Below, piece after piece: positions 1 through 56,469 of a DNA stretch of 56,469 bases (its first letter is position 1; every line of letters starts with the position of its first letter). This DNA comes from Nitrospirota bacterium. GTDB taxonomy: Bacteria > Nitrospirota > Nitrospiria > Nitrospirales > UBA8639. A program made the translations under genes and the position numbers. Below the pieces are notes generated by a model. The model had not been told where the DNA came from. It saw nothing but the letters and a program-made list of their open reading frames with translations, and ran no database searches. The stretch spans positions 1-56,469 of the forward strand of contig JAQBUF010000016.1 in the NCBI GenBank assembly GCA_027623995.1, read 5' to 3'.

Positions 1-134
1 ATCGTCGGATATTTCGCATCCCACGTCGGGCCCAATCGCTCGAATGCGGCTTCCGCCTCAGCCCACGTCGCGGCGCCATAGATGGCCTGCAGATCCCGCG
101 CCACGGCCCGCCGCTCTTTCCACACCACATACCG
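1..134 (-). pseudogene. IS256-type (mutator family) transposase fragment, runs off the window edge
   Basis: Read on the minus strand, this stretch encodes a continuous peptide with VVWKERRAVARDL, then IYGAATWAEAEAAFERLG, then WDAKYPTI. This matches the internal part of IS256-family transposases, where a W-K-(D/E)-R-(K/R) block, a D-L-x-x-I-Y block and a W-x-x-K-Y-P block follow one another. The upstream side, from about 135, no longer looks like transposase and the usual N-terminal half is missing, so this appears to be a truncated copy. The rest lies outside the window. The call rests on motif order only. Confidence 0.6.
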
Positions 135-485
135 CGGTGGCCCTCCTTCTCCCAGTGGAAATATCCAGTTTGGGAGAGAAGAAACCTCAATAAAAATCGT
201 TCTTTTTCCGATAACGTTAGAAGTTGAACATAAACTGAAGTAAACGAGGTGTCTTTACATTTGGACCCCTTCCTGTTCTTCTTGGTGAGACTGTGATCAA
301 GGGGAACGGTCCTGCCCAATGGCCTTGATCCTTAATCATTCGGAACCTGTGCCTTGATCTTTTTGCTGAAGCCTTCAACAATGAGGATAGGCGTTCGAGA
401 GGCTATCCTTTGATGTGGAAGATTCGGGAAATTCATAAATCCGAGGAAGCAGGGCCATAATTTACAAAAGGGATTGTCGAATCTC
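135..485. other. Non-coding stretch before the lytic transglycosylase gene
   Basis: No convincing coding frame, RNA gene or clear terminator is visible. It is the junction between the transposase remnant and the first housekeeping gene and presumably holds the promoter of that gene. No strong -35/-10 pair stands out. Confidence 0.4.
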
Positions 486-2732
486 ATGAAGAGTTGGCAT
501 GACAGGTTTCATCTGCCAGTGTTGCTCGTTGGAATTATTGGTGTGTTGTTGATTCTTGTTCTGATGGGCGCGCAGTCTTTGCCAGAGCCCCAAGTCCCAG
601 AAGTCACATGTCACGCCGCTCAGGAATGTTTCGATAACGCTATCTATTGGGCCGAAAATAATGCTCAGGATCTTGATGCCCATCGCGCGAATTTCCAACA
701 GATCCAAAGAGATTATTCTGAATCGGAATGGGCTAAGCGAGCCGGTCTCCGACTTGGACAGATCTTACTTGAGTCCCAACCGGGGGAAGCCCTTCCGTAT
801 TTAAAAGTGGCGGAAAACGACTTTCCACTATTGCGGGATTACATTCGGGTGTGGTTGGCAGATGCTTTGCGTCGGAATGGTTCAAGCCAAGATGCGGCTG
901 AGGTCTTTGAATCGATTGTAGCGACAGATCCCAACACCCTCCTGAAAAAGGAGATACATTACGGAGGTGGCTTTGCCTGGTATGAAGCCGGGCAATGTCA
1001 TCATGCGATTCATCATCTACAGAAAGCCCTCAAGCTGGATCCAGATTCAGATGATGCCCCGGTTGCGCTGCAAGACATTGCTGATTGCGCCAAGAAATTG
1101 AACCAAAACGCGCTGGTCGATGACAGTCTTCGTGAATTGTGGTGGCGGTATCCAGACTCCCCTGAAGCTCAGAAGGTGGCTGAAGAATTAAAGACTCACG
1201 ATGGCTCATGGAAGCTCTCCTTCGCCGATTATTTCCAGCGGGCACAGACCTATTATTCAACTGCTCATTTTGAACATGCGATTAGCGATCTGAATCGATT
1301 TTTGAATGGGCATCCTGACAGCCCAAGTCGCGAGAAGGGCCAATTTAAACTCGCCATGGCCCATGTGCGTCTCAAGCAATATCCTCAGGCAAGTGTCATC
1401 TTCAAGCAGTTGTCCAAAGGGCAATCGTCTTATCGAGGACAAGCGACCGAATGGTTGGCTCGTGTGTATCTTCGGCAAGGAAAAGGAGCACCGCTCATTA
1501 CGTTGAGTCAATCGCGCCTTTCTGGCGTCAAATCCAATGAACGATCTCAGATTCAATGGATGTGTGGAATTTGGTACGAAGATCAAGGCGATCTTCAAAT
1601 GGCGGTGAAGGCGTATCAACGTGCTGCGGACCTTGCTGGGTCGTCTCGCACGCGGAGCAATGCTTTATGGCGACAGGGATGGCTCTACTATCAACATGGA
1701 AATTTTGAACAGGCGCATACCACCTTCGCCGGCATTCTTAATCGAGCTAATGACCAACGTGAGGTTGCGAAGGTTCGGTACTGGGCCGGTCGCTCCTTGG
1801 CCAACCTTGGGGCTAATGAAAAAGCCCAAGAGCATTATCGCCGCGTAGCGCAAGACTTTCCCATGACCTACTATGGGCAACTCGCTCGCACTCGTTTGTC
1901 TCCTTTGCCCGTTGAGGTTCAAGAGGTCCCAGAGGTCGCACAGGAAACAGTCAAGGGAATGGAAATGACCTCTCAGACAAGGAGTCTTTTAGAGCAAGAT
2001 GCTCACTACCAAAAGGCCAATGCCTTAGCTGCACTTGGATGGAAGGAGAAAGCGGTTGTTGAATTGTTGGAGGCGAGTCATATTTTTCAATCAGCTCAGG
2101 ATGCGTTATTTGAGATTGCCGTGCAATTAGGAAAATTCGGCGCCTTTGACCAGGCCCTCCTGATTGCACGACGATATTTTAATGACTCGATTGAACGGCA
2201 ACGTGTTCCTCCTACGTCAGCCTTATGGTCCATTGCCTACCCCAATGGGTATCTTCCGATCATTCAAACCCATGCTGAGTCGCAGGTTGATCCCTATCTT
2301 GTGTCAGGAATTATTCGTGAAGAAAGTTTATATAATGCGGAGGCGTTATCTCCTGTGGGGGCGATTGGCCTTATGCAACTTATGCCAACCACCGCTCAAC
2401 GGGTGGCGAACCAAATTGCTTTACTATCATTTGAGCGCGACGATTTATTTACTGCGGAGGTCAACATTCAATTGGGTGTTCGGTATGTGGGCCAATTACT
2501 CAGGGAATATGATGGGAAAGTGATTCAGGTGATCGCTGCTTATAATGCCGGACCCAATGCGGTGAAGCGGTGGGCCAAAAAAAATGGGCATCGGGAAGCG
2601 GATGAGTTTGTGGAGTTGATTTCCTATAAAGAAACACGGCGGTATGTGAAGCGTGTGCTTACCAGCTATCATGTGTACCGTGATCTGTATGGTACCAGAT
2701 GTAGTGCCTCATCCCTTGACAAGAAATGTTGA
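486..2732 (+). CDS. slt: Soluble lytic murein transglycosylase with TPR-rich N-terminus (Slt70/MltE-like)
   Basis: The protein cleaves the MurNAc-GlcNAc bond of peptidoglycan with formation of a 1,6-anhydro end, acting in the periplasm. It is about 748 residues long. A hydrophobic segment near residues 12-30 is a signal anchor. Residues about 45-520 are helical TPR-like repeats (for example the ALKLDPDSDDAP and AHTTFAGIL stretches). The C-terminal 160 residues form the SLT lysozyme-like domain, with the catalytic Glu about residue 612 in IIREESLYN, followed by GAIGLMQLMPTTA and AAYNAGPNAVKRW. An in-frame TTG at 474 lies almost on top of the purine-rich AAAAGGGA, so ATG at 486 is preferred. 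The family is certain; the precise subtype is not. Confidence 0.9.
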   Translation: MKSWHDRFHLPVLLVGIIGVLLILVLMGAQSLPEPQVPEVTCHAAQECFDNAIYWAENNAQDLDAHRANFQQIQRDYSESEWAKRAGLRLGQILLESQPGEALPYLKVAENDFPLLRDYIRVWLADALRRNGSSQDAAEVFESIVATDPNTLLKKEIHYGGGFAWYEAGQCHHAIHHLQKALKLDPDSDDAPVALQDIADCAKKLNQNALVDDSLRELWWRYPDSPEAQKVAEELKTHDGSWKLSFADYFQRAQTYYSTAHFEHAISDLNRFLNGHPDSPSREKGQFKLAMAHVRLKQYPQASVIFKQLSKGQSSYRGQATEWLARVYLRQGKGAPLITLSQSRLSGVKSNERSQIQWMCGIWYEDQGDLQMAVKAYQRAADLAGSSRTRSNALWRQGWLYYQHGNFEQAHTTFAGILNRANDQREVAKVRYWAGRSLANLGANEKAQEHYRRVAQDFPMTYYGQLARTRLSPLPVEVQEVPEVAQETVKGMEMTSQTRSLLEQDAHYQKANALAALGWKEKAVVELLEASHIFQSAQDALFEIAVQLGKFGAFDQALLIARRYFNDSIERQRVPPTSALWSIAYPNGYLPIIQTHAESQVDPYLVSGIIREESLYNAEALSPVGAIGLMQLMPTTAQRVANQIALLSFERDDLFTAEVNIQLGVRYVGQLLREYDGKVIQVIAAYNAGPNAVKRWAKKNGHREADEFVELISYKETRRYVKRVLTSYHVYRDLYGTRCSASSLDKKC

Positions 2733-2778
2733 AGATTCTATAGTCTCGCAATTGTAGAATATCTAAGGGGTGATACTT

Positions 2779-3045
2779 ATGAGTTTAGAAAAAATGGAAG
2801 CTCTGGAAGTCCGAGTTAAACGATTGGTTGACATGGTTCAGCACTTAAAAGACGCGAATAATGGGCTTCAGCAGGATTTAGAACAAGCCCAACAGCGTCT
2901 TGTTCAACAGGAATCGCTCTCTCAGGATTGGGAAGAAGAACGTACCCACATTCGTACGCGAATTGAAAAAGTGCTTGATGATTTGCATTTTCTCGAAGCT
3001 CAAGAGACTGAGCTACAAGAGGTGACCAGTGACGAAAGCTATTGA
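2779..3045 (+). CDS. Small coiled-coil protein upstream of zapA (ZapB-like)
   Basis: This is an 88-residue, almost entirely helical protein rich in Glu, Gln and Leu with heptad-like spacing (MEALEVRVKRLVDMVQHLKD, then NNGLQQDLEQAQQRL). It has no membrane segment or enzyme motif. The start is ATG 2779, with AAGGGG at 2765-2770 eight bases before it; the in-frame GTG at 2770 lies inside that ribosome site. The 3' end overlaps zapA by 17 bases, so the two are translationally coupled. ZapB of proteobacteria is a short coiled coil that binds ZapA at the Z ring. The position supports such a role, but sequence alone cannot separate ZapB from other short coiled coils. Confidence 0.6.
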   Translation: MSLEKMEALEVRVKRLVDMVQHLKDANNGLQQDLEQAQQRLVQQESLSQDWEEERTHIRTRIEKVLDDLHFLEAQETELQEVTSDESY

Positions 3046-3325
3046 AGTGGATGTCTTTGGTCAACGGCTAGCCCTTCGAGGGGAGGCCGATGAGCAATAT
3101 GTCCACGAATTGGCCCAATATGTCGAGGGTCAAATGGACTCAGTGGCAAGGAATCTATCGACTTCTACACCTACGAAGGTTGCTATCTTGGCTGCCATTA
3201 ACATTGCAGACCAACTGTTTAAGCAGGAAAGTCGACGTCAGGCGGGAGATGCGGAGATCGACCGACGAGCGACTGGTCTTTTAGAATGTATTGACGCCCA
3301 AATTGGTGGAGATACAGTTCTCTAG
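3029..3325 (+). CDS. zapA: Cell division protein ZapA
   Basis: ZapA cross-links FtsZ protofilaments at midcell. The 98-residue protein has the family layout: an N-terminal beta segment (IEVDVFGQRLALRGEADEQY), the YVEGQMDSVARN helix, then the conserved VAILAAINIADQLFKQE segment and a C-terminal helix. Start GTG 3029 has AGAGGTG about five bases upstream. It overlaps the preceding coiled-coil gene and lies at the end of that small unit. Genes for FtsZ and FtsA are 25 kb downstream in the same window. Confidence 0.9.
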   Translation: MTKAIEVDVFGQRLALRGEADEQYVHELAQYVEGQMDSVARNLSTSTPTKVAILAAINIADQLFKQESRRQAGDAEIDRRATGLLECIDAQIGGDTVL

Positions 3326-3922
3326 GGTACTCTACTTGCAAGAGTATATTCGGTCTGTTAACGTTTGCGACACATTATTGAATAATGAAAAGTGCCTAAA
3401 CCGATTTGAGAGGCAATTGACATTTTTCTAGTGGATGTTGAATGAATGCATAGGCATTTTGAGGAATGAATTTTGGTTTTCTGAAAATTGACTACAGGGC
3501 ATGATTAAGCAAACTTTATGATGGTAAGTTGTTGGTCGGAAAGAGAAATCGCTGCGGTCTTCATAAGTAGATTGGTCATACATGTAAATTTCGTTTTGGC
3601 CAGACAAGACATTGCCCCTATCTACGAATGAAACCATATTATAGTCCGATCATGACTCAATGTGAAAAGCACTGGAAAATAGATTTTTTGTTGAATGGTC
3701 CCATTAACGCATTGTCCAGGTTTTTCCCATTGTAGATGCCAGTTTTAATGCGAGATTCTTGCCTCGTTCAATTTCGCACCTCCTAAGGCTTCCAATGCCT
3801 TAGTTCCTTTCTCCATCCCCTAGACATATTGACAAAAGTTTCAGAGGGCCTGCTGTACTAATTGTATTGGTCCGCGGGCATTTGTGTCGCCACATGACGT
3901 GGCCAGGAAGGGGATGACTACC
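3326..3922. other. About 600-bp AT-rich gap between zapA and rny
   Basis: No plausible coding frame is seen. A perfect 7-bp stem CTAAGGC/GCCTTAG with a 7-base loop lies at 3783-3803, followed by a pyrimidine-rich tail, and may be a weak terminator. A TTGACA hexamer at 3829-3834 lacks a well-placed -10. In many bacteria the gene after zapA is 6S RNA (ssrS). I looked for its long, nearly self-complementary rod and could not recognise it by eye, so the region may still hide an unannotated RNA. Confidence 0.4.
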
Positions 3923-5491
3923 ATGACAACGACAATCGCTATATCAATTGCCGTGGGTATCCTTGGGATCGCGTTGGGTTTTTTCCTGAACGGGGTGGTT
4001 CAACGCAATCGATTGGAAACTCAACGGAGTAATGTTGAAGAGCAAATGCGTCAGCTGACGGCGTCTGCTGAACGTGAGGCAGAAAATCTTACGAAAGAAG
4101 CCAAGATTGAAGCGAAAGATCTCTTGTTTCAAGCCAAATCCGAACTTGAAAAAAAGGAAAAGGATAAGCGTGGCGAGCTTCAAAGCCTGGAAAAGCGTCT
4201 GACTCAGCGCGAAGAGGGCCTAGAACGTAAAGTTTCCACTATTGATCGAAAAGAAGAGGAGTCTCGCAAGCGGGATCGTTCGCTGGAGCAACGCGAAGAA
4301 TCTTTGAAGAAAAAAGAACAGGTGTGTGAACAAACGGTCAGGGATCACCGCGAGGCTTTAGAGCGAGTGGCAGGCCTGACGATGGATGAAGCTAAGCGTC
4401 AGTTATTGGCCGAGATTGAGACCGAGGCGCGGATTGAAGCGACGGGTTTGACTAAGCGCATTCTGGATGAGACGCGTGAAACGGCCGATCGTGAAGCCCG
4501 ACAAATTGTGACCAACTCGATTCAGCGAATTACCCGGGATTATGTCAATGAAGCGACAATCTCTGTTATCCCGTTAGCTAGTGAGGGAATGAAGGGGAGA
4601 ATTATTGGCCGGGAAGGCCGAAACATTCGCGCGTTGGAAGCAGCGACGGGTGTTGATTTAATTGTGGACGAAACACCAGAAGCGGTGATTGTGTCAGGTT
4701 TTGATCCGCTTCGCCGTGAAGTGGCCAAGGTGGCATTGGAACGACTCATGGCGGATGGCCGGATTCATCCCACTCGCATTGAAGAAGTCGTGGAAAAAGT
4801 CAAAGGTGATCTGGATAAACTCATGCGGGAGGAAGCCGAGAAAGTTATTTTTGAAGTGGGTCTTTCTGACTTTCATCCTGAAATCGTGAAAATGTTAGGT
4901 CGGTTGCGATATCGACTCAGTTATGGACAAAACAATCTCTATCATGCGCGCGAGGCAGCCTTTATTTGTGGAATTATGGCTGCGGAGCTTGGGTTGGATA
5001 TCAAGTTAGCCAAACGCGGGGCCTTGCTCCACGACATTGGTAAAGTTGTGAGTCACGAGGAAGAAGGCACGCATGCCATGTTAGGGGCGGAGATGGCCAA
5101 AAAATATGGTGAGTCCGAGAAGATCGTCAACGCCATTGCTGCCCATCATGAACAAGTGGAGCCGATTTGTCCGGAATCCGTGCTCGTGGCTGCCGCCGAG
5201 GCGTTGTCCGCCGCACGACCGGGGGCTCGCCGTGAGACCTTAGAAGCCTATGTCAAGAGATTAGAAAAGCTGGAAGCTCTTGCCACTGGGTTCGATGGTG
5301 TGGATAAAGCCTATGCCATTCAAGCCGGGCGGGAAGTTCGTGTGATCGTTCGTCAGGGTGAACTTTCGGATAGTGAAGCCTTTCGATTGTCACGGGATCT
5401 TTCTAAAAAAATTGAACAGGAAATGACCTATCCTGGTCAAATCAAGATTACCGTCATTCGTGAGAGCCGTTACATAGAGTTTGCAAAGTAA
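3923..5491 (+). CDS. rny: Ribonuclease Y
   Basis: RNase Y is a membrane-anchored endoribonuclease that initiates mRNA decay. The 522-residue product has the full family layout: an N-terminal membrane helix (about residues 3-21), a long charged coiled coil (about 25-180), a KH RNA-binding domain around GRIIGREGRNIRALE, then the HD domain with the metal-binding HDIGK at about 370-374 and IAAHHEQVEP. ATG 3923 is preferred over the earlier GTG 3884 and ATG 3914 because AGGAAGGGG at 3905-3913 is correctly spaced and the protein then begins directly with its membrane helix. The ymdB-type gene follows 27 bases later, a common pairing. Confidence 0.95.
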   Translation: MTTTIAISIAVGILGIALGFFLNGVVQRNRLETQRSNVEEQMRQLTASAEREAENLTKEAKIEAKDLLFQAKSELEKKEKDKRGELQSLEKRLTQREEGLERKVSTIDRKEEESRKRDRSLEQREESLKKKEQVCEQTVRDHREALERVAGLTMDEAKRQLLAEIETEARIEATGLTKRILDETRETADREARQIVTNSIQRITRDYVNEATISVIPLASEGMKGRIIGREGRNIRALEAATGVDLIVDETPEAVIVSGFDPLRREVAKVALERLMADGRIHPTRIEEVVEKVKGDLDKLMREEAEKVIFEVGLSDFHPEIVKMLGRLRYRLSYGQNNLYHAREAAFICGIMAAELGLDIKLAKRGALLHDIGKVVSHEEEGTHAMLGAEMAKKYGESEKIVNAIAAHHEQVEPICPESVLVAAAEALSAARPGARRETLEAYVKRLEKLEALATGFDGVDKAYAIQAGREVRVIVRQGELSDSEAFRLSRDLSKKIEQEMTYPGQIKITVIRESRYIEFAK

Positions 5492-5518
5492 TGAGCATCA
5501 GTGTCATAGGGGGCGTGA

Positions 5519-6298
5519 GTGGTTATTCTGTTTATTGGTGATATTATTGGGGAACCTGGTCGCCGGATTATTGCCAGTAAACTTCACAAAGTCGTTGAGA
5601 CTCATCATGTTGATTTGATTTTCGGCAATGGGGAAAACGTCGCAGGTGGATTTGGCATTACCGAAGAGTTAGCCGAAGACCTTTTTGATTTAGGTCTATC
5701 CGTGATCACGACAGGGAACCATGCCTGGGACCAAAAGGAAACCCTCAATTATATTCGAAAAGAACCTCGTCTGTTACGTCCAGCTAATTATCCTGAAGGC
5801 GCACCTGGGAAGGGTACCTTGGTGATGGATCTGCCGAGCGGGGGAAACGTTGGAATTCTTCAAGTGATGGGCCGCGCCTTTATGCCGATATTAGATTGCC
5901 CGTTTCAAGTGGCGAGACGGGAGGTCGCTAAACTTCGAGAGCAAACCAAGACGATTATTGTCGATATGCATGCCGAAACCACATCAGAAAAAATGGCCAT
6001 GGGACATTTTTTGGATGGTCAGGTCACCGCGGTCGTGGGTACGCATACTCATGTTCAAACCGCCGATGAACAAATCTTGTCCAAAGGGACGGCCTATCTG
6101 ACAGATATCGGAATGACCGGGCCAGTTCATTCGGTCATTGGATTTAAAAAAGACATGGTCATTGAAAAATTTCTCACGCAAATGCCACGCCGATTTGAAG
6201 TGGCGACAGGGCCCGCTGTGCTCCAGGCCGCGTTAATCGAGTTTGATCTCAATACTGGGAAAGCCGTGGGTATCAGTCGTGTGAGAGAGTTTGATTAA
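5519..6298 (+). CDS. ymdB: YmdB/TIGR00282-family metallophosphoesterase
   Basis: Members are dimetal phosphodiesterases; the Bacillus YmdB hydrolyses 2',3'-cyclic nucleotides. The 259-residue protein shows the family's metal ligands in order: FIGDIIGEPG (Asp 8), FGNGENVAGG, TTGNHAWDQKE, DMHAETTSEK and GTHTHVQTAD. The start is GTG 5519, with AGGGGG about five bases upstream. It sits between rny and xseA, the usual context in this type of genome, and may act with RNase Y in RNA turnover, which is an inference from linkage only. Confidence 0.92.
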   Translation: MVILFIGDIIGEPGRRIIASKLHKVVETHHVDLIFGNGENVAGGFGITEELAEDLFDLGLSVITTGNHAWDQKETLNYIRKEPRLLRPANYPEGAPGKGTLVMDLPSGGNVGILQVMGRAFMPILDCPFQVARREVAKLREQTKTIIVDMHAETTSEKMAMGHFLDGQVTAVVGTHTHVQTADEQILSKGTAYLTDIGMTGPVHSVIGFKKDMVIEKFLTQMPRRFEVATGPAVLQAALIEFDLNTGKAVGISRVREFD

Positions 6299-6309
6299 TT
6301 GCCTTCGTT

Positions 6310-7659
6310 GTGTCCTTAACCCCACCTACTGCCTACACCGTTACCGAACTGACCGCGAACATTCGTACGTCTCTTGAGCGCACGTTCTCTGATATTTGGG
6401 TTGAAGGAGAAGTGTCGAATCTCGCGACCCCAAATTCCGGTCATGTGTATTTCACGTTAAAAGACGACAAGAGCCAAATTAAGGCGGTGGTGTTTCGTCG
6501 TACCGCAGCCTTGTTGCGGTTTGCCATGGAAAATGGGCTCCAGGTGATCGTACGTGGAAGAGTGACGGTCTATGAGCCTCGCGGCGATTATCAGGTGCTG
6601 GTGGATTCGATTGAGCCACAAGGCGTCGGAGCCTTGCAGCTGGCCTATGAACAGCTCAAAACGAAGCTGGAAAAAGAAGGGTTGTTTGATTTGTCAATCA
6701 AACAACCCTTGCCATTTTTGCCGAACAGAGTTGGCATCATTACCTCACAGACCGGCGCGGCCCTTCGCGATATTCTTACGGTTCTTCACCGTCGCTGTCC
6801 CATTATCAATGTGCTGCTCTATCCTGTGCCCGTTCAGGGTGAGGGGGCTGCCGTTCATATTGCTAATGCCATTGAACGGTGTGATGCGCAAGGGGAGGTG
6901 GACGTCATGATTGTTGGTCGAGGCGGAGGGTCATGGGAAGATTTGTGGTCCTTCAATGAAGAGGTCGTTGTGCGAGCCTTGGCCAAGTGTCGAACGCCCG
7001 TCGTGTCTGCGGTTGGTCATGAGATCGACGTGACCCTGGCAGATTTCGCGGCTGACTATCGAGCCCCGACGCCTTCGGCTGCGGCTGAAGCCGTATCACC
7101 TGTACTTGATGAGTTTCGAGCAAGCCTTCAGGCGTATGGGGAACGCGTGCTCCAAGGGATGCAGAATCAATTAGCCACGATTCGCCATCAGTTACAATCA
7201 GTCTATCGAGGGCTTCCAGATCCACAATTTATTCTTCAGTCTCGTATTCAGAGAATTGACGAACTGGAGCATCGAATGAAGCGGGCCATGCGAGGTCTCC
7301 ACCGGGAGCTTCGTCCAAATGTCAGGGCTCTATGCTCGGCATTAATGCAGCAAAGTCCGCATCAAGCTATCGCGCGGGCCTCGGTGCATGTGCATCAATA
7401 TATTTCCCAACTCCGGAGAGCGATGCCAGTGGCCGTGAATGCGAAGCGCCATAAGTTTCATGCGGTCGTCATCTCTTTGCAGACATTAAATCCGCTCGCC
7501 ATTCTTTCTCGTGGATACAGTGTGTTGGAGCATCAACCCAGTGGGGATATTGTGAGAAGCCGAATGCAGGTTCAACCAGGTGATCATGTTCGAGCCTTAC
7601 TTTCAGATGGCTCCTTGTCCTGTGTGATTGAGCGAGTTGATTCGAAGGATGATCCTTGA
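6310..7659 (+). CDS. xseA: Exodeoxyribonuclease VII large subunit
   Basis: XseA with XseB forms ExoVII, which degrades single-stranded DNA in both directions. The 449-residue product has an N-terminal OB-fold domain (about 8-110; EGEVSNLATPNSGHVYFTLK), the catalytic domain with RVGIITSQTGAALRDI and GRGGGSWEDLWSFN, SAVGHEIDVTLADFAADYRAPTP split across the conserved region, a helical coiled-coil arm, and the C-terminal ILSRGYSVL motif. The start is GTG 6310, twelve bases after the preceding gene. The stop codon lies within the -35 box of the next promoter. Confidence 0.95.
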   Translation: MSLTPPTAYTVTELTANIRTSLERTFSDIWVEGEVSNLATPNSGHVYFTLKDDKSQIKAVVFRRTAALLRFAMENGLQVIVRGRVTVYEPRGDYQVLVDSIEPQGVGALQLAYEQLKTKLEKEGLFDLSIKQPLPFLPNRVGIITSQTGAALRDILTVLHRRCPIINVLLYPVPVQGEGAAVHIANAIERCDAQGEVDVMIVGRGGGSWEDLWSFNEEVVVRALAKCRTPVVSAVGHEIDVTLADFAADYRAPTPSAAAEAVSPVLDEFRASLQAYGERVLQGMQNQLATIRHQLQSVYRGLPDPQFILQSRIQRIDELEHRMKRAMRGLHRELRPNVRALCSALMQQSPHQAIARASVHVHQYISQLRRAMPVAVNAKRHKFHAVVISLQTLNPLAILSRGYSVLEHQPSGDIVRSRMQVQPGDHVRALLSDGSLSCVIERVDSKDDP

Positions 7660-7683
7660 CCCCAGGAAGGGGCAGCGTATAAT
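7656..7683 (+). promoter_or_regulatory. Strong sigma70-type promoter at the end of xseA, reading into xseB
   Basis: TTGACC at 7656-7661 and TATAAT at 7678-7683 are separated by 16 bases, a near-consensus promoter. The -35 hexamer includes the xseA stop codon. Transcription would start near 7690, giving a leader of about 120 nt before xseB at 7810. That leader contains two copies of the palindrome AGGCCT about 30 bases apart. It could simply express xseB-tlyA, or include a small RNA. Confidence 0.65.
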
Positions 7684-7809
7684 GGCGTGAGGCCTAAAAT
7701 CTGTATTGCTGAAAGGGTAAAGGCCTAGGACAAAATTAGTGTTTATGATCCGCCTTAGTTTTATCATGAGCGGTCATGTATCGAGAATGCCAAACGAATA
7801 AGGAAACAT

Positions 7810-8049
7810 ATGGCAGCCATAAAATTTGAAGATGCGTTATCGAGGCTAGAGACGATTGTCAATGAATTGGAAAAAGGTGATCTGCCTTTGGACGGTTCAC
7901 TGAAAATCTTTGAAGAAGGCATCAAGCTGTCAAAGACGTGTTTGAAAATGCTCGATGACGCGGAACGAAAAGTTGAAATCCTTGTGCAGGAAACAGGGGG
8001 GAAAACACGACTCCAAGCGTTTAGTGTGGAAAAAGAAGATACGATATAA
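7810..8049 (+). CDS. xseB: Exodeoxyribonuclease VII small subunit
   Basis: The 79-residue product matches XseB: FEDALSRLETIVNELEKGDL, then LDGSLKIFEEGIKLSKTC, two helices that pack on the XseA arm in the ExoVII complex. The start is ATG 7810, preceded by AAGGAAA. It is separated from xseA by 150 bp that carry their own promoter, so the small subunit may be expressed partly independently of the large one. Confidence 0.92.
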   Translation: MAAIKFEDALSRLETIVNELEKGDLPLDGSLKIFEEGIKLSKTCLKMLDDAERKVEILVQETGGKTRLQAFSVEKEDTI

Positions 8050-8127
8050 GTTTTTCACGGCGGAGACCCTCCGTCTCGGCGTCTTCCTTGTCCGAGAGCA
8101 TCCTCTCGCGATTATACTTCAAAATGT

Positions 8128-8886
8128 ATGACTCATCAGAAGAAGATTCCCAAACAGCGTCTCGATGGTGTCCTTGTTGAGCGTGGGCTCGTGCCTAGTC
8201 GAGAGCAAGCCGGTCGTGTCATCTTAGCGGGGCTCGTCACCGTCAATGGGCAGAAGGTAGATAAGCGCGCCAAGCTGATAGACGAAACCGCCACGGTTGA
8301 TGTGGCGTCATTAGCTTCGGCGTATGTCAGTCGGGCAGGGGATAAACTTGTGGGGGCCCTAGAGGCGTTTCACATTTCTTGCGAGGGTGTGACAGCCATG
8401 GATGTCGGGGCATCTACCGGTGGCTTTACCGATTGCCTGTTGCAACAGGGTGCGAAACGCGTCTATGCCATTGATGTCGGATACGGGCAATTAGATTGGC
8501 GCCTTCGCAATGATCCGAGAGTTGTGGTGATGGAGCGATGTAATATTCGTCACCTGCCTGAGGATTCCATTCCTGAACCCATTGTTCTTGGGGTCATTGA
8601 CGTCTCATTTATTTCCTTAAGGCTTGTCCTCCCCTGTGTGGTGAAATTTCTTGCGGCGCATGCCCAAGTGATAGCATTGGTCAAACCTCAATTTGAAGCT
8701 GGCATTAAACAGGTTGGCCGTGGAGGCATTGTTCGTGATGATGCTGTGCGTGCGGCAGTTCTTGACAATGTAAAAATAATAGCGAAAAATCTCGGTTTTT
8801 CTTGTCTCGGCCATCTCGATTCTCCTGTGGTTGGGAAAAAGGGAAATCGAGAAATGTTGTTGGGCTTGCAGTGGGTCTCTGTGTAG
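8128..8886 (+). CDS. tlyA: TlyA family rRNA (cytidine-2'-O)-methyltransferase
   Basis: The protein joins an N-terminal S4 RNA-binding domain (about residues 9-70, RLDGVLVERGLVPSREQAGR) to an FtsJ-like SAM methyltransferase domain (AMDVGASTGGFTDCLLQQGA, then RVYAIDVGYGQLDW; VIDVSFISL; ALVKPQFEAG). TlyA proteins 2'-O-methylate 16S and/or 23S rRNA. It is 252 residues, normal for the family. Older annotations call it hemolysin. It follows xseB, a common neighbourhood. Confidence 0.93.
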   Translation: MTHQKKIPKQRLDGVLVERGLVPSREQAGRVILAGLVTVNGQKVDKRAKLIDETATVDVASLASAYVSRAGDKLVGALEAFHISCEGVTAMDVGASTGGFTDCLLQQGAKRVYAIDVGYGQLDWRLRNDPRVVVMERCNIRHLPEDSIPEPIVLGVIDVSFISLRLVLPCVVKFLAAHAQVIALVKPQFEAGIKQVGRGGIVRDDAVRAAVLDNVKIIAKNLGFSCLGHLDSPVVGKKGNREMLLGLQWVSV

Positions 8887-8922
8887 CGCAACCCGACTGC
8901 GGAATTAGTCGAAAGGGTGTTC

Positions 8923-9843
8923 ATGAACGTATTAGTGACAGGTGGCGCAGGTTTTATCGGGTCCCATGTGGTGGATCGGTTTGTTCAGGAGGGGCATCAG
9001 GTTTCGGTGATCGATAATCTTGTGACGGGAAAACGAAAAAATGTCAATCGCGAAGCAGTCTTGTACAAACACGATATCTGCAGTTCGCGATTAGACAGAA
9101 TTTTTAAACGAGAACACCCCGTGGTGATCGTGCATTTAGCCGCACAAATGAATGTGCGGAGGTCAACGGAAGATCCGATGTTTGACGCCAACGTCAATAT
9201 TCTTGGCACGATAAACCTGTTGCAGCTAGCAGTAAAATATGGAGTCAGAAAAGTCGTGTTCGCCTCTTCAGGAGGAGCGGTCTATGGGGAGCAGCATCAA
9301 TTCCCAGCTTCGGAGAATCATCCCACGGCTCCACTTTCTCCTTATGGAATAAGTAAATTATCCTGTGAGTTTTATCTCGACTACTTTCGTCAAATGGCTG
9401 GGTTAGGCTTTACCGCTCTACGGTTTGGCAATGTGTATGGCCCGCGACAAAATCCGGAAGGCGAAGCTGGAGTGATTGCCATTTTCACCCAACAATTGTT
9501 GAAGGGCCAGCAGTCTCTGATCAATGGAAATGGATTGCAAACTCGGGATTATGTGTATGTTCGAGATGTGGTCGAGGCCGTCATGATCGCTTCGGATCAG
9601 CAGGTGAATGGAATCTATAATGTCGGGACTGGGGAAGAGACCACAGTCAACGATATTTTTGAGCAGCTCAAAGCGCTCACTAAAGTTGAGAACAAAGAAC
9701 TCCATGGGCCGGTAAAAAAAGGAGAGCAATTACGGAGCGTCCTGAATTGCTCAAAACTCACGGAAGAGACTGGCTGGGAGCCGACGGTGACCTTGGCTGA
9801 AGGGCTGGCAGAAACAGTAGCGTTTTTTCAAGAAAAAAAGTAA
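8923..9843 (+). CDS. NAD-dependent epimerase/dehydratase, UDP-glucose 4-epimerase-like
   Basis: This is a 306-residue extended short-chain dehydrogenase. The Rossmann motif VTGGAGFIGSHVVDRF is at residues 4-19, the catalytic YGISK is near residue 145 with the upstream Ser in FASSGGAVYGE, and a substrate-binding region FGNVYGPRQNPEGE follows. These match UDP-glucose/UDP-GlcNAc 4-epimerases and their close relatives, so the exact sugar is uncertain. ATG 8923 is preferred to the in-frame GTG 8917 because GAAAGGG at 8911-8917 then serves as ribosome site. A role in cell-surface sugar supply is likely. Confidence 0.85.
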   Translation: MNVLVTGGAGFIGSHVVDRFVQEGHQVSVIDNLVTGKRKNVNREAVLYKHDICSSRLDRIFKREHPVVIVHLAAQMNVRRSTEDPMFDANVNILGTINLLQLAVKYGVRKVVFASSGGAVYGEQHQFPASENHPTAPLSPYGISKLSCEFYLDYFRQMAGLGFTALRFGNVYGPRQNPEGEAGVIAIFTQQLLKGQQSLINGNGLQTRDYVYVRDVVEAVMIASDQQVNGIYNVGTGEETTVNDIFEQLKALTKVENKELHGPVKKGEQLRSVLNCSKLTEETGWEPTVTLAEGLAETVAFFQEKK

Positions 9844-9857
9844 TGCGCCTGCTTGAT

Positions 9858-9880
9858 CAGCATAGGTGCTGGTGTTTTTT
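9858..9880 (+). terminator. Probable terminator after the epimerase gene
   Basis: A 5-bp stem CAGCA/TGCTG with loop TAGG (9858-9871) is followed after three bases by six Ts (9875-9880). It lies between convergent genes (epimerase on plus, rhodanese on minus). The stem is short, so efficiency is uncertain. Confidence 0.5.
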
Positions 9881-9891
9881 CTCGTATGGAT

Positions 9892-10215
9892 CTATCGATA
9901 CCGAGGCACTTCTGGGTCGATCTCGATGGACCAAGCATCAATTCCTCCCACAAGATTTTTGACGTTGCTGAAGCCTTGTTGGAGGAGAAACCCAACGGCA
10001 TCAGCACTTCGCATTCCTCGGTGACACAAGGCCACAATCTCGTCATCAGTATTTAATTGATCCAGCGCAGTGGGTAGCGTGCCTAAGGGAATGAGCACTG
10101 AGCCTTCAATCTTTGCCATAGAGTATTCATGAGGCTCCCGAACATCCAAGAGAAAAATTTTATCACCTTTATCCAAGCGATCCTTCAGATCCTTCACCGA
10201 AATTGCATAACTCAT
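9892..10215 (-). CDS. Single-domain rhodanese-like sulfurtransferase
   Basis: The 107-residue protein is one rhodanese domain: IFLLDVREPHEY near the N-terminus, the catalytic loop LCHRGMRSA with Cys about residue 64, and LVGGIDAW at the C-terminal end. Such proteins transfer sulfane sulfur, often in thiosulfate or persulfide metabolism, and are cytoplasmic (no signal peptide here). The start is ATG at 10215 because AAGGAGG lies eight bases upstream; an earlier in-frame ATG at 10245 lacks this. It is the only minus-strand gene in this part of the window. Confidence 0.9.
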   Translation of the reverse strand: MSYAISVKDLKDRLDKGDKIFLLDVREPHEYSMAKIEGSVLIPLGTLPTALDQLNTDDEIVALCHRGMRSADAVGFLLQQGFSNVKNLVGGIDAWSIEIDPEVPRYR

Positions 10216-10439
10216 AAATCGCGCCCTCCTTATAGAATGGCCCATGATAGTCTTGCGATTCCTATCGTGTCAATTCAGGAAAAGGGGTGGTGAGGTTCAT
10301 CAACATTCAGCGACTGCTGTGTGAGCAAAAACTCCCTTTCCCCCTTGCTTTCTTAGAAAGGGTTTCGTAGCGTAGTCAGCCGTTATATTCCTGGACAATT
10401 TTTTTATCCATTTTTGCTATTCGCACTTAATCCAAAGCT

Positions 10440-11735
10440 ATGCCATCTATCGTCTCCCTTTCAAAGATTGCCGAGTTTAATGAGCAGGAAGTCAAAATTC
10501 GTGGATGGGTGCGCCGTCATCGGTCAAAAGGCAAGCTCCAATTTCTGACCATTCGAGATGGAGCCGGAGAATTACAGGCCATTTTGAGTAAGGCGGATAT
10601 GGACGAGGAGCAGTTTAAGGCGGCTTCTCATCTGACCCAGGAGTCGTCTATTGAGGTGACGGGAACGGTTCGGGCTGATGAACGTGCGCCAGGTGGGTAT
10701 GAGTTAGACGTCTCTCACATTCGTATCATTCATCTTGCCGAGGAATTTCCCATCCAACCCAAAGAGCATGGCACTGGGTTTTTGATGGATCACCGTCATC
10801 TTTGGCTTCGGTCCAGTCGGCAACAGGCTATCTTGAAAATCCGTCATGAAATCGTGAAGGCGTGCCGCGACTTTTTTGACGATCGAGATTTCGTGTTGAT
10901 GGATACTCCTATATTTACGCCAAATGCATGCGAGGGAACGACTACGTTATTTCAGACGCAGTATTTCGAGGAAAAGGCGTTTTTGACGCAAAGTGGACAA
11001 TTGTATAACGAAGCAACGGCAGCAGCCTTTGGCAAGGTCTATTGCTTTGGCCCGACCTTTCGAGCGGAAAAATCTAAGACTCGTCGTCATTTGATGGAAT
11101 TTTGGATGGTCGAGCCTGAGGTCGCTTTTGCTGAGTTGCCAGATGTCATGGAGTTAGCCGAAGACTTTTTGGTGATGATCGTTCAACGGGTGTTAGAAAA
11201 ACGACAAGAAGAGCTCAAAGTGTTGGAGCGCGATGTATCAAAACTAGAAGCCGTCACGCCACCCTTCCCTCGGCTAACCTATCGAGAATCTATTGAACGT
11301 TTACAAAAGAATGGATCAGCCATTCAAGGTGGCGATGACTTTGGTGCCGAGGACGAGACTATTTTATCTAATGAACATCAAAAGCCCTTGATCGTGCATC
11401 GATATCCCTCGGCGATTAAGGCGTTTTATATGGAGGCAGATCCCGAGCAACCAGATCTTGCCTTGTGTATGGATGTGCTCGCCCCAGAAGGCTATGGCGA
11501 AATTATTGGGGGTGGGCAGCGAGTACATGACTATGAAAAATTGGCGTCTCGTTTAAAAGAGCACCAACTCTCCGAAGACGCATTCAAATGGTATTTGGAT
11601 TTGCGTCGATATGGATCAGTCCCTCATGCTGGATTTGGCATGGGCATCGAGCGAGCCGTCGCCTGGATTTGCGGGCTCGATCACGTACGAGAGACGATTC
11701 CCTTCCCTAGAATGCTCAACCGTCTTTATCCCTGA
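10440..11735 (+). CDS. asnS: Asparaginyl-tRNA synthetase
   Basis: This class II aminoacyl-tRNA synthetase of 431 residues attaches Asn to tRNA-Asn. It has an N-terminal OB-fold (about 15-105; [19 protein letters not shown]), the class II motif 2 region [21 protein letters not shown], and motif 3 [13 protein letters not shown] near the C-terminus. The AsnRS type is supported by [11 protein letters not shown] and the short length relative to AspRS, which carries a GAD insertion. No Shine-Dalgarno site is evident before ATG 10440. It has its own intergenic region on both sides and is not part of the dcw operon. Confidence 0.92.
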
Positions 11736-11782
11736 TTCGCCGATCTTCTCCAAAGTTTGATCTTTCCCCTTCCCCTGTAGCC

Positions 11783-11799
11783 GCAGCATCTGATGCTGC
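11783..11799 (+). terminator. Possible hairpin after asnS
   Basis: A perfect 7-bp stem GCAGCAT/ATGCTGC with a three-base loop CTG lies 48 bases after the asnS stop. It is followed by a pyrimidine tract (CTCCTTCTCC) and not by a clean T-run, so it is only a weak candidate terminator. Confidence 0.35.
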
Positions 11800-11907
11800 C
11801 TCCTTCTCCGCGTCATTCCCCAAAAGGTTTTTTTGTGTGGGTGAAAAATATCAAAGTGGGGTGTCGCCCCCATATCTAAATAAAAAATAGGCCATGCTCT
11901 CCCTGCC

Positions 11908-11937
11908 AAAAAAAAGAAGCCGACCACTTAAGGCTTC
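11908..11937 (-). terminator. Intrinsic terminator oriented on the minus strand
   Basis: On the plus strand eight As (11908-11915) precede GAAGCC (11916-11921) and GGCTTC (11932-11937). On the minus strand this reads as a 6-bp stem followed by eight Ts. No minus-strand gene is seen to its right, so it either blocks antisense transcription into asnS or ends a short unannotated RNA. Confidence 0.5.
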
Positions 11938-12017
11938 GCATCGAAATTTCCACAAGATGTCGTATCTGGCTACTTAGATATGCCCATATTTATACATCAC
12001 TAAGTGCTTGATTTTGC

Positions 12018-12045
12018 TTGACAAGAAACGGAATAGCGCTATACT
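12018..12045 (+). promoter_or_regulatory. Main promoter of the dcw cluster
   Basis: TTGACA at 12018-12023 and TATACT at 12040-12045 with a 16-base spacer make a near-consensus sigma70-type promoter. The predicted start near 12052 leaves a 5' leader of about 27 nt before the rsmH ATG at 12079. In many bacteria this site is controlled by MraZ repeats, but neither mraZ nor its operator is visible here. Confidence 0.75.
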
Positions 12046-12078
12046 GCCCATTATGTGGGTAGAAGTGGGAAGGAATGG

Positions 12079-13032
12079 ATGAGCGATGAGGGTGAGCTGA
12101 AAACACAGGGTCATATCCCGGTTTTAGTCGATGAGGTTATTTTCTGGTTACAGCCAAAACCCAGCGGATGTTATGTGGACTGCACGCTTGGTCTAGGCGG
12201 GACTTCAGCAAGGATTCTTCAGGCTTGCGGAAAAAATGGACGACTCATTGCCATTGACCAAGATTCCCATGCAATCGAATTGGCCCATGAAGCACTTAAA
12301 CCGTACATCGACAACGTCTCCTTTCATTGCGGAAATTTTCGAGATCTTGGTGCGATTTTAGATTCTATCGGGGTTCAGCAAGTCGATGGATTTCTTTTCG
12401 ATTTAGGTATTTCGTCTGTGCAATTGAGCGATGCTGAGCGAGGTTTTAGTTTTCAAGAGGATGGCCCATTAGATATGCGTATGGATGCTTCTCAAGGTGT
12501 GACGGCCGGAGAATTGGTGAATCGGATGCCGGAAACAGAACTGGCCAATATCATCTTTGAATTTGGTGAAGAGCGGCTGTCTCGGCGAATTGCCAGAGCT
12601 ATCGTGAGGGAGCGAGCGAACTCTCCACTTCGAACCACCTCAGAATTGGCCTCGGTGATTCAACGGTCGGTTCCTCCCGCTTATCGTCATGGGCGGTTGC
12701 ACCCGGCGACGCGAACGTTTCAGGCGCTCAGGATTGCTGTGAATAATGAACTGGCGGCGATTGCCCCAGCATTGCATCAAGCTGTTGATCGTCTGGCTCC
12801 TGGAGGTCGAGCCTGTGTGATTTCCTTTCATTCATTGGAAGATCGTCTCGTGAAGTACACCTTTCGAGAGCTTACCCAACAGTCTGATCAGGGAATGAGA
12901 ATTCTCACGAAAAAGCCCTGTGTCGCGTCAGACGAAGAGAGAAGAAAAAATCCGCGTGCTCGAAGCGCAAAAATGCGGGTGATCGAAAAGATTGAAGAAT
13001 CTACTGAGCTTCTAGCTGGAGTGGTGCTGTGA
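12079..13032 (+). CDS. rsmH: 16S rRNA m4C1402 methyltransferase RsmH (MraW)
   Basis: RsmH methylates N4 of C1402 in the ribosomal P site. The 317-residue protein shows HIPVLVDEVIFWL, the SAM-binding DCTLGLGGTSARIL, FDLGISSVQLSDAERGFSF, PLDMRMD and the C-terminal VISFHSLEDRLVK. ATG 12079 is chosen because GGGAAGG lies five bases upstream and because GTG 12055 would sit almost on the predicted transcription start. It is the first gene of the dcw cluster and its TGA overlaps the ftsL ATG. Confidence 0.95.
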   Translation: MSDEGELKTQGHIPVLVDEVIFWLQPKPSGCYVDCTLGLGGTSARILQACGKNGRLIAIDQDSHAIELAHEALKPYIDNVSFHCGNFRDLGAILDSIGVQQVDGFLFDLGISSVQLSDAERGFSFQEDGPLDMRMDASQGVTAGELVNRMPETELANIIFEFGEERLSRRIARAIVRERANSPLRTTSELASVIQRSVPPAYRHGRLHPATRTFQALRIAVNNELAAIAPALHQAVDRLAPGGRACVISFHSLEDRLVKYTFRELTQQSDQGMRILTKKPCVASDEERRKNPRARSAKMRVIEKIEESTELLAGVVL

Positions 13033-13379
13033 TGAAGGGCGCCTTCTATGTGTTTTTGATTATTGGTTTAAGCTCAACATTTTTGTTTTATGTCTGGGGG
13101 AAAGTCGATGTGGTTCGAGTGGGGTATGAACTCGACCAACGCTCCAATGAAAAAAAATCGTTGGAGCAGGAGCATGATCGTCTGCAAATTACCTTTTCGC
13201 AATTGACGGCCTCGGATCGCATTGCCAGGGAGGCTTCTTCTCAGTTGAGCATGGGGCCCCCGGATCCAGGTCAAGTGATTCTTGTGTCTGATGATGGCCG
13301 AAATAACGAAAACCAAAACCCAGGCTTGGAGCCACTTCGGGTGGCCAACATACATAATAGTTCGATGAGGATTCGATGA
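13032..13379 (+). CDS. ftsL: Cell division protein FtsL
   Basis: This 115-residue bitopic protein has a membrane helix near residues 5-23 followed by a periplasmic coiled coil (SNEKKSLEQEHDRLQITFSQ). It fits FtsL in size, topology and position between rsmH and ftsI. FtsL joins FtsB and FtsQ to activate septal synthesis by FtsW-FtsI. Sequence identity in this family is low, so the call rests on topology and synteny. The start ATG 13032 overlaps the rsmH stop by one base. Confidence 0.85.
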   Translation: MKGAFYVFLIIGLSSTFLFYVWGKVDVVRVGYELDQRSNEKKSLEQEHDRLQITFSQLTASDRIAREASSQLSMGPPDPGQVILVSDDGRNNENQNPGLEPLRVANIHNSSMRIR

Positions 13380-15157
13380 TGATGTTTGATCGTCAGGAGC
13401 AGAGTGAGCAGAGTAATCCTGGAAGGCGGGCCGTGTTGTGTGTGCTGTTTCTCCTAGGATTTTTAGTGGTATTGCTTCGACTCTTTGATCTGCACATTTT
13501 GCAGGCGGAAACGATGACGAAGAGGGCGAACCGCCAGCATCATAAAACCATTACGCTTGATTCGAATCGTGGCGCGATCCTAGACAGTCAAGGGCGAGCG
13601 CTTGCGCTTAATTTGGATGTGCCTTCGGTGTACGCTTCCCCAGTGTCTGTGAAAAACCCTCGGTCGGCGGCGAAGCGATTGTCCAAAGTGTTGGAGCTTT
13701 CCCGTCCGGCATTGGAGCAGCGCCTTCGAGGGAATCGTGAATTCGTGTGGGTTAAACGAAAGATTGATTCTGAATATGCGACGCAAGTTGAAGCGCTGTC
13801 ACTCCCGGGTATTAGTTTATTGAAAGAAAAACAACGGTTTTATCCCAAGGGTACTCTTCTCGCACATGTGTTGGGATTTGCAGGGATGGATAGTCAGGGG
13901 CTGGAAGGGTTGGAGGCTGGGTACGAACAATACCTTCAAGGACAAGCTCGGAAGGTGCTCTTGCACCGAGATGCGTTTGGCCGTGTGATTATCCCAGAAA
14001 ACCAGCAAGACTCAGAAAGACTCACCGGACATACCATTCATCTGACCATCGATGAAGTAATTCAATATATGGCTGAGCATGCACTGGAGGCGGCTGTAGA
14101 AAAAACTCGTGCACGGGGGGGCTCCATAATAGTGATGGATCCCAAAACAGGGGGAATCTTGGCCTGGACCCTTCGTCCCACCTTTGATCCCAATCATGTG
14201 AGCATGCTTTCACCGGGGCAATGGAGAAATAGGGCGGTCACCGATCCCTATGAGCCTGGATCGACGATGAAAATTGTTTTGGCCGCAGCAGCCTTAGATG
14301 AAGGCCATGTGAAGCCAGAAACCCTGATCTATGCCGGAAATGGTCAGATGCCGATAAGCGGGACGGTCATCCACGATCATGAAAAAGCAAGTTGGCTTAC
14401 CTTTCGGGAAGCCATTCAGCAGTCGAGTAACGTGGTGGCAGCAAAAACCGCTATGGGTTTAGGGAAAGATCGCATGTATCGGTACCTTCGCGAATTTGGA
14501 TTTGGCGAAAAAACGGGTATCGATCTGCCAGGCGAGTCTGTCGGAGTTTTGCGAAAACCCGAAGAGTGGGGATCGCGAACTTTGGCGTCTGTCGCGATGG
14601 GGCAAGAAATCGCCGTGACGCCACTTCAATTGGTCACAGCCGTTTCGGCCATCGCCAACGGTGGGTCGCTGATGACGCCTTTTATCGTCGAGCATGTCCA
14701 CACGACCCAGGGCGACAATGTCTGGAGCCGGGCGCCCGAAACGCGTCGTCGTCCAATTCGTTATGAAACTGCTCAAACCCTGACCTCGATTTTGGAGAAT
14801 GTCGTGGAGCAAGGGACGGGGCGAGCGGCAGCTATTCTCGGGTATCGTGTGGCCGGGAAAACCGGGACTGCGCAAAAAGTGGATCCAAAGACCAAAACAT
14901 ATTCCTCAACGAAATTCATTGGCTCGTTTGTGGGGTTTGCCCCAGTGGAAGATCCTCGGTTCGTGATGTTGGTGGTGATTGATGAGCCTCAAGTGCCAGC
15001 ATGGGGCGCAGCAGTGGCGGCACCGGTGTTTCGGGAAGTCGGGGCGCAGGTTCTTCGTCATTTGAGAATTCCTCCGCAACGTGGTGTGGATGTGCAAATG
15101 GCCGCGGTCGGGAATGCGAGCACTTCAATGATTGATCTTGCTCATGTATCGGAATGA
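13376..15157 (+). CDS. ftsI: Septal peptidoglycan transpeptidase FtsI (PBP3)
   Basis: FtsI is the class B penicillin-binding protein that cross-links septal peptidoglycan. The 593-residue protein has a membrane helix near 18-38, a dimerisation/pedestal domain (RGAILDSQGRALALN), and a transpeptidase domain with SxxK at about 296-299 (EPGSTMKI), SSN at about 350-352 and KTGT at about 495-498. No PASTA domain follows. It overlaps ftsL by four bases (ATGA) and murE by four bases. Confidence 0.95.
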   Translation: MMMFDRQEQSEQSNPGRRAVLCVLFLLGFLVVLLRLFDLHILQAETMTKRANRQHHKTITLDSNRGAILDSQGRALALNLDVPSVYASPVSVKNPRSAAKRLSKVLELSRPALEQRLRGNREFVWVKRKIDSEYATQVEALSLPGISLLKEKQRFYPKGTLLAHVLGFAGMDSQGLEGLEAGYEQYLQGQARKVLLHRDAFGRVIIPENQQDSERLTGHTIHLTIDEVIQYMAEHALEAAVEKTRARGGSIIVMDPKTGGILAWTLRPTFDPNHVSMLSPGQWRNRAVTDPYEPGSTMKIVLAAAALDEGHVKPETLIYAGNGQMPISGTVIHDHEKASWLTFREAIQQSSNVVAAKTAMGLGKDRMYRYLREFGFGEKTGIDLPGESVGVLRKPEEWGSRTLASVAMGQEIAVTPLQLVTAVSAIANGGSLMTPFIVEHVHTTQGDNVWSRAPETRRRPIRYETAQTLTSILENVVEQGTGRAAAILGYRVAGKTGTAQKVDPKTKTYSSTKFIGSFVGFAPVEDPRFVMLVVIDEPQVPAWGAAVAAPVFREVGAQVLRHLRIPPQRGVDVQMAAVGNASTSMIDLAHVSE

Positions 15158-16683
15158 CTATCGCGGAGTTGATCATGACGCTTGATGTTGTCAGCCAAAA
15201 GGGCGACCTCAATGTAGAGGTGGTTGATGTCACCGATGATTCACGTCAAGTAAAGCCCGGAACGTTTTTTGTGGCAGTCAAGGGGACCCAAGTTGATGGC
15301 CATGAATTCTTGGAGAACGCCTGTGCGCAGGGAGCGGTTGCTCTCATGATCGCGTCGTCGTCAGGACACGGACTAGAAACTTTGGAAGGCAAGAGTCTTG
15401 CGGTGATTGAAGTTGAAGACACCCGGGTCGCTTTGGGCCAAGTGGCTTCGTGTTTTTGGAAGGAGCCCTCTCGGTCCTTAACCATGATCGGGGTCACCGG
15501 GACCAATGGGAAAACCACGGTCACGCATCTGATCAAAGGATTGCTGGAAGCTTCTGCGCGAAAAGTTGGGCTTCTAGGCACCATTGGCTATTTCGTAGGA
15601 TCTGAACATTTTGCCGCCAGCCATACCACCCCAGGTTCCGTGGCCTTGCAATCGCTCCTAGGAAAGATGGTAGAGGCGGGTGCCGACTCAGCCGTTTTAG
15701 AAGTATCATCTCATGCCTTGGCGATGGATCGAGTGGCCGGATGTGAATTCGATATCGTGGTGTTTACAAATTTGACGCAAGACCATTTGGATTTCCATCA
15801 GAATATGGAGGAGTACTTTCAAGCAAAGTTACGACTCTTCCAACAATACGTGACGCCAAAAAATAAATCGTTGGCCAAGCGAGCCATCGTGAATATCGAT
15901 GATGAATGGGGCAAGCAGATCCTCCAGCACAGTGTTGTGCCGACATGGAGTTACTCCATTCAAGGCTCGGCTGACCTTCAGGCAACTGACCTTTCCTTGT
16001 CCATTGATGGAACCACTTTTACGGCGTTGACGCCCATTGGGCCGATGTCCATCCAAACTTCATTAGTGGGTGAACATAATGTCTGCAATTTATTAGCGGC
16101 GATTGGTGTGGGTGTGGAATGTGGGCTATCTGTAGAAATCATTCAACAGGGCATTCGTGAATTTGGGGCGGTGCCGGGTCGGTTTGAATTGGTGAGCGAA
16201 GGACAAGACTTTGCGGTGATCGTGGACTATGCCCATACCGAGGATGCTCTGGCGAGATTACTAGCCGCAGCGCAGGTGCTTAAGAAGGGACGAATCATTA
16301 CCGTCTTCGGCTGTGGTGGAGATCGTGACCGAGGAAAACGTCCGAAGATGGGGCAAGTCGCCGCTCAAAATAGTGATCTTGTTTTTGTCACATCCGACAA
16401 CCCTCGAACCGAAGATCCCTTGGCCATCATTCACGACATTGAGCAGGGAATTTTGGCTATGCCTGAATCGCCGCGAATATCGCACCGCCTGATACCTGAT
16501 CGCCGAAAGGCTATTCATGCAGCCATTCAAGAAGCTGGTCCGCAGGACATGGTCTTGATCGCTGGCAAGGGGCATGAAGATTATCAAATTATTGGTGCGG
16601 AGCGACTGCACTTTGATGATCGTGAGGTTGCTCGGGAAGCATTGGTGAGTCGCTTGAAGGCTGGCGAGAGGCCTGTCGGATAA
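15154..16683 (+). CDS. murE: UDP-MurNAc-tripeptide synthetase, meso-diaminopimelate-adding (MurE)
   Basis: MurE adds the third residue of the peptidoglycan stem peptide. The 509-residue ligase has the ATP-binding GVTGTNGKTTVTHLI, the HTTPGSVALQSLL substrate region, and DNPR at about 415-418, the signature for meso-diaminopimelate and not lysine specificity. This tells us the organism has DAP-type peptidoglycan. ATG 15154 overlaps the end of ftsI; murF follows two bases after its stop. Confidence 0.95.
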   Translation: MTIAELIMTLDVVSQKGDLNVEVVDVTDDSRQVKPGTFFVAVKGTQVDGHEFLENACAQGAVALMIASSSGHGLETLEGKSLAVIEVEDTRVALGQVASCFWKEPSRSLTMIGVTGTNGKTTVTHLIKGLLEASARKVGLLGTIGYFVGSEHFAASHTTPGSVALQSLLGKMVEAGADSAVLEVSSHALAMDRVAGCEFDIVVFTNLTQDHLDFHQNMEEYFQAKLRLFQQYVTPKNKSLAKRAIVNIDDEWGKQILQHSVVPTWSYSIQGSADLQATDLSLSIDGTTFTALTPIGPMSIQTSLVGEHNVCNLLAAIGVGVECGLSVEIIQQGIREFGAVPGRFELVSEGQDFAVIVDYAHTEDALARLLAAAQVLKKGRIITVFGCGGDRDRGKRPKMGQVAAQNSDLVFVTSDNPRTEDPLAIIHDIEQGILAMPESPRISHRLIPDRRKAIHAAIQEAGPQDMVLIAGKGHEDYQIIGAERLHFDDREVAREALVSRLKAGERPVG

Positions 16684-16685
16684 TC

Positions 16686-18146
16686 GTGGCGTCATTTTCT
16701 GGAGAAGAGATTTTTTCTGCCACGGGTGGAGTGGTGTTCGGAGGATCATTGCGAACTCGTGTCCGGAGAATTTGTACAGATTCTCGATCAGTGCGTGAGG
16801 GTGATTTGTTTATCGCCTTGCAAGGCGAAATCTTTGACGGTCACCAATTTATCAAGAATGTGTTGGAGATAGGAGTCGCAGGCGTGGTGGTGAATCGATC
16901 CATGGGTAAAAAGACAATGGCCGTGGCGCATCGGACATCAAGTGTTCGATCGGGCGCTGGTCCTCTTGTGGTTGGTGTGGACGATACGACGAGAGCCTAT
17001 CAAGATATTGCGGCATTTCACCGGCAACGATTTCAAATTCCTGTTGTGGCGATTACGGGGAGCAATGGGAAAACCACGACAAAGGAAATGGTCGCTCGCG
17101 CCCTTCGGGAACGGTGGACCGTCTTGAAGACTGAAGGAAATTTTAATAATCGATTGGGCGTCCCACATACCTTGCTTCGGTTGACGAAGCGTCATCAAGT
17201 GGCAGTCGTGGAAATGGGTGTGGATGCGGAAGGTCAAACCACGAGATTGTGCGAGATTGCCAAGCCCACACTCGGAGTGATTACGAATATCGGTCCTGAT
17301 CATCTCGAGTTTTTTAAAAGTTTAAAAGGGTCCGCGCGAGCAAAGGCCGAACTGCTGGCCTGTCTTCCCAATGACGGGACGATTGTCTTGAATGCCGATG
17401 ACGACTTCTATGATTTTTTAACGCCGCAAGTGCGCAGTCGAAAGATATCGTTTGGGATGAACCGGCGCGCTCATGTCCGCGCGAGTGGCATGGAACGTGT
17501 AGGCAGGCACACCGTATGTCGGGTTGATCTTCGCGGTCGAAAACAATCGCATCGCCTGCGGTTGAACGTGCAAGGTCATCACAATGTGTCCAATGCCTTG
17601 GCGGCAGTTGCCGTGGGCCAAGCTCTTGGGGTGTCGATGGAGAAAATTGTCGCCGGCCTGAAAAAGTTTCGTCCGGTCACCATGCGTTCTCAAGTGAGGT
17701 CGATTCAAGGTCTCACGGTGATTGAAGATTGCTATAACGCGAATCCGGCTTCCATGAAGGCTGCGGTCACGTTGCTCAAAGAGTTGGGCAAAGGCAAGCC
17801 GACCATAGCCGTCGTCGGTGACATGTTAGAGTTAGGAAAAGAGACGAAAGCCATGCATCGAGACGTGGGAACGTACATCGCTGACCAGTCAGTGTCGTCT
17901 CTGATTGTGTGTGGCGTTCTTGGAAAAGAAATTGCTCGTGGCGCGAGCAGTCGAGGGATGACAGATTCATCGATATTTCGAGCTGCCACTACAGCACAGG
18001 CTGCGGCATTCTTGGAAGAAATCGCAAGTCCAGGTGCTGTGGTTCTGTTAAAGGCTTCCAGGGGGATACAGTTGGAAAAGGTCCTCGACGGGTTCTCCAT
18101 GAAAACGAATGTAGGAAGCAAACTTCGGCATAGAAAGCACGATTAA
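16686..18146 (+). CDS. murF: UDP-MurNAc-tripeptide:D-Ala-D-Ala ligase (MurF)
   Basis: MurF adds the D-Ala-D-Ala dipeptide to complete the cytoplasmic pentapeptide precursor. The 486-residue product shows RRICTDSRSVREGDLFIALQ, the P-loop ITGSNGKTTTKEMV, EGNFNNRLGVPHTLL, EMGVDAEGQ and the C-terminal IEDCYNANPASMKAAV. The start is GTG 16686. Its D-Ala-D-Ala substrate is made by Ddl, encoded downstream in the same cluster. Confidence 0.95.
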   Translation: MASFSGEEIFSATGGVVFGGSLRTRVRRICTDSRSVREGDLFIALQGEIFDGHQFIKNVLEIGVAGVVVNRSMGKKTMAVAHRTSSVRSGAGPLVVGVDDTTRAYQDIAAFHRQRFQIPVVAITGSNGKTTTKEMVARALRERWTVLKTEGNFNNRLGVPHTLLRLTKRHQVAVVEMGVDAEGQTTRLCEIAKPTLGVITNIGPDHLEFFKSLKGSARAKAELLACLPNDGTIVLNADDDFYDFLTPQVRSRKISFGMNRRAHVRASGMERVGRHTVCRVDLRGRKQSHRLRLNVQGHHNVSNALAAVAVGQALGVSMEKIVAGLKKFRPVTMRSQVRSIQGLTVIEDCYNANPASMKAAVTLLKELGKGKPTIAVVGDMLELGKETKAMHRDVGTYIADQSVSSLIVCGVLGKEIARGASSRGMTDSSIFRAATTAQAAAFLEEIASPGAVVLLKASRGIQLEKVLDGFSMKTNVGSKLRHRKHD

Positions 18147-18151
18147 ACCAC

Positions 18152-19228
18152 ATGCTCTATCTCTGGCTCTACCCTCTCCATAATGAATTTGCCATCTTGA
18201 ATGTGTTTCGCTATCTCAGCTTTCGCATTATTTATGCGGCTGTGACAGCGTTTGTGATTGCGTTTGTCTTGGCTCCGCCCATGATCAGAAAATTGCAAGA
18301 GTTAGGCCTCGGACAGAAAATTCGTGAAGAAGGGCCGAGTAGTCACCTGACGAAAACTGGCACGCCGACGATGGGTGGGATTCTTATTATTTTCGCGGTC
18401 TTGATCTCGACGTTTCTTTGGGCAGATATCTCCAATCTCTATGTCTGGATCGTCATGCTTTCTATTGTGGGATTTGGGTTGGTGGGTTTCGTCGATGACT
18501 ACGTAAAAATTTTGCGTGGCCGGTCCATGGGATTAAATGCTTGGCAGAAACTCCTCGCGCAAATTGGTGTGGCTTTGGGCATCGGCCTGTTCTTTTATTC
18601 TTCTCCTGGGTATTCGACAGAGTTAAGTGTGCCATTTTTTAAATCATTCACCCCGGACCTAGGCCCGCTATACATTCCGTTTGCCATTCTCGTCATTGTG
18701 GGATGTTCGAATGCCGTAAATTTAACGGATGGGTTGGATGGGTTAGCCGTGGGCCCGGTGATTGTGGCGTCGATTGCATATCTGCTGGTGTCCTATGCCG
18801 CAGGGAATCGAGTGATTTCCGAGTATCTCCTCATTCCTTACATTGAAGGGGCTGGTGAAATGTCGGTCCTCATGGCTGCGGTCTTTGGATCCAGTTTGGG
18901 TTTTCTTTGGTTCAATACGTATCCCGCGACGGTCTTTATGGGGGACGTGGGTTCGTTACCATTGGGTGCAGCCCTGGGCACGGTCGCCGTGGTGAGTAAG
19001 CATGAGTTGCTGTTAATTTTAGTAGGCGGTGTTTTTGTGATGGAAGCCGTATCAGTCATTTTTCAAGTGATATCGTTTAAGTCACGGGGGAAACGAATCT
19101 TTCTTATGGCTCCCTTGCACCATCATTTTGAAATGAAGGGCTGGGAAGAGCCGAAGGTCGTGGTGCGTCTATGGATTGTCGCAATTTTATTGAGCTTGTT
19201 GAGTCTCAGTACCTTAAAACTCCGTTGA
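18152..19228 (+). CDS. mraY: Phospho-MurNAc-pentapeptide translocase (MraY)
   Basis: MraY transfers phospho-MurNAc-pentapeptide to undecaprenyl phosphate to make lipid I at the inner membrane. The 358-residue protein has about ten membrane helices and the family motifs TMGGILII, the Asp pair in FVDDYVKIL, NAVNLTDGLDGLAVGP, and APLHHHFEMKGWEEPKVVVR near the C-terminus. It begins six bases after murF. Confidence 0.96.
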   Translation: MLYLWLYPLHNEFAILNVFRYLSFRIIYAAVTAFVIAFVLAPPMIRKLQELGLGQKIREEGPSSHLTKTGTPTMGGILIIFAVLISTFLWADISNLYVWIVMLSIVGFGLVGFVDDYVKILRGRSMGLNAWQKLLAQIGVALGIGLFFYSSPGYSTELSVPFFKSFTPDLGPLYIPFAILVIVGCSNAVNLTDGLDGLAVGPVIVASIAYLLVSYAAGNRVISEYLLIPYIEGAGEMSVLMAAVFGSSLGFLWFNTYPATVFMGDVGSLPLGAALGTVAVVSKHELLLILVGGVFVMEAVSVIFQVISFKSRGKRIFLMAPLHHHFEMKGWEEPKVVVRLWIVAILLSLLSLSTLKLR

Positions 19229-19232
19229 TGGG

Positions 19233-20705
19233 ATGCCAGTGTCATCGATTTGGTTCGACACCACTCAGAAGGAATCTATCGCGATGGTCGCAGTGACTGG
19301 TCGTTATCAAACACTCATTGATGGGCTACACGGAAAAGTGGTCGCCGTGGTGGGACTTGGAAAGAGTGGCCTTGCGGCAGCTCATTTATTAGGCGCGGCT
19401 GGGGCGCATGTGCGGCTAGTGGATCAGAAACCAGAACACGACCTGGAAGAACTGTCCGCCCAATTTCCACGGGGAAGCGTAGAATTTTTTGGGGGGGATC
19501 GTTTCTCGGAAGGGATCAAGACTGCGGAGCTCGTGGTGCTGAGTCCAGGAGTTCCTCCTGCGCTCGATGCGATTCTCGAAGCTCAAAACAATGGTGTGCC
19601 GGTGATAGGCGAAATAGAATTGGCCTCGTGGTTTCTTCCTATGCCCATTGTTGCGGTGACGGGGACCAATGGGAAAAGTACGGCTGTCTCACTTATGGGG
19701 CGAATCTTTGAGGAAAGCGGCAAGTCGGTGTTCGTCGGTGGGAATCTGGGCACGCCATTGAGTGAAGCGGCCATGACGGTGTACCAGAACACCAACATCG
19801 ATCCTGGTGGATCGTGCCCCTATGATTTTGCGGTGGTCGAGGTCTCGAGTTTTCAGTTGGAAACCATTGATCGGTTTCATCCCTTTATCTCGGTGATCCT
19901 CAATATTACGGCGGATCATTTAGATCGGCATGGGACCTTTGGCGACTATGTCGCAGCCAAATGCCGAATTTTTGAGAATCAAAGGGCGGAGGACTTTGCG
20001 GTCCTGAATCTGGATGACAGTCAGCTCATTCCCTTGCATGACTCCATCCGTGGCCTCCTTATCGGATTCAGTATGAAAGAGCGGCTGCATAACGGTGTTT
20101 TTCTCGATGGTCCCATGATCATGGCTTCCATCAGCGGTCAAACCTATGAAGTCATGCCGATGGAAGAGATTCAATTGCTCGGGACGCATAATGTGGCGAA
20201 TGTGTTAGCGGCTGTGGCCGTGGGGGTGTTGTGCGAATGCCCGATATCCGCCATTCGTCGTGCCGTCGGAGGGTATCGAGGTCGAGAACATGCCCTGGAA
20301 ATCGTGCGGCAGCGTCAGGGTGTGGTGTTCGTGAATGATTCCAAAGGGACAAATGTTGATGCCACGATTAAGGCTCTGGAAAGTTTTTCGCGGCCAGTCG
20401 TGATCATTCTCGGTGGAAAAGATAAGGGCAGTGATTTTTCTCGACTACGCGAAACCTTGCTCCAGCATGCGAAGTCCATCGTGCTTATCGGCGAAGCCAC
20501 GGAAGCCATTGCACATGCTCTTGAAGGAATGGGCGAGGTGCATCGAGCCGAGTCCTTGGCGCAAGCCGTGGCATTGGCTGAGCGTATGGCGGTGCCTGAT
20601 GACGTGGTCCTCCTTTCCCCGGCCTGTGCCAGTTTTGACATGTTTCGGGATTACGTTGATCGGGGCCAGCAATTTCGCGACCTCGTCAATGCGCTGCCTG
20701 CATGA
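19233..20705 (+). CDS. murD: UDP-MurNAc-L-Ala:D-Glu ligase (MurD)
   Basis: MurD adds D-glutamate to UDP-MurNAc-L-Ala. The 490-residue protein has an N-terminal Rossmann-like UDP-binding domain (VVAVVGLGKSGLAAAHLL), the ATP-binding VTGTNGKSTAVSLMG, EVSSFQLETI, and the C-terminal FVNDSKGTNVDATIKAL and LLSPACASFDMF. About 25 residues precede the first conserved strand, so a start at a later ATG (for example the one encoding MVAVTGRY) is possible. Confidence 0.95.
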   Translation: MPVSSIWFDTTQKESIAMVAVTGRYQTLIDGLHGKVVAVVGLGKSGLAAAHLLGAAGAHVRLVDQKPEHDLEELSAQFPRGSVEFFGGDRFSEGIKTAELVVLSPGVPPALDAILEAQNNGVPVIGEIELASWFLPMPIVAVTGTNGKSTAVSLMGRIFEESGKSVFVGGNLGTPLSEAAMTVYQNTNIDPGGSCPYDFAVVEVSSFQLETIDRFHPFISVILNITADHLDRHGTFGDYVAAKCRIFENQRAEDFAVLNLDDSQLIPLHDSIRGLLIGFSMKERLHNGVFLDGPMIMASISGQTYEVMPMEEIQLLGTHNVANVLAAVAVGVLCECPISAIRRAVGGYRGREHALEIVRQRQGVVFVNDSKGTNVDATIKALESFSRPVVIILGGKDKGSDFSRLRETLLQHAKSIVLIGEATEAIAHALEGMGEVHRAESLAQAVALAERMAVPDDVVLLSPACASFDMFRDYVDRGQQFRDLVNALPA

Positions 20706-20720
20706 AGGTTGAAGGGACTC

Positions 20721-21899
20721 ATGAGACGTGGTCGGGGAAATGCGTTGCAATTGTCGTTGGGGTGGAAGACGAGTTCGGAGGGAAGAACCTCGTTGGCTCC
20801 TGTCGATCGTACCGTACTCATGATCACCTATCTGTTGCTATTGATCGGACTCATCATGGTATTTAGCGCGAGTGGGGTGATGGCCGAGGCGCGATATGGG
20901 GATCCCATGTTTTTTCTCAAGCGTCAAGCGGCTTGGATTGTTCTTGGTCTTGTGGTGTTGCATTGGGTGTCTCGCCAGGACTACGAAATGTGGAAGTCGA
21001 TTATGCCCATTGTATTGTGTCTGACCATTGGATGTCTGGTATTGGTGCTCATCCCTGATGTGGGATCAAAAACAAATGGTGCGCGACGTTGGTTCAAGTT
21101 TGCGGGTCTTTCATTTCAGCCTGGTGAGTTGGCAAAGTTGACCACGGTATTATATCTCGCCTCCTTTCTTGTGCGGCGGGAAGAGGATATTACGAATTTT
21201 ACAAAAGGTGTGTTGGCTCCCGTGATTGTCGTGGGAATACTGGCGGGGCTTGCGCTTCTGGAACCCGATATGGGGACCGCGGTGGTGTTAGTCTTGGTGA
21301 TGTTGGGTCTTCTTTTTCTAGGCGGGGCTCGCATCACGCATCTGCTCGGGCTCGTGATCGGTGCGTTCCCGTTGGTGTATGTGCTGGTCATGCAGTCGGA
21401 CTATCGGCGGCGGCGACTCCTGAGTTTTCTCGATCCATGGCAAGATCCGAATGATGCAGGATTTCAGCTCACCCAATCCTTCGTGGCGTTGGGCAATGGA
21501 GGACTTGCTGGAGTCGGATTAGGCGAGGGCCGCCAGAAACTGTTTTTCCTACCAGAAGCCCATTCGGATTTTGTGCTGGCGTTGCTCGGAGAAGAACTCG
21601 GATTTCTGGGGACAGGAATGCTGATGCTGTTGTTTGCCATGTTGCTAATTAAAGGCTTCCAGATTGCCGGGCGTGCGCCGGATGCCTTTGGTCGACATTT
21701 GGCAAGTGGGGTGACGCTCTTACTCGGGATTCAAGTATTGATAAATGCTGGTGTGGTTTCGGGATTGCTTCCGACGAAGGGCTTGACCTTGCCTTTGGTC
21801 AGTTATGGAGGGTCATCGTTGATCATGACCCTTATGGCCATTGGGATTTTATTAAATGTTTCACGACAGGACCCATCAAGTCCGGTGGGTTCGCGTTAA
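20721..21899 (+). CDS. ftsW: Septal peptidoglycan glycosyltransferase FtsW
   Basis: FtsW is the SEDS-family polymerase that works with FtsI. It has about ten membrane helices in 392 residues, with KTNGARRWFKFAGLSFQPGE, LEPDMGTAVVL, GDGxG-type loop here as ALGNGGLAGVGLGEGRQK, LPEAHSDFVLALLGEELGF, and LPLVSYGGSSLIMTL. ATG 20721 has GAAGGGA at 20711-20717; the in-frame TTG 20709 is unlikely. A MITE-like insertion separates it from murG. Confidence 0.95.
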   Translation: MRRGRGNALQLSLGWKTSSEGRTSLAPVDRTVLMITYLLLLIGLIMVFSASGVMAEARYGDPMFFLKRQAAWIVLGLVVLHWVSRQDYEMWKSIMPIVLCLTIGCLVLVLIPDVGSKTNGARRWFKFAGLSFQPGELAKLTTVLYLASFLVRREEDITNFTKGVLAPVIVVGILAGLALLEPDMGTAVVLVLVMLGLLFLGGARITHLLGLVIGAFPLVYVLVMQSDYRRRRLLSFLDPWQDPNDAGFQLTQSFVALGNGGLAGVGLGEGRQKLFFLPEAHSDFVLALLGEELGFLGTGMLMLLFAMLLIKGFQIAGRAPDAFGRHLASGVTLLLGIQVLINAGVVSGLLPTKGLTLPLVSYGGSSLIMTLMAIGILLNVSRQDPSSPVGSR

Positions 21900-21972
21900 C
21901 GGGTGGGCTTGTTGAATATTTCACTCAAATTGCCAATAAAAATTCCAGATGAGCCTGGTATCGTCAAGGGGA

Positions 21973-22094
21973 GGGAATGTTCAAAAAACTTCGTCCAGCA
22001 AGGCCGCAGCCATTTTGACGCGCGGAGCGTCCTCTCAGGACGTGAGCACGACAAAAGGGCGAGAACGCCGCTGGCGGATTTTTTCAACATTCCC
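21973..22094. mobile_element. MITE-like element between ftsW and murG
   Basis: A 122-bp unit is bounded by long imperfect inverted arms: left arm starts GGGAATGTTCAAAAAA and runs to CCAGC at 21999; right arm runs from GCTGG at 22070 to AACATTCCC at 22094. Between them lies a smaller perfect hairpin CGTCCT/AGGACG. Non-autonomous elements with similar arms are, from memory, dispersed in Nitrospira-type genomes. It occupies most of the only long gap in the middle of the dcw operon. No open reading frame inside it looks real. Confidence 0.7.
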
Positions 22095-22102
22095 TGGGTG
22101 GA

Positions 22103-23182
22103 ATGAACGTGGTCATTGCAGCAGGGGGAACGGGTGGACATTTTTATCCGGCCATTGCGTTGGCGGAAGAGTTTCGTCGGCGGGATGTCCGTACTTCGGT
22201 GACCCTGATTGGGACGGGACGTGCTCTCGAACAACTGATGATGGCTGGATCCGACATCAAGATTGAACCACTTCAAGTTCGTGGCGTTGTTGGGCGAGGG
22301 CTTTCGGCATCCATGCAGGCACTGTGGCTTGTCCCTGGTGCCATCTGGAAAGCCATGAAACTCTTGCGTGGGGCTAAGGCCGATTTGGTGATTGGGACCG
22401 GAGGTTATACGAGTCCTCCTGTCGTGATTGCCGCATGGTTGTTGGGAATTAAACGAGTCCTCTTGGAGCCTAACGCCATACCGGGGGTAGCGAATCGCGT
22501 ATTAGGTCCTTTTGCGCATCGCGTATTTGTTTCATTTGAACATGCCAGATTCTATTTTAATCCGTCGAAGGTGAGGGTGGTGGGTGCGCCGATTCGAAAG
22601 GCCTTTGTTGATCCACCCCCAGTGGACCATTCAGGGGAAGTAAAAACCGTGTTGGTATGCGGCGGGAGCCAAGGAGCCTCGGCGATTAACACGGCGATGA
22701 TCGAGGCAGTGAAGAAGTCCGATTCGATTCGTACGAAATTGATCTTGATTCATCAAACCGGTACCGCGGATCTTGAGCGGGTGCAACGAGCCTATGCCGA
22801 GATGAATGTTCAAGCGGAAATCGTTCCCTTTGTGAAGGATATGCCTCAGGCGTTGCGCGCTGCGGATCTTGTCATTTCTCGATGCGGTGCACTGACTTTG
22901 GCCGAAATTGCTGCCAGTGGAAAACCCGCGGTGCTGATTCCTTTTCCGTCTGCCGCCCATCAACATCAGGAGCATAACGCACGAGTGATTGAGCAAGCAG
23001 GGGCTGGGGTAATGTTGTTGGAATCGGAATCGCTAGGGGAGCGCTTGGCTCAGGTCATTGAATCATTAGTCGGGAATCAAGGTCGGGTCCGTTCAATGAG
23101 TCAGAAAAGTTTAGGCCTTCGGAAAACTGATTCCGCAGAAGTCACGGTCCAGGAATGCGAAAAACTAGTCGCTGGTTGCTAG
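22103..23182 (+). CDS. murG: Lipid II synthase, UDP-GlcNAc transferase (MurG)
   Basis: MurG adds GlcNAc to lipid I on the cytoplasmic face of the membrane. The 359-residue GT-B enzyme shows the N-terminal AAGGTGGHFYPAIALAEE loop, GTGGYTSPPVVIAAWLLG, LLEPNAIPGVANR, VLVCGGSQGASAIN, and SRCGALTLAEIAASGKP with AAHQHQEHNAR. The last codons and stop lie within a period-7 repeat, so the C-terminal residues may be repeat-derived. The start ATG 22103 lies eight bases after the right arm of the MITE-like element. Confidence 0.95.
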   Translation: MNVVIAAGGTGGHFYPAIALAEEFRRRDVRTSVTLIGTGRALEQLMMAGSDIKIEPLQVRGVVGRGLSASMQALWLVPGAIWKAMKLLRGAKADLVIGTGGYTSPPVVIAAWLLGIKRVLLEPNAIPGVANRVLGPFAHRVFVSFEHARFYFNPSKVRVVGAPIRKAFVDPPPVDHSGEVKTVLVCGGSQGASAINTAMIEAVKKSDSIRTKLILIHQTGTADLERVQRAYAEMNVQAEIVPFVKDMPQALRAADLVISRCGALTLAEIAASGKPAVLIPFPSAAHQHQEHNARVIEQAGAGVMLLESESLGERLAQVIESLVGNQGRVRSMSQKSLGLRKTDSAEVTVQECEKLVAGC

Positions 23183-23262
23183 TCGCTCGTCGCAAAAAAA
23201 ACGAGTAACAGGTTATGATCGACAAATTACGAGATACGAAATACGAGATACGAGATACGAAA
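23166..23262. repeat. Two period-7 repeat arrays spanning the murG stop and murC leader
   Basis: At 23166-23193 four heptamers follow in register (TAGTCGC, TGGTTGC, TAGTCGC, TCGTCGC) and include the murG stop codon. At 23228-23262 five more occur: TACGAGA, TACGAAA, TACGAGA, TACGAGA, TACGAAA. The second array ends four bases before the murC ATG and occupies the place where a ribosome site would normally be. Confidence 0.85.
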
Positions 23263-23266
23263 AAAG

Positions 23267-24646
23267 ATGTTTAGAAAAATTCACCATATTCATTTAGTCG
23301 GTATTGGTGGGAGTGGCATGAGTGGTATTGCCGAAGTGTTGCTGACCTTGTGGTACAAGGTGACCGGATCGGACCTTGCTCATTCTGACACCACTCGGCG
23401 TTTGGAGAGTTTGGGTGGCCATATTTTCATTGGTCATGAAGCCTCTCATGTTGATGGTGCGGAAGTCGTGGTCATTTCTTCCGCCGTTCATTCGACGAAT
23501 CCCGAAGTGGTGGCAGCCAGGGCTCGTGCGGTACCTGTGATCCCTCGTGCAGAAATGCTTGCCGAATTAATGCGGCTGAAATTTGGTGTGGCCATTGCTG
23601 GCGCACATGGCAAGACCACGACGACATCCATGGTGGCTTCGGTGTTGGCGCATGCCGGTCTTGATCCCACCTTTGTGGTTGGTGGAAAGGTAAATGCGAT
23701 GGGCACGCATGCTCGATTGGGGCGAAGCGATTTGCTTATTGCCGAGGCCGATGAAAGCGATGGGTCGTTCCTCCGACTTTCACCCACGATCGCGGTGGTG
23801 ACCAATATGGATCGGGAGCACTTGGATCACTATGGCACGATGGAGCAATTAGAAGCCGCCTTTTTGGAATTTGTGAATAAGGTGCCTTTCTACGGGGTGG
23901 CCATATTATCAAGCGATGATCCCTGCCTGCGTACTTTTTTTCCGAAGATGGTGAAACGGTATCTCACCTACGGGCTGAATGAGGTCACCGATGGTGTTCA
24001 ACCGGATGTGTTTGCCACGGAGGTGTCGATCCATGGCCGAGTCAGTAATTTTCGAGCACAATTTCGCGGGAAAAATATAGGACCGTTCCGATTGAATATT
24101 CCTGGTTTGCACAATGTGTCGAATGCATTGGCGGCGATGGCGGTGGCGCTAGAATTGGACGTACCAGTTGATTTGATTCGCACGGGCTTGGCTTCTTTTG
24201 CTGGTGTTGAACGGCGGTTCCATATTCGAGGGGAAAAGAATGGCATTATTGTGGTCGATGATTATGGGCATCACCCCACAGAGATTCGTTGTACCATTGC
24301 CGCGGCCAAAACCGCATGGTCGGGTCGTCTCATCGTGCTCTTTCAGCCGCATCGGTATTCCCGAACGAAAGATCTGGCTCAGGAATTCGCCGAAAGTTTT
24401 GAACAAGCGGATGTCGTCTATATCACGGATATCTATGCTGCCGGGGAAGCCCCGATTCCTGGGGTTTCAGGAGAAGGACTTGCGGAGCGAATTCAGACAG
24501 CTGGGCATTCATCGGTGACGTGGATCGAAAAGAAAGAAGAACTCGTGAGGCAGGTTCTGCCGACACTTTGTTCTGGCGATGTGGTCCTGACACTTGGAGC
24601 CGGAGATATTTGGAAAGTGGGTGGAGAACTTTTGGAGCGCATGTGA
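23267..24646 (+). CDS. murC: UDP-MurNAc:L-alanine ligase (MurC)
   Basis: MurC adds the first amino acid, L-Ala, to UDP-MurNAc. The 459-residue product shows HLVGIGGSGMSGIAEVL at the N-terminus, GAHGKTTTTSMVASVL (P-loop), EADESDGSFL, TNMDREHLDHYG, and VDDYGHHPTEI with FQPHRYSRT near the C-terminal domain. No Shine-Dalgarno sequence precedes ATG 23267; a TACGARA heptamer array lies there. It overlaps murB by four bases. Confidence 0.95.
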   Translation: MFRKIHHIHLVGIGGSGMSGIAEVLLTLWYKVTGSDLAHSDTTRRLESLGGHIFIGHEASHVDGAEVVVISSAVHSTNPEVVAARARAVPVIPRAEMLAELMRLKFGVAIAGAHGKTTTTSMVASVLAHAGLDPTFVVGGKVNAMGTHARLGRSDLLIAEADESDGSFLRLSPTIAVVTNMDREHLDHYGTMEQLEAAFLEFVNKVPFYGVAILSSDDPCLRTFFPKMVKRYLTYGLNEVTDGVQPDVFATEVSIHGRVSNFRAQFRGKNIGPFRLNIPGLHNVSNALAAMAVALELDVPVDLIRTGLASFAGVERRFHIRGEKNGIIVVDDYGHHPTEIRCTIAAAKTAWSGRLIVLFQPHRYSRTKDLAQEFAESFEQADVVYITDIYAAGEAPIPGVSGEGLAERIQTAGHSSVTWIEKKEELVRQVLPTLCSGDVVLTLGAGDIWKVGGELLERM

Positions 24647-25608
24647 ACATTTTAATGACTCCCCTTGTGGGAAATGCTGGGTCTCATCCGAAACCGAGTA
24701 TGATCAAACATCAAGACTTGTTGTCAGCCGTGGACGGGATTCGAGGGGCCGTGACCTTTGATGCACCCCTTCGCGACCTCACGACCATTCGCATTGGGGG
24801 ACCGGCAGATGCGTTAGTCGTACCTGAAGATATCGAAGATGTCTCTCGGCTTGTCGCTCAAGCTCATAGGGCCAAGGTTCCATTGTGTGTCTTAGGTGGA
24901 ACCAACGTGCTCATTCGAGATGGCGGCATTCGGGGCATTGTGGTGAGTCTCTCAAGGTTGACGACGATGGTTGTCGCAGAAGACCAAGCGGCAGTGGTGT
25001 TTGCAGAAGCCGGAGTGCGTATGCCCACGCTTCTTGGGTATGCAGGGAGTCAATCTCTTTCGGGCTTAGAATGGGCCGCAGGAATTCCTGGAACGGTTGG
25101 TGGAGCGGTGGTGATGAACGCTGGCACGCATCTTGGAGAAATGAAGGATTGTCTCCAGGCCATTCAATTGGTGAATGCAGAAGGTGGCGTGGAGGTGTAT
25201 CCAGCCTCGTCGCTAGCGTTTTCTTATCGGCATGCCACGGTGCCCGAAGGCATTGTGGTGGGTGCGTGGTTGCAACTGACTCGATCCGCACAAGCTAAGG
25301 TGGAGTCAAAGACGAAGTCCTATCTTCAGTATCGAAAAAATACACAACCCCTCACGCAACCCAACGCCGGGTCTGTATTTAAGAATCCTGAAAAAGTTTC
25401 CGCAGGCCAATTAATTGAAGAAGCAGGGCTCAAGGGATTGAAGATTGGCGATGCTCAAATTTCGTCTAAGCATGGAAACTTCATTGTCAATCTTGGGAAT
25501 GCCCGAGCCACCGACGCCATTTTACTGATTAAAAAGATTCAGCAAGATGTGTTCCATCGAACCGGAATCATGTTGGAGTTGGAATGGAAAATTGTGGGGG
25601 AGGGGTGA
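24643..25608 (+). CDS. murB: UDP-N-acetylenolpyruvoylglucosamine reductase (MurB)
   Basis: MurB is the FAD enzyme that reduces UDP-GlcNAc-enolpyruvate to UDP-MurNAc with NADPH. Motifs are TTIRIGGPADALVVP, LGGTNVLIRDGGIRGIV, GLEWAAGIPGTVGGAVVMNAG split across the FAD domain, FSYRHATVP, and NAGSVFKNP with the proton-donating Ser of the short type II class. A reading frame is open upstream into murC, but GTG 24643 overlaps the murC stop and has GGAG five bases before it, giving 321 residues; ATG 24655 or 24700 are alternatives. Confidence 0.93.
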   Translation: MNILMTPLVGNAGSHPKPSMIKHQDLLSAVDGIRGAVTFDAPLRDLTTIRIGGPADALVVPEDIEDVSRLVAQAHRAKVPLCVLGGTNVLIRDGGIRGIVVSLSRLTTMVVAEDQAAVVFAEAGVRMPTLLGYAGSQSLSGLEWAAGIPGTVGGAVVMNAGTHLGEMKDCLQAIQLVNAEGGVEVYPASSLAFSYRHATVPEGIVVGAWLQLTRSAQAKVESKTKSYLQYRKNTQPLTQPNAGSVFKNPEKVSAGQLIEEAGLKGLKIGDAQISSKHGNFIVNLGNARATDAILLIKKIQQDVFHRTGIMLELEWKIVGEG

Positions 25609-25617
25609 ATATAGCAG

Positions 25618-25737
25618 TATCTCGTATCTCGTGGTTCGTATCTCGTGAAAGAAAACTTCCTGAGAGACCGGGAATACGCAGAGAGAACCGAACTGCAAAA
25701 CACGAGATACGAAATACGAGATACGAACCACGAGACA
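25618..25737. repeat. Inverted pair of heptamer arrays between murB and ddl
   Basis: The left arm (25618-25645) is TATCTCG, TATCTCG, TGGTTCG, TATCTCG; the right arm (25703-25737) is CGAGATA, CGAAATA, CGAGATA, CGAACCA, CGAGACA. The arms are reverse complements in sequence and register, including the rare CGAACCA unit, so the RNA could fold into a long hairpin around a 55-base centre. The right arm ends four bases before the ddl start codon. Confidence 0.85.
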
Positions 25738-25741
25738 AGAG

Positions 25742-26707
25742 ATGCCATTAACCACCGCCCACATCGGAGTCCTCATGGGGGGCGCTTCGGCTGAACGAGA
25801 AGTTTCTCTCAAAACTGGGATGGCGATCTATGCCGCTTTGCAGCGTCAGGGGTATCGGGCGACGACGATTGATGTTGATGCGACCTTGCCTTGGGTGTTG
25901 AAGCGAAAAAAAATCGATGTCGCGTTTCTCGCGTTGCATGGACCTGGGGGAGAAGATGGAACTGTGCAGGGATTATTGGATGTGCTCGGGATGCCCTATA
26001 CAGGGTCTGGTGTTCGAGCCAGTGCGGTGGGAATGGATAAATCGATGTCAAAGATTTTGGTGGAACGAGAGGGAGTGCCCGTGGCTCCAGGAATCTCCAT
26101 ACGAAAAGGACAAGGGACCGTGGCACCCAAGAATCTAAAATGGCCGTTAGTCGTGAAGCCCATAGATCAAGGGTCAACGGTTGGGGTGTCTATTGTCCAC
26201 ACACCTGAGCAGTGGAAGAAGGCGCTTCGACATGCGTGGAAGCAAGGATCGGCCATTATTGCGGAATCATTTATTAAAGGACGAGAAATTGCGGTCTCTG
26301 TGTTGGACGGGAAAGCGTTGCCTACCGTAGAAATCGTGGCTCCCGGTGGGTTCTATGACTACGCCGCCAAGTACGAAAAATCTGAAACCCAGTATTTGTG
26401 TCCAGCACCGGTCACCAAAGCCCAAGATCGTCACATGAAGGATTTGGCCGTTCGATCTTATGAAGCCTTAGGATGCAAAGGTGCCGCACGGGTAGATTTT
26501 CGTCTGAATTTAAAAGGACGACCGTTCTTTTTAGAAATCAATACGATCCCTGGCATGACGGAACGGAGCTTGTTACCCATGGCTGCGGCAGAAGCCGGGA
26601 TGAGTTATGAATCGTTGACTGAGCGAATTCTTCAATCGGCACTCAAGCGGAGTTCACAGCGAGCAAGTAGGCCTAAAAAGTCAACACCAACAAGGACCTC
26701 TCGATGA
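25742..26707 (+). CDS. ddl: D-alanine-D-alanine ligase
   Basis: Ddl makes the D-Ala-D-Ala dipeptide used by MurF. The 321-residue ATP-grasp enzyme shows GVLMGGASAEREVSLKTG, FLALHGPGGEDGTVQGLLD, YTGSGVRASAVGMDK, VVKPIDQGSTVGVS, and the metal-binding FFLEINTIPGMTERSLLP. The C-terminal tail is basic and low in complexity. The stop overlaps the ftsQ start by four bases. Confidence 0.95.
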   Translation: MPLTTAHIGVLMGGASAEREVSLKTGMAIYAALQRQGYRATTIDVDATLPWVLKRKKIDVAFLALHGPGGEDGTVQGLLDVLGMPYTGSGVRASAVGMDKSMSKILVEREGVPVAPGISIRKGQGTVAPKNLKWPLVVKPIDQGSTVGVSIVHTPEQWKKALRHAWKQGSAIIAESFIKGREIAVSVLDGKALPTVEIVAPGGFYDYAAKYEKSETQYLCPAPVTKAQDRHMKDLAVRSYEALGCKGAARVDFRLNLKGRPFFLEINTIPGMTERSLLPMAAAEAGMSYESLTERILQSALKRSSQRASRPKKSTPTRTSR

Positions 26708-27486
26708 TCAAACGTCCTTCCCTCACTTCACGGAGAAAGAAAAATCAATCCGTCCGTGCGGCATCAGCTAATGTGGCGTGGTATCGTCGGGCCACGATGC
26801 TGGGACTTTTGGCGATGGCTGGTATCGCAAGTTATTTCGTGGTCCCGCCAGTGATTGCGGGGTGGACGACGATTCAGCATGTGTCCATTTCCGGGGTAAA
26901 ACTCATGAAGCGTGGAGAAATCCTTTCGCTCTTGGCCCTTTCGCCGGAAGAAAGCTTGTGGGCTATTCATCCACGTACGTTGGAAGCGCGCCTTGAAGCG
27001 CATCCGCGGATCGCGTCGGCTTCGGTGGGTCGAGCCCTTCCTCATACCTTGGCCGTGGTGATCGGTGAACGGGAACCCGTGGCAGCGTTTCAGCATGCGG
27101 GCGGCCAATTATTTGTGGATCAAGAAGGCGTGGTGTTGTCGATTGCTTCGGGTGACGCCACACCGGGGTTGCCCGTGTTCTCTGGGCTATCGGCTATCAG
27201 TTTGTTGGAGGGAGACCCTTCCACGCGCGAACGAGCTCGGTTGGGCGTGACTATTGCGACGTTTCTGCGGGAACGATTTCTCGGACCACTACATATTGAA
27301 TTAGGTGATCCAAACGAGATTGTCGCGGAAACCGAGAATGTCAAATTTCATGTAAATCAAAATATTCAACAGACATGGCCGCAGTATCTCGCGTTGGAGT
27401 CAACAATCCACGCGAGGTCATTCATGGAACCGTATGACATTGACTTACGGTATTCAGACAAAGTGATTGTTCGGCAGAGGGGGTGA
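26704..27486 (+). CDS. ftsQ: Cell division protein FtsQ
   Basis: FtsQ (DivIB) is a bitopic division protein that recruits FtsB and FtsL. The 260-residue product has a basic cytoplasmic tail (KRPSLTSRRKKNQS), one membrane helix at about 32-52, a POTRA domain (IQHVSISGVKLMKRGEILSL ... SLWAIHPRTLEARLEAHPRI, split) and the FtsQ beta domain with HTLAVVIGEREPVAAF. Position between ddl and ftsA is the classic one. Confidence 0.92.
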   Translation: MIKRPSLTSRRKKNQSVRAASANVAWYRRATMLGLLAMAGIASYFVVPPVIAGWTTIQHVSISGVKLMKRGEILSLLALSPEESLWAIHPRTLEARLEAHPRIASASVGRALPHTLAVVIGEREPVAAFQHAGGQLFVDQEGVVLSIASGDATPGLPVFSGLSAISLLEGDPSTRERARLGVTIATFLRERFLGPLHIELGDPNEIVAETENVKFHVNQNIQQTWPQYLALESTIHARSFMEPYDIDLRYSDKVIVRQRG

Positions 27487-27495
27487 GCAAGCATC

Positions 27496-28743
27496 ATGGC
27501 CAAAAAAGAACGCATTGTCGTTGGATTGGATATCGGCACCACGAAGATCTGTGCCATCGTCGCGGAAGTGAGGAGTGACGGGGGGATCAATATTATTGGG
27601 GTGGGGTCCAGTCCTTCTCGGGGGCTACGCAAAGGGGTGGTGGTCAACATTGAAAGTACTGTGGAGTCCATCAAAAAGGCGGTCGAAGAAGCCGAGTTGA
27701 TGGCCGCCGTGCAAATCAATTCTGTGTACATCGGCATTGCTGGTGGACATATTGCGAGTGAGACCGCCAATGGGGTGGTGGCACTGAAGCGGCATGAAGT
27801 GTTGCGCTCTGATGTGCAGCGCGCCATTGAAACGGCCCGTGCTGCAGCCGTGGTGTCTTCGGGCCGGCGTATTCTTCACGTCTTGCCGAGAGAATTTATC
27901 GTGGATGATCAGGAAGGGATTCGGGAGCCGGTGGGTATTTCTGGGTCTCGCCTGGAAGTCGATGTGCATATAGTCACCGGAGCGGTGACCTCAGCGCAAA
28001 ACTTGGTGAAGTGCGTGAATCGCGCAGGATTGGATGTGATCGATATTGTCTTGCAGCCTTTAGCCTCAAGTGAAGCCGTGCTCACCGAGGAGGAAAAAGA
28101 GCTGGGCATTGCGATGGTCGATCTTGGTGGTGGGACATCGGACTTAGCCATTTTTTCTGATGGCACGATTAGTCATTCAGCCGTGCTTCCAGTTGGTGGC
28201 CAGCATCTCACCACGGATTTGCAAATTGGGTTACGCACATCGCTGGCTGATGCGGAAAAGATCAAGATCCGTCACGGCTCGGCCCTGGTCAGCATGGTCA
28301 AGGAAACTGAGATGGTTGAGGTGCCGAGCGTTGGTGGGCGGCCTCCACGTGATATGTTCAGACGAGAAGTGGCGGAAATTATTGAGCCGCGTGTCGAAGA
28401 GATTTTCGACTTGGTGCTTCGAGAAATTCGTCGATCTGGCTATGAAGGAAAATTGGCCGCTGGAGTGGTCATCACCGGTGGAACCTCCTTACTGCAAGGG
28501 ATGCCTGACGCGGCGGAGCGAGTCTTGGATCTTCCAGGGCGGCGAGGCATTCCCTTCGGCGTTGGTGGCCTGCATGACATCGTCAGTAATCCGATGTTCT
28601 CGACTGGGGTGGGTCTCATCTTACATGCGCATCGCATGGAGCAAGAATATGAATTAGTGGGGAAATTGGGTGGGAGAAAAGGTGGCACAGGATTCGGCAG
28701 TGTGGTGGATCGCATGAAGGGCTGGGTCTTGAACTTTTTCTGA
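27496..28743 (+). CDS. ftsA: Cell division protein FtsA
   Basis: FtsA is the actin-like protein that tethers FtsZ to the membrane. The 415-residue protein shows the phosphate 1 motif VVGLDIGTTKICAIV, the SHS2 (1C) domain region, phosphate 2 MVDLGGGTSDLAIF, and the adenosine motif VVITGGTSLLQGM. The last residues (VVDRMKGWVLNFF) form an amphipathic membrane-targeting helix. It lies ten bases after ftsQ and 77 bases before ftsZ. Confidence 0.96.
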   Translation: MAKKERIVVGLDIGTTKICAIVAEVRSDGGINIIGVGSSPSRGLRKGVVVNIESTVESIKKAVEEAELMAAVQINSVYIGIAGGHIASETANGVVALKRHEVLRSDVQRAIETARAAAVVSSGRRILHVLPREFIVDDQEGIREPVGISGSRLEVDVHIVTGAVTSAQNLVKCVNRAGLDVIDIVLQPLASSEAVLTEEEKELGIAMVDLGGGTSDLAIFSDGTISHSAVLPVGGQHLTTDLQIGLRTSLADAEKIKIRHGSALVSMVKETEMVEVPSVGGRPPRDMFRREVAEIIEPRVEEIFDLVLREIRRSGYEGKLAAGVVITGGTSLLQGMPDAAERVLDLPGRRGIPFGVGGLHDIVSNPMFSTGVGLILHAHRMEQEYELVGKLGGRKGGTGFGSVVDRMKGWVLNFF

Positions 28744-28820
28744 TATCACTGAAACGAATATTCACAGTATGAGAGAACAACAAGGTTCCGCAACAAGGGA
28801 TTAGGTAAAGGAGGCGTCCA

Positions 28821-30029
28821 ATGTTTTCATTTCAAGAACAAGATTTTTCTCCCATTCGAATCAAAGTGATTGGGATTGGAGGCGCGGGTTGCAATGCCGT
28901 CAATACGATGATGTCAGCCGGATTGACCAAGGTCGAGTTCATTATTGCCAATACGGACATGCAGTCCTTGGGCAAGTCTCCGGCCCCGTACAAAATTCAA
29001 TTGGGCCCTGAGCGGACCAAGGGGTTGGGTGCTGGCGCCAAACCTGAAATTGGAAAAGACTCGGCCATCGAAAGCCAAGAACAGATTCGTGAGGCGCTTG
29101 ATGGTGCGGATATGGTGTTTGTCACCGCAGGAATGGGCGGTGGCACGGGAACGGGTGGAGCGCCAGTGGTGGCTGGCATTGCCAGAGAATTGGGGATTTT
29201 GACTGTGGGAGTGGTCACCAAACCGTTTCAGTATGAGGGGCATCGACGCATGGGATATGCCGAAGAAGGGCTTCGGGAACTCAGGCGTTATGTCGATTCA
29301 TTGCTCATCATTCCCAATCAAAAACTACTGAACTTAGTGGACAAGAGCACCCCGCTGCTTGAAGCCTTTAAAGTGGCAGATGATGTGTTGCGTCAGGCGA
29401 TCAAAGGGATCACGGATGTGATTACGACGCCAGGCTTGGTGAATGTGGACTTCGCCGATGTTCAAACCATCATGGGGTATTCAGGTCGTGCGGTGATGGG
29501 CATGGGCGTGGCCAAGGGGGCTAATCGTGCCTCGGAGGCGGCCAAACAAGCCATTTCTAGTCCGTTGCTGGAAGACGGAAATGTCGAAGGGGCGAAAGGC
29601 CTGCTGTTAAATATCACTGGCGGTTTGAGTTTGTCTCTGCATGAAATAGACGAGGCGTCTCAGATTGCGAAAGAAGCGGCTGATCCTCAGGCGAATATTA
29701 TTATTGGGCAGGTCATTGATCCAGATTTGGAGGACGAGGTGGTCGTGACGGTCATCGCCACAGGGTTTGAGCAACAAGAACCCAAAGCCAAATCACAATC
29801 CATCATGAGCCATGCGATTCAAGAACGGTCCAACATGTATGTGCCACCAGCCCCGCAACCGGCGTTGGCCGCTGTTCGGTCAGCTCAGCCACCTGCTGAA
29901 GATAGCGAATTGGATCGTCCGACGTTCATGCGTCGGATGGAGTCCAGTGGTCGTGGTCCGAATCAAGGACATTTGCTGGTGGATGAGGATTGGGATGTGC
30001 CAACCTTTTTACGACGACGAGGAAATTAA
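28821..30029 (+). CDS. ftsZ: Cell division GTPase FtsZ
   Basis: FtsZ polymerises into the cytokinetic ring. The 402-residue tubulin homologue shows [17 protein letters not shown], the GTP-binding [15 protein letters not shown], the T7 synergy loop [10 protein letters not shown], a variable linker, and the C-terminal conserved peptide DVPTFLRRR that binds FtsA and other partners. The start has a strong AAAGGAGG ribosome site about eight bases upstream. A MITE-like element begins four bases after the stop. Confidence 0.97.
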
Positions 30030-30033
30030 TTCA

Positions 30034-30174
30034 GGGCATTTCTAAAAACCAGGATTTTTTTGTGAGGGTAAGGAAGTTGCGCGCGGAAAACCGGAGTGTA
30101 TGGGCGAATACATGAGGATTTGAGCACGCAGCTGACGCCGCCATCACGGAAAAGGACGGTTTTTAGAGGTGTCC
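30034..30174. mobile_element. MITE-like element directly after ftsZ, with terminal inverted repeats and target duplication
   Basis: A 141-bp element starts GGGCATTTCTAAAAACC (30034-30050) and ends with GGTTTTTAGAGGTGTCC (30158-30174); the 17-bp terminal repeats agree at 14 positions, with the inner ten perfect. It is flanked on both sides by TTCA (30030-30033 and 30175-30178), consistent with a 4-bp target duplication. It contains no coding frame. Similar short elements with ends of the GGGCACYTCTAAAAA type are, from memory, widespread and mobilised by IS transposases in trans. Confidence 0.8.
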
Positions 30175-30322
30175 TTCATTCATCGTAAGCCGCCCATGGT
30201 GATGGATGAACATACATGAGGCTGTGATTCCAATGATCGAGACGGATTTCGATCTTGGGGGTCCCTCTGTGCTGCTCATGTTTTTCGTATCACCCGTGAA
30301 ATTGAAAAGGAGGTAACTAGGG

Positions 30323-31084
30323 ATGGTCCTCTTGGTTGAACGACATGGTCCGACATTGAAAATGGTGCCGCATCTCACGCTGTCAAGGTTTCAAGAACAT
30401 GTGAGATCGATTACTCACTTTTTTGGAACCCGTCGTGGTCCTAATTATGGAGGGGCCAATGGAGAGTATGGGACTGTGCTAGCTGCAGAACCAGACTTTC
30501 CAGAGGTGGTCTCTGTCAAACAAGTACATGGAACTGATGTCTTGGTGCTGGATCGACCAGTGCATGTGGGGGAGAAGTTTGTCGATGGGTGGGATGCCAT
30601 CCTCACCAATCAGCCTAATCTGTTGGCGACGGTGCGAACCGCTGATTGTGTGCCGGTGTTGCTCGCTGACCCCACGCAACGCATCGTGGGAGCTGTGCAT
30701 GCCGGATGGCGTGGAGCGGTGAATGGCATTGTGCCAAAAACGCTTCAACGAATGGTGGATCACTTTGGCTGTTCGGCAGACTCCATTCAGGTGGCGATTG
30801 GTCCGTCCGCTGGTCCCTGTTGCTATGAAGTAGATAGTCCGGTGATTGAGCCTCTTCAATCGAATTTTCCTGGTTGGCCATCGGTGTTAACTTTGCAGGG
30901 CGATGGTCACGGGAAAGTGGATTTAAAATCCCTGGTTCGTCAACAAGCTCAAGGCTGGGGAATTTCTGAAGGACAGATTCATACCCTCAATCTGTGCACC
31001 ATTTGTCGTCCCGAACAATTTTTTTCCTATCGGAGAGAAGGGAAGGTTCATGGGACCATGGTGAGTGGGATCATGTTGCGTTAA
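30323..31084 (+). CDS. pgeF: PgeF/YfiH peptidoglycan-editing or purine nucleoside phosphorylase-like protein
   Basis: The family was once called laccase domain or polyphenol oxidase; members edit misincorporated residues in peptidoglycan precursors or act on purine nucleosides. The 253-residue protein carries VSVKQVHGTDV, RTADCVPVLLAD, GAVHAGWRGAVNGIV, AIGPSAGPCCYEV and NLCTICRPEQFFSYRREG, which hold the His/Cys zinc site. ATG 30323 has AAGGAGGT eight bases upstream. Location right after the dcw cluster fits a cell-wall quality-control role. Confidence 0.92.
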   Translation: MVLLVERHGPTLKMVPHLTLSRFQEHVRSITHFFGTRRGPNYGGANGEYGTVLAAEPDFPEVVSVKQVHGTDVLVLDRPVHVGEKFVDGWDAILTNQPNLLATVRTADCVPVLLADPTQRIVGAVHAGWRGAVNGIVPKTLQRMVDHFGCSADSIQVAIGPSAGPCCYEVDSPVIEPLQSNFPGWPSVLTLQGDGHGKVDLKSLVRQQAQGWGISEGQIHTLNLCTICRPEQFFSYRREGKVHGTMVSGIMLR

Positions 31085-31099
31085 CAGGTTGTGAAACCC

Positions 31100-31184
31100 C
31101 GTGATTCGTCATGCGTAATCCGTCATGCGTAAAAAATTAGATTCTTTCGCTTCACGCTTCACGCTTCACGGATCACGCTTCACG
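31100..31184. repeat. Inverted pair of CGTNNNN heptamer arrays before yggS
   Basis: The left array (31100-31134) reads CGTGATT, CGTCATG, CGTAATC, CGTCATG, CGTAAAA. After a 13-base spacer, the right array (31148-31182) reads CGCTTCA three times, then CGGATCA, CGCTTCA, which are reverse complements of the CGTGAAG and CGTGATC type. The array ends about nine bases before the yggS ATG and no clear Shine-Dalgarno sequence remains. Confidence 0.85.
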
Positions 31185-31192
31185 ATCTGCCC

Positions 31193-31891
31193 ATGACCGA
31201 TATTGCTGCCAACGTCCAATTCGTGTTGCAGACCATTCGAGACGCGGCTTTACAGGCTGGACGAGATCCGCAATCCGTCAAGCTGGTGGGAGTCACGAAA
31301 TATGTCGAGGCGGAACGAGTTCGCGAAGCCATCCTCGCAGGCATTCACATCTGTGGAGAAAATCGCCTCCAAGAAGCACAAACCAAAATGGAGACGATTG
31401 GCAAGTGCCCTGGTGTCGCGTGGCATTTTATTGGCCGCTTGCAGCGCAGGAAATTGAAATCAATCGTTGGGCAATTTGCTGTGATCCACTCAGTGGATTC
31501 GCTTGAACAGGCGAAAGAAATCCATCGACGGGCAGAAGAGCTGCAACAGCCGCAGTCCATCTTGTTGCAAGTGAACGTGGGGAATGAGGCGACCAAAGGC
31601 GGGTTTTCTCCTTCTCAGTTACTCGAAGTCCTTCCTGTTATGGGCAAGTTTTCCCATGCCAACGTGTGTGGTTTGATGGCGATTCCGCCAAGGAGAGAAG
31701 AACCTGAAGCCATGCGACCGTATTTTCGAAGGCTCAAAACCCTTGCCGATGATGCTCAAGCGCTCAACATTTCAGGGATAGAATTAAGGGAGTTGTCGAT
31801 GGGCATGTCGAATGATTATGCCGTCGCAATACAGGAAGGAGCGACCATGGTGCGAATCGGCTCGGCGTTATTTGGGGATCGGCCACTATGA
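31193..31891 (+). CDS. yggS: PLP homeostasis protein (YggS/PLPBP family)
   Basis: This PLP-binding single-domain protein buffers pyridoxal phosphate and lacks known catalysis. The 232-residue product shows VKLVGVTKYVEAERV with the PLP lysine, CGENRLQEAQTKM, WHFIGRLQRRKLK, HSVDSLEQA, GLMAIPPR, and ELSMGMSNDYAVAIQEGATMVRIGSALFG split at the C-terminus. It often lies next to yggT and division genes, as here. Confidence 0.95.
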   Translation: MTDIAANVQFVLQTIRDAALQAGRDPQSVKLVGVTKYVEAERVREAILAGIHICGENRLQEAQTKMETIGKCPGVAWHFIGRLQRRKLKSIVGQFAVIHSVDSLEQAKEIHRRAEELQQPQSILLQVNVGNEATKGGFSPSQLLEVLPVMGKFSHANVCGLMAIPPRREEPEAMRPYFRRLKTLADDAQALNISGIELRELSMGMSNDYAVAIQEGATMVRIGSALFGDRPL

Positions 31892-31904
31892 TAAGGGGGC
31901 TCGG

Positions 31905-31935
31905 CGAAGGCTGGTGGCTTTTTTCAGCAGTCACT
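31905..31935. repeat. Possible decayed arm of a MITE-like element after yggS
   Basis: GGCTGGTGGCTTTTTTCAGC resembles the right arm of the ftsW/murG element (GCTGG, GG, T-run, CA-C). No matching left arm is seen nearby, so it would be a solo remnant. It could also be a weak terminator for yggS because of its T-run. Confidence 0.3.
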
Positions 31936-32050
31936 AAAAAAAGACGCAAGATTGAGCTACAACCTACCGATAGTTAGAGTAACGTTCAGAGATGCTGGCA
32001 ATTATCCTACTCGGAAAAATTTATCGTTCGACCCTTAACTAGAGGAACCT

Positions 32051-32347
32051 ATGTTTGCGATTGGAAATATTTTACAGGGTCTCGCGTACGTCTTAGATAC
32101 AGTGTTGTCTCTGTATATGTGGTTGATCATCATTCGAGCATTGCTCTCCTGGGTTAACCCGGATCCGTTTAATCCCATTGTCCAGTTTTTAGGGCGGGCG
32201 ACGGATCCCGTGCTGTACACGATTCGACGACGCGTGGGGAATCTTGGAGGCTTAGATGTCTCCCCAATATTAGCTATCCTCCTCATTATTTTCTTACAAT
32301 ATGCCGTGGTTGCGACGATTCAGGATATTGGTTTGCGATTAAATTAG
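32051..32347 (+). CDS. yggT: YggT family membrane protein
   Basis: This 98-residue protein has two hydrophobic segments and the YggT signatures IIRALLSWVNPDPFNPIV and YTIRRR with an ILLIIFLQY helix. The molecular function is not established; in actinobacteria and firmicutes the family is linked to division and osmotic stress. ATG 32051 is preceded by AGAGGAA. It sits between yggS and divIVA, the usual order. Confidence 0.9.
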   Translation: MFAIGNILQGLAYVLDTVLSLYMWLIIIRALLSWVNPDPFNPIVQFLGRATDPVLYTIRRRVGNLGGLDVSPILAILLIIFLQYAVVATIQDIGLRLN

Positions 32348-32371
32348 TTCTGGTGCGGTCACGGAGGTTGC

Positions 32372-32887
32372 ATGCGGATTACCCCTCTCGATATTCAGCA
32401 TAAAGTCTTTCCTAAAAAGTTTAAGGGCGTAGATCCTGAACAGGTGAATGCGTTTCTCGAAGCCGTGTCGCAAACCGTTGAAAGTCTTGTTCGCGAAAAT
32501 TCCATGCTCCGAGATAAAGTCGTGACTCGGGAGCAAGAGCTGTCGGAACTTCGAAAGGCTGAAGCCACGCTCACGAATACCCTGATCACCACGCAAAATT
32601 TTGCCGATCAACTCAAGGTCAATGCCCAACAGGATGCCGAGCGTATCGTCAAAGAAGCCGAACTACACGCCGAGCAATTACTCGTCAATGCGCGAAATCA
32701 ATTAACTGATCTCCATCGGAGTATTGCGGATGTGCGGAGGCAACGAATCGTGGCGGTCGAACAAATTCGATCGACCATCAATACTATTGCGCGTGTGATT
32801 GCTATGGATACTCATGAAGTTGAATCTTCTCATGCAGAAACCTCTTTTCTACGACCACAAGACGAAACGGCCTACTCTCCAGGCTGA
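32372..32887 (+). CDS. divIVA: DivIVA-domain coiled-coil protein
   Basis: The N-terminal 30 residues match the DivIVA lipid-binding domain (RITPLDIQHKVFPKKFKGVD, then EQVNAFLEAV), followed by coiled coils up to about residue 130. DivIVA proteins bind curved membranes and organise poles or septa. The 171-residue length is at the short end of the family. The start ATG 32372 follows CGGAGG by about six bases. Confidence 0.92.
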   Translation: MRITPLDIQHKVFPKKFKGVDPEQVNAFLEAVSQTVESLVRENSMLRDKVVTREQELSELRKAEATLTNTLITTQNFADQLKVNAQQDAERIVKEAELHAEQLLVNARNQLTDLHRSIADVRRQRIVAVEQIRSTINTIARVIAMDTHEVESSHAETSFLRPQDETAYSPG

Positions 32888-32914
32888 CGCATTGATTTCT
32901 CTGGTACAGCATGT

Positions 32915-34039
32915 ATGAGTCGGGACCATCCTCTTACTCAATTCCTTCAACAAGCCGTTTGTGAAGGCGTCTTTCCTGGGGCAGTGCTGTTTGTCCGCTC
33001 CTATGGTGAGATCGTGTATCATCAAGCGGTCGGGAAAATGGGACAGGTTCCATTTGATCGGCCAGTCACGACTGACACGATTTATGACTTGGCATCCCTG
33101 ACCAAGCCTTTGGCGACGACCACGGCCCTTGTCTGTCTTCTTCAGGACGGGCAAGTGGATCTCGATCAACCGGTGACGGACTGGTTGAGTGAATGGCAAT
33201 CCACTTCCTACCAAAACACGACCTTTCGGCAACTTCTTCACCATAGTTCTGGGCTCCCCGCTTGGCGTCAGTATTATGAAGTGCTCTCTCCGGCGGGATT
33301 GCCACCAAAAGATGAGAGTGAACGACAAGCGCGAATCAACGTTCTTTTGCAGACTATCGCCAATGAGCCTGTAGAGTATGAGCCTGGTGGTCAAAGCGTC
33401 TACAGCGATCTTGGATTTATGGCATTGGGCGTGGTCATCGAACGATGTGTCGGAACTTCCTTGCCCGACTATTGTCGTGAGCGGATGTATGATTCGCTCA
33501 ACGCCAACCCGTTATTTTTTATCGATGCCAAAGGAAATCCTGCAGGCGGAGATGGGGACCTGACCTCTGTTGCGCCGACGGAACAAGATTCCTGGCGCGG
33601 ACGCTTGGTGCATGCGGATGTGCACGATGAAAATGCCTATGCCCTTGGGGGTATCGCCGGACATGCTGGATTATTTGGCACGGCGTCAAGTGTGAGCCGA
33701 GTGTCTGGAGCATGGTTACAGGCGGTATTAGGGCGTCACTCCACGCTTCCAGTTGAATGGGCTCAACAGTTTGCGCGGTGTCAGGACTCAGGGGTATCAA
33801 GTTGGGCTTTGGGGTGGGATACTCCGTCGCAGCCATCTTCATCCGGCCATCACTTTTCTTCAGAATCTTTTGGTCATCTAGGGTATGCCGGAACGTCTGT
33901 GTGGATTGATCCAGTTCGGGAGCTCGAAGTCATTCTGTTGTCCAACCGTGTGCATCCCACGAGGGAGAACAAGCAGATCAAAGTCTTTCGGCCGGAGTTA
34001 CACGATTTGGTCGTGAAGGAATTTGGAGGAGAGAATTGA
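32915..34039 (+). CDS. Beta-lactamase/esterase-type serine hydrolase (class C fold)
   Basis: The 374-residue protein belongs to the beta-lactamase family (Pfam Beta-lactamase, class C-like). The nucleophile lies in SLTK at about residues 61-64, a Tyr motif lies in VYSDLGFMALG, and a GHLGYAGTSVWIDP segment near the C-terminus stands where the KTG-like box is expected. HHSSGLPAW is typical. No signal peptide is seen. Substrate cannot be told; D-peptidases, esterases and EstB-like enzymes share this fold. It may join the divIVA unit, starting 28 bases after it. Confidence 0.85.
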   Translation: MSRDHPLTQFLQQAVCEGVFPGAVLFVRSYGEIVYHQAVGKMGQVPFDRPVTTDTIYDLASLTKPLATTTALVCLLQDGQVDLDQPVTDWLSEWQSTSYQNTTFRQLLHHSSGLPAWRQYYEVLSPAGLPPKDESERQARINVLLQTIANEPVEYEPGGQSVYSDLGFMALGVVIERCVGTSLPDYCRERMYDSLNANPLFFIDAKGNPAGGDGDLTSVAPTEQDSWRGRLVHADVHDENAYALGGIAGHAGLFGTASSVSRVSGAWLQAVLGRHSTLPVEWAQQFARCQDSGVSSWALGWDTPSQPSSSGHHFSSESFGHLGYAGTSVWIDPVRELEVILLSNRVHPTRENKQIKVFRPELHDLVVKEFGGEN

Positions 34040-34089
34040 AGAGTTGGGAAAATTGAGTAAGTTGGAAAGAAAGGTAGTCGGTCAAAGCG

Positions 34090-34404
34090 CTAGTTGGCGT
34101 AGTCGACCCAGGTTTCTTTTTCTGCTAGGTATTTCTGCCCTTTAAAATTTAACCGCGTGCGCATGTCAGTAAATCCTATATCTAGAAACATCTTGACGAG
34201 CTCGGCAAGGGCGCCTGGGACGGTGGGATGCACTCCACTTTCGCGTTCTAACGCTTCGTACATCACCTTGGCGGAATATCCCCGATCCACCCGCTTCACC
34301 AAAATGGCTCGATTGAAATAGCGGTCGCTGGGGTCGATGCCCTCCAGCTGATGCTTTTCGACGACCGCATTTCTGAGACGAAACGATAAGGGTAATGTGC
34401 TCAT
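34090..34404 (-). CDS. Conserved-looking hypothetical protein
   Basis: A 104-residue, soluble, mixed-charge protein (for example YFNRAILVKRVDRGYSAKVM and LVKMFLDIGFTDMRTRLNFK). I do not recognise the family. It is likely real: GGAAGGAA lies eight to nine bases before the ATG at 34404, it uses codons like its neighbours, and it fills a gap without overlap. It is the upstream gene's downstream neighbour on the minus strand (102 bp from the thioredoxin-like gene), so they could be co-transcribed. Confidence 0.6.
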   Translation of the reverse strand: MSTLPLSFRLRNAVVEKHQLEGIDPSDRYFNRAILVKRVDRGYSAKVMYEALERESGVHPTVPGALAELVKMFLDIGFTDMRTRLNFKGQKYLAEKETWVDYAN

Positions 34405-34506
34405 AGAGAATGTTCCTTCCTATATTCCTCCGGAGGTAGAAATTATAGGGTACCTTCAGTGCCCCTGCAACCCTGCCTAAATGAGCCTATCGGCAGTGTG
34501 ATTCCT

Positions 34507-34872
34507 TCAAGGAGAGGGATCGATTGGCTTTAGCCAGGGAGAAATCTGCTTGAGTATTTCGTCTTTTTTCCCGATTCCCCCAATGAACTGCTGAAATTCT
34601 CCATCGACAAAAAGGGCTAAGGCCGGGAGTGAATAAATTTCCAATTCTGCCGGAATGATGTGATTCTCTTCAACATTCATTTTGAAGATCTTCAGTCCAT
34701 GGCCGACTTCTTCTTGCAGGATTTCCAATTCCCTTAATAATGATACACAGTGGGGACACCCAGGTTTCCAGAATTCGACGAAGACCGGAATGCTGAGCTG
34801 TCCGACTTTATCATCAAATTCCTTGTCGGCAATGTCGGGGATCGTATTGTTCAAGTTAAAGGGGAGATCCAT
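34507..34872 (-). CDS. Thioredoxin-fold protein with CPHC active site
   Basis: The 121-residue product has a thioredoxin fold: VFVEFWKPGCPHCVSLLREL with redox cysteines at about 39 and 42, the cis-Pro region YSLPALALFVDGE, and GGIGKKDEIL. The CPHC dipeptide is typical of the oxidising DsbA class, yet the overall sequence is thioredoxin-like and no signal peptide is visible. An earlier ATG at 34911 would add 13 residues. The upstream region has two palindromic operator-like sites. Confidence 0.8.
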   Translation of the reverse strand: MDLPFNLNNTIPDIADKEFDDKVGQLSIPVFVEFWKPGCPHCVSLLRELEILQEEVGHGLKIFKMNVEENHIIPAELEIYSLPALALFVDGEFQQFIGGIGKKDEILKQISPWLKPIDPSP

Positions 34873-34950
34873 AATTTCCAAACCGATTGCAGTAACCTGA
34901 CGTGCCCACAAGTATAAGACGTGTAGGGAATTAAGAAAGACTGAAAAGAC

Positions 34951-34993
34951 TTGTATCTGTTTGGATACATCCCTTGTATCTGATCAGATACAA
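34951..34993. promoter_or_regulatory. Two palindromic operator-like sites
   Basis: The 20-bp perfect palindrome TTGTATCTGATCAGATACAA occupies 34974-34993. A second, imperfect copy (TTGTATCTG then TTGGATACAT) lies at 34951-34970. Their centres are 23 bp apart, about two helical turns. They sit between the divergent thioredoxin-like and LamG genes. The regulator is unknown and no transcription factor gene is next to them. Confidence 0.65.
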
Positions 34994-35219
34994 TCTCGCA
35001 AAATTCTCCCCGTGAACCGCGCACAAAATATTTTGCTAAAACCGTTCGCTGATCATCTCTAACGCTTTGATGCCATGGGTATTTTTTTCTTGACCTCTGG
35101 TGAAACATCCGCAGGATGTCCCTAGGCATCAAATTTGCCTTATGTCCTCACCAATGACCACTGGGCAGCGCGGGCCATAGGACGCAACGCTTGCATGCAT
35201 TGGACACCTGGAGGACGGC

Positions 35220-36818
35220 ATGACGCACGGGAAAATTCGACACTGGGCGGTTGGCACATTCATTGGGGGCCTCGCATTGGGATCCCTGTTGCTCATCTCC
35301 GCCGTGTATTCCCAGAATACGGGTCGCGTCACCGACGGCGTCGTGGCGATCTACCAATTCCAAGCCGGCAGTGGACCCATGGCCTATGATGAATCTGGCG
35401 TCAAAGAGACTCTGCATCTGACCATCCAAGATTCCTCCGCCGTGCGATGGGTGCCGGGTGGTGGCCTCGCCTTTGATGACGATACCGTTGTGACCGCACT
35501 GAAGCCCAGCACGAAAATCACCGAAGCCATTCAGGCCTCGCAGGCCTTGAGTCTCGAACTTTGGATGACCCCTCCAAATCAGAATCCAAAAAATCAAGCA
35601 GAAATCCTCAGCCTTGGTTCGGAAAACACGGACCCTGTCCTGCGAATTACCCAAGGGGATTCTGCCAAAGGCGCCGCCGATCAACTAACCGTTGAACTCC
35701 ACACGAGTGACAGTACAACCCTGATTCCTCTGAGTATACCGCCTGGCAGTCTCTCCAAGACCCTCACGCACCTGGTCTACACGCGAGCCTCCGATGGCAC
35801 CACGCGTCTCTACCAAGATGGGAGCGAAATTGCCCTAGGGCAGGCCGCCGGGGACTTCACGCCTTGGCCGAAGAGCCTCTCCCTGCGACTGGGTAATAAT
35901 CAGAGCAACGATCGTCCCTGGCATGGGGAGGTCGCGCTCGTGGCGCTCTTTGATCATGCCTTAACCGCGACAGAAGTGGCACAGCATTTTGCCACCGGAG
36001 TAGGGACCACAACCGTCCCGCCCGCCATCACGTTAAAGAAGCATCCCTCGGCAGTGAAGGTCCTCCCTGGTAGCCCCGTTCCCTTTACCCTCACGGTGCG
36101 TAATGATAGCCAAGAGGATTTAGAAAATATTGTGTTGTCCGATCCCGAATGCGGTCCCCTCACGCTCGTGCCTACCGGCAAGGCCAAGGACAATTCTGCC
36201 ACGCTCAAACCTGGGCAAACTCGGCAATACACCTGCACCATGCCCGCGCTCCTGAATACCCAACACAGCCAAGCCACGGTGTATGCGACAACGACCACCG
36301 GCGCGCTTGTGGAAGCCAGCGCCAGTGCCACCACGGCAGCGGCCACCAGTATCGAGCGGATCACCAATGGGCAAGTCGTGCTTTATGATTTCTTCGAAGG
36401 CAGTGGTACGACCGTTACTGATGTCTCCAATGTGGGGACCCCTTTGAATCTCACCATCAATAATGAAGCTAACGTCACCTGGTTACCAACCGGCGGGTTG
36501 TCGTTGGATACGAACACCCTCATCACCTCCAGTGCTGCGGCCACTAAAGTCATCACGGCCCTGCAAGCTACCAATCACAGTTCGGTAGAGTTGTGGGTCA
36601 AAGCCACCAACCTCACGCAAAGCGGCCCCGCGCGCCTGCTCACCATTGGCAATGATCCGACCTTCCAAAATCTGATGGTGGGCCAAGACGGGGACGACTA
36701 TCAAATCCGACTCTTGCATACCGGCAAAGATGCCGAAGCTAAGCCCCGGCGAAGAAACAAGCACAACTACACGTTTCTGGTCACCTTGGAAAGGCGTTGT
36801 CGAATCGTCCTGCTGTAA
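35220..36818 (+). CDS. LamG/concanavalin-like surface protein, 3' truncated
   Basis: The predicted protein has an N-terminal hydrophobic signal segment (about 9-28), a first LamG-like domain (about 38-265; VVAIYQFQAGSG, LSLELWM, YQDGSEIAL), an Ig-like DUF11-type domain (about 275-375; FTLTVRNDSQEDLENIVLSD), and a second LamG-like domain from about 385 (VVLYDFFEGSG, SSVELWVKA). The second domain is cut at about residue 505 and the last 28 residues (KPRRRNKHNY onward) are read from an adjoining transposase remnant in another frame. The start has GGAGG eight bases upstream. Codon use is richer in C than in neighbours, suggesting acquisition by transfer. Probably secreted or surface-attached if functional. 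Confidence 0.75.
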   Translation: MTHGKIRHWAVGTFIGGLALGSLLLISAVYSQNTGRVTDGVVAIYQFQAGSGPMAYDESGVKETLHLTIQDSSAVRWVPGGGLAFDDDTVVTALKPSTKITEAIQASQALSLELWMTPPNQNPKNQAEILSLGSENTDPVLRITQGDSAKGAADQLTVELHTSDSTTLIPLSIPPGSLSKTLTHLVYTRASDGTTRLYQDGSEIALGQAAGDFTPWPKSLSLRLGNNQSNDRPWHGEVALVALFDHALTATEVAQHFATGVGTTTVPPAITLKKHPSAVKVLPGSPVPFTLTVRNDSQEDLENIVLSDPECGPLTLVPTGKAKDNSATLKPGQTRQYTCTMPALLNTQHSQATVYATTTTGALVEASASATTAAATSIERITNGQVVLYDFFEGSGTTVTDVSNVGTPLNLTINNEANVTWLPTGGLSLDTNTLITSSAAATKVITALQATNHSSVELWVKATNLTQSGPARLLTIGNDPTFQNLMVGQDGDDYQIRLLHTGKDAEAKPRRRNKHNYTFLVTLERRCRIVLL

Positions 36819-37105
36819 ATGATATTCTCCAGGTCGTGGCGGCCCGCTTCCAGGTGACGGTGCCGTCGTTAACGCGGCGGACCCTTGGGCGACCGGCCTC
36901 CAATGTGCCGAGAAAATTTGCCATGTATTGTTGTCAACAATTGGGGGATATGCGGTTACAAGACATTGCACGGACGTTTGGGTTAACCCATGAAGGCAGT
37001 GTTTCCCCAGCGGTCCAGGCCATGAAAGCTGGTTTGGAGGTAGGCGAATTACAAGCTGAGTTTGATCAGGTGAGGGAAGATTTAGGTATTATGAAATTGA
37101 CTTGA
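36743..37105 (+). pseudogene. C-terminal remnant of a REP-associated tyrosine transposase (RAYT) with DnaA-like HTH
   Basis: In the frame opening after TAA 36740-36742 about 120 residues match the tail of RAYT/TnpA-REP proteins that carry a DnaA-like C-terminal domain: VVAARFQVTVPSLTRRTLGR, then PRKFAMYCCQQLGDMRLQDI, ARTFGLTHEGSVSPAV. The catalytic Y1/HUH half is missing. The stop is followed by TTGACCCCTTTTTCTG, a pyrimidine-rich end often seen after such transposases. It fuses out of frame with the LamG gene, so this insertion or a later deletion removed the LamG 3' end. Confidence 0.7.
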
Positions 37106-37223
37106 CCCCTTTTTCTGAATTCAAGTGACTCCTTTGGCGGGCTTTGCCCCTTTGGTTGGGACCTCCTTAGCGTAATCTACGTGTTGTCTTGACATCATAT
37201 TCTCAGCGGCCTACAGTTTAAAT

Positions 37224-37448
37224 ATGACTCAGTTATCGACTATCGTTCACTCTTCTCCCAATATTCTTGGTGGGACCCTCGTGTTTGTGGGAACGCGTGT
37301 TCCTGTTAAAAACCTGTTTGATTATTTAGAAGCGGGGGACTCTCTGGATATCTTTCTCGATGCCTTTCCTACTGTTAGCCGAGAGCAGGCTATCCAGGCA
37401 TTAGAGCATGCCCAGGGAGCTCTTCTCACCAATGCGCATTCTTCTTGA
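37224..37448 (+). CDS. DUF433 antitoxin-like protein
   Basis: A 74-residue protein with the DUF433 layout: ILGGTLVFVGTRVPVKNLFDYLEAGDSL split across the core, then FPTVSREQAIQALEHA, a winged-helix type DNA-binding fold. DUF433 proteins are paired with DUF5615 PIN-like toxins (VapBC45-type). It overlaps the next gene by 17 bases, typical for such modules. Confidence 0.85.
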   Translation: MTQLSTIVHSSPNILGGTLVFVGTRVPVKNLFDYLEAGDSLDIFLDAFPTVSREQAIQALEHAQGALLTNAHSS

Positions 37449-37755
37449 TGAATCTCTTCCTCGTCACCTCGCCTCACACCTTCACCCTCATACCGCCTCA
37501 ACTGTCCAGCAATGTGGGTGGGCCGGGAAGCAAAATGGTGAGTTGTTAGCACTCGCGGCATCTGACTTTGATCTACTTCTGACTGCCGATCAAAATATAC
37601 CATTTCAACAACATCTTCCTTCGTTTTCCATCTCCGTTATGATTCTTCACGCCTGTAGTAATCGCCTTGAAGATCTCCTTCCCTTGCTTCCCGCTATCTT
37701 GACCGCTCTTGAAACACTGATGGATGGCCAGGTTGTTCATATTCCTGCACAGTGA
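37432..37755 (+). CDS. DUF5615 PIN-like toxin
   Basis: A 107-residue PIN-like nuclease: MRILLDESLPRHLASHL at the N-terminus with the first acidic pair, DFDLLLTADQNIPFQQHL carrying the second acidic Asp, and LEDLLPLLPAIL at the C-terminus. Members are predicted RNases neutralised by the adjacent DUF433 protein. An earlier ATG at 37408 is in frame, but ATG 37432 begins directly at the conserved first strand. Confidence 0.85.
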   Translation: MRILLDESLPRHLASHLHPHTASTVQQCGWAGKQNGELLALAASDFDLLLTADQNIPFQQHLPSFSISVMILHACSNRLEDLLPLLPAILTALETLMDGQVVHIPAQ

Positions 37756-38090
37756 GGACATGGGTGTGGGGTTATGGAAAAGGTCTTCTTGGTAGTACAC
37801 CTCCTAGCAAGCGGTTGGCGTAATTTTGAGGCCGTGGCCTGCGGGCCATCAAAAAGCCAACACCCTCCATCTCTCTTTCTTTGACTAGATCTCCTGTAGG
37901 CGCATGCCTGCATCTGTGTGTCGCTTCTGATGCGAATTCTTCACGTTTTTGATCGATTTTCTATATTTCAGTTATTGCCGAATTAAAAATTCTTGTATTT
38001 TCAATGTATTAAAATTCTTCATCGAGAAGGAATGAAACTTGCTCCTTACACAATAGAGTCTAAGTCGTTGTCTACACACTTACGATTTAC
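37756..38090. other. Non-coding stretch between toxin gene and cyclase gene
   Basis: No coding frame or RNA gene is recognised. The right half (about 37970-38050) is strongly AT-rich. This gap marks the boundary between the accessory region and the inorganic-carbon locus. Confidence 0.4.
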
Positions 38091-38118
38091 TTGAGAGTCT
38101 TACAATTTTATTTATTCT
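38091..38118 (+). promoter_or_regulatory. Candidate promoter of the cyclase-PilZ gene
   Basis: TTGAGA at 38091-38096 and TATTCT at 38113-38118 are 16 bases apart. Transcription would begin near 38125, which excludes the upstream in-frame TTG at 38120 as the start codon and supports ATG 38159. Confidence 0.55.
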
Positions 38119-38158
38119 CTTGTCATGTTTCCTGCCTGAAGCTTGGAAGAGGCGCTTG

Positions 38159-39805
38159 ATGACCCTGCAGTGGGTTCAGGCTCTCTCTTTACTGAGCCCG
38201 ATCAAAAAAAATGTTGTTCTATGCTGCTATGCCTTCATGATCGCAATGACCGTGACCTTCGCCTTTATCCATGGTGTATTTGAGCCTATTGAACAATGGG
38301 GAATTCAAGCCCAATTTCAATCACAAAAGCCTTTAGTTGCAAGTCAGGTAAATAGCTTGGCCTTTGGTCGGCATCAGAATGTTGATCATTTGAGAGCTCA
38401 AAAACATTCCATCTTGCAAAGTTTCCCTTATTTGTCTGGGGCTCAAGATGGAGTCGATCTCTCTATCCTTCAATGGGGCACAGTGTCGGCAAATGACTAC
38501 ACTAAATCTGAGGAAGAGGTCTCAATACATTCTAAACCATGGCTCTTGGTTGGATTTCCACAAGAACGTGCCTTTCATAGGTCGGGAGTATTTAGTGAGG
38601 CTCCTGTCCATCGAGTTCCTCAAGCGGTCATGGTGGGGTTGATTATGCTTGGAAGCTTTCTCGCTGTGTGGCTTTCCAAGCGGTGGGGAAGTGACTCTGC
38701 TGTTCGGGTCGTGGGGTTGATAGGTTTGGTCTTCGTGATGTTCTCCCTTGGGGTTGGTGCTCCGTTCGGGGTTTGGATAGACCTTGTTCCCTTTCCATTA
38801 GCCTTAGTGATGGGATGTGTGGCCAGCATCATGATCAGAGAGCTTGGACGTTATCAAAAGATTCCGCAGGGTTCAGTCGAATCAACATTTTCTCCCGCCC
38901 CCACGCTTTCTTTAGCGAGAGTGACGCCATTTGTTCCTCCACACCATCGAATGGTGACCGTGTTGTTTGTGGATATCCGAGGGTTTTCGCAAATGGCTGA
39001 AACGTTATCCCCCGAAGAGGTGAGCGGACTTCTTGGGGAGTTTTACACAGAAATGACTGAGGCGGTTACCCACCATGGTGGGATGATTGATAAGTTTATG
39101 GGCGATGCCGTGATGGCGTTGTTTAATGTTCCACATTTTCAGCCTGATCATGCTGACCGTGCTGTATCGGCAGCTTTGGATTGTCAGCAACGGCTTCGTC
39201 GTCTTGCCGTTCATTTTCAACAACGCTATGGGCGTTCCCTGGCCTGTGGTTTTGGTCTTCATACGGGTGAGGCTCTCGTTGGCACTATGGGATCCGTTCA
39301 TCGCATGGACTACACGGCTATGGGAGATACGGTGAATCTTGGTGCGAATCTCGAGGGCCTTTCGAAGGTCTATGGCGTGCCGATTGTGATGAGTGAATCC
39401 ACGCATCAAGCCCTGACCTTAGTTTGCCACTCACGATATCTTGATGAAATACGAGTCAAAGGTCGGGAACGGTTCGTTCGTATTTATACGGTGACTGAAA
39501 AAGATGATCGACAGGTGTCTCGTGTTCCTATGCAGGGGCATGCGGTGGTGCAACAATTTGGTGTCCGGTCATTGGGAAAAATTTATGATGTGAGTCGTGG
39601 TGGGTTGGCGCTTGAGCAACTTGAGCGCCCGCTGATTGAAGGAAGCCTGCTTGATCTTGATCTGCATTCTGACGACGGTGACGGTCCTCTTTCGTTTCAG
39701 GCCAAAGTGATTTGGGCTCAATCTCATCGTGCAGGGTTTGAGTTCCTCGAGACCACTCAAGATTTTCAGCCGGGTGTTGAGACTTTCCTGAGTCGCTCCG
39801 CATAA
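38159..39805 (+). CDS. Membrane class III nucleotide cyclase with C-terminal PilZ domain
   Basis: The 548-residue protein has an N-terminal membrane helix (about 20-38), an outside segment of about 110 residues resembling a shortened CHASE2 sensor, a cluster of helices (about 160-230), a class III cyclase domain (about 255-445) and a PilZ domain (about 450-548). Metal Asp residues are D272 (LFVDIRGF) and D316 (DKFMGDAVM); the adenine-binding pair is K312 and T386, the Thr variant seen in bicarbonate-responsive class IIIb cyclases. The transition-state Arg expected five residues after the cofactor Asn-type motif (VNLAAR) is Asn 397 here (VNLGANLE). PilZ motifs RQVSR (451-455) and DVSRGG (477-482) suggest c-di-GMP binding. 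It precedes sulP. Start chosen by GGAAGAGG six bases before ATG 38159. Confidence 0.85.
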   Translation: MTLQWVQALSLLSPIKKNVVLCCYAFMIAMTVTFAFIHGVFEPIEQWGIQAQFQSQKPLVASQVNSLAFGRHQNVDHLRAQKHSILQSFPYLSGAQDGVDLSILQWGTVSANDYTKSEEEVSIHSKPWLLVGFPQERAFHRSGVFSEAPVHRVPQAVMVGLIMLGSFLAVWLSKRWGSDSAVRVVGLIGLVFVMFSLGVGAPFGVWIDLVPFPLALVMGCVASIMIRELGRYQKIPQGSVESTFSPAPTLSLARVTPFVPPHHRMVTVLFVDIRGFSQMAETLSPEEVSGLLGEFYTEMTEAVTHHGGMIDKFMGDAVMALFNVPHFQPDHADRAVSAALDCQQRLRRLAVHFQQRYGRSLACGFGLHTGEALVGTMGSVHRMDYTAMGDTVNLGANLEGLSKVYGVPIVMSESTHQALTLVCHSRYLDEIRVKGRERFVRIYTVTEKDDRQVSRVPMQGHAVVQQFGVRSLGKIYDVSRGGLALEQLERPLIEGSLLDLDLHSDDGDGPLSFQAKVIWAQSHRAGFEFLETTQDFQPGVETFLSRSA

Positions 39806-39894
39806 TAAGACACATTGAGTTCACTTCGTCCTTCCCACCGTCACCTCTCTCGAATCTCTTATTCATTTCTTTCTTCTGGAATGAACGACTTCGG

Positions 39895-39923
39895 TTGTTC
39901 CCTTGGCCTAATATTGGTATAAA
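39895..39923 (+). promoter_or_regulatory. Candidate promoter of the sulP leader
   Basis: TTGTTC at 39895-39900, a 17-base spacer and TATAAA at 39918-39923, preceded by TTGG. The mnhE leader has an analogous TGG-TATAA arrangement. The -35 match is weak, the -10 good. Predicted start near 39930. Confidence 0.5.
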
Positions 39924-39929
39924 GATATG

Positions 39930-40117
39930 AAATTCCTCGAGATTGGAATGGTATAGAGATTTTCCACTCTTCTCTGGTGGCGAAGGGCTATGGCCATCCG
40001 ATTTCGCCATATTGTGGTCCGTAGGGTCGCTGGTTATCAGTGGATTGAGGCCAGTGACAATATAAGCCAGTTGATGATTCGGGACTTTCACTCTCCGAAT
40101 GGCGACTGGCTTTTTTT
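39930..40117 (+). promoter_or_regulatory. Candidate attenuator/riboswitch-like leader upstream of sulP
   Basis: The leader contains blocks shared with the mnhE leader in the same order: AATGGT (39947), GGCCAT (39992), GATT, CATATT, GGTC, GTAGGGT (40021-40027), GTGACA (40054-40059), and TA(T/C)AAGCCA running into a terminator hairpin. The distance from GTAGGGT to GTGACA is 33 bases in both. The terminator ends 23 bases before the sulP start. I cannot assign it to a known RNA family by eye. Confidence 0.6.
40065..40117 (+). terminator. Leader terminator upstream of sulP
   Basis: AGCCAGT (40065-40071) pairs with ACTGGCT (40105-40111), enclosing an inner ATTCGG/CCGAAT pair (40077-40082 and 40095-40100), followed by seven Ts (40111-40117). 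Its structure parallels the terminators before dabA and mnhE. Confidence 0.8.
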
Positions 40118-40140
40118 ATAAGTCCAGGAAATCTGAAGAA

Positions 40141-41769
40141 ATGGAAATACCTAAGGGCAATCTCACGGGGCTTCGGAACAATTTTCCGGCTGATCTGCTG
40201 TCTGGTTTTCTTGTATTTCTCATTGCCTTGCCGCTGTGTTTGGGTATTTCGCTGGCCTGTGGGTATCCTGCCATCTCCGGCATTTTTACGGCTATCATTG
40301 GTGGCCTGGTCGTCACCTTCTTTAGTAATTCTGAACTTACCATTAAGGGGCCGGCCGCTGGTTTGATTGTGATTGCCATTGGTTGTGTCACGGAATTTGG
40401 GTTTACGGGTGGGAAGGATCCTACTGCCGATTATCAGGCGTATCGGTTAGCACTTGGCGTGGGGGTGGCAGCGGGAATTCTTCAAATTCTTCTTGGAGTG
40501 TTCCGTGCAGGAATCCTCGGTGAGTTTTTCCCGACAACCGCGATCCACGGATTGTTGGCAGCCATTGGGGTCATCATTATTGCCAAACAGTTTCCCATCA
40601 TGCTGGGTCTTAGCCCTGAAGGCAAACCCTTAGAACTCCTGGCGAAGATACCAATATTTGTCATGGAGATGAATCCCAAAATTGGATTCATTGGAATTAT
40701 CAGCCTCCTGATCATGTTTGGGTATACCCTGATCCGCAATCCCCGTTTAAAAGTGATCCCGGCACCAATGATTGTGTTGGTTGTTGCCGTACCCCTAGGT
40801 TTGTTCTTGAAAATTGGTCAAGAAGGCACCTACACCTTTCATGATCGGGCGTATGAGTTGGGCCAGAAGTTTTTGGTGGATGTTCCTATGAACATGTTCA
40901 ATGCGGTAACCTTTCCCGATTTTTCTGGATTAACGACGGTGATTGGGATCAAGTATGTGATCATGTTTGCGATCATTGGGAGCCTTGAATCCTTGTTAAG
41001 CGCCAAGGCGATTGATGGGATTGATCCTTGGGGGCGAAAAACCAATATGGATCAAGACATGGTAGCAGTGGGGATTGGCAATACCTTGGCGGCCTTTATC
41101 GGAGGGTTACCCATGATTTCCGAAATCGTTCGGAGTAAGGCGAATATCGACAATGGAGCACGGACGCGGTTTGCCAATTTGTTTCATGGACTGTTTTTGT
41201 TGGTATTCGTGGCGTTGATTCCCGAGGTCATCAATCGGATCCCTTTGGCAGCCTTAGGGGCGCTGTTGGTCTTTACTGGATTTCGCTTAGCGGCCCCTCG
41301 TGAGTTCGTGCATATGTATCATTTAGGCAAGGACCAGTTCATTATTTTTATGTCCACAATTGTGGGGGTCCTTGCGACCGATCTTTTGATGGGTATTGCT
41401 ATTGGCATTGGTGTGAAAGTCATCATTCACATTATCAATGGAGCGCCCATTCTCTCATTTTTCAAATTGAATGCTGAGGTCATTCGCGAAGATGAACATT
41501 CGGCGACAATTGTGATTCGTGAGTCCGCGGTGTTTAGTACATGGATTCCTTTACGCAAATATCTTCATCGATATCTGCAGGAAGGGAAAAATGTCACATT
41601 GAATTTTTCTGAGACTCGGTTGGTCGATCATACGGTGATGTCCAAACTCTATGAATGGATTATGGAATTCGAGGAGCATGATTGTGAACTTTTTGTTCGA
41701 GGATTAGCGGAGCATGAACCAATGGCTGATTCGATTGTGGCGGCGCAGGTTAAGCGGGTAAGGAACTAA
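40141..41769 (+). CDS. SulP family transporter with STAS domain, probable bicarbonate transporter
   Basis: The 542-residue protein has a SulP transport core of about 12-14 helices (NLTGLRNNFPADLLSGFLVF, then LPLCLGISLACGYPAISGI, TIKGPAAGLIVIAIG, AVGIGNTLAAFIGGLPMISE) and a C-terminal STAS domain (about 455-540; KNVTLNFSETRLVDHTVMSK). SulP proteins of the BicA type import HCO3- with Na+; others move sulfate. Linkage with dabA, mpsC and an Mrp-type antiporter favours bicarbonate. The in-frame ATG 40099 lies inside the terminator hairpin, so ATG 40141, with AGGAAA about ten bases upstream, is preferred. Confidence 0.9.
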   Translation: MEIPKGNLTGLRNNFPADLLSGFLVFLIALPLCLGISLACGYPAISGIFTAIIGGLVVTFFSNSELTIKGPAAGLIVIAIGCVTEFGFTGGKDPTADYQAYRLALGVGVAAGILQILLGVFRAGILGEFFPTTAIHGLLAAIGVIIIAKQFPIMLGLSPEGKPLELLAKIPIFVMEMNPKIGFIGIISLLIMFGYTLIRNPRLKVIPAPMIVLVVAVPLGLFLKIGQEGTYTFHDRAYELGQKFLVDVPMNMFNAVTFPDFSGLTTVIGIKYVIMFAIIGSLESLLSAKAIDGIDPWGRKTNMDQDMVAVGIGNTLAAFIGGLPMISEIVRSKANIDNGARTRFANLFHGLFLLVFVALIPEVINRIPLAALGALLVFTGFRLAAPREFVHMYHLGKDQFIIFMSTIVGVLATDLLMGIAIGIGVKVIIHIINGAPILSFFKLNAEVIREDEHSATIVIRESAVFSTWIPLRKYLHRYLQEGKNVTLNFSETRLVDHTVMSKLYEWIMEFEEHDCELFVRGLAEHEPMADSIVAAQVKRVRN

Positions 41770-42063
41770 CCTAGTACAAGGGCCTGTCTCCAGAATTATT
41801 TCCCTTCCCACCTTCCTGACCATATTTTTCTTCTGACCATAAGATACTCCAGGCACGCAGTATTTTTAGATATGTGTGCGGAATCGCTCTCTATGGCTTG
41901 TGCGATTTTGCTCAATTTGCGATCACTTGGTAATTTTCGAATATTTTAATTTTTACAAACAGTTGATTTACAAGACTTTTTAGAGATTGTGAAAATTCAT
42001 ATGGTCTGGCATTTCATTTGCTTCATTAATCAAAGCAGGTCAATTTTAATTGGAGGGATGAAG

Positions 42064-42231
42064 ATGTCTGGTTTTGATCTCTTATACGATAACATGCATC
42101 GCACAATTTCAAAAACTTCCAAATCAAAAGGGAAGACAGAAGAAAGTACTTCCACTCAAGAGGTTCAAGATTCTCAGAAAACTGAATCCTCAAAAAATCC
42201 TTTTTTGGCATTATTTTCTAAATTGTTCTAA
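42064..42231 (+). CDS. Small 55-residue hypothetical protein
   Basis: The protein begins MSGFDLLYDNMHRTISKTSK, has a Ser/Thr/Lys/Glu-rich middle of low complexity, and ends in a hydrophobic amphipathic tail NPFLALFSKLF. I do not recognise a family. Support for a real gene is a strong ribosome site (TTGGAGGG) seven bases before ATG 42064 and its isolated position. An upstream in-frame ATG at 41989 lacks such a site. It lies between sulP and mpsC, so a link with carbon uptake is possible but unproven; the C-terminal tail could bind a membrane. Confidence 0.5.
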   Translation: MSGFDLLYDNMHRTISKTSKSKGKTEESTSTQEVQDSQKTESSKNPFLALFSKLF

Positions 42232-42424
42232 GTCTCCATTTTCGCCTAGCCCTCGTTTTCTTCCTGGAGCTTCATCCAAATTTTCCTCGTTCCTTTGTTC
42301 ACTGAAAAATCAGCTTTCGCTCCTATTAAAATTTTACCGATTTGTTGGACCAATTCGTGCCGGGTTCGTAGAGGCCTGTCTTCACCAAAAGTTAAATGTG
42401 AGGTAACCAGCAGAGGGAAGGGGT

Positions 42425-42796
42425 TTATCGAAAGTTGAGATCAAGGTCTTGTTCAAGGGTAAAGACAATGATTCGCTCACTAATATGGGTTTCAATATCG
42501 GTGAACAGTCCAGTCACTTCCGTTCCCGTGATGGCGGCAATCTGGCTGCAAAGTTTTTCTCGCCCTTGTGCAATGAGATTCTGTCTCATTCGTTTGACCA
42601 TATCCACACCTTCAGAATTTTTTGCGAGTTGTCGTTCGGCAGGAGTTAAGACGCCTTTGAGCCTGACCAATACTATGTCACGATGGATGAAGGCCTTGAC
42701 GTCCGTAGGCCCTCGCCCCATAAATTCTTGTTCGAATTTAATGATGGCATTGCGAATGGCTGTTTCCGCTTCGCCTTTGGTTTGACCGTTTGGCAT
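42425..42796 (-). CDS. mpsC: MpsC/DUF2294 family protein
   Basis: A 123-residue protein matching DUF2294 (Pfam MpsC): GQTKGEAETAIRNAIIKFEQ, EFMGRGPTDVKAFIHRDIVL, VRLKGVLTPAERQLA, and ERIIVFTLEQDLDLNFR at the end. In staphylococci mpsABC forms an inorganic-carbon uptake system in which MpsB is DabA and MpsA is NuoL-like; the MpsC role is unclear. It is divergent from dabA. The frame stays open to an ATG at 42973, but that extension overlaps the dabA promoter and leader; 42796 gives the usual family length although no ribosome site is evident, and ATG 42907 is another option. Confidence 0.85.
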   Translation of the reverse strand: MPNGQTKGEAETAIRNAIIKFEQEFMGRGPTDVKAFIHRDIVLVRLKGVLTPAERQLAKNSEGVDMVKRMRQNLIAQGREKLCSQIAAITGTEVTGLFTDIETHISERIIVFTLEQDLDLNFR

Positions 42797-42847
42797 TAGA
42801 GGAGAGTCTTTGACTGATTGAAAATCACTTGTGTCTGCTCCAAGTCC

Positions 42848-42876
42848 TTGATATAAAAGATGATATAAGCTATTTA
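42848..42876 (+). promoter_or_regulatory. Candidate promoter of the dabA leader
   Basis: TTGATA at 42848-42853 and TATTTA at 42871-42876 with a 17-base spacer. The predicted start near 42883 gives a leader of about 225 nt before dabA. It lies upstream of mpsC if the short mpsC start is right. Confidence 0.5.
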
Positions 42877-42882
42877 TTTTGG

Positions 42883-43075
42883 AAAGGTCAAGGATAGGCC
42901 ACTGCATTTCTCCTGGCATGTGTAGCCAAAGAATAGCGGACGATCTAGGCTTGAGCCGGACCGAACACAGCAAGGCTGTGGGGTGGTTGACTCTACAAGT
43001 AAGAGGTCAGACACAGTACAAGCCAACCAGAAGCTGTTCGAAGAGTTGATTCGAAGCATCCGGTTGGCTTTTTTT
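42883..43075 (+). promoter_or_regulatory. Candidate attenuator/riboswitch-like leader upstream of dabA
   Basis: The leader has GTGGGGT (42978-42984), then about 32 bases later GACACAGTACAAGCCAACC leading into the terminator. The block ACAGTACAAGCCAACCAGAA is identical to that before mnhE. A perfect hairpin CACAGC/GCTGTG lies just before GTGGGGT. TGGTTG at 42984-42989 can pair with CAACCA at 43024-43029, an alternative to the terminator stem, so an antiterminator is possible. Confidence 0.6.
43021..43075 (+). terminator. Leader terminator upstream of dabA
   Basis: AGCCAACC (43021-43028) pairs with GGTTGGCT (43062-43069); an inner pair TTCGAA/TTCGAA extends the stem; seven Ts follow (43069-43075). 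It ends 31 bases before the dabA ATG and is nearly identical to the terminator at 46319. Confidence 0.85.
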
Positions 43076-43106
43076 GTGGTTTTTCGGGCCAAGATTTCAT
43101 CCAATT

Positions 43107-46100
43107 ATGAACACTACTTCGGTTAATACCCTCTCCCGAGCAGAACGTGATCAGATCCGCCAAACGGTGACGCAGGCCAGCGAACCGATCGCGCCGTTTT
43201 GGCCCATGCGCACGATGGTCGCGCAAAATCCCATTCATGGATTGGAGTATCTTCCCTTTGACCAGGCGGTTCGAAAAGGGAAACACCTTCTCGGGGGCAA
43301 TGGGTATCTCTCAAATGACAAGTACCGACAGTTTTATCGGGACGGCCGCATTACCCAGGAAAGTCTCAAGAGGGCTTTTGCCAGAGTTGGGCCTCGTCAG
43401 GAAAAACACGTTTCTATTCAACTAGAGAGTCGTCAGATAACAGCCTCTGAGATTTGGCAGTTGCACGTCCTGTTTGGTTTTGAAGGTCTAGAGCGTTCAC
43501 TGTTGGAATGGGAGCTTGGTAGCGGTGAAGCCCTAAAGCGGTTTCGTCAGGATCTCTCGGAGGAATCGCGACAACGAATCATTGAACGCACAATTCAGGA
43601 ATGCGAACAATGTCGAGAACATCCCGAAGAGGCCTATCTTACGAATCTGTGGAAAAGTACCTTAGCGGCCTTAGGGGTAGCGGGTTCTTCTTCTGAGCAT
43701 CAAACATCTGGGGATGCCAATTCGCGAGTTTTGAAAGACTCACAAACTTCTGCACACATTTCCTTGCCGGCCCAACGAACGATCAGTGATTGGGTGAATG
43801 CGTTAGCTGGTATCGATCTCGTTGAAGACATCAATAGTCAAATGATCAAATGGGTAGCGGCGTTTCTTGATGAAGGATTAGCTGGATGGGAGATGCCTCA
43901 TCGAGAGAAAGGCTTTTATCAAGTCTGGCGAGAACTCGTTCGGCAAGATTACTCTGGAACGTTGCTAGGGATTAAAGACTTCCCTCGAAAAATTCGCGAC
44001 CTTCCGGAACACCCAGAGGATGCGATTGCAGAGAGTTTGCACCTTCTCGAAATTCCTCAAGCACAATGGAGCGATTATCTCTCAAGGCAGCTATCGGTAT
44101 TGCCAGGGTGGACCCGATACATTCGATGGCTGGGTGAACATCCAGACTATCATGCGCAGCAGAAGCATCCCATTGATACCACGCAATACCTGGCGGTTCG
44201 ATTGTTCTATGAAAGGGAGTTGACCCAAATTACGTGCCAGCGAGAATGGGGGATTGATGCCACGGTTTCTGCGATCCCGGCTTACTGGAATGATCGGCTC
44301 GATGAATACCATCATCGAATGGGGGATGGGCTGCATTCAGGAGATCAAACCAAGCAGGCGATATGCCGCGATGCATGGCGGTTGTTTCATCTCGCACAAT
44401 TCCTTGAGTTGTCTCCCATTGAGGTGTACGACCTCTCGCAAGGTGATGCTCAGGCATTGTTGAAATGGCTGGATGACTTTCCTTCTGACCGGCATAGTTC
44501 AGTATGGCTTGAAGCCTATGAAGATTCTTTTCGAGAAGAAACCCTGAGGAAAATTTTAGATCATCGTGGAACGGCGCCAGCCTTAGATTCTCGCCCACGA
44601 GCTCAGCTCGTGTTTTGTATCGATGTCCGTTCTGAATCATTTCGTCGTCATATCGAGGCCCAAGGTCCCTATGAAACGTTGGGATTTGCAGGCTTCTTTG
44701 GCATTCCTCTCAGCCATCAAGCCTTTGATCGAGATAACCGGTCTTTTTTATGCCCTGTCTTGCTGACTCCCAATCATGCGGTCACGGAAACACCTCGACC
44801 GGGTGAACTCGCTTCATTACAGAAATATTCCTCAGGCACCCGTTGGCAACAATTAGGCCAGCATCTTTTTCACGACCTTAAACATCATCCCATTGGGTCC
44901 ATGATGGTGATTGATGTCCTTGGCTTCTTTTTTAGTTTGGGATTAGTGGGCAAAACCTTGCTCCCAAAACCATTTCGGGTGATTAGCTCAACGATCGAGG
45001 GATGGTTTACGCATAGGGTTCCAACCCAGATTTCAATCTCAGCACCAGAGGATCCTCCACAGTTAAAAGCCAGTGAGGTACATGCGGAAGGGATTCCGGC
45101 TGAACTTGCTCAGGGGTTTTCCCTGACGGAGCGGGCGACATTTATCGAAAACGGATTGCGTGCTATGGGGTTGACCCAAAATTATGGGCGATTCGTATGC
45201 CTTTGTGGCCACGGGAGCGAGACGGACAACAATCCCTATTATGGCGCGCTGGATTGTGGAGCATGTGGTGGAGCACCGGGGGATGCGAATGCCCGAGTTT
45301 TTGCCGCCATGGCGAACGATCCTGAGGTTCGTCGCATCCTTAAAGAAAAAGGATTACCCATTCCTGAAGACACCTGGTTTCTTCCGGGAAAACATAATAC
45401 GACAACAGATCGGGTTGAGTTTTACGAGCTAGAGGAATTGCCTGAAAGTCATAAAGAGGATTTAGTCGCGTTACATAAAGACCTTGAAGGTGCCGGGGCG
45501 AATCAGGCGCTTGAGCGGTGCATTCGCATCCCAAGTGCTCCGACCGAGATTTCTCCAGCACAGGCCTTTTCGCATGTCGTCGAGCGTAGTTGCGATTGGG
45601 CCAACCCTCGTCCTGAATGGGGGTTGTCTGGCAATGGAGCCTTTTTAATTGGAAGGCGGAAGTTAACTAAGGGATTGGATCTAGGCGGTCGCGTCTTTTT
45701 ACATTCCTATGATCCTATCGCCGATCCTCACGGTGCCATCCTCGAAAAAATTATGACGGCACCGTTGATCGTGGGAGAGTGGATTAACCTGGGGTATTAT
45801 TTTTCTGCCGTTGATCCCTGGGCCTATGGCAGTGGGAGTAAAGTCCTGCACAACGTGGTTGGTGGAGTGGGGATGATGTTGGGAGCCCAAAGTGATTTAC
45901 AAATGGGTTTTCCCTTGCAGACCGTGAACAACGGAGACATCCACTATCACGAACCCATGCGGTTGCTGGCCATCATCGAACATGCCCCGGGTGTCATCTC
46001 TTCCATTATTGAAAAGCATGCAATCCTTCAACAATTGTTTCATAATCAATGGCTCAACCTTGTGGCTTTAGATCCAAATACCTTTGAATTTTACCGGTAC

Positions 46101-46145
46101 AATTCCAATTCAACTTGGGAAGCTCTTCCCGTTCGCTCACGGTAA
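43107..46145 (+). CDS. dabA: DabA/MpsB (DUF2309) inorganic-carbon transporter subunit
   Basis: DabA is the soluble, beta-carbonic-anhydrase-like subunit that works with a NuoL-like membrane partner (DabB) to take up and hydrate CO2 in an energy-coupled way. The 1012-residue protein has the Cys-x-Asp zinc site FCIDVRSESFRRH (C504, D506), then LCGHGSETDNNPY with H702 and ALDCGACGGAPGDANAR with C717; the 15-residue H-to-C distance matches the family. It is longer than the roughly 800-residue sulfur-oxidiser DabA proteins. ATG 43107 is used because the frame's earlier start lies beyond the terminator. The NuoL-like partner is in the next operon. Confidence 0.93.
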   Translation: MNTTSVNTLSRAERDQIRQTVTQASEPIAPFWPMRTMVAQNPIHGLEYLPFDQAVRKGKHLLGGNGYLSNDKYRQFYRDGRITQESLKRAFARVGPRQEKHVSIQLESRQITASEIWQLHVLFGFEGLERSLLEWELGSGEALKRFRQDLSEESRQRIIERTIQECEQCREHPEEAYLTNLWKSTLAALGVAGSSSEHQTSGDANSRVLKDSQTSAHISLPAQRTISDWVNALAGIDLVEDINSQMIKWVAAFLDEGLAGWEMPHREKGFYQVWRELVRQDYSGTLLGIKDFPRKIRDLPEHPEDAIAESLHLLEIPQAQWSDYLSRQLSVLPGWTRYIRWLGEHPDYHAQQKHPIDTTQYLAVRLFYERELTQITCQREWGIDATVSAIPAYWNDRLDEYHHRMGDGLHSGDQTKQAICRDAWRLFHLAQFLELSPIEVYDLSQGDAQALLKWLDDFPSDRHSSVWLEAYEDSFREETLRKILDHRGTAPALDSRPRAQLVFCIDVRSESFRRHIEAQGPYETLGFAGFFGIPLSHQAFDRDNRSFLCPVLLTPNHAVTETPRPGELASLQKYSSGTRWQQLGQHLFHDLKHHPIGSMMVIDVLGFFFSLGLVGKTLLPKPFRVISSTIEGWFTHRVPTQISISAPEDPPQLKASEVHAEGIPAELAQGFSLTERATFIENGLRAMGLTQNYGRFVCLCGHGSETDNNPYYGALDCGACGGAPGDANARVFAAMANDPEVRRILKEKGLPIPEDTWFLPGKHNTTTDRVEFYELEELPESHKEDLVALHKDLEGAGANQALERCIRIPSAPTEISPAQAFSHVVERSCDWANPRPEWGLSGNGAFLIGRRKLTKGLDLGGRVFLHSYDPIADPHGAILEKIMTAPLIVGEWINLGYYFSAVDPWAYGSGSKVLHNVVGGVGMMLGAQSDLQMGFPLQTVNNGDIHYHEPMRLLAIIEHAPGVISSIIEKHAILQQLFHNQWLNLVALDPNTFEFYRYNSNSTWEALPVRSR

Positions 46146-46150
46146 ATATC

Positions 46151-46179
46151 TTGAGGAAGGAGCGTGGGACTGGTATAAG
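46151..46179 (+). promoter_or_regulatory. Candidate promoter of the mnhE operon leader
   Basis: TTGAGG at 46151-46156, a 17-base spacer and TATAAG at 46174-46179, five bases after the dabA stop. Predicted start near 46186. The TGG-TATAA arrangement matches the sulP leader promoter. Confidence 0.55.
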
Positions 46180-46185
46180 AGCACG

Positions 46186-46374
46186 GATTCGGTAAGAAAT
46201 GGTGCCATGATCTTTGTCCGATCGAGGGTGAGGTCTGGGAGGCCATGATTACATATTATTTTGGTCTTTGGCCGGTAGGGTGACTGTTTCATTACGATAA
46301 TGGGGCGGTGACAGTACAAGCCAACCAGAAGCTATTCGAATGTTTCATTCAAAGGCTCCGGTTGGCTTTTTTTT
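46186..46374 (+). promoter_or_regulatory. Candidate attenuator/riboswitch-like leader upstream of the mnhE operon
   Basis: Conserved blocks in order: AATGGT (46198), GGCCATGATT (46241), CATATT, GGTC, GTAGGGT (46275-46281), GTGACAGTACAAGCC (from 46308), then the terminator. A hairpin TTGGTC/GGCCGG lies before GTAGGGT. Order and spacing follow the sulP leader; the 3' part is nearly identical to the dabA leader. Confidence 0.6.
46319..46374 (+). terminator. Leader terminator upstream of the mnhE operon
   Basis: AGCCAACC (46319-46326) pairs with GGTTGGCT (46360-46367), with eight Ts at 46367-46374. It serves either as the dabA transcription stop or as an attenuator for the operon starting 50 bases later. 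Confidence 0.85.
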
Positions 46375-46423
46375 GAACGATGCAGAAACTCTGAGGCTCT
46401 GAAGTTAAAAACGAATATTTTTT

Positions 46424-46921
46424 ATGGCAACGAAACCTAGACCAGTATCTTCTGAATTCTTAGTCCTGAAAGCTGCGGCAATATTTGTCTTGTGGATGAT
46501 GTTGTCTGCCAGCTCCGAATGGATTCACTTGGGGTTGGGGCTGGTGCTTTCCTTCACGGTGGCTTGGATTAATTCTGGTCATTCCCCTTTTGTGCCGAAC
46601 TTCCGTTTGTGGGGCAACATTCTTCTGTATGTTCCGTGGCTCTTTTTGAAAATCGTCCAAAGTAGCCTTCATTTGACCAAGCTGATTCTTCACCCTGACC
46701 TTCCCATCAATCCTCGGTTGATTCGGGTTGAGACCAAATTACGCCATGATGCGGCAGTCGTCCTCCTTGGCAATTCCATCACATTAACACCAGGTACGAT
46801 CACTGCGGAGGTTGACCATCATTCACTCATGGTCCATGCCATGGATGAGATTTCAGCGGAAGACGTCACGAGTGGACGCCTTGAGTCCAAAATTGCTGAA
46901 GTCTTTCGAAACGAAAAGTAA
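46424..46921 (+). CDS. mnhE: Mrp/Mnh antiporter subunit E
   Basis: MnhE is a small membrane subunit of the multisubunit Na+/H+ antiporter. The 165-residue product has two to three N-terminal helices, LWGNILLYVPWLFLKIVQSS, and the family motif NSITLTPGTITAEVDHHSL in its cytoplasmic tail. It is the first gene of a nine-gene operon with mostly overlapping starts and stops. Confidence 0.9.
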   Translation: MATKPRPVSSEFLVLKAAAIFVLWMMLSASSEWIHLGLGLVLSFTVAWINSGHSPFVPNFRLWGNILLYVPWLFLKIVQSSLHLTKLILHPDLPINPRLIRVETKLRHDAAVVLLGNSITLTPGTITAEVDHHSLMVHAMDEISAEDVTSGRLESKIAEVFRNEK

Positions 46922-46926
46922 CGTTG

Positions 46927-47193
46927 ATGAAAATGTTTTTTCTCGGTGTCTTAATCGTGTTGGCCATTCTCATTGGCGCCTATTTATATCGTGTCCTCCA
47001 GGGCCCGACGATTTTTGACCGGGTGTTGGGGCTCAATGCGATATCGACCAAGGCGATTATTTTACTGGTGCTGATTGGATTGGTCTTTGACCGAGTCGAT
47101 ATGTTCGTGGACATTGCCACCGGGTATGCCCTCCTGAATTTGGTCGGGGCACTCGCGGTCGCAAAATATTTGGAACAAAAAGGACTTCCGTAA
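46927..47193 (+). CDS. mnhF: Mrp/Mnh antiporter subunit F
   Basis: The 88-residue, three-helix protein shows GPTIFDRVLGLNAISTKAI and VDIATGYALLNLVGALAVAK, typical of MnhF. TTG 46924 is immediately before ATG 46927; the ATG is taken as start. It lies five bases after mnhE and one base before mnhG. Confidence 0.9.
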   Translation: MKMFFLGVLIVLAILIGAYLYRVLQGPTIFDRVLGLNAISTKAIILLVLIGLVFDRVDMFVDIATGYALLNLVGALAVAKYLEQKGLP

Positions 47194-47194
47194 C

Positions 47195-47494
47195 ATGGAG
47201 TTTGTGTCCATCTTCTTTATCATCGCAGGATTATTTTTTTTGATTGTGGCGGCGATTGGCGTGCTACGACTGCCTGATGTTTTTAGTCGGTCTCATGCGG
47301 TGTCATTGACGGACTCGTTAGGCGCCTTTCTGATGTTGTTCGGTGTTGCCATCCATGAGGGGTTGAGCAAAAACCTCATGAAAATCCTGGCCGTGTTGGC
47401 ATTACTCTATATTCAAAATCCCGTCATTGCGCATGCGACTGTGCGGGCCGCTCTTCGTGTTGGATTGAAACCATGGAAAAGGGAAGCCTCATGA
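47195..47494 (+). CDS. mnhG: Mrp/Mnh antiporter subunit G
   Basis: The 99-residue, three-helix protein shows FFLIVAAIGVLRLPDVFSRS and LTDSLGAFLMLFG, the MnhG/PhaG signature. It overlaps the following DUF4040 gene by four bases (ATGA). Confidence 0.9.
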   Translation: MEFVSIFFIIAGLFFLIVAAIGVLRLPDVFSRSHAVSLTDSLGAFLMLFGVAIHEGLSKNLMKILAVLALLYIQNPVIAHATVRAALRVGLKPWKREAS

Positions 47495-48021
47495 CCTTTT
47501 CATTTGAAATTCTTCTGTTGATTCTCCTTCTGGTCACGGCGGCTGGAGCCATTTTAGTCAAAGACTTGATGAGTGCCATTTTACTCTTGGGGTCCTATAG
47601 TTTTTTCTTATCGTTAGTCTGGGCATGGTTCGGGGCGGTGGATGTGGCGTTTGTTGAGGCCGTCGTGGGTTCGGGATTAGCAACTGTCCTGTTTCTGCTG
47701 ACTCTCTTTGGGACAGCGCCCAAAGATAGTCGTCTTCGTCGTCCGCCTCCTCCCATGGCTGCATTGGTGGCGCTGCCTCTTTTGGGAATTCTCTTGCTCT
47801 ATGCCGCGAATGATCTTCCTCAATTCGGAGATCCGAACTCTCCGGCGAATGTGCACATCTCGCCGACCTATCTCGAACAGAGTTACCGGGATACGCATAC
47901 CCCGAATGTGGTGACCGCCGTGCTCATGGATTATCGCTCCCTCGATACCATGGTGGAAACGGTGGTCATATTTACGGCTGGTATCGCTTGCGCATTGTTA
48001 CTGAGGAGGCACGCCTCATGA
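47491..48021 (+). CDS. DUF4040/MbhD-type subunit with MnhB-like tail (split MrpA C-terminus)
   Basis: The 176-residue membrane protein has an N-terminal DUF4040 region (LILLLVTAAGAILVKDLMSA, then AFVEAVVGSGLATVLFL) and a C-terminal part with NVVTAVLMDYRSLDTMVETV and a last helix, as in MbhE or the tail of MrpA. In canonical Mrp these pieces are the C-terminal domains of MrpA; here they are encoded apart from the NuoL-like protein downstream. ATG 47491 overlaps the mnhG stop; the frame's earlier start lies inside mnhG. Confidence 0.82.
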   Translation: MTFSFEILLLILLLVTAAGAILVKDLMSAILLLGSYSFFLSLVWAWFGAVDVAFVEAVVGSGLATVLFLLTLFGTAPKDSRLRRPPPPMAALVALPLLGILLLYAANDLPQFGDPNSPANVHISPTYLEQSYRDTHTPNVVTAVLMDYRSLDTMVETVVIFTAGIACALLLRRHAS

Positions 48022-48470
48022 TTCGACCTCATGACAGTATCATTGTTCAGTCCTTGGGACGCTTTCTCATTCCTGTGATCCAAATCTTTGGGCTGTACGT
48101 ATTGTTCTTTGGACAATATGGTCCTGGGGGCGGGTTTGTGGGTGGAGTAATATTAGGCACCAGTATGATTTTGTCCGTCCTGATTTTTGGTCATGATGCT
48201 TCGCGGAGCCAGATCGCCAAAAAAATCTTGCATGGCGATGGGGTTGGCATGTTGATTTATGCTGGTGTCGGCGGCTTGTGTATGATTGGAGGTGGGGAGT
48301 TTTTGAATTATGCGGAATTGGACATCCCCGGTCTTGAAACGGCGGCACGCCGATCTTTGGGTATTGTCCTTACACAAATTGGTGTCGCCGTGGATGTCGC
48401 GGTCACTGCGGTATCCATTGTGTTTAGTCTCTCTGCGGAAGAGATTATTGAGGATTCTCTGAATGGTTGA
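48018..48470 (+). CDS. mnhB: Mrp/Mnh antiporter subunit B
   Basis: The 150-residue protein has four helices and the MnhB motifs GLYVLFFGQYGPGGGFVGGV and LTQIGVAVDVAVTAV. The ATG at 48018 overlaps the preceding stop (ATGA), and mnhC starts eight bases before its end, showing tight translational coupling. Confidence 0.9.
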   Translation: MIRPHDSIIVQSLGRFLIPVIQIFGLYVLFFGQYGPGGGFVGGVILGTSMILSVLIFGHDASRSQIAKKILHGDGVGMLIYAGVGGLCMIGGGEFLNYAELDIPGLETAARRSLGIVLTQIGVAVDVAVTAVSIVFSLSAEEIIEDSLNG

Positions 48471-48840
48471 TGCCTTGTCAGCGGTCTTCCAGCGCCCCAA
48501 CTTTCTGGCGTTTGTCATCATTTTTCTGTGGGGATTTTATATTATGGTGACGCGGTACAACCTCGTCAAAAAACTCGTAGGGATGTATCTCGTGCAAACG
48601 AGCGTGATCTTTTTTCTTGTGTCCATCAGTGCGAAGAAAGGGGCAACGGCCCCCATCCTCTTGTCGACGACGGATCCTGTGCACGCGATCAACTATGTCA
48701 ATCCGTTACCTCATGTGCTGACATTGACAGCCATTGTGGTTGGTGTCGCCACGTTAGGCGTTGGCTTGGCATTGTGTTCGGCAATCTATCGGAGATATGG
48801 AAGCCTTGATGAAGAAGAAATTCTCAAACGATTAGAATGA
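48463..48840 (+). CDS. mnhC: Mrp/Mnh antiporter subunit C (NuoK-like)
   Basis: The 125-residue protein has three helices and resembles MnhC/NuoK: WGFYIMVTRYNLVKKLVGMY, LVQTSVIFFLVS, and PLPHVLTLTAIVVGVATLGV with the conserved acceptor position. It overlaps mnhD by four bases. Confidence 0.88.
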   Translation: MVDALSAVFQRPNFLAFVIIFLWGFYIMVTRYNLVKKLVGMYLVQTSVIFFLVSISAKKGATAPILLSTTDPVHAINYVNPLPHVLTLTAIVVGVATLGVGLALCSAIYRRYGSLDEEEILKRLE

Positions 48841-50306
48841 GTCGCCACTTTCCAGCCATTCTGTTCTTGCTTCCATTGTTTGCTGCCATTTCTATGCCGG
48901 TGGTTTGTCTGAGGCACCGTCATTGGAGTCGGCCAATATCTTTGGCTGTGCTGTCGTCCATGGTCGTGCTCTCCATTTTAAATCTCAACAGTATCATCAC
49001 CCATGGAGAAGTGCGCTATGCCTTTAGCGGGTGGAGCGCCCCCTTAGGCATTGAATGGGTCGCTGATGGGTTGGCGAGTATGATCTTAGTGACCTTGAGT
49101 TTTTTGGGTTTGCTGGCGTTGGTCTTTGCCGGGCCAACTTCCCCCAAAGATCTAGGTGGACGAATTGTTCATTATTATACCCTGATCTTGCTGCTGATTT
49201 CGGCGCTGACGGGAATTGTCTTTGCCGGAGACTTATTTAATCTTTTTGTGTTTTTAGAAGTCGCCGCTATTGCGAGTTATGCCCTCATAGGCGTGGCTGG
49301 TGGGCGAGCCTTGTTCGCGGCTTTTCGCTATCTTGTGTTGGGAACGCTCGGAGCCTCCCTCTATCTACTGGGGGTGAGTTATTTCTACGCCGCGAGCGGA
49401 ACCCTCAACATGGCTGATATGGCCGAAAAACTTCCTCACCTATTGAATTCAAAAGCCGTCGTCGGCGGTCTCCTGTTTATGTTTATTGGATTGGGAATCA
49501 AGATGGCCTTGGTCCCGTTTCATGCGTGGTTGCCAGATGCCTACACGTATGCGCCGGAATCTATCTCTCCCATTTTAGCCTCACTGGTCACCAAGGTGGC
49601 GCTGGTGGGGTGGGTCAGAATCATTTTTTGGGTCCTGGGTGCGAAAGTGATAGTAAATGATATCCCAGTCCTTTTACTCGTGGGAATACTTGGAACACTC
49701 GCGGCGGTCATCGGTGCCGTGCTCGCTTTGAATCAACGGGATATCAAAGCGATGTTTGCTTATGGTGGGATTTCCCATATTGGCATTATCCTCATCGGAG
49801 TGAGTCAGGGAAATCAAACGGGGTTTGTGGGAGGAGTCTTTTATTTATTGAATGATGCGGTCATGCAAGCGGCATTATTCTTTCTGGCAGGGATGGCGAT
49901 TTGTCAGTATGGTGCCAGAACGGTCGAGGACGTGGGGCGGATTGGGAAACAGGCCCCTTGGTTTACGGGAGTCTTGATTATTGTGGCCATGGGTATGATC
50001 GGTCTTCCTCCGACAGGTGGTTTTTTTGGAAAGTGGTACATCATTCTTGGAGCGCTTGAAGCAAATAATTATATTGCCGTCGCGGCGGTCTTGCTTTCGA
50101 CGCTTCTCACCCTCGCGTATTTTGTCAGACTGTTTGAGGCAATATTTCGTCAAACCCCTCTCCCCTCGGACAGACTCCCAAGTGACATTCCCTTCGCATA
50201 TAAGCTGAGTTTGGGGGCGACGTCTGCCGCAGTAATAATGTTAGGTGTATTTAGCGATCCTATTGTCCAGCTATTATTGAACCATGCATTGCCACCGGGT
50301 CTTTGA
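48837..50306 (+). CDS. mnhD: Mrp/Mnh antiporter subunit D (NuoN/M-like)
   Basis: This 489-residue proton-channel subunit has about 14 helices. The key residues are the Glu in NLFVFLEVAAIASY, the Lys in GIKMALVPFHAWLPDAY, and the Lys in NQRDIKAMFAYGGISHIG. These are the proton-path residues of complex I antiporter-like subunits. Two further antiporter-like subunits follow, so this locus encodes three. Confidence 0.9.
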   Translation: MSRHFPAILFLLPLFAAISMPVVCLRHRHWSRPISLAVLSSMVVLSILNLNSIITHGEVRYAFSGWSAPLGIEWVADGLASMILVTLSFLGLLALVFAGPTSPKDLGGRIVHYYTLILLLISALTGIVFAGDLFNLFVFLEVAAIASYALIGVAGGRALFAAFRYLVLGTLGASLYLLGVSYFYAASGTLNMADMAEKLPHLLNSKAVVGGLLFMFIGLGIKMALVPFHAWLPDAYTYAPESISPILASLVTKVALVGWVRIIFWVLGAKVIVNDIPVLLLVGILGTLAAVIGAVLALNQRDIKAMFAYGGISHIGIILIGVSQGNQTGFVGGVFYLLNDAVMQAALFFLAGMAICQYGARTVEDVGRIGKQAPWFTGVLIIVAMGMIGLPPTGGFFGKWYIILGALEANNYIAVAAVLLSTLLTLAYFVRLFEAIFRQTPLPSDRLPSDIPFAYKLSLGATSAAVIMLGVFSDPIVQLLLNHALPPGL

Positions 50307-52492
50307 GCACAACCATGCCTGTCTTTGTTCTGATCCCTCTTCTCCCCCTGCTCGCGTCTCTCATCTTGGTCCTTGGAGGACGCCGTTGGGGTGAGCACAG
50401 TCATCGGATCGGGATTCCTGCGATTGGCCTTTCATTTGGATTATCTGTCGGGGCGTTCCTCGAAGTATTGAGGAACGGGCCGTTCTCTATTTCCCTCTAT
50501 CGTCTCTTCCAATCGGGATCACTGGCCATTGATGTAAATCTCTATGTGGATCAGCTAACCGTTCTTATTCTGCTTTTGGTGACGGGACTGAGTGGGATCG
50601 TCCATGTCTATTCCTCTCGCTATATGATTGGGGATCCACGGTACAACCGCTTCTTTGCGGTCATCGCGTTGTTTACCTTTTCCATGGTGTTGTTAGTGAT
50701 GAGTGGCAACCTTCTGATGTTGTTGGTCAGTTGGGAGGTGATGGGGATTTGTTCGTATCTCCTGATCTCGCATTCGGCACAAAGACCCTCGGCATGCCGG
50801 GCCGCGACCAAGGCTTTTTTGGTGAATGCCGTGGCAGACGTTGGATTAAGTTTTGGAATTATTATGACCTTTTTCACGTTTGGCACCCTCGACATCCAAA
50901 CTATTCTTGGTCAGGCTGAAAGCATGAAAGATCACACCATCAATATCATGGGGTGGATGGGATTGGACATGCACATCTACCCAGTGACGTTAATCCCGTT
51001 TTTTTTATTTTTGGGTGCCATGGGCAAATCCGCACAAATGCCGTTCCATGTGTGGTTGCCGTTTGCGATGGAGGCTCCAACCCCTGTCTCAGCGCTCATT
51101 CATGCTGCGACTATGGTGAATGCGGGCCCATTCTTATTGGTAAGATTGAGTCCGTTGATTGTCTTGTCCCCCTTTGCCATGACATTCATCGCAATTGTCG
51201 GAGCCACAACCGCGGTATTTGCTGGTATTGTGTCCTTGACCCAGTCGGATATTAAAAAGATTTTGGCCTATTCCACAATCAGTCAAATCGGTTTCATGAT
51301 TATGACCTGTGGCCTGGGTGCATTTGCGGTTGCGGTTTTTCATCTGTTGGCTCATGGGTGTTATAAAGCCTTCTTTTTCCTTTCCACTGGCAATGCGCTT
51401 CGATCGGTGGAGCCGGGTCATGGACATGAGGCCAGCCTTCATCCTCCACCGAAGGGCATGGGTATCTTGTATGGTGGGGCCTTATTCCTTGCATGCCTGC
51501 CTCCGTTTATTTTGTTTTCCGGGTCCTATGAATACTTGTGGGGGGTGACGGGATTTACCTCTGCCACAATTGGGTTTAGGATCATTGGCCTGATGACGGT
51601 CTTTGTGACTTCTATCTACCTCTTTCGAAGTGTCACGTCGATATTTGTTCACGGCCCCAAGACGTATTGGCCCGCCTCTGGACACTCCCCTTTGGAACCG
51701 CATTCCATCCGACCTCAATTCCTGAATGGGTCGATACTGAGTAGCCTTCTTTTGGCGATCATCCTTCTGGGAGTCATGTTGACCTTGTTTTGGAGTTGGT
51801 TTGCCAACTTCTTGGCTCCGGCGTTGACCTACCCAGGCATGTCGGTACATGAAGGAATAGTGGATTCCGGCTCAAAGATTTGGCTTTTGGTCTCTATTGG
51901 AGTGGCCATTGCCGGGTGGGCATTTGCCTATTCGCGTGCTCGATCTGGAACACAGATGGTGGGGGCCGTGAACAGGAGCACACGATTGTATGTCTTGTTC
52001 TGGAATAAATTGTATTTTGACGAAATCTACGATGCGTATTTGGTGAACCCCACGATTCGATTCTCCCATTGGCTTTGGCGGAATATTGATATCCGAGTCA
52101 TTGATAAAGTCATTCATTCGATCGCCATCTATTCTGTGGTATTTGCGCAATGGCTTTGGAGGGTGGTGGATGTGAATGGCATTGATCGAATCGTCGTTGG
52201 ATTTGGACAGCAGAGTGTTGGGATGAGTCAATGGCTGTGGAGGGTGGTGGATGTGAAAGGCATTGATCGAATCGTCGTTGGTCTTGGACAGCAGAGTGTT
52301 GGGATGAGTCATTGGCTGTGGCGAGTGATTGATATTAAGTGGTTGGAACAAAGGATTGGGCAAGTGGGAAAGCAAGCAGATACGGCAGGGAAATTATTGC
52401 AGGCAGCTGAGCCTCGCACCATCCAACATCAATTATTAGTGATGATCGTGTGGCTGGTCTTGGCGACGGTGTTATTGTATATCTTGGTCTAA
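50303..52492 (+). CDS. NuoL-like antiporter subunit (MrpA/DabB-type) with tandem C-terminal repeats
   Basis: The 729-residue protein is homologous to NuoL and the N-terminal part of MrpA. Proton-path residues are the Glu in LLVSWEVMGICSYL, the Lys in LGAMGKSAQMPFHVWLPFAM, and the Lys pair in QSDIKKILAYSTISQIG; LYFDEIYDAYLV marks the NuoL tail. From about residue 590 to 697 four 27-residue repeats follow (W-L-W-R-x-x-D), then a terminal helix. NuoL ends in a lateral helix; here that region is lengthened by repeats. It is the likely membrane partner for DabA. TTG 50303 overlaps the mnhD stop; ATG 50315 is an alternative start. Confidence 0.88.
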   Translation: MSTTMPVFVLIPLLPLLASLILVLGGRRWGEHSHRIGIPAIGLSFGLSVGAFLEVLRNGPFSISLYRLFQSGSLAIDVNLYVDQLTVLILLLVTGLSGIVHVYSSRYMIGDPRYNRFFAVIALFTFSMVLLVMSGNLLMLLVSWEVMGICSYLLISHSAQRPSACRAATKAFLVNAVADVGLSFGIIMTFFTFGTLDIQTILGQAESMKDHTINIMGWMGLDMHIYPVTLIPFFLFLGAMGKSAQMPFHVWLPFAMEAPTPVSALIHAATMVNAGPFLLVRLSPLIVLSPFAMTFIAIVGATTAVFAGIVSLTQSDIKKILAYSTISQIGFMIMTCGLGAFAVAVFHLLAHGCYKAFFFLSTGNALRSVEPGHGHEASLHPPPKGMGILYGGALFLACLPPFILFSGSYEYLWGVTGFTSATIGFRIIGLMTVFVTSIYLFRSVTSIFVHGPKTYWPASGHSPLEPHSIRPQFLNGSILSSLLLAIILLGVMLTLFWSWFANFLAPALTYPGMSVHEGIVDSGSKIWLLVSIGVAIAGWAFAYSRARSGTQMVGAVNRSTRLYVLFWNKLYFDEIYDAYLVNPTIRFSHWLWRNIDIRVIDKVIHSIAIYSVVFAQWLWRVVDVNGIDRIVVGFGQQSVGMSQWLWRVVDVKGIDRIVVGLGQQSVGMSHWLWRVIDIKWLEQRIGQVGKQADTAGKLLQAAEPRTIQHQLLVMIVWLVLATVLLYILV
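52070..52393 (+). repeat. Four tandem 81-bp coding repeats in the NuoL-like gene
   Basis: Copies begin at the TGG codons at 52070, 52151, 52232 and 52313, exactly 81 bp apart. Copies two and three are nearly identical in DNA; the first and fourth are diverged. The encoded unit starts WLWRVVDVNGIDRIVVG and continues with an amphipathic GQQSVGMSQ segment. Confidence 0.92.
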
Positions 52493-52511
52493 ATAAAACC
52501 GTGGTTTGTCG

Positions 52512-52532
52512 TTCGTATTTCGTATCTCGTTT
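52512..52532. repeat. Short heptamer array between NuoL-like and NuoM-like genes
   Basis: TTCGTAT, TTCGTAT, CTCGTTT follow in register, the reverse complement of the ATACGAA type seen before murC and ddl. It occupies the 92-bp gap between two operon genes. Confidence 0.7.
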
Positions 52533-52584
52533 ATGAAATACTCAAGAATATTCGAGAAGGCTTGTCTCTCAAGAAAAGGATCAC

Positions 52585-54069
52585 ATGATTAGTTGGATGA
52601 TTGTCGTTCCTTTTTTAGGAATTATTGTCATGGCGTTTGTGCGAGATGAAGAATGGATCCGACGAGTCGCCTTTGGGACTACGATGATCGAGTTTGGCCT
52701 CGCACTCGTCCTGTGGAAAAGTTTTGATTCCACGAAACAGGGCATGCAATTTGTGGAGCGTGTGGAGTGGATGCCGACCTTCAATATTCAATATGCGGTT
52801 GGTGTGGATGGCATCAGTATTCTTATGGTCCTGCTCACCACTCTGCTTTGTCCACTCTGTATCCTCTGCTCTTGGAGTGCCATTACCACGCGAGTGCGAG
52901 CCTTTATGTCGCTAATCTTGCTGGTTGAAGGGGCTATGTTGGTCGTCTTTACGGCATTAGATCTTTTTCTCTTCTTTATGTTGTGGGAACTCACCATGAT
53001 TCCCATGTATTTCATGATCATACTTTGGGGAGGTCCAAATCGTATCGCCGCAGGAATTAAATTTGTCTTGTACAGCCTCACCGGCAGTTTATTACTGTTG
53101 TTGGGCATACTTGGTCTCTACCTGGAAGGTGGACAAACCTACGACATGTTGGTGCTCAGCGAACAGACTTATTCCTCCAAGACGCAATTTTGGCTATTCC
53201 TGGCGCTCTTTTTGGCATTCGCCATTAAGATGCCGATGGTCCCCTTTCATACTTGGTTGCCTGATGCGCATTCCGAAGCCCCAACGGCTGGCAGCGTGGT
53301 CCTGGCTGGTGTGCTTCTGAAAATGGGGGGATATGGATTTTTGAGATTTTGCCTGCCGATGTTTCCAGAAGCTTCCATGTTGTTCGCTCCGTATATTTTA
53401 TGGCTATCCGTGTTAGCCATAATCTACGGTGGCTATATGGCCCTGGCGCAGTCTGATCTCAAAAAACTTGTGGCCTATTCCTCAGTCTCGCATATGGGCT
53501 TTGTGACCCTTGGGATTTTTGTTTTTAATAGCCAGGGGATTCAAGGTGCAATCTTACAAATGTTTAATCACGGCATTACTACAGCAGCCTTATTCCTTTG
53601 CGTTGGACAACTGTACGACCGCACTCATAGTCGAGCAATTTCTGACTATGGTGGATTGCACAAACCCATGCCCAAATTTGTGGCTTTGTTTTTCCTGTTC
53701 TCCGTAGCGGCCTTTGGTCTTCCTGGTACGTGCAATTTCATAGGGGAATTTTTGGTGTTAGTTGGGACATCCTATATCAGCTTCGCTATGGTACTTCTCT
53801 CGATGGGAGGGATTGTCCTGGCAGCTGCCTATATGCTGTGGATGTTACAAAAGGTGGCGTTGGGGGAAGCGAATACAAAAGCCGTTGAAGGGCTCCCAGA
53901 CTTATCAAATAGGGAATTGGCTACGGTGATTCCCTTAGCGATCCTCGTACTTTGGATCGGATTGTACCCCGGACCCTTAATGGAAATGATGGATGCGAGT
54001 GTGACGCATTTGGTGAGTCAGATGGGTGAGGTGCAAATTGCACAATCGTATCCTGCTGTTTATCCCTAG
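52585..54069 (+). CDS. NuoM-like antiporter subunit
   Basis: The 494-residue protein is closest in motif to NuoM: YAVGVDGISILMVLLTTLL, LFFMLWELTMIPMYFMI, FAIKMPMVPFHTWLPDAH, QSDLKKLVAYSSVSHMG and FNHGITTAALFLCVGQLYDR, which hold the proton-path Glu, Lys and His. Start ATG 52585 has AAAAGGA upstream. It ends the operon. Together with the NuoL-like subunit and MnhD it gives three antiporter-like channels, more than a standard Mrp complex with two. Confidence 0.9.
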   Translation: MISWMIVVPFLGIIVMAFVRDEEWIRRVAFGTTMIEFGLALVLWKSFDSTKQGMQFVERVEWMPTFNIQYAVGVDGISILMVLLTTLLCPLCILCSWSAITTRVRAFMSLILLVEGAMLVVFTALDLFLFFMLWELTMIPMYFMIILWGGPNRIAAGIKFVLYSLTGSLLLLLGILGLYLEGGQTYDMLVLSEQTYSSKTQFWLFLALFLAFAIKMPMVPFHTWLPDAHSEAPTAGSVVLAGVLLKMGGYGFLRFCLPMFPEASMLFAPYILWLSVLAIIYGGYMALAQSDLKKLVAYSSVSHMGFVTLGIFVFNSQGIQGAILQMFNHGITTAALFLCVGQLYDRTHSRAISDYGGLHKPMPKFVALFFLFSVAAFGLPGTCNFIGEFLVLVGTSYISFAMVLLSMGGIVLAAAYMLWMLQKVALGEANTKAVEGLPDLSNRELATVIPLAILVLWIGLYPGPLMEMMDASVTHLVSQMGEVQIAQSYPAVYP

Positions 54070-54204
54070 ATGATGTGAAGAGATAAGGAATATCAAAGAA
54101 TTGTTTACGCGCATTTCCTTATTTCCTATTTTGGTATCCATATAGTGTAATGGAGTTCCGTTGAAACTAATGCATTATTTGTCAAGTCAAAAAATCAACA
54201 ACCC

Positions 54205-54233
54205 TTGACTTGTGAAACTCTGAGCCTTATTAC
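54205..54233 (+). promoter_or_regulatory. Promoter giving a nearly leaderless transcript
   Basis: TTGACT at 54205-54210, a 17-base spacer and TATTAC at 54228-54233. The start of transcription would fall near 54240, three bases before ATG 54243, and no ribosome site is visible between them. Confidence 0.6.
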
Positions 54234-54242
54234 TTTATAGGT

Positions 54243-54977
54243 ATGGATATGAAACAACCACGCGCCCTAAGCCATGATGAGAAAAAAGCTGCGGAAGCGG
54301 CTTATTTGGGAAAGCCTTCTCAACCTACTTGGTCTAAATCCGCCCAAGCCGTGTATCAAGGCGTGTTGAAAGCCAGAGGCATCATCGTTGAACCAGTTGA
54401 GGCCCTGGAGTCGGGTGTGGATTTTGCTGAGAAATCTACGGTGGGAGAAGGACTATTTGAGGAGGCCTTAAATCTTGGGGCCACATCGCAGGGATCCGAC
54501 GGAGTTTTGTCCTCAGATACGCAAGTACCTTCTCAATTGATTACTTCTCGCCAAGAAGCGATTGATGCCGGCTTGCTCATTGATGTGAGTAAGAAAGCCC
54601 GAGGTGTGGGATTTAATTTGGCGGTTGGTATCACAAAATCTTTATGGAATCGGAGTATTTCTGATTCACCTGATACCCTGGATGATGCTGAAGCCACGAC
54701 TCCTGAAGATGCGTCCAAGATTCGAGACATGTTACTCGCCGTTCGCCTTCGATTAGCGACCTTAGATACGCCCTTACCGTGGGTCGAGGTGCCTGTTTTA
54801 TTTCTTTCTCAACAAGGTGAGGATGCGTCGAAAATTTTTCCTATCTATGCCTTGTTTCACAAGGACCCTGTGGCAGATGAATGCTTAACCTTAATTCATC
54901 CCAAAGAATTATCATCAATTCGTCCCTCCTCTCATTCCAATGCTGGGGAAGAGCAATCTTCGCCTGACGTCTTCTAA
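54243..54977 (+). CDS. Hypothetical protein with DUF6573-like segment
   Basis: A 244-residue soluble protein. The N-terminus LSHDEKKAAEAAYLGKPSQP, then TWSKSAQAVYQGVLKARGI, looks like a conserved module. Residues about 105-180 (AIDAGLLIDVSKKARGVGFN, then LAVGITKSLWNRSI) resemble DUF6573 proteins found on plasmids, phages and chromosomes, whose function is unknown. The C-terminal part carries a strand-rich PWVEVPVLFLSQQGED segment. The family similarity is from memory and should be tested. It is transcribed from its own promoter, nearly leaderless. Confidence 0.6.
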   Translation: MDMKQPRALSHDEKKAAEAAYLGKPSQPTWSKSAQAVYQGVLKARGIIVEPVEALESGVDFAEKSTVGEGLFEEALNLGATSQGSDGVLSSDTQVPSQLITSRQEAIDAGLLIDVSKKARGVGFNLAVGITKSLWNRSISDSPDTLDDAEATTPEDASKIRDMLLAVRLRLATLDTPLPWVEVPVLFLSQQGEDASKIFPIYALFHKDPVADECLTLIHPKELSSIRPSSHSNAGEEQSSPDVF

Positions 54978-55071
54978 AACGTCTCTTTCCCGTTCATCGC
55001 TCAATTCCACAAGTTATTGACTTCTTCGTGGCCTGCACCATCGGTTGACGTGATGACAAGAGGGCCCTTCG

Positions 55072-55830
55072 TTACTCCTTACGGTTCACGTCTTTCCTCT
55101 TACGATTTTTCAATTCACCAAGAATCGGCATGTCTTCAAGATCTTGAGAGGACAGTTTAGCCCAATCGATCCCGTTCGGTGGGTGAGGGGGAGGGCTTAC
55201 GTTCAAAATCATTTCTGGTGTGATAATAAAGTGTAGTGGTAGGTCAGTGGCTTCGCGAGGAAAATCCTTGGCGACTTGAATCGCGTGAACAGTGGTGGCG
55301 ACGGGAACGGGTGCATGCCCGAGTTCCCGAAGGATTGCATATTCTAAATCCCCATACCCTTCTCCCTTTCCACATCGATGTCCTTTTGGCGTGACGGCAA
55401 CCGAGCCGGTCACGATAGCATCCAATTGAGGCAATTCCTCAAGGGGAACAAGTTCACCCCATGGCTTTCCTTTAGAAAGACTTGCGGCATGGCGCAGCTT
55501 GTCTTGAGGGATCTTTCGTGGATCAAATCGCCGAAAGCCACCTCGCAATCGCGGTGTGGGGACGAAGATGGTGATGCCGCGTCGTAGGGCTAACTCTCGA
55601 ACATAGCGTTGCGGGGCATCGGGATTCACTTTGATGCATGTGGCATCCCGGAATAGGGGAATCGTGAATAATCGCTCAGCCGCCTCTTTTGCTCCAGCAA
55701 AGTTTGGGATACGTCCATGAGGGGGGAAAGGAAATCGTGCCACTTTGTCTGCCACGAGTTGATCCCACATGGCTTGGCGAGCGGCCTGTTTAGTGGTGAA
55801 TGTTCGAAGTGCCATCTTCTCGCTCTTCAT
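55072..55830 (-). CDS. 5-formyltetrahydrofolate cyclo-ligase family protein
   Basis: The 252-residue protein matches the 5-FCL/MTHFS-like family: KQAARQAMWDQLVADKVARF at the N-terminus, then the nucleotide-binding CGKGEGYGDLEYAIL (family GxGxGYYD-like motif) and a C-terminal VATTVHAIQV. Canonical enzymes convert 5-formyl-THF to 5,10-methenyl-THF using ATP, but they are about 180-200 residues; this longer form resembles the MTHFSD-like branch whose substrate is unsure. ATG 55830 or 55815 may be the start. Confidence 0.8.
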   Translation of the reverse strand: MKSEKMALRTFTTKQAARQAMWDQLVADKVARFPFPPHGRIPNFAGAKEAAERLFTIPLFRDATCIKVNPDAPQRYVRELALRRGITIFVPTPRLRGGFRRFDPRKIPQDKLRHAASLSKGKPWGELVPLEELPQLDAIVTGSVAVTPKGHRCGKGEGYGDLEYAILRELGHAPVPVATTVHAIQVAKDFPREATDLPLHFIITPEMILNVSPPPHPPNGIDWAKLSSQDLEDMPILGELKNRKRKDVNRKE

Positions 55831-55880
55831 AAATGTGAATCCCGTGCGCGCGCAAGAATGAATGTGATACGGTGCCTCCT

Positions 55881-56315
55881 ATGCCCCATAAGCCTATTTT
55901 TTTTGTTAACGCAGTTCTTGGTGCCATAGCCGTAACCGTCGGCCTGTGGTTTCTCCGAGGCGACCTTTCTTCGGCCATGACCATTATCCTGATTGTGGGA
56001 TTGACGATTGCCTATTCCCAAATGTGTGCCACCACTGCGCATGTGTGGATGTGGTCTACTCTACTTCTCGGGTTGGAAAGTTTGGCGTGGCCATTTCAAA
56101 TGTTGGGAACCCTGGAACAATTTGGACCGGAACCACCGATTGAGGAAATGGAACGCGTATTCACCGCAGTGGTATTCGGATTTTTTTCTGGGATTTTTTG
56201 GCTCACCTTTGCCTATGGCCTTTATCGCCGGACTCACCCCAAAGTCATCGACTCTTCATCCGCTGAACCTCTATCAGCCAACCAAGCCAAAGCCCAGCGC
56301 AAGAAGAAACGGTAA
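55881..56315 (+). CDS. Small membrane protein of unknown function
   Basis: The 144-residue product has about four hydrophobic segments (FFVNAVLGAIAVTVGLWFL, MTIILIVGLTIAYSQ, the VWMWSTLLLGL region, and a last one near VFGFFSGIFWLTFAYGLY) and a Lys-rich tail. I do not recognise the family. ATG 55881 is preferred to GTG 55872; no strong ribosome site is visible for either. It diverges from the cyclo-ligase-like gene 50 bp away. Confidence 0.6.
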   Translation: MPHKPIFFVNAVLGAIAVTVGLWFLRGDLSSAMTIILIVGLTIAYSQMCATTAHVWMWSTLLLGLESLAWPFQMLGTLEQFGPEPPIEEMERVFTAVVFGFFSGIFWLTFAYGLYRRTHPKVIDSSSAEPLSANQAKAQRKKKR

Positions 56316-56323
56316 GAAATCTA

Positions 56324-56435
56324 CGTGAAGCGTGAAGCGTCATGCGTGAAGCGTAAAGCGTGAAGCGTGAAGCGTCATGCGTGAAGCGTCATGCGTGAAG
56401 CGTAAAGCGTGAAGCGTAAAGCGTGAAGCGTAAAA
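56324..56435. repeat. Sixteen-unit heptamer array (CGTGAAG, CGTAAAG, CGTCATG)
   Basis: Sixteen 7-bp units follow without a break: CGTGAAG nine times, CGTAAAG three, CGTCATG three, and a final CGTAAAA. All begin with CGT and differ only in the last four bases. It lies directly after the last gene and continues the repeat family seen before yggS. Confidence 0.95.
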
Positions 56436-56469
56436 AAATAAAAGAATTATTCTGGCCTTTTCTCCGCTC

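Follow-up and report, generated by a model that had tools for sequence, protein, structure and literature searches.

Tandem expansion of the lateral helix in a NuoL-like subunit of a predicted DabA-Mrp-type complex from Nitrospirota

The DabA-Mrp-NuoL-NuoM locus

The window, i.e. the entire 56,469-nucleotide stretch of Nitrospirota DNA that was analysed, carries on its forward strand an operon whose members are DabA and Mrp-type genes, with no hydrophilic Nuo subunits among them. The genes, assigned by domain search, lie in the order DabA (PF10070, 43107-46145), MnhE (46424-46921), MnhF (46927-47193), MnhG (47195-47494), an MbhD/MbhE-like protein (47491-48021), MnhB (48018-48470), an MnhC/NuoK-like protein (48463-48840), an MnhD-like antiporter subunit (PF00361, 48837-50306), a NuoL-like subunit of 725 amino acids (50315-52492, taken also from the open reading frame list) and a NuoM-like antiporter subunit (52585-54069). 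In Mrp, the counterpart of the MbhD/MbhE-like protein is the C-terminal part of MrpA. The complement of MrpA and MrpB-G genes is complete in the operon, but MrpA is split between the MbhD/MbhE-like and NuoL-like proteins, and NuoM is additional. A SulP-type transporter is encoded at 40099-41769, upstream of DabA, and several homologous loci likewise have one close to DabA.

The NuoL-like protein has PF00662 at its N-terminus and a PF00361 domain, which places it in the NuoL/ND5 family, and its top Foldseek matches are NuoL/ND5 chains. DabA shares the operon with a PF00361 partner, as DabAB systems do. DabB is absent from the operon, and the locus does not correspond to a two-subunit DabAB with a DabB of ~550 amino acids, as the protein in question has 725 residues and an array of repeats and there are three antiporter-like subunits.

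The repeat units

The array (52070-52393) consists of four in-frame units of 27 residues (81 bp each) in the lateral-helix (HL) region of the NuoL-like protein. It is preceded by a conserved HL entry sequence (LYFDEIYDAYLVNPTIRFSH, 52010-52069) that is common to canonical NuoL, and is followed by the array exit and the last transmembrane helix, the TM16 equivalent (52394-52489), which is helical to residue 724 in both structural models described below. The units start at 52070, 52151, 52232 and 52313, with W586, W613, W640 and W667 as leading residues, and read in order WLWRNIDIRVIDKVIHSIAIYSVVFAQ, WLWRVVDVNGIDRIVVGFGQQSVGMSQ, WLWRVVDVKGIDRIVVGLGQQSVGMSH and WLWRVIDIKWLEQRIGQVGKQADTAGK. Every unit opens with WLWR and contains D-(I/V)-x-x-(I/L)-(D/E). 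An earlier note on this DNA had described such units in the lateral-helix region of a NuoL-like subunit, and the sequence, the Pfam domains and the HL entry bear this out, with the unit starts exactly as given there.

Unit 1 (52070-52150) is of a 'first' type, units 2 and 3 (52151-52312) are of a 'middle' type, and unit 4 (52313-52393), of a 'last' type, continues into the final transmembrane helix. Between units 2 and 3 there are five differences in 81 positions (94% DNA identity, 89% protein identity), and the pair represents a recent duplication, as had been proposed. DNA identity between the remaining unit pairs is 44-53%, and only the central pair was caught by Tandem Repeats Finder (score 313) and by a direct-repeat finder. 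What identifies the outer units is the WLWR opening and the D-x-x-x-x-(D/E) motif common to all four, along with their retention in homologues. A hidden Markov model of the unit, built partly from these same units, scores 47.9, 44.9, 47.1 and 10.4 bits for units 1-4. The outer units are old, as the earlier note held: unit 1 shares 52-78% identity with its counterpart in close three-unit relatives and only 37% with its own neighbour. In middle units, W1, L2, W3, D7, D12 and S22 are more than 90% conserved. Against an assembly artefact stand the differences between the two central copies and the presence of arrays of three units (G012, G018) or four units (G017, G020) in genomes assembled as single contigs.

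Homologues and the series of tail lengths

Homologues were sought in 60 relatives, in ~85,000 species genomes, in the phylum and in the family. The array-bearing protein was matched in Nitrospirota, Nitrospinota, Acidobacteriota and Planctomycetota, and in the window's family 36 of 49 genomes, spread over all 10 genera, have the NuoL-like protein. One genome (G334) matches the array-bearing gene twice, on contigs C486 and C501, which may represent paralogues or mixed strains.

The tail, counted from the conserved YFDE motif up to the C-terminal end, was measured in 56 non-redundant homologues. Its length is 79, 106, 132-134, 160-162 or 188 residues in almost all of them, which follows 52 + 27n for n from 1 to 5. 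The clustering is strong (Rayleigh R 0.92), with the p-value only indicative since the proteins are related. The unit counts across DabA-locus homologues that the earlier note called for are accordingly stepwise; length tracks unit count, and the opposing case of homologues of equal length that lack repeats fails. A few members of a diverged branch described below, together with Bryobacterales, fall off the series; these have 26-residue or eroded units, and unit number by length is therefore uncertain for them. In one locus (L054) the gene set is complete, and the tail has canonical length and lacks the WLWR motif.

In each canonical complex I NuoL protein hit, the unit profile finds a single match, where the HL region begins and the motif reads LWKRVDVxVIDGAVNGIARA; the phylum search agrees. 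The canonical NuoL of the same genome has a tail of 78 residues by the YFDE-based count, equal to n = 1. As canonical NuoL holds one copy of the motif at the HL, the array is read as an expansion, by tandem copying, of the HL signature found in canonical NuoL. Judged by this sequence match, the first unit is not new but has a counterpart in canonical NuoL.

Evolution of unit number and selection

A tree of the protein core, with the tail left out, requires 13 or more changes of unit number, and sister taxa differ. Among 24 three-unit proteins, units at the same position are more similar between species (identity 0.51, 0.54 and 0.40) than units within a protein are to one another (0.33). Units thus fall into first, middle and last types with fixed ends, and gains and losses occur in steps of 27 residues, mainly of middle units. 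In the window a middle unit was duplicated; in a Nitrospina array (L074) the additional units resemble the first unit. Since different unit types were duplicated, these two expansions are independent.

Among 14 pairs of close orthologs, 13 give an omega of 0.01-0.30 for the units and the remaining one gives 0.59, compared with 0.08-0.27 for the core. The units are under purifying selection, as is the core, and a decaying or junk array is ruled out by these low values. In one clade, 11 of 12 members have four units, and the length remains in register. The four units are not a product of chance or decay.

Gene context and number of pump genes

Whatever the value of n between 1 and 5, homologous loci that reach past both neighbours of the array gene encode a single MnhD, a single NuoL and a single NuoM, and no extra antiporter gene was found in the window or in homologous loci with sufficient flank. 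DabA is found upstream of the array gene wherever the flank is long enough. In three genomes (G001, G003 and G006; loci L117, L113 and L114) a second, divergent DabA-DabB cassette lies between the operon DabA and MnhE. Loss of the operon DabA from these genomes was considered and proved wrong, as the orthologue is present just past the inserted cassette. The cassette of G003 also holds SulP and a CBS-domain gene.

A diverged lineage (G280, G270, G039 and G251; loci L122, L123, L124 and L147) has the gene set DabA-L-M, with DabA directly adjacent. Both flanks are readable only in G270, where no Mrp genes are present on either side and a SulP gene is nearby; the other three loci stop at contig ends. 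Proteins of this lineage retain one to three recognisable units, so the array is not limited to an Mrp context. The minimal set of DabA, NuoL and NuoM possibly encodes a three-subunit DabA complex. With D, L and M constant, and with units kept in DabA-L-M loci, unit number is not tied to the number of antiporter genes.

Predicted structure of the tail

Two AlphaFold2 runs were made with different alignments, the second with four-unit proteins only. Overall confidence is 63 with the four-unit alignment and 74 with the other, and the helix breaks are the same. Both models show a NuoL fold and a tail that is helical throughout, with pLDDT of ~38-58 in units 2-4; because of these low values only the periodic segmentation of the models is used. 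The breaks, at 620-625, 645-649 and 672-674 in both low-confidence tails, coincide with D-x-x-G of units 2 and 3 and D-x-x-W of unit 4. This segmentation is consistent with the sequence, in which the segment that starts at position 10 of a unit and ends at D7 of the following one has its maximal hydrophobic moment at 100 degrees. The HL would lie between the last two transmembrane helices; its entry sequence is conserved, and it is helical in both models at low confidence.

Relation to known systems

Insertions of 26-27 residues in the HL have been described in '2M' complex I and in Complex_I_3, where they are postulated to span an extra pump, an idea credited there to earlier work by Chadwick et al. 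(2018); HL insertions are also reported in complexes without an extra pump (PMC9040806). The NuoL of 2M complex I and the MrpD2 of Complex_I_3 resemble the present protein in the size of the HL insertion, in being distal antiporter-like subunits and in their occurrence in Nitrospirota. They have a single insertion, mostly together with an extra pump gene, whereas loci of the window type have up to four extra tandem units and no extra pump gene, and the window locus is of the DabA-Mrp kind without hydrophilic Nuo subunits. The genome of the window itself encodes a 2M-type complex I (locus L119, contig C86), with a NuoL of 663 amino acids, two NuoM of 524 and 548 and a NuoN-like protein of 500. 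The tail of this NuoL is about one unit longer than that of canonical NuoL but has no WLWR repeats.

The HL of MrpA and NuoL is an amphipathic helix between TM15 and TM16 that acts as a cytoplasmic brace and is comparable to the array; in MrpA it braces the Mrp complex and links the TMH7s on the cytoplasmic side (PMC7419157). The canonical NuoL HL has one unit, whereas array proteins have up to five. DAB2 (DabA2-DabB2, PMC13144422; PDB 9rd0) also pairs DabA with a NuoL-like partner, but DabB2 is ~550 amino acids long with a short HL, while DabA of the window is grouped with NuoL-like, NuoM-like and Mrp subunits. A Nitrospira locus with Mrp genes and two extra nuo-like genes, and with a bicarbonate transporter in alkalitolerant species, is probably of the same kind, to judge from the passages that describe it; those passages mention neither repeats nor DabA (PMC7784846, PMC12342949). 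A literature search, subscription papers excepted, found no report of repeats in the lateral helix. A one-unit HL insertion (26-27 residues) has been published before for complex I that carries an extra pump; what is new is a stepwise, recurrent and multi-copy expansion, up to five units, that is uncoupled from pump-gene number.

Possible roles of the array

The reading that we prefer, at about an even chance of being correct, is that the HL has been expanded in tandem within a membrane complex of DabA, Mrp, NuoL and NuoM predicted for nitrite oxidisers and their relatives, to form a jointed cytoplasmic brace whose surplus braces or docks DabA. Each unit may form one amphipathic helix of ~22-25 residues, tentatively with a kink at D-x-x-G at its end, and the conserved Trp residues would sit as they do in interfacial helices. 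By analogy with the HL of Mrp and complex I, the units would lie on the cytoplasmic membrane face. There they would make up a brace that exceeds the need of the antiporter row, and the surplus length would most likely brace or dock DabA. DabA is favoured as partner because no other non-antiporter protein accompanies the array in every sufficiently flanked locus. The earlier note had also proposed a docking surface for DabA, and the upstream DabA genes are compatible with one. The wide tolerance of length would fit a strap with repeated contact patches rather than a strict ruler. Docking of DabA is the weakest step in this scheme. A short HL suffices for DabB2 to bind DabA (PMC13144422), so a long HL is not needed for DabA as such, and co-occurrence of array and DabA may merely mirror operon inheritance.

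The earlier note suggested a molecular ruler for a larger complex, and this part of it is not supported where more pump subunits are meant. In a strict ruler, each unit, ~40 Å long if straight, would span one antiporter-like subunit, and extra MnhD or NuoM copies would come from the single genes. In length the unit matches the HL insertion found in 2M complex I and in Complex_I_3 (PMC9040806), and the 2M NuoL of the same genome, with its longer tail, is encoded in a cassette with two NuoM. Yet n varies from one to five against an unvarying set in which D, L and M each occur once; DabA-L-M loci have fewer antiporters and still hold one to three units; and HL insertions occur without an extra pump (PMC9040806). 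A ruler by gene count is ruled out at the gene level by the first two of these observations. With a constant gene set, a strict ruler is viable only if single-gene subunits occur in several copies. We know of no member of the NuoL/Mrp-type family in which several copies of one antiporter gene product are present per complex. A strict ruler is therefore considered improbable, and a further idea, that unit number is a length code setting NuoM or MnhD copy number along the HL and giving variable ion-coupling stoichiometry, is more doubtful still.

A neutral drift of copy number, in which slippage of an amphipathic helix is tolerated and function does not depend on how many middle units there are, is somewhat more probable than a ruler, though unlikely. 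The 13 or more changes in number, the differences between sister taxa and the near-identical copies in the window, in L074 and in other arrays are as such drift would produce. On the other hand, the units are constrained as strongly as the core, six residues of the middle units are more than 90% conserved, and the clade of 12 in which 11 members keep four units shows a steady number, with length in register. Drift of unit number is thus a serious rival, and drift of sequence is not. The excess of the array over the need of the antiporter row also raises the question of whether the HL reaches a neighbouring complex, as in an Mrp-like dimer or a supercomplex. An Mrp dimer is known, but its interface is mainly MrpE (PMC7419157), and units are present in loci without Mrp as well; this linkage has little probability in our judgement.

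In complex I, an HL insertion is currently taken to indicate an additional pump subunit. Because the 27-residue step is present here up to four extra times without an extra pump gene, HL length alone is an unsafe proxy for pump number. Whether the lateral helix serves as strut, strap or coupling rod has long been debated, and a natural series of one to five units in a constant gene set makes its role directly testable. The locus also points to a little-studied, predicted carbon-uptake complex of DabA, Mrp, NuoL and NuoM in major nitrite oxidisers.

Other repeats in the window

Tandem Repeats Finder also detected arrays of heptanucleotides in the window, at 56324-56431, 31148-31184, 23228-23260 and 25698-25735. 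CGTGAAG (56324) and CGCTTCA (31148) are one heptamer on opposite strands, and heptanucleotide repeats of the TACGAGA type are likewise present.
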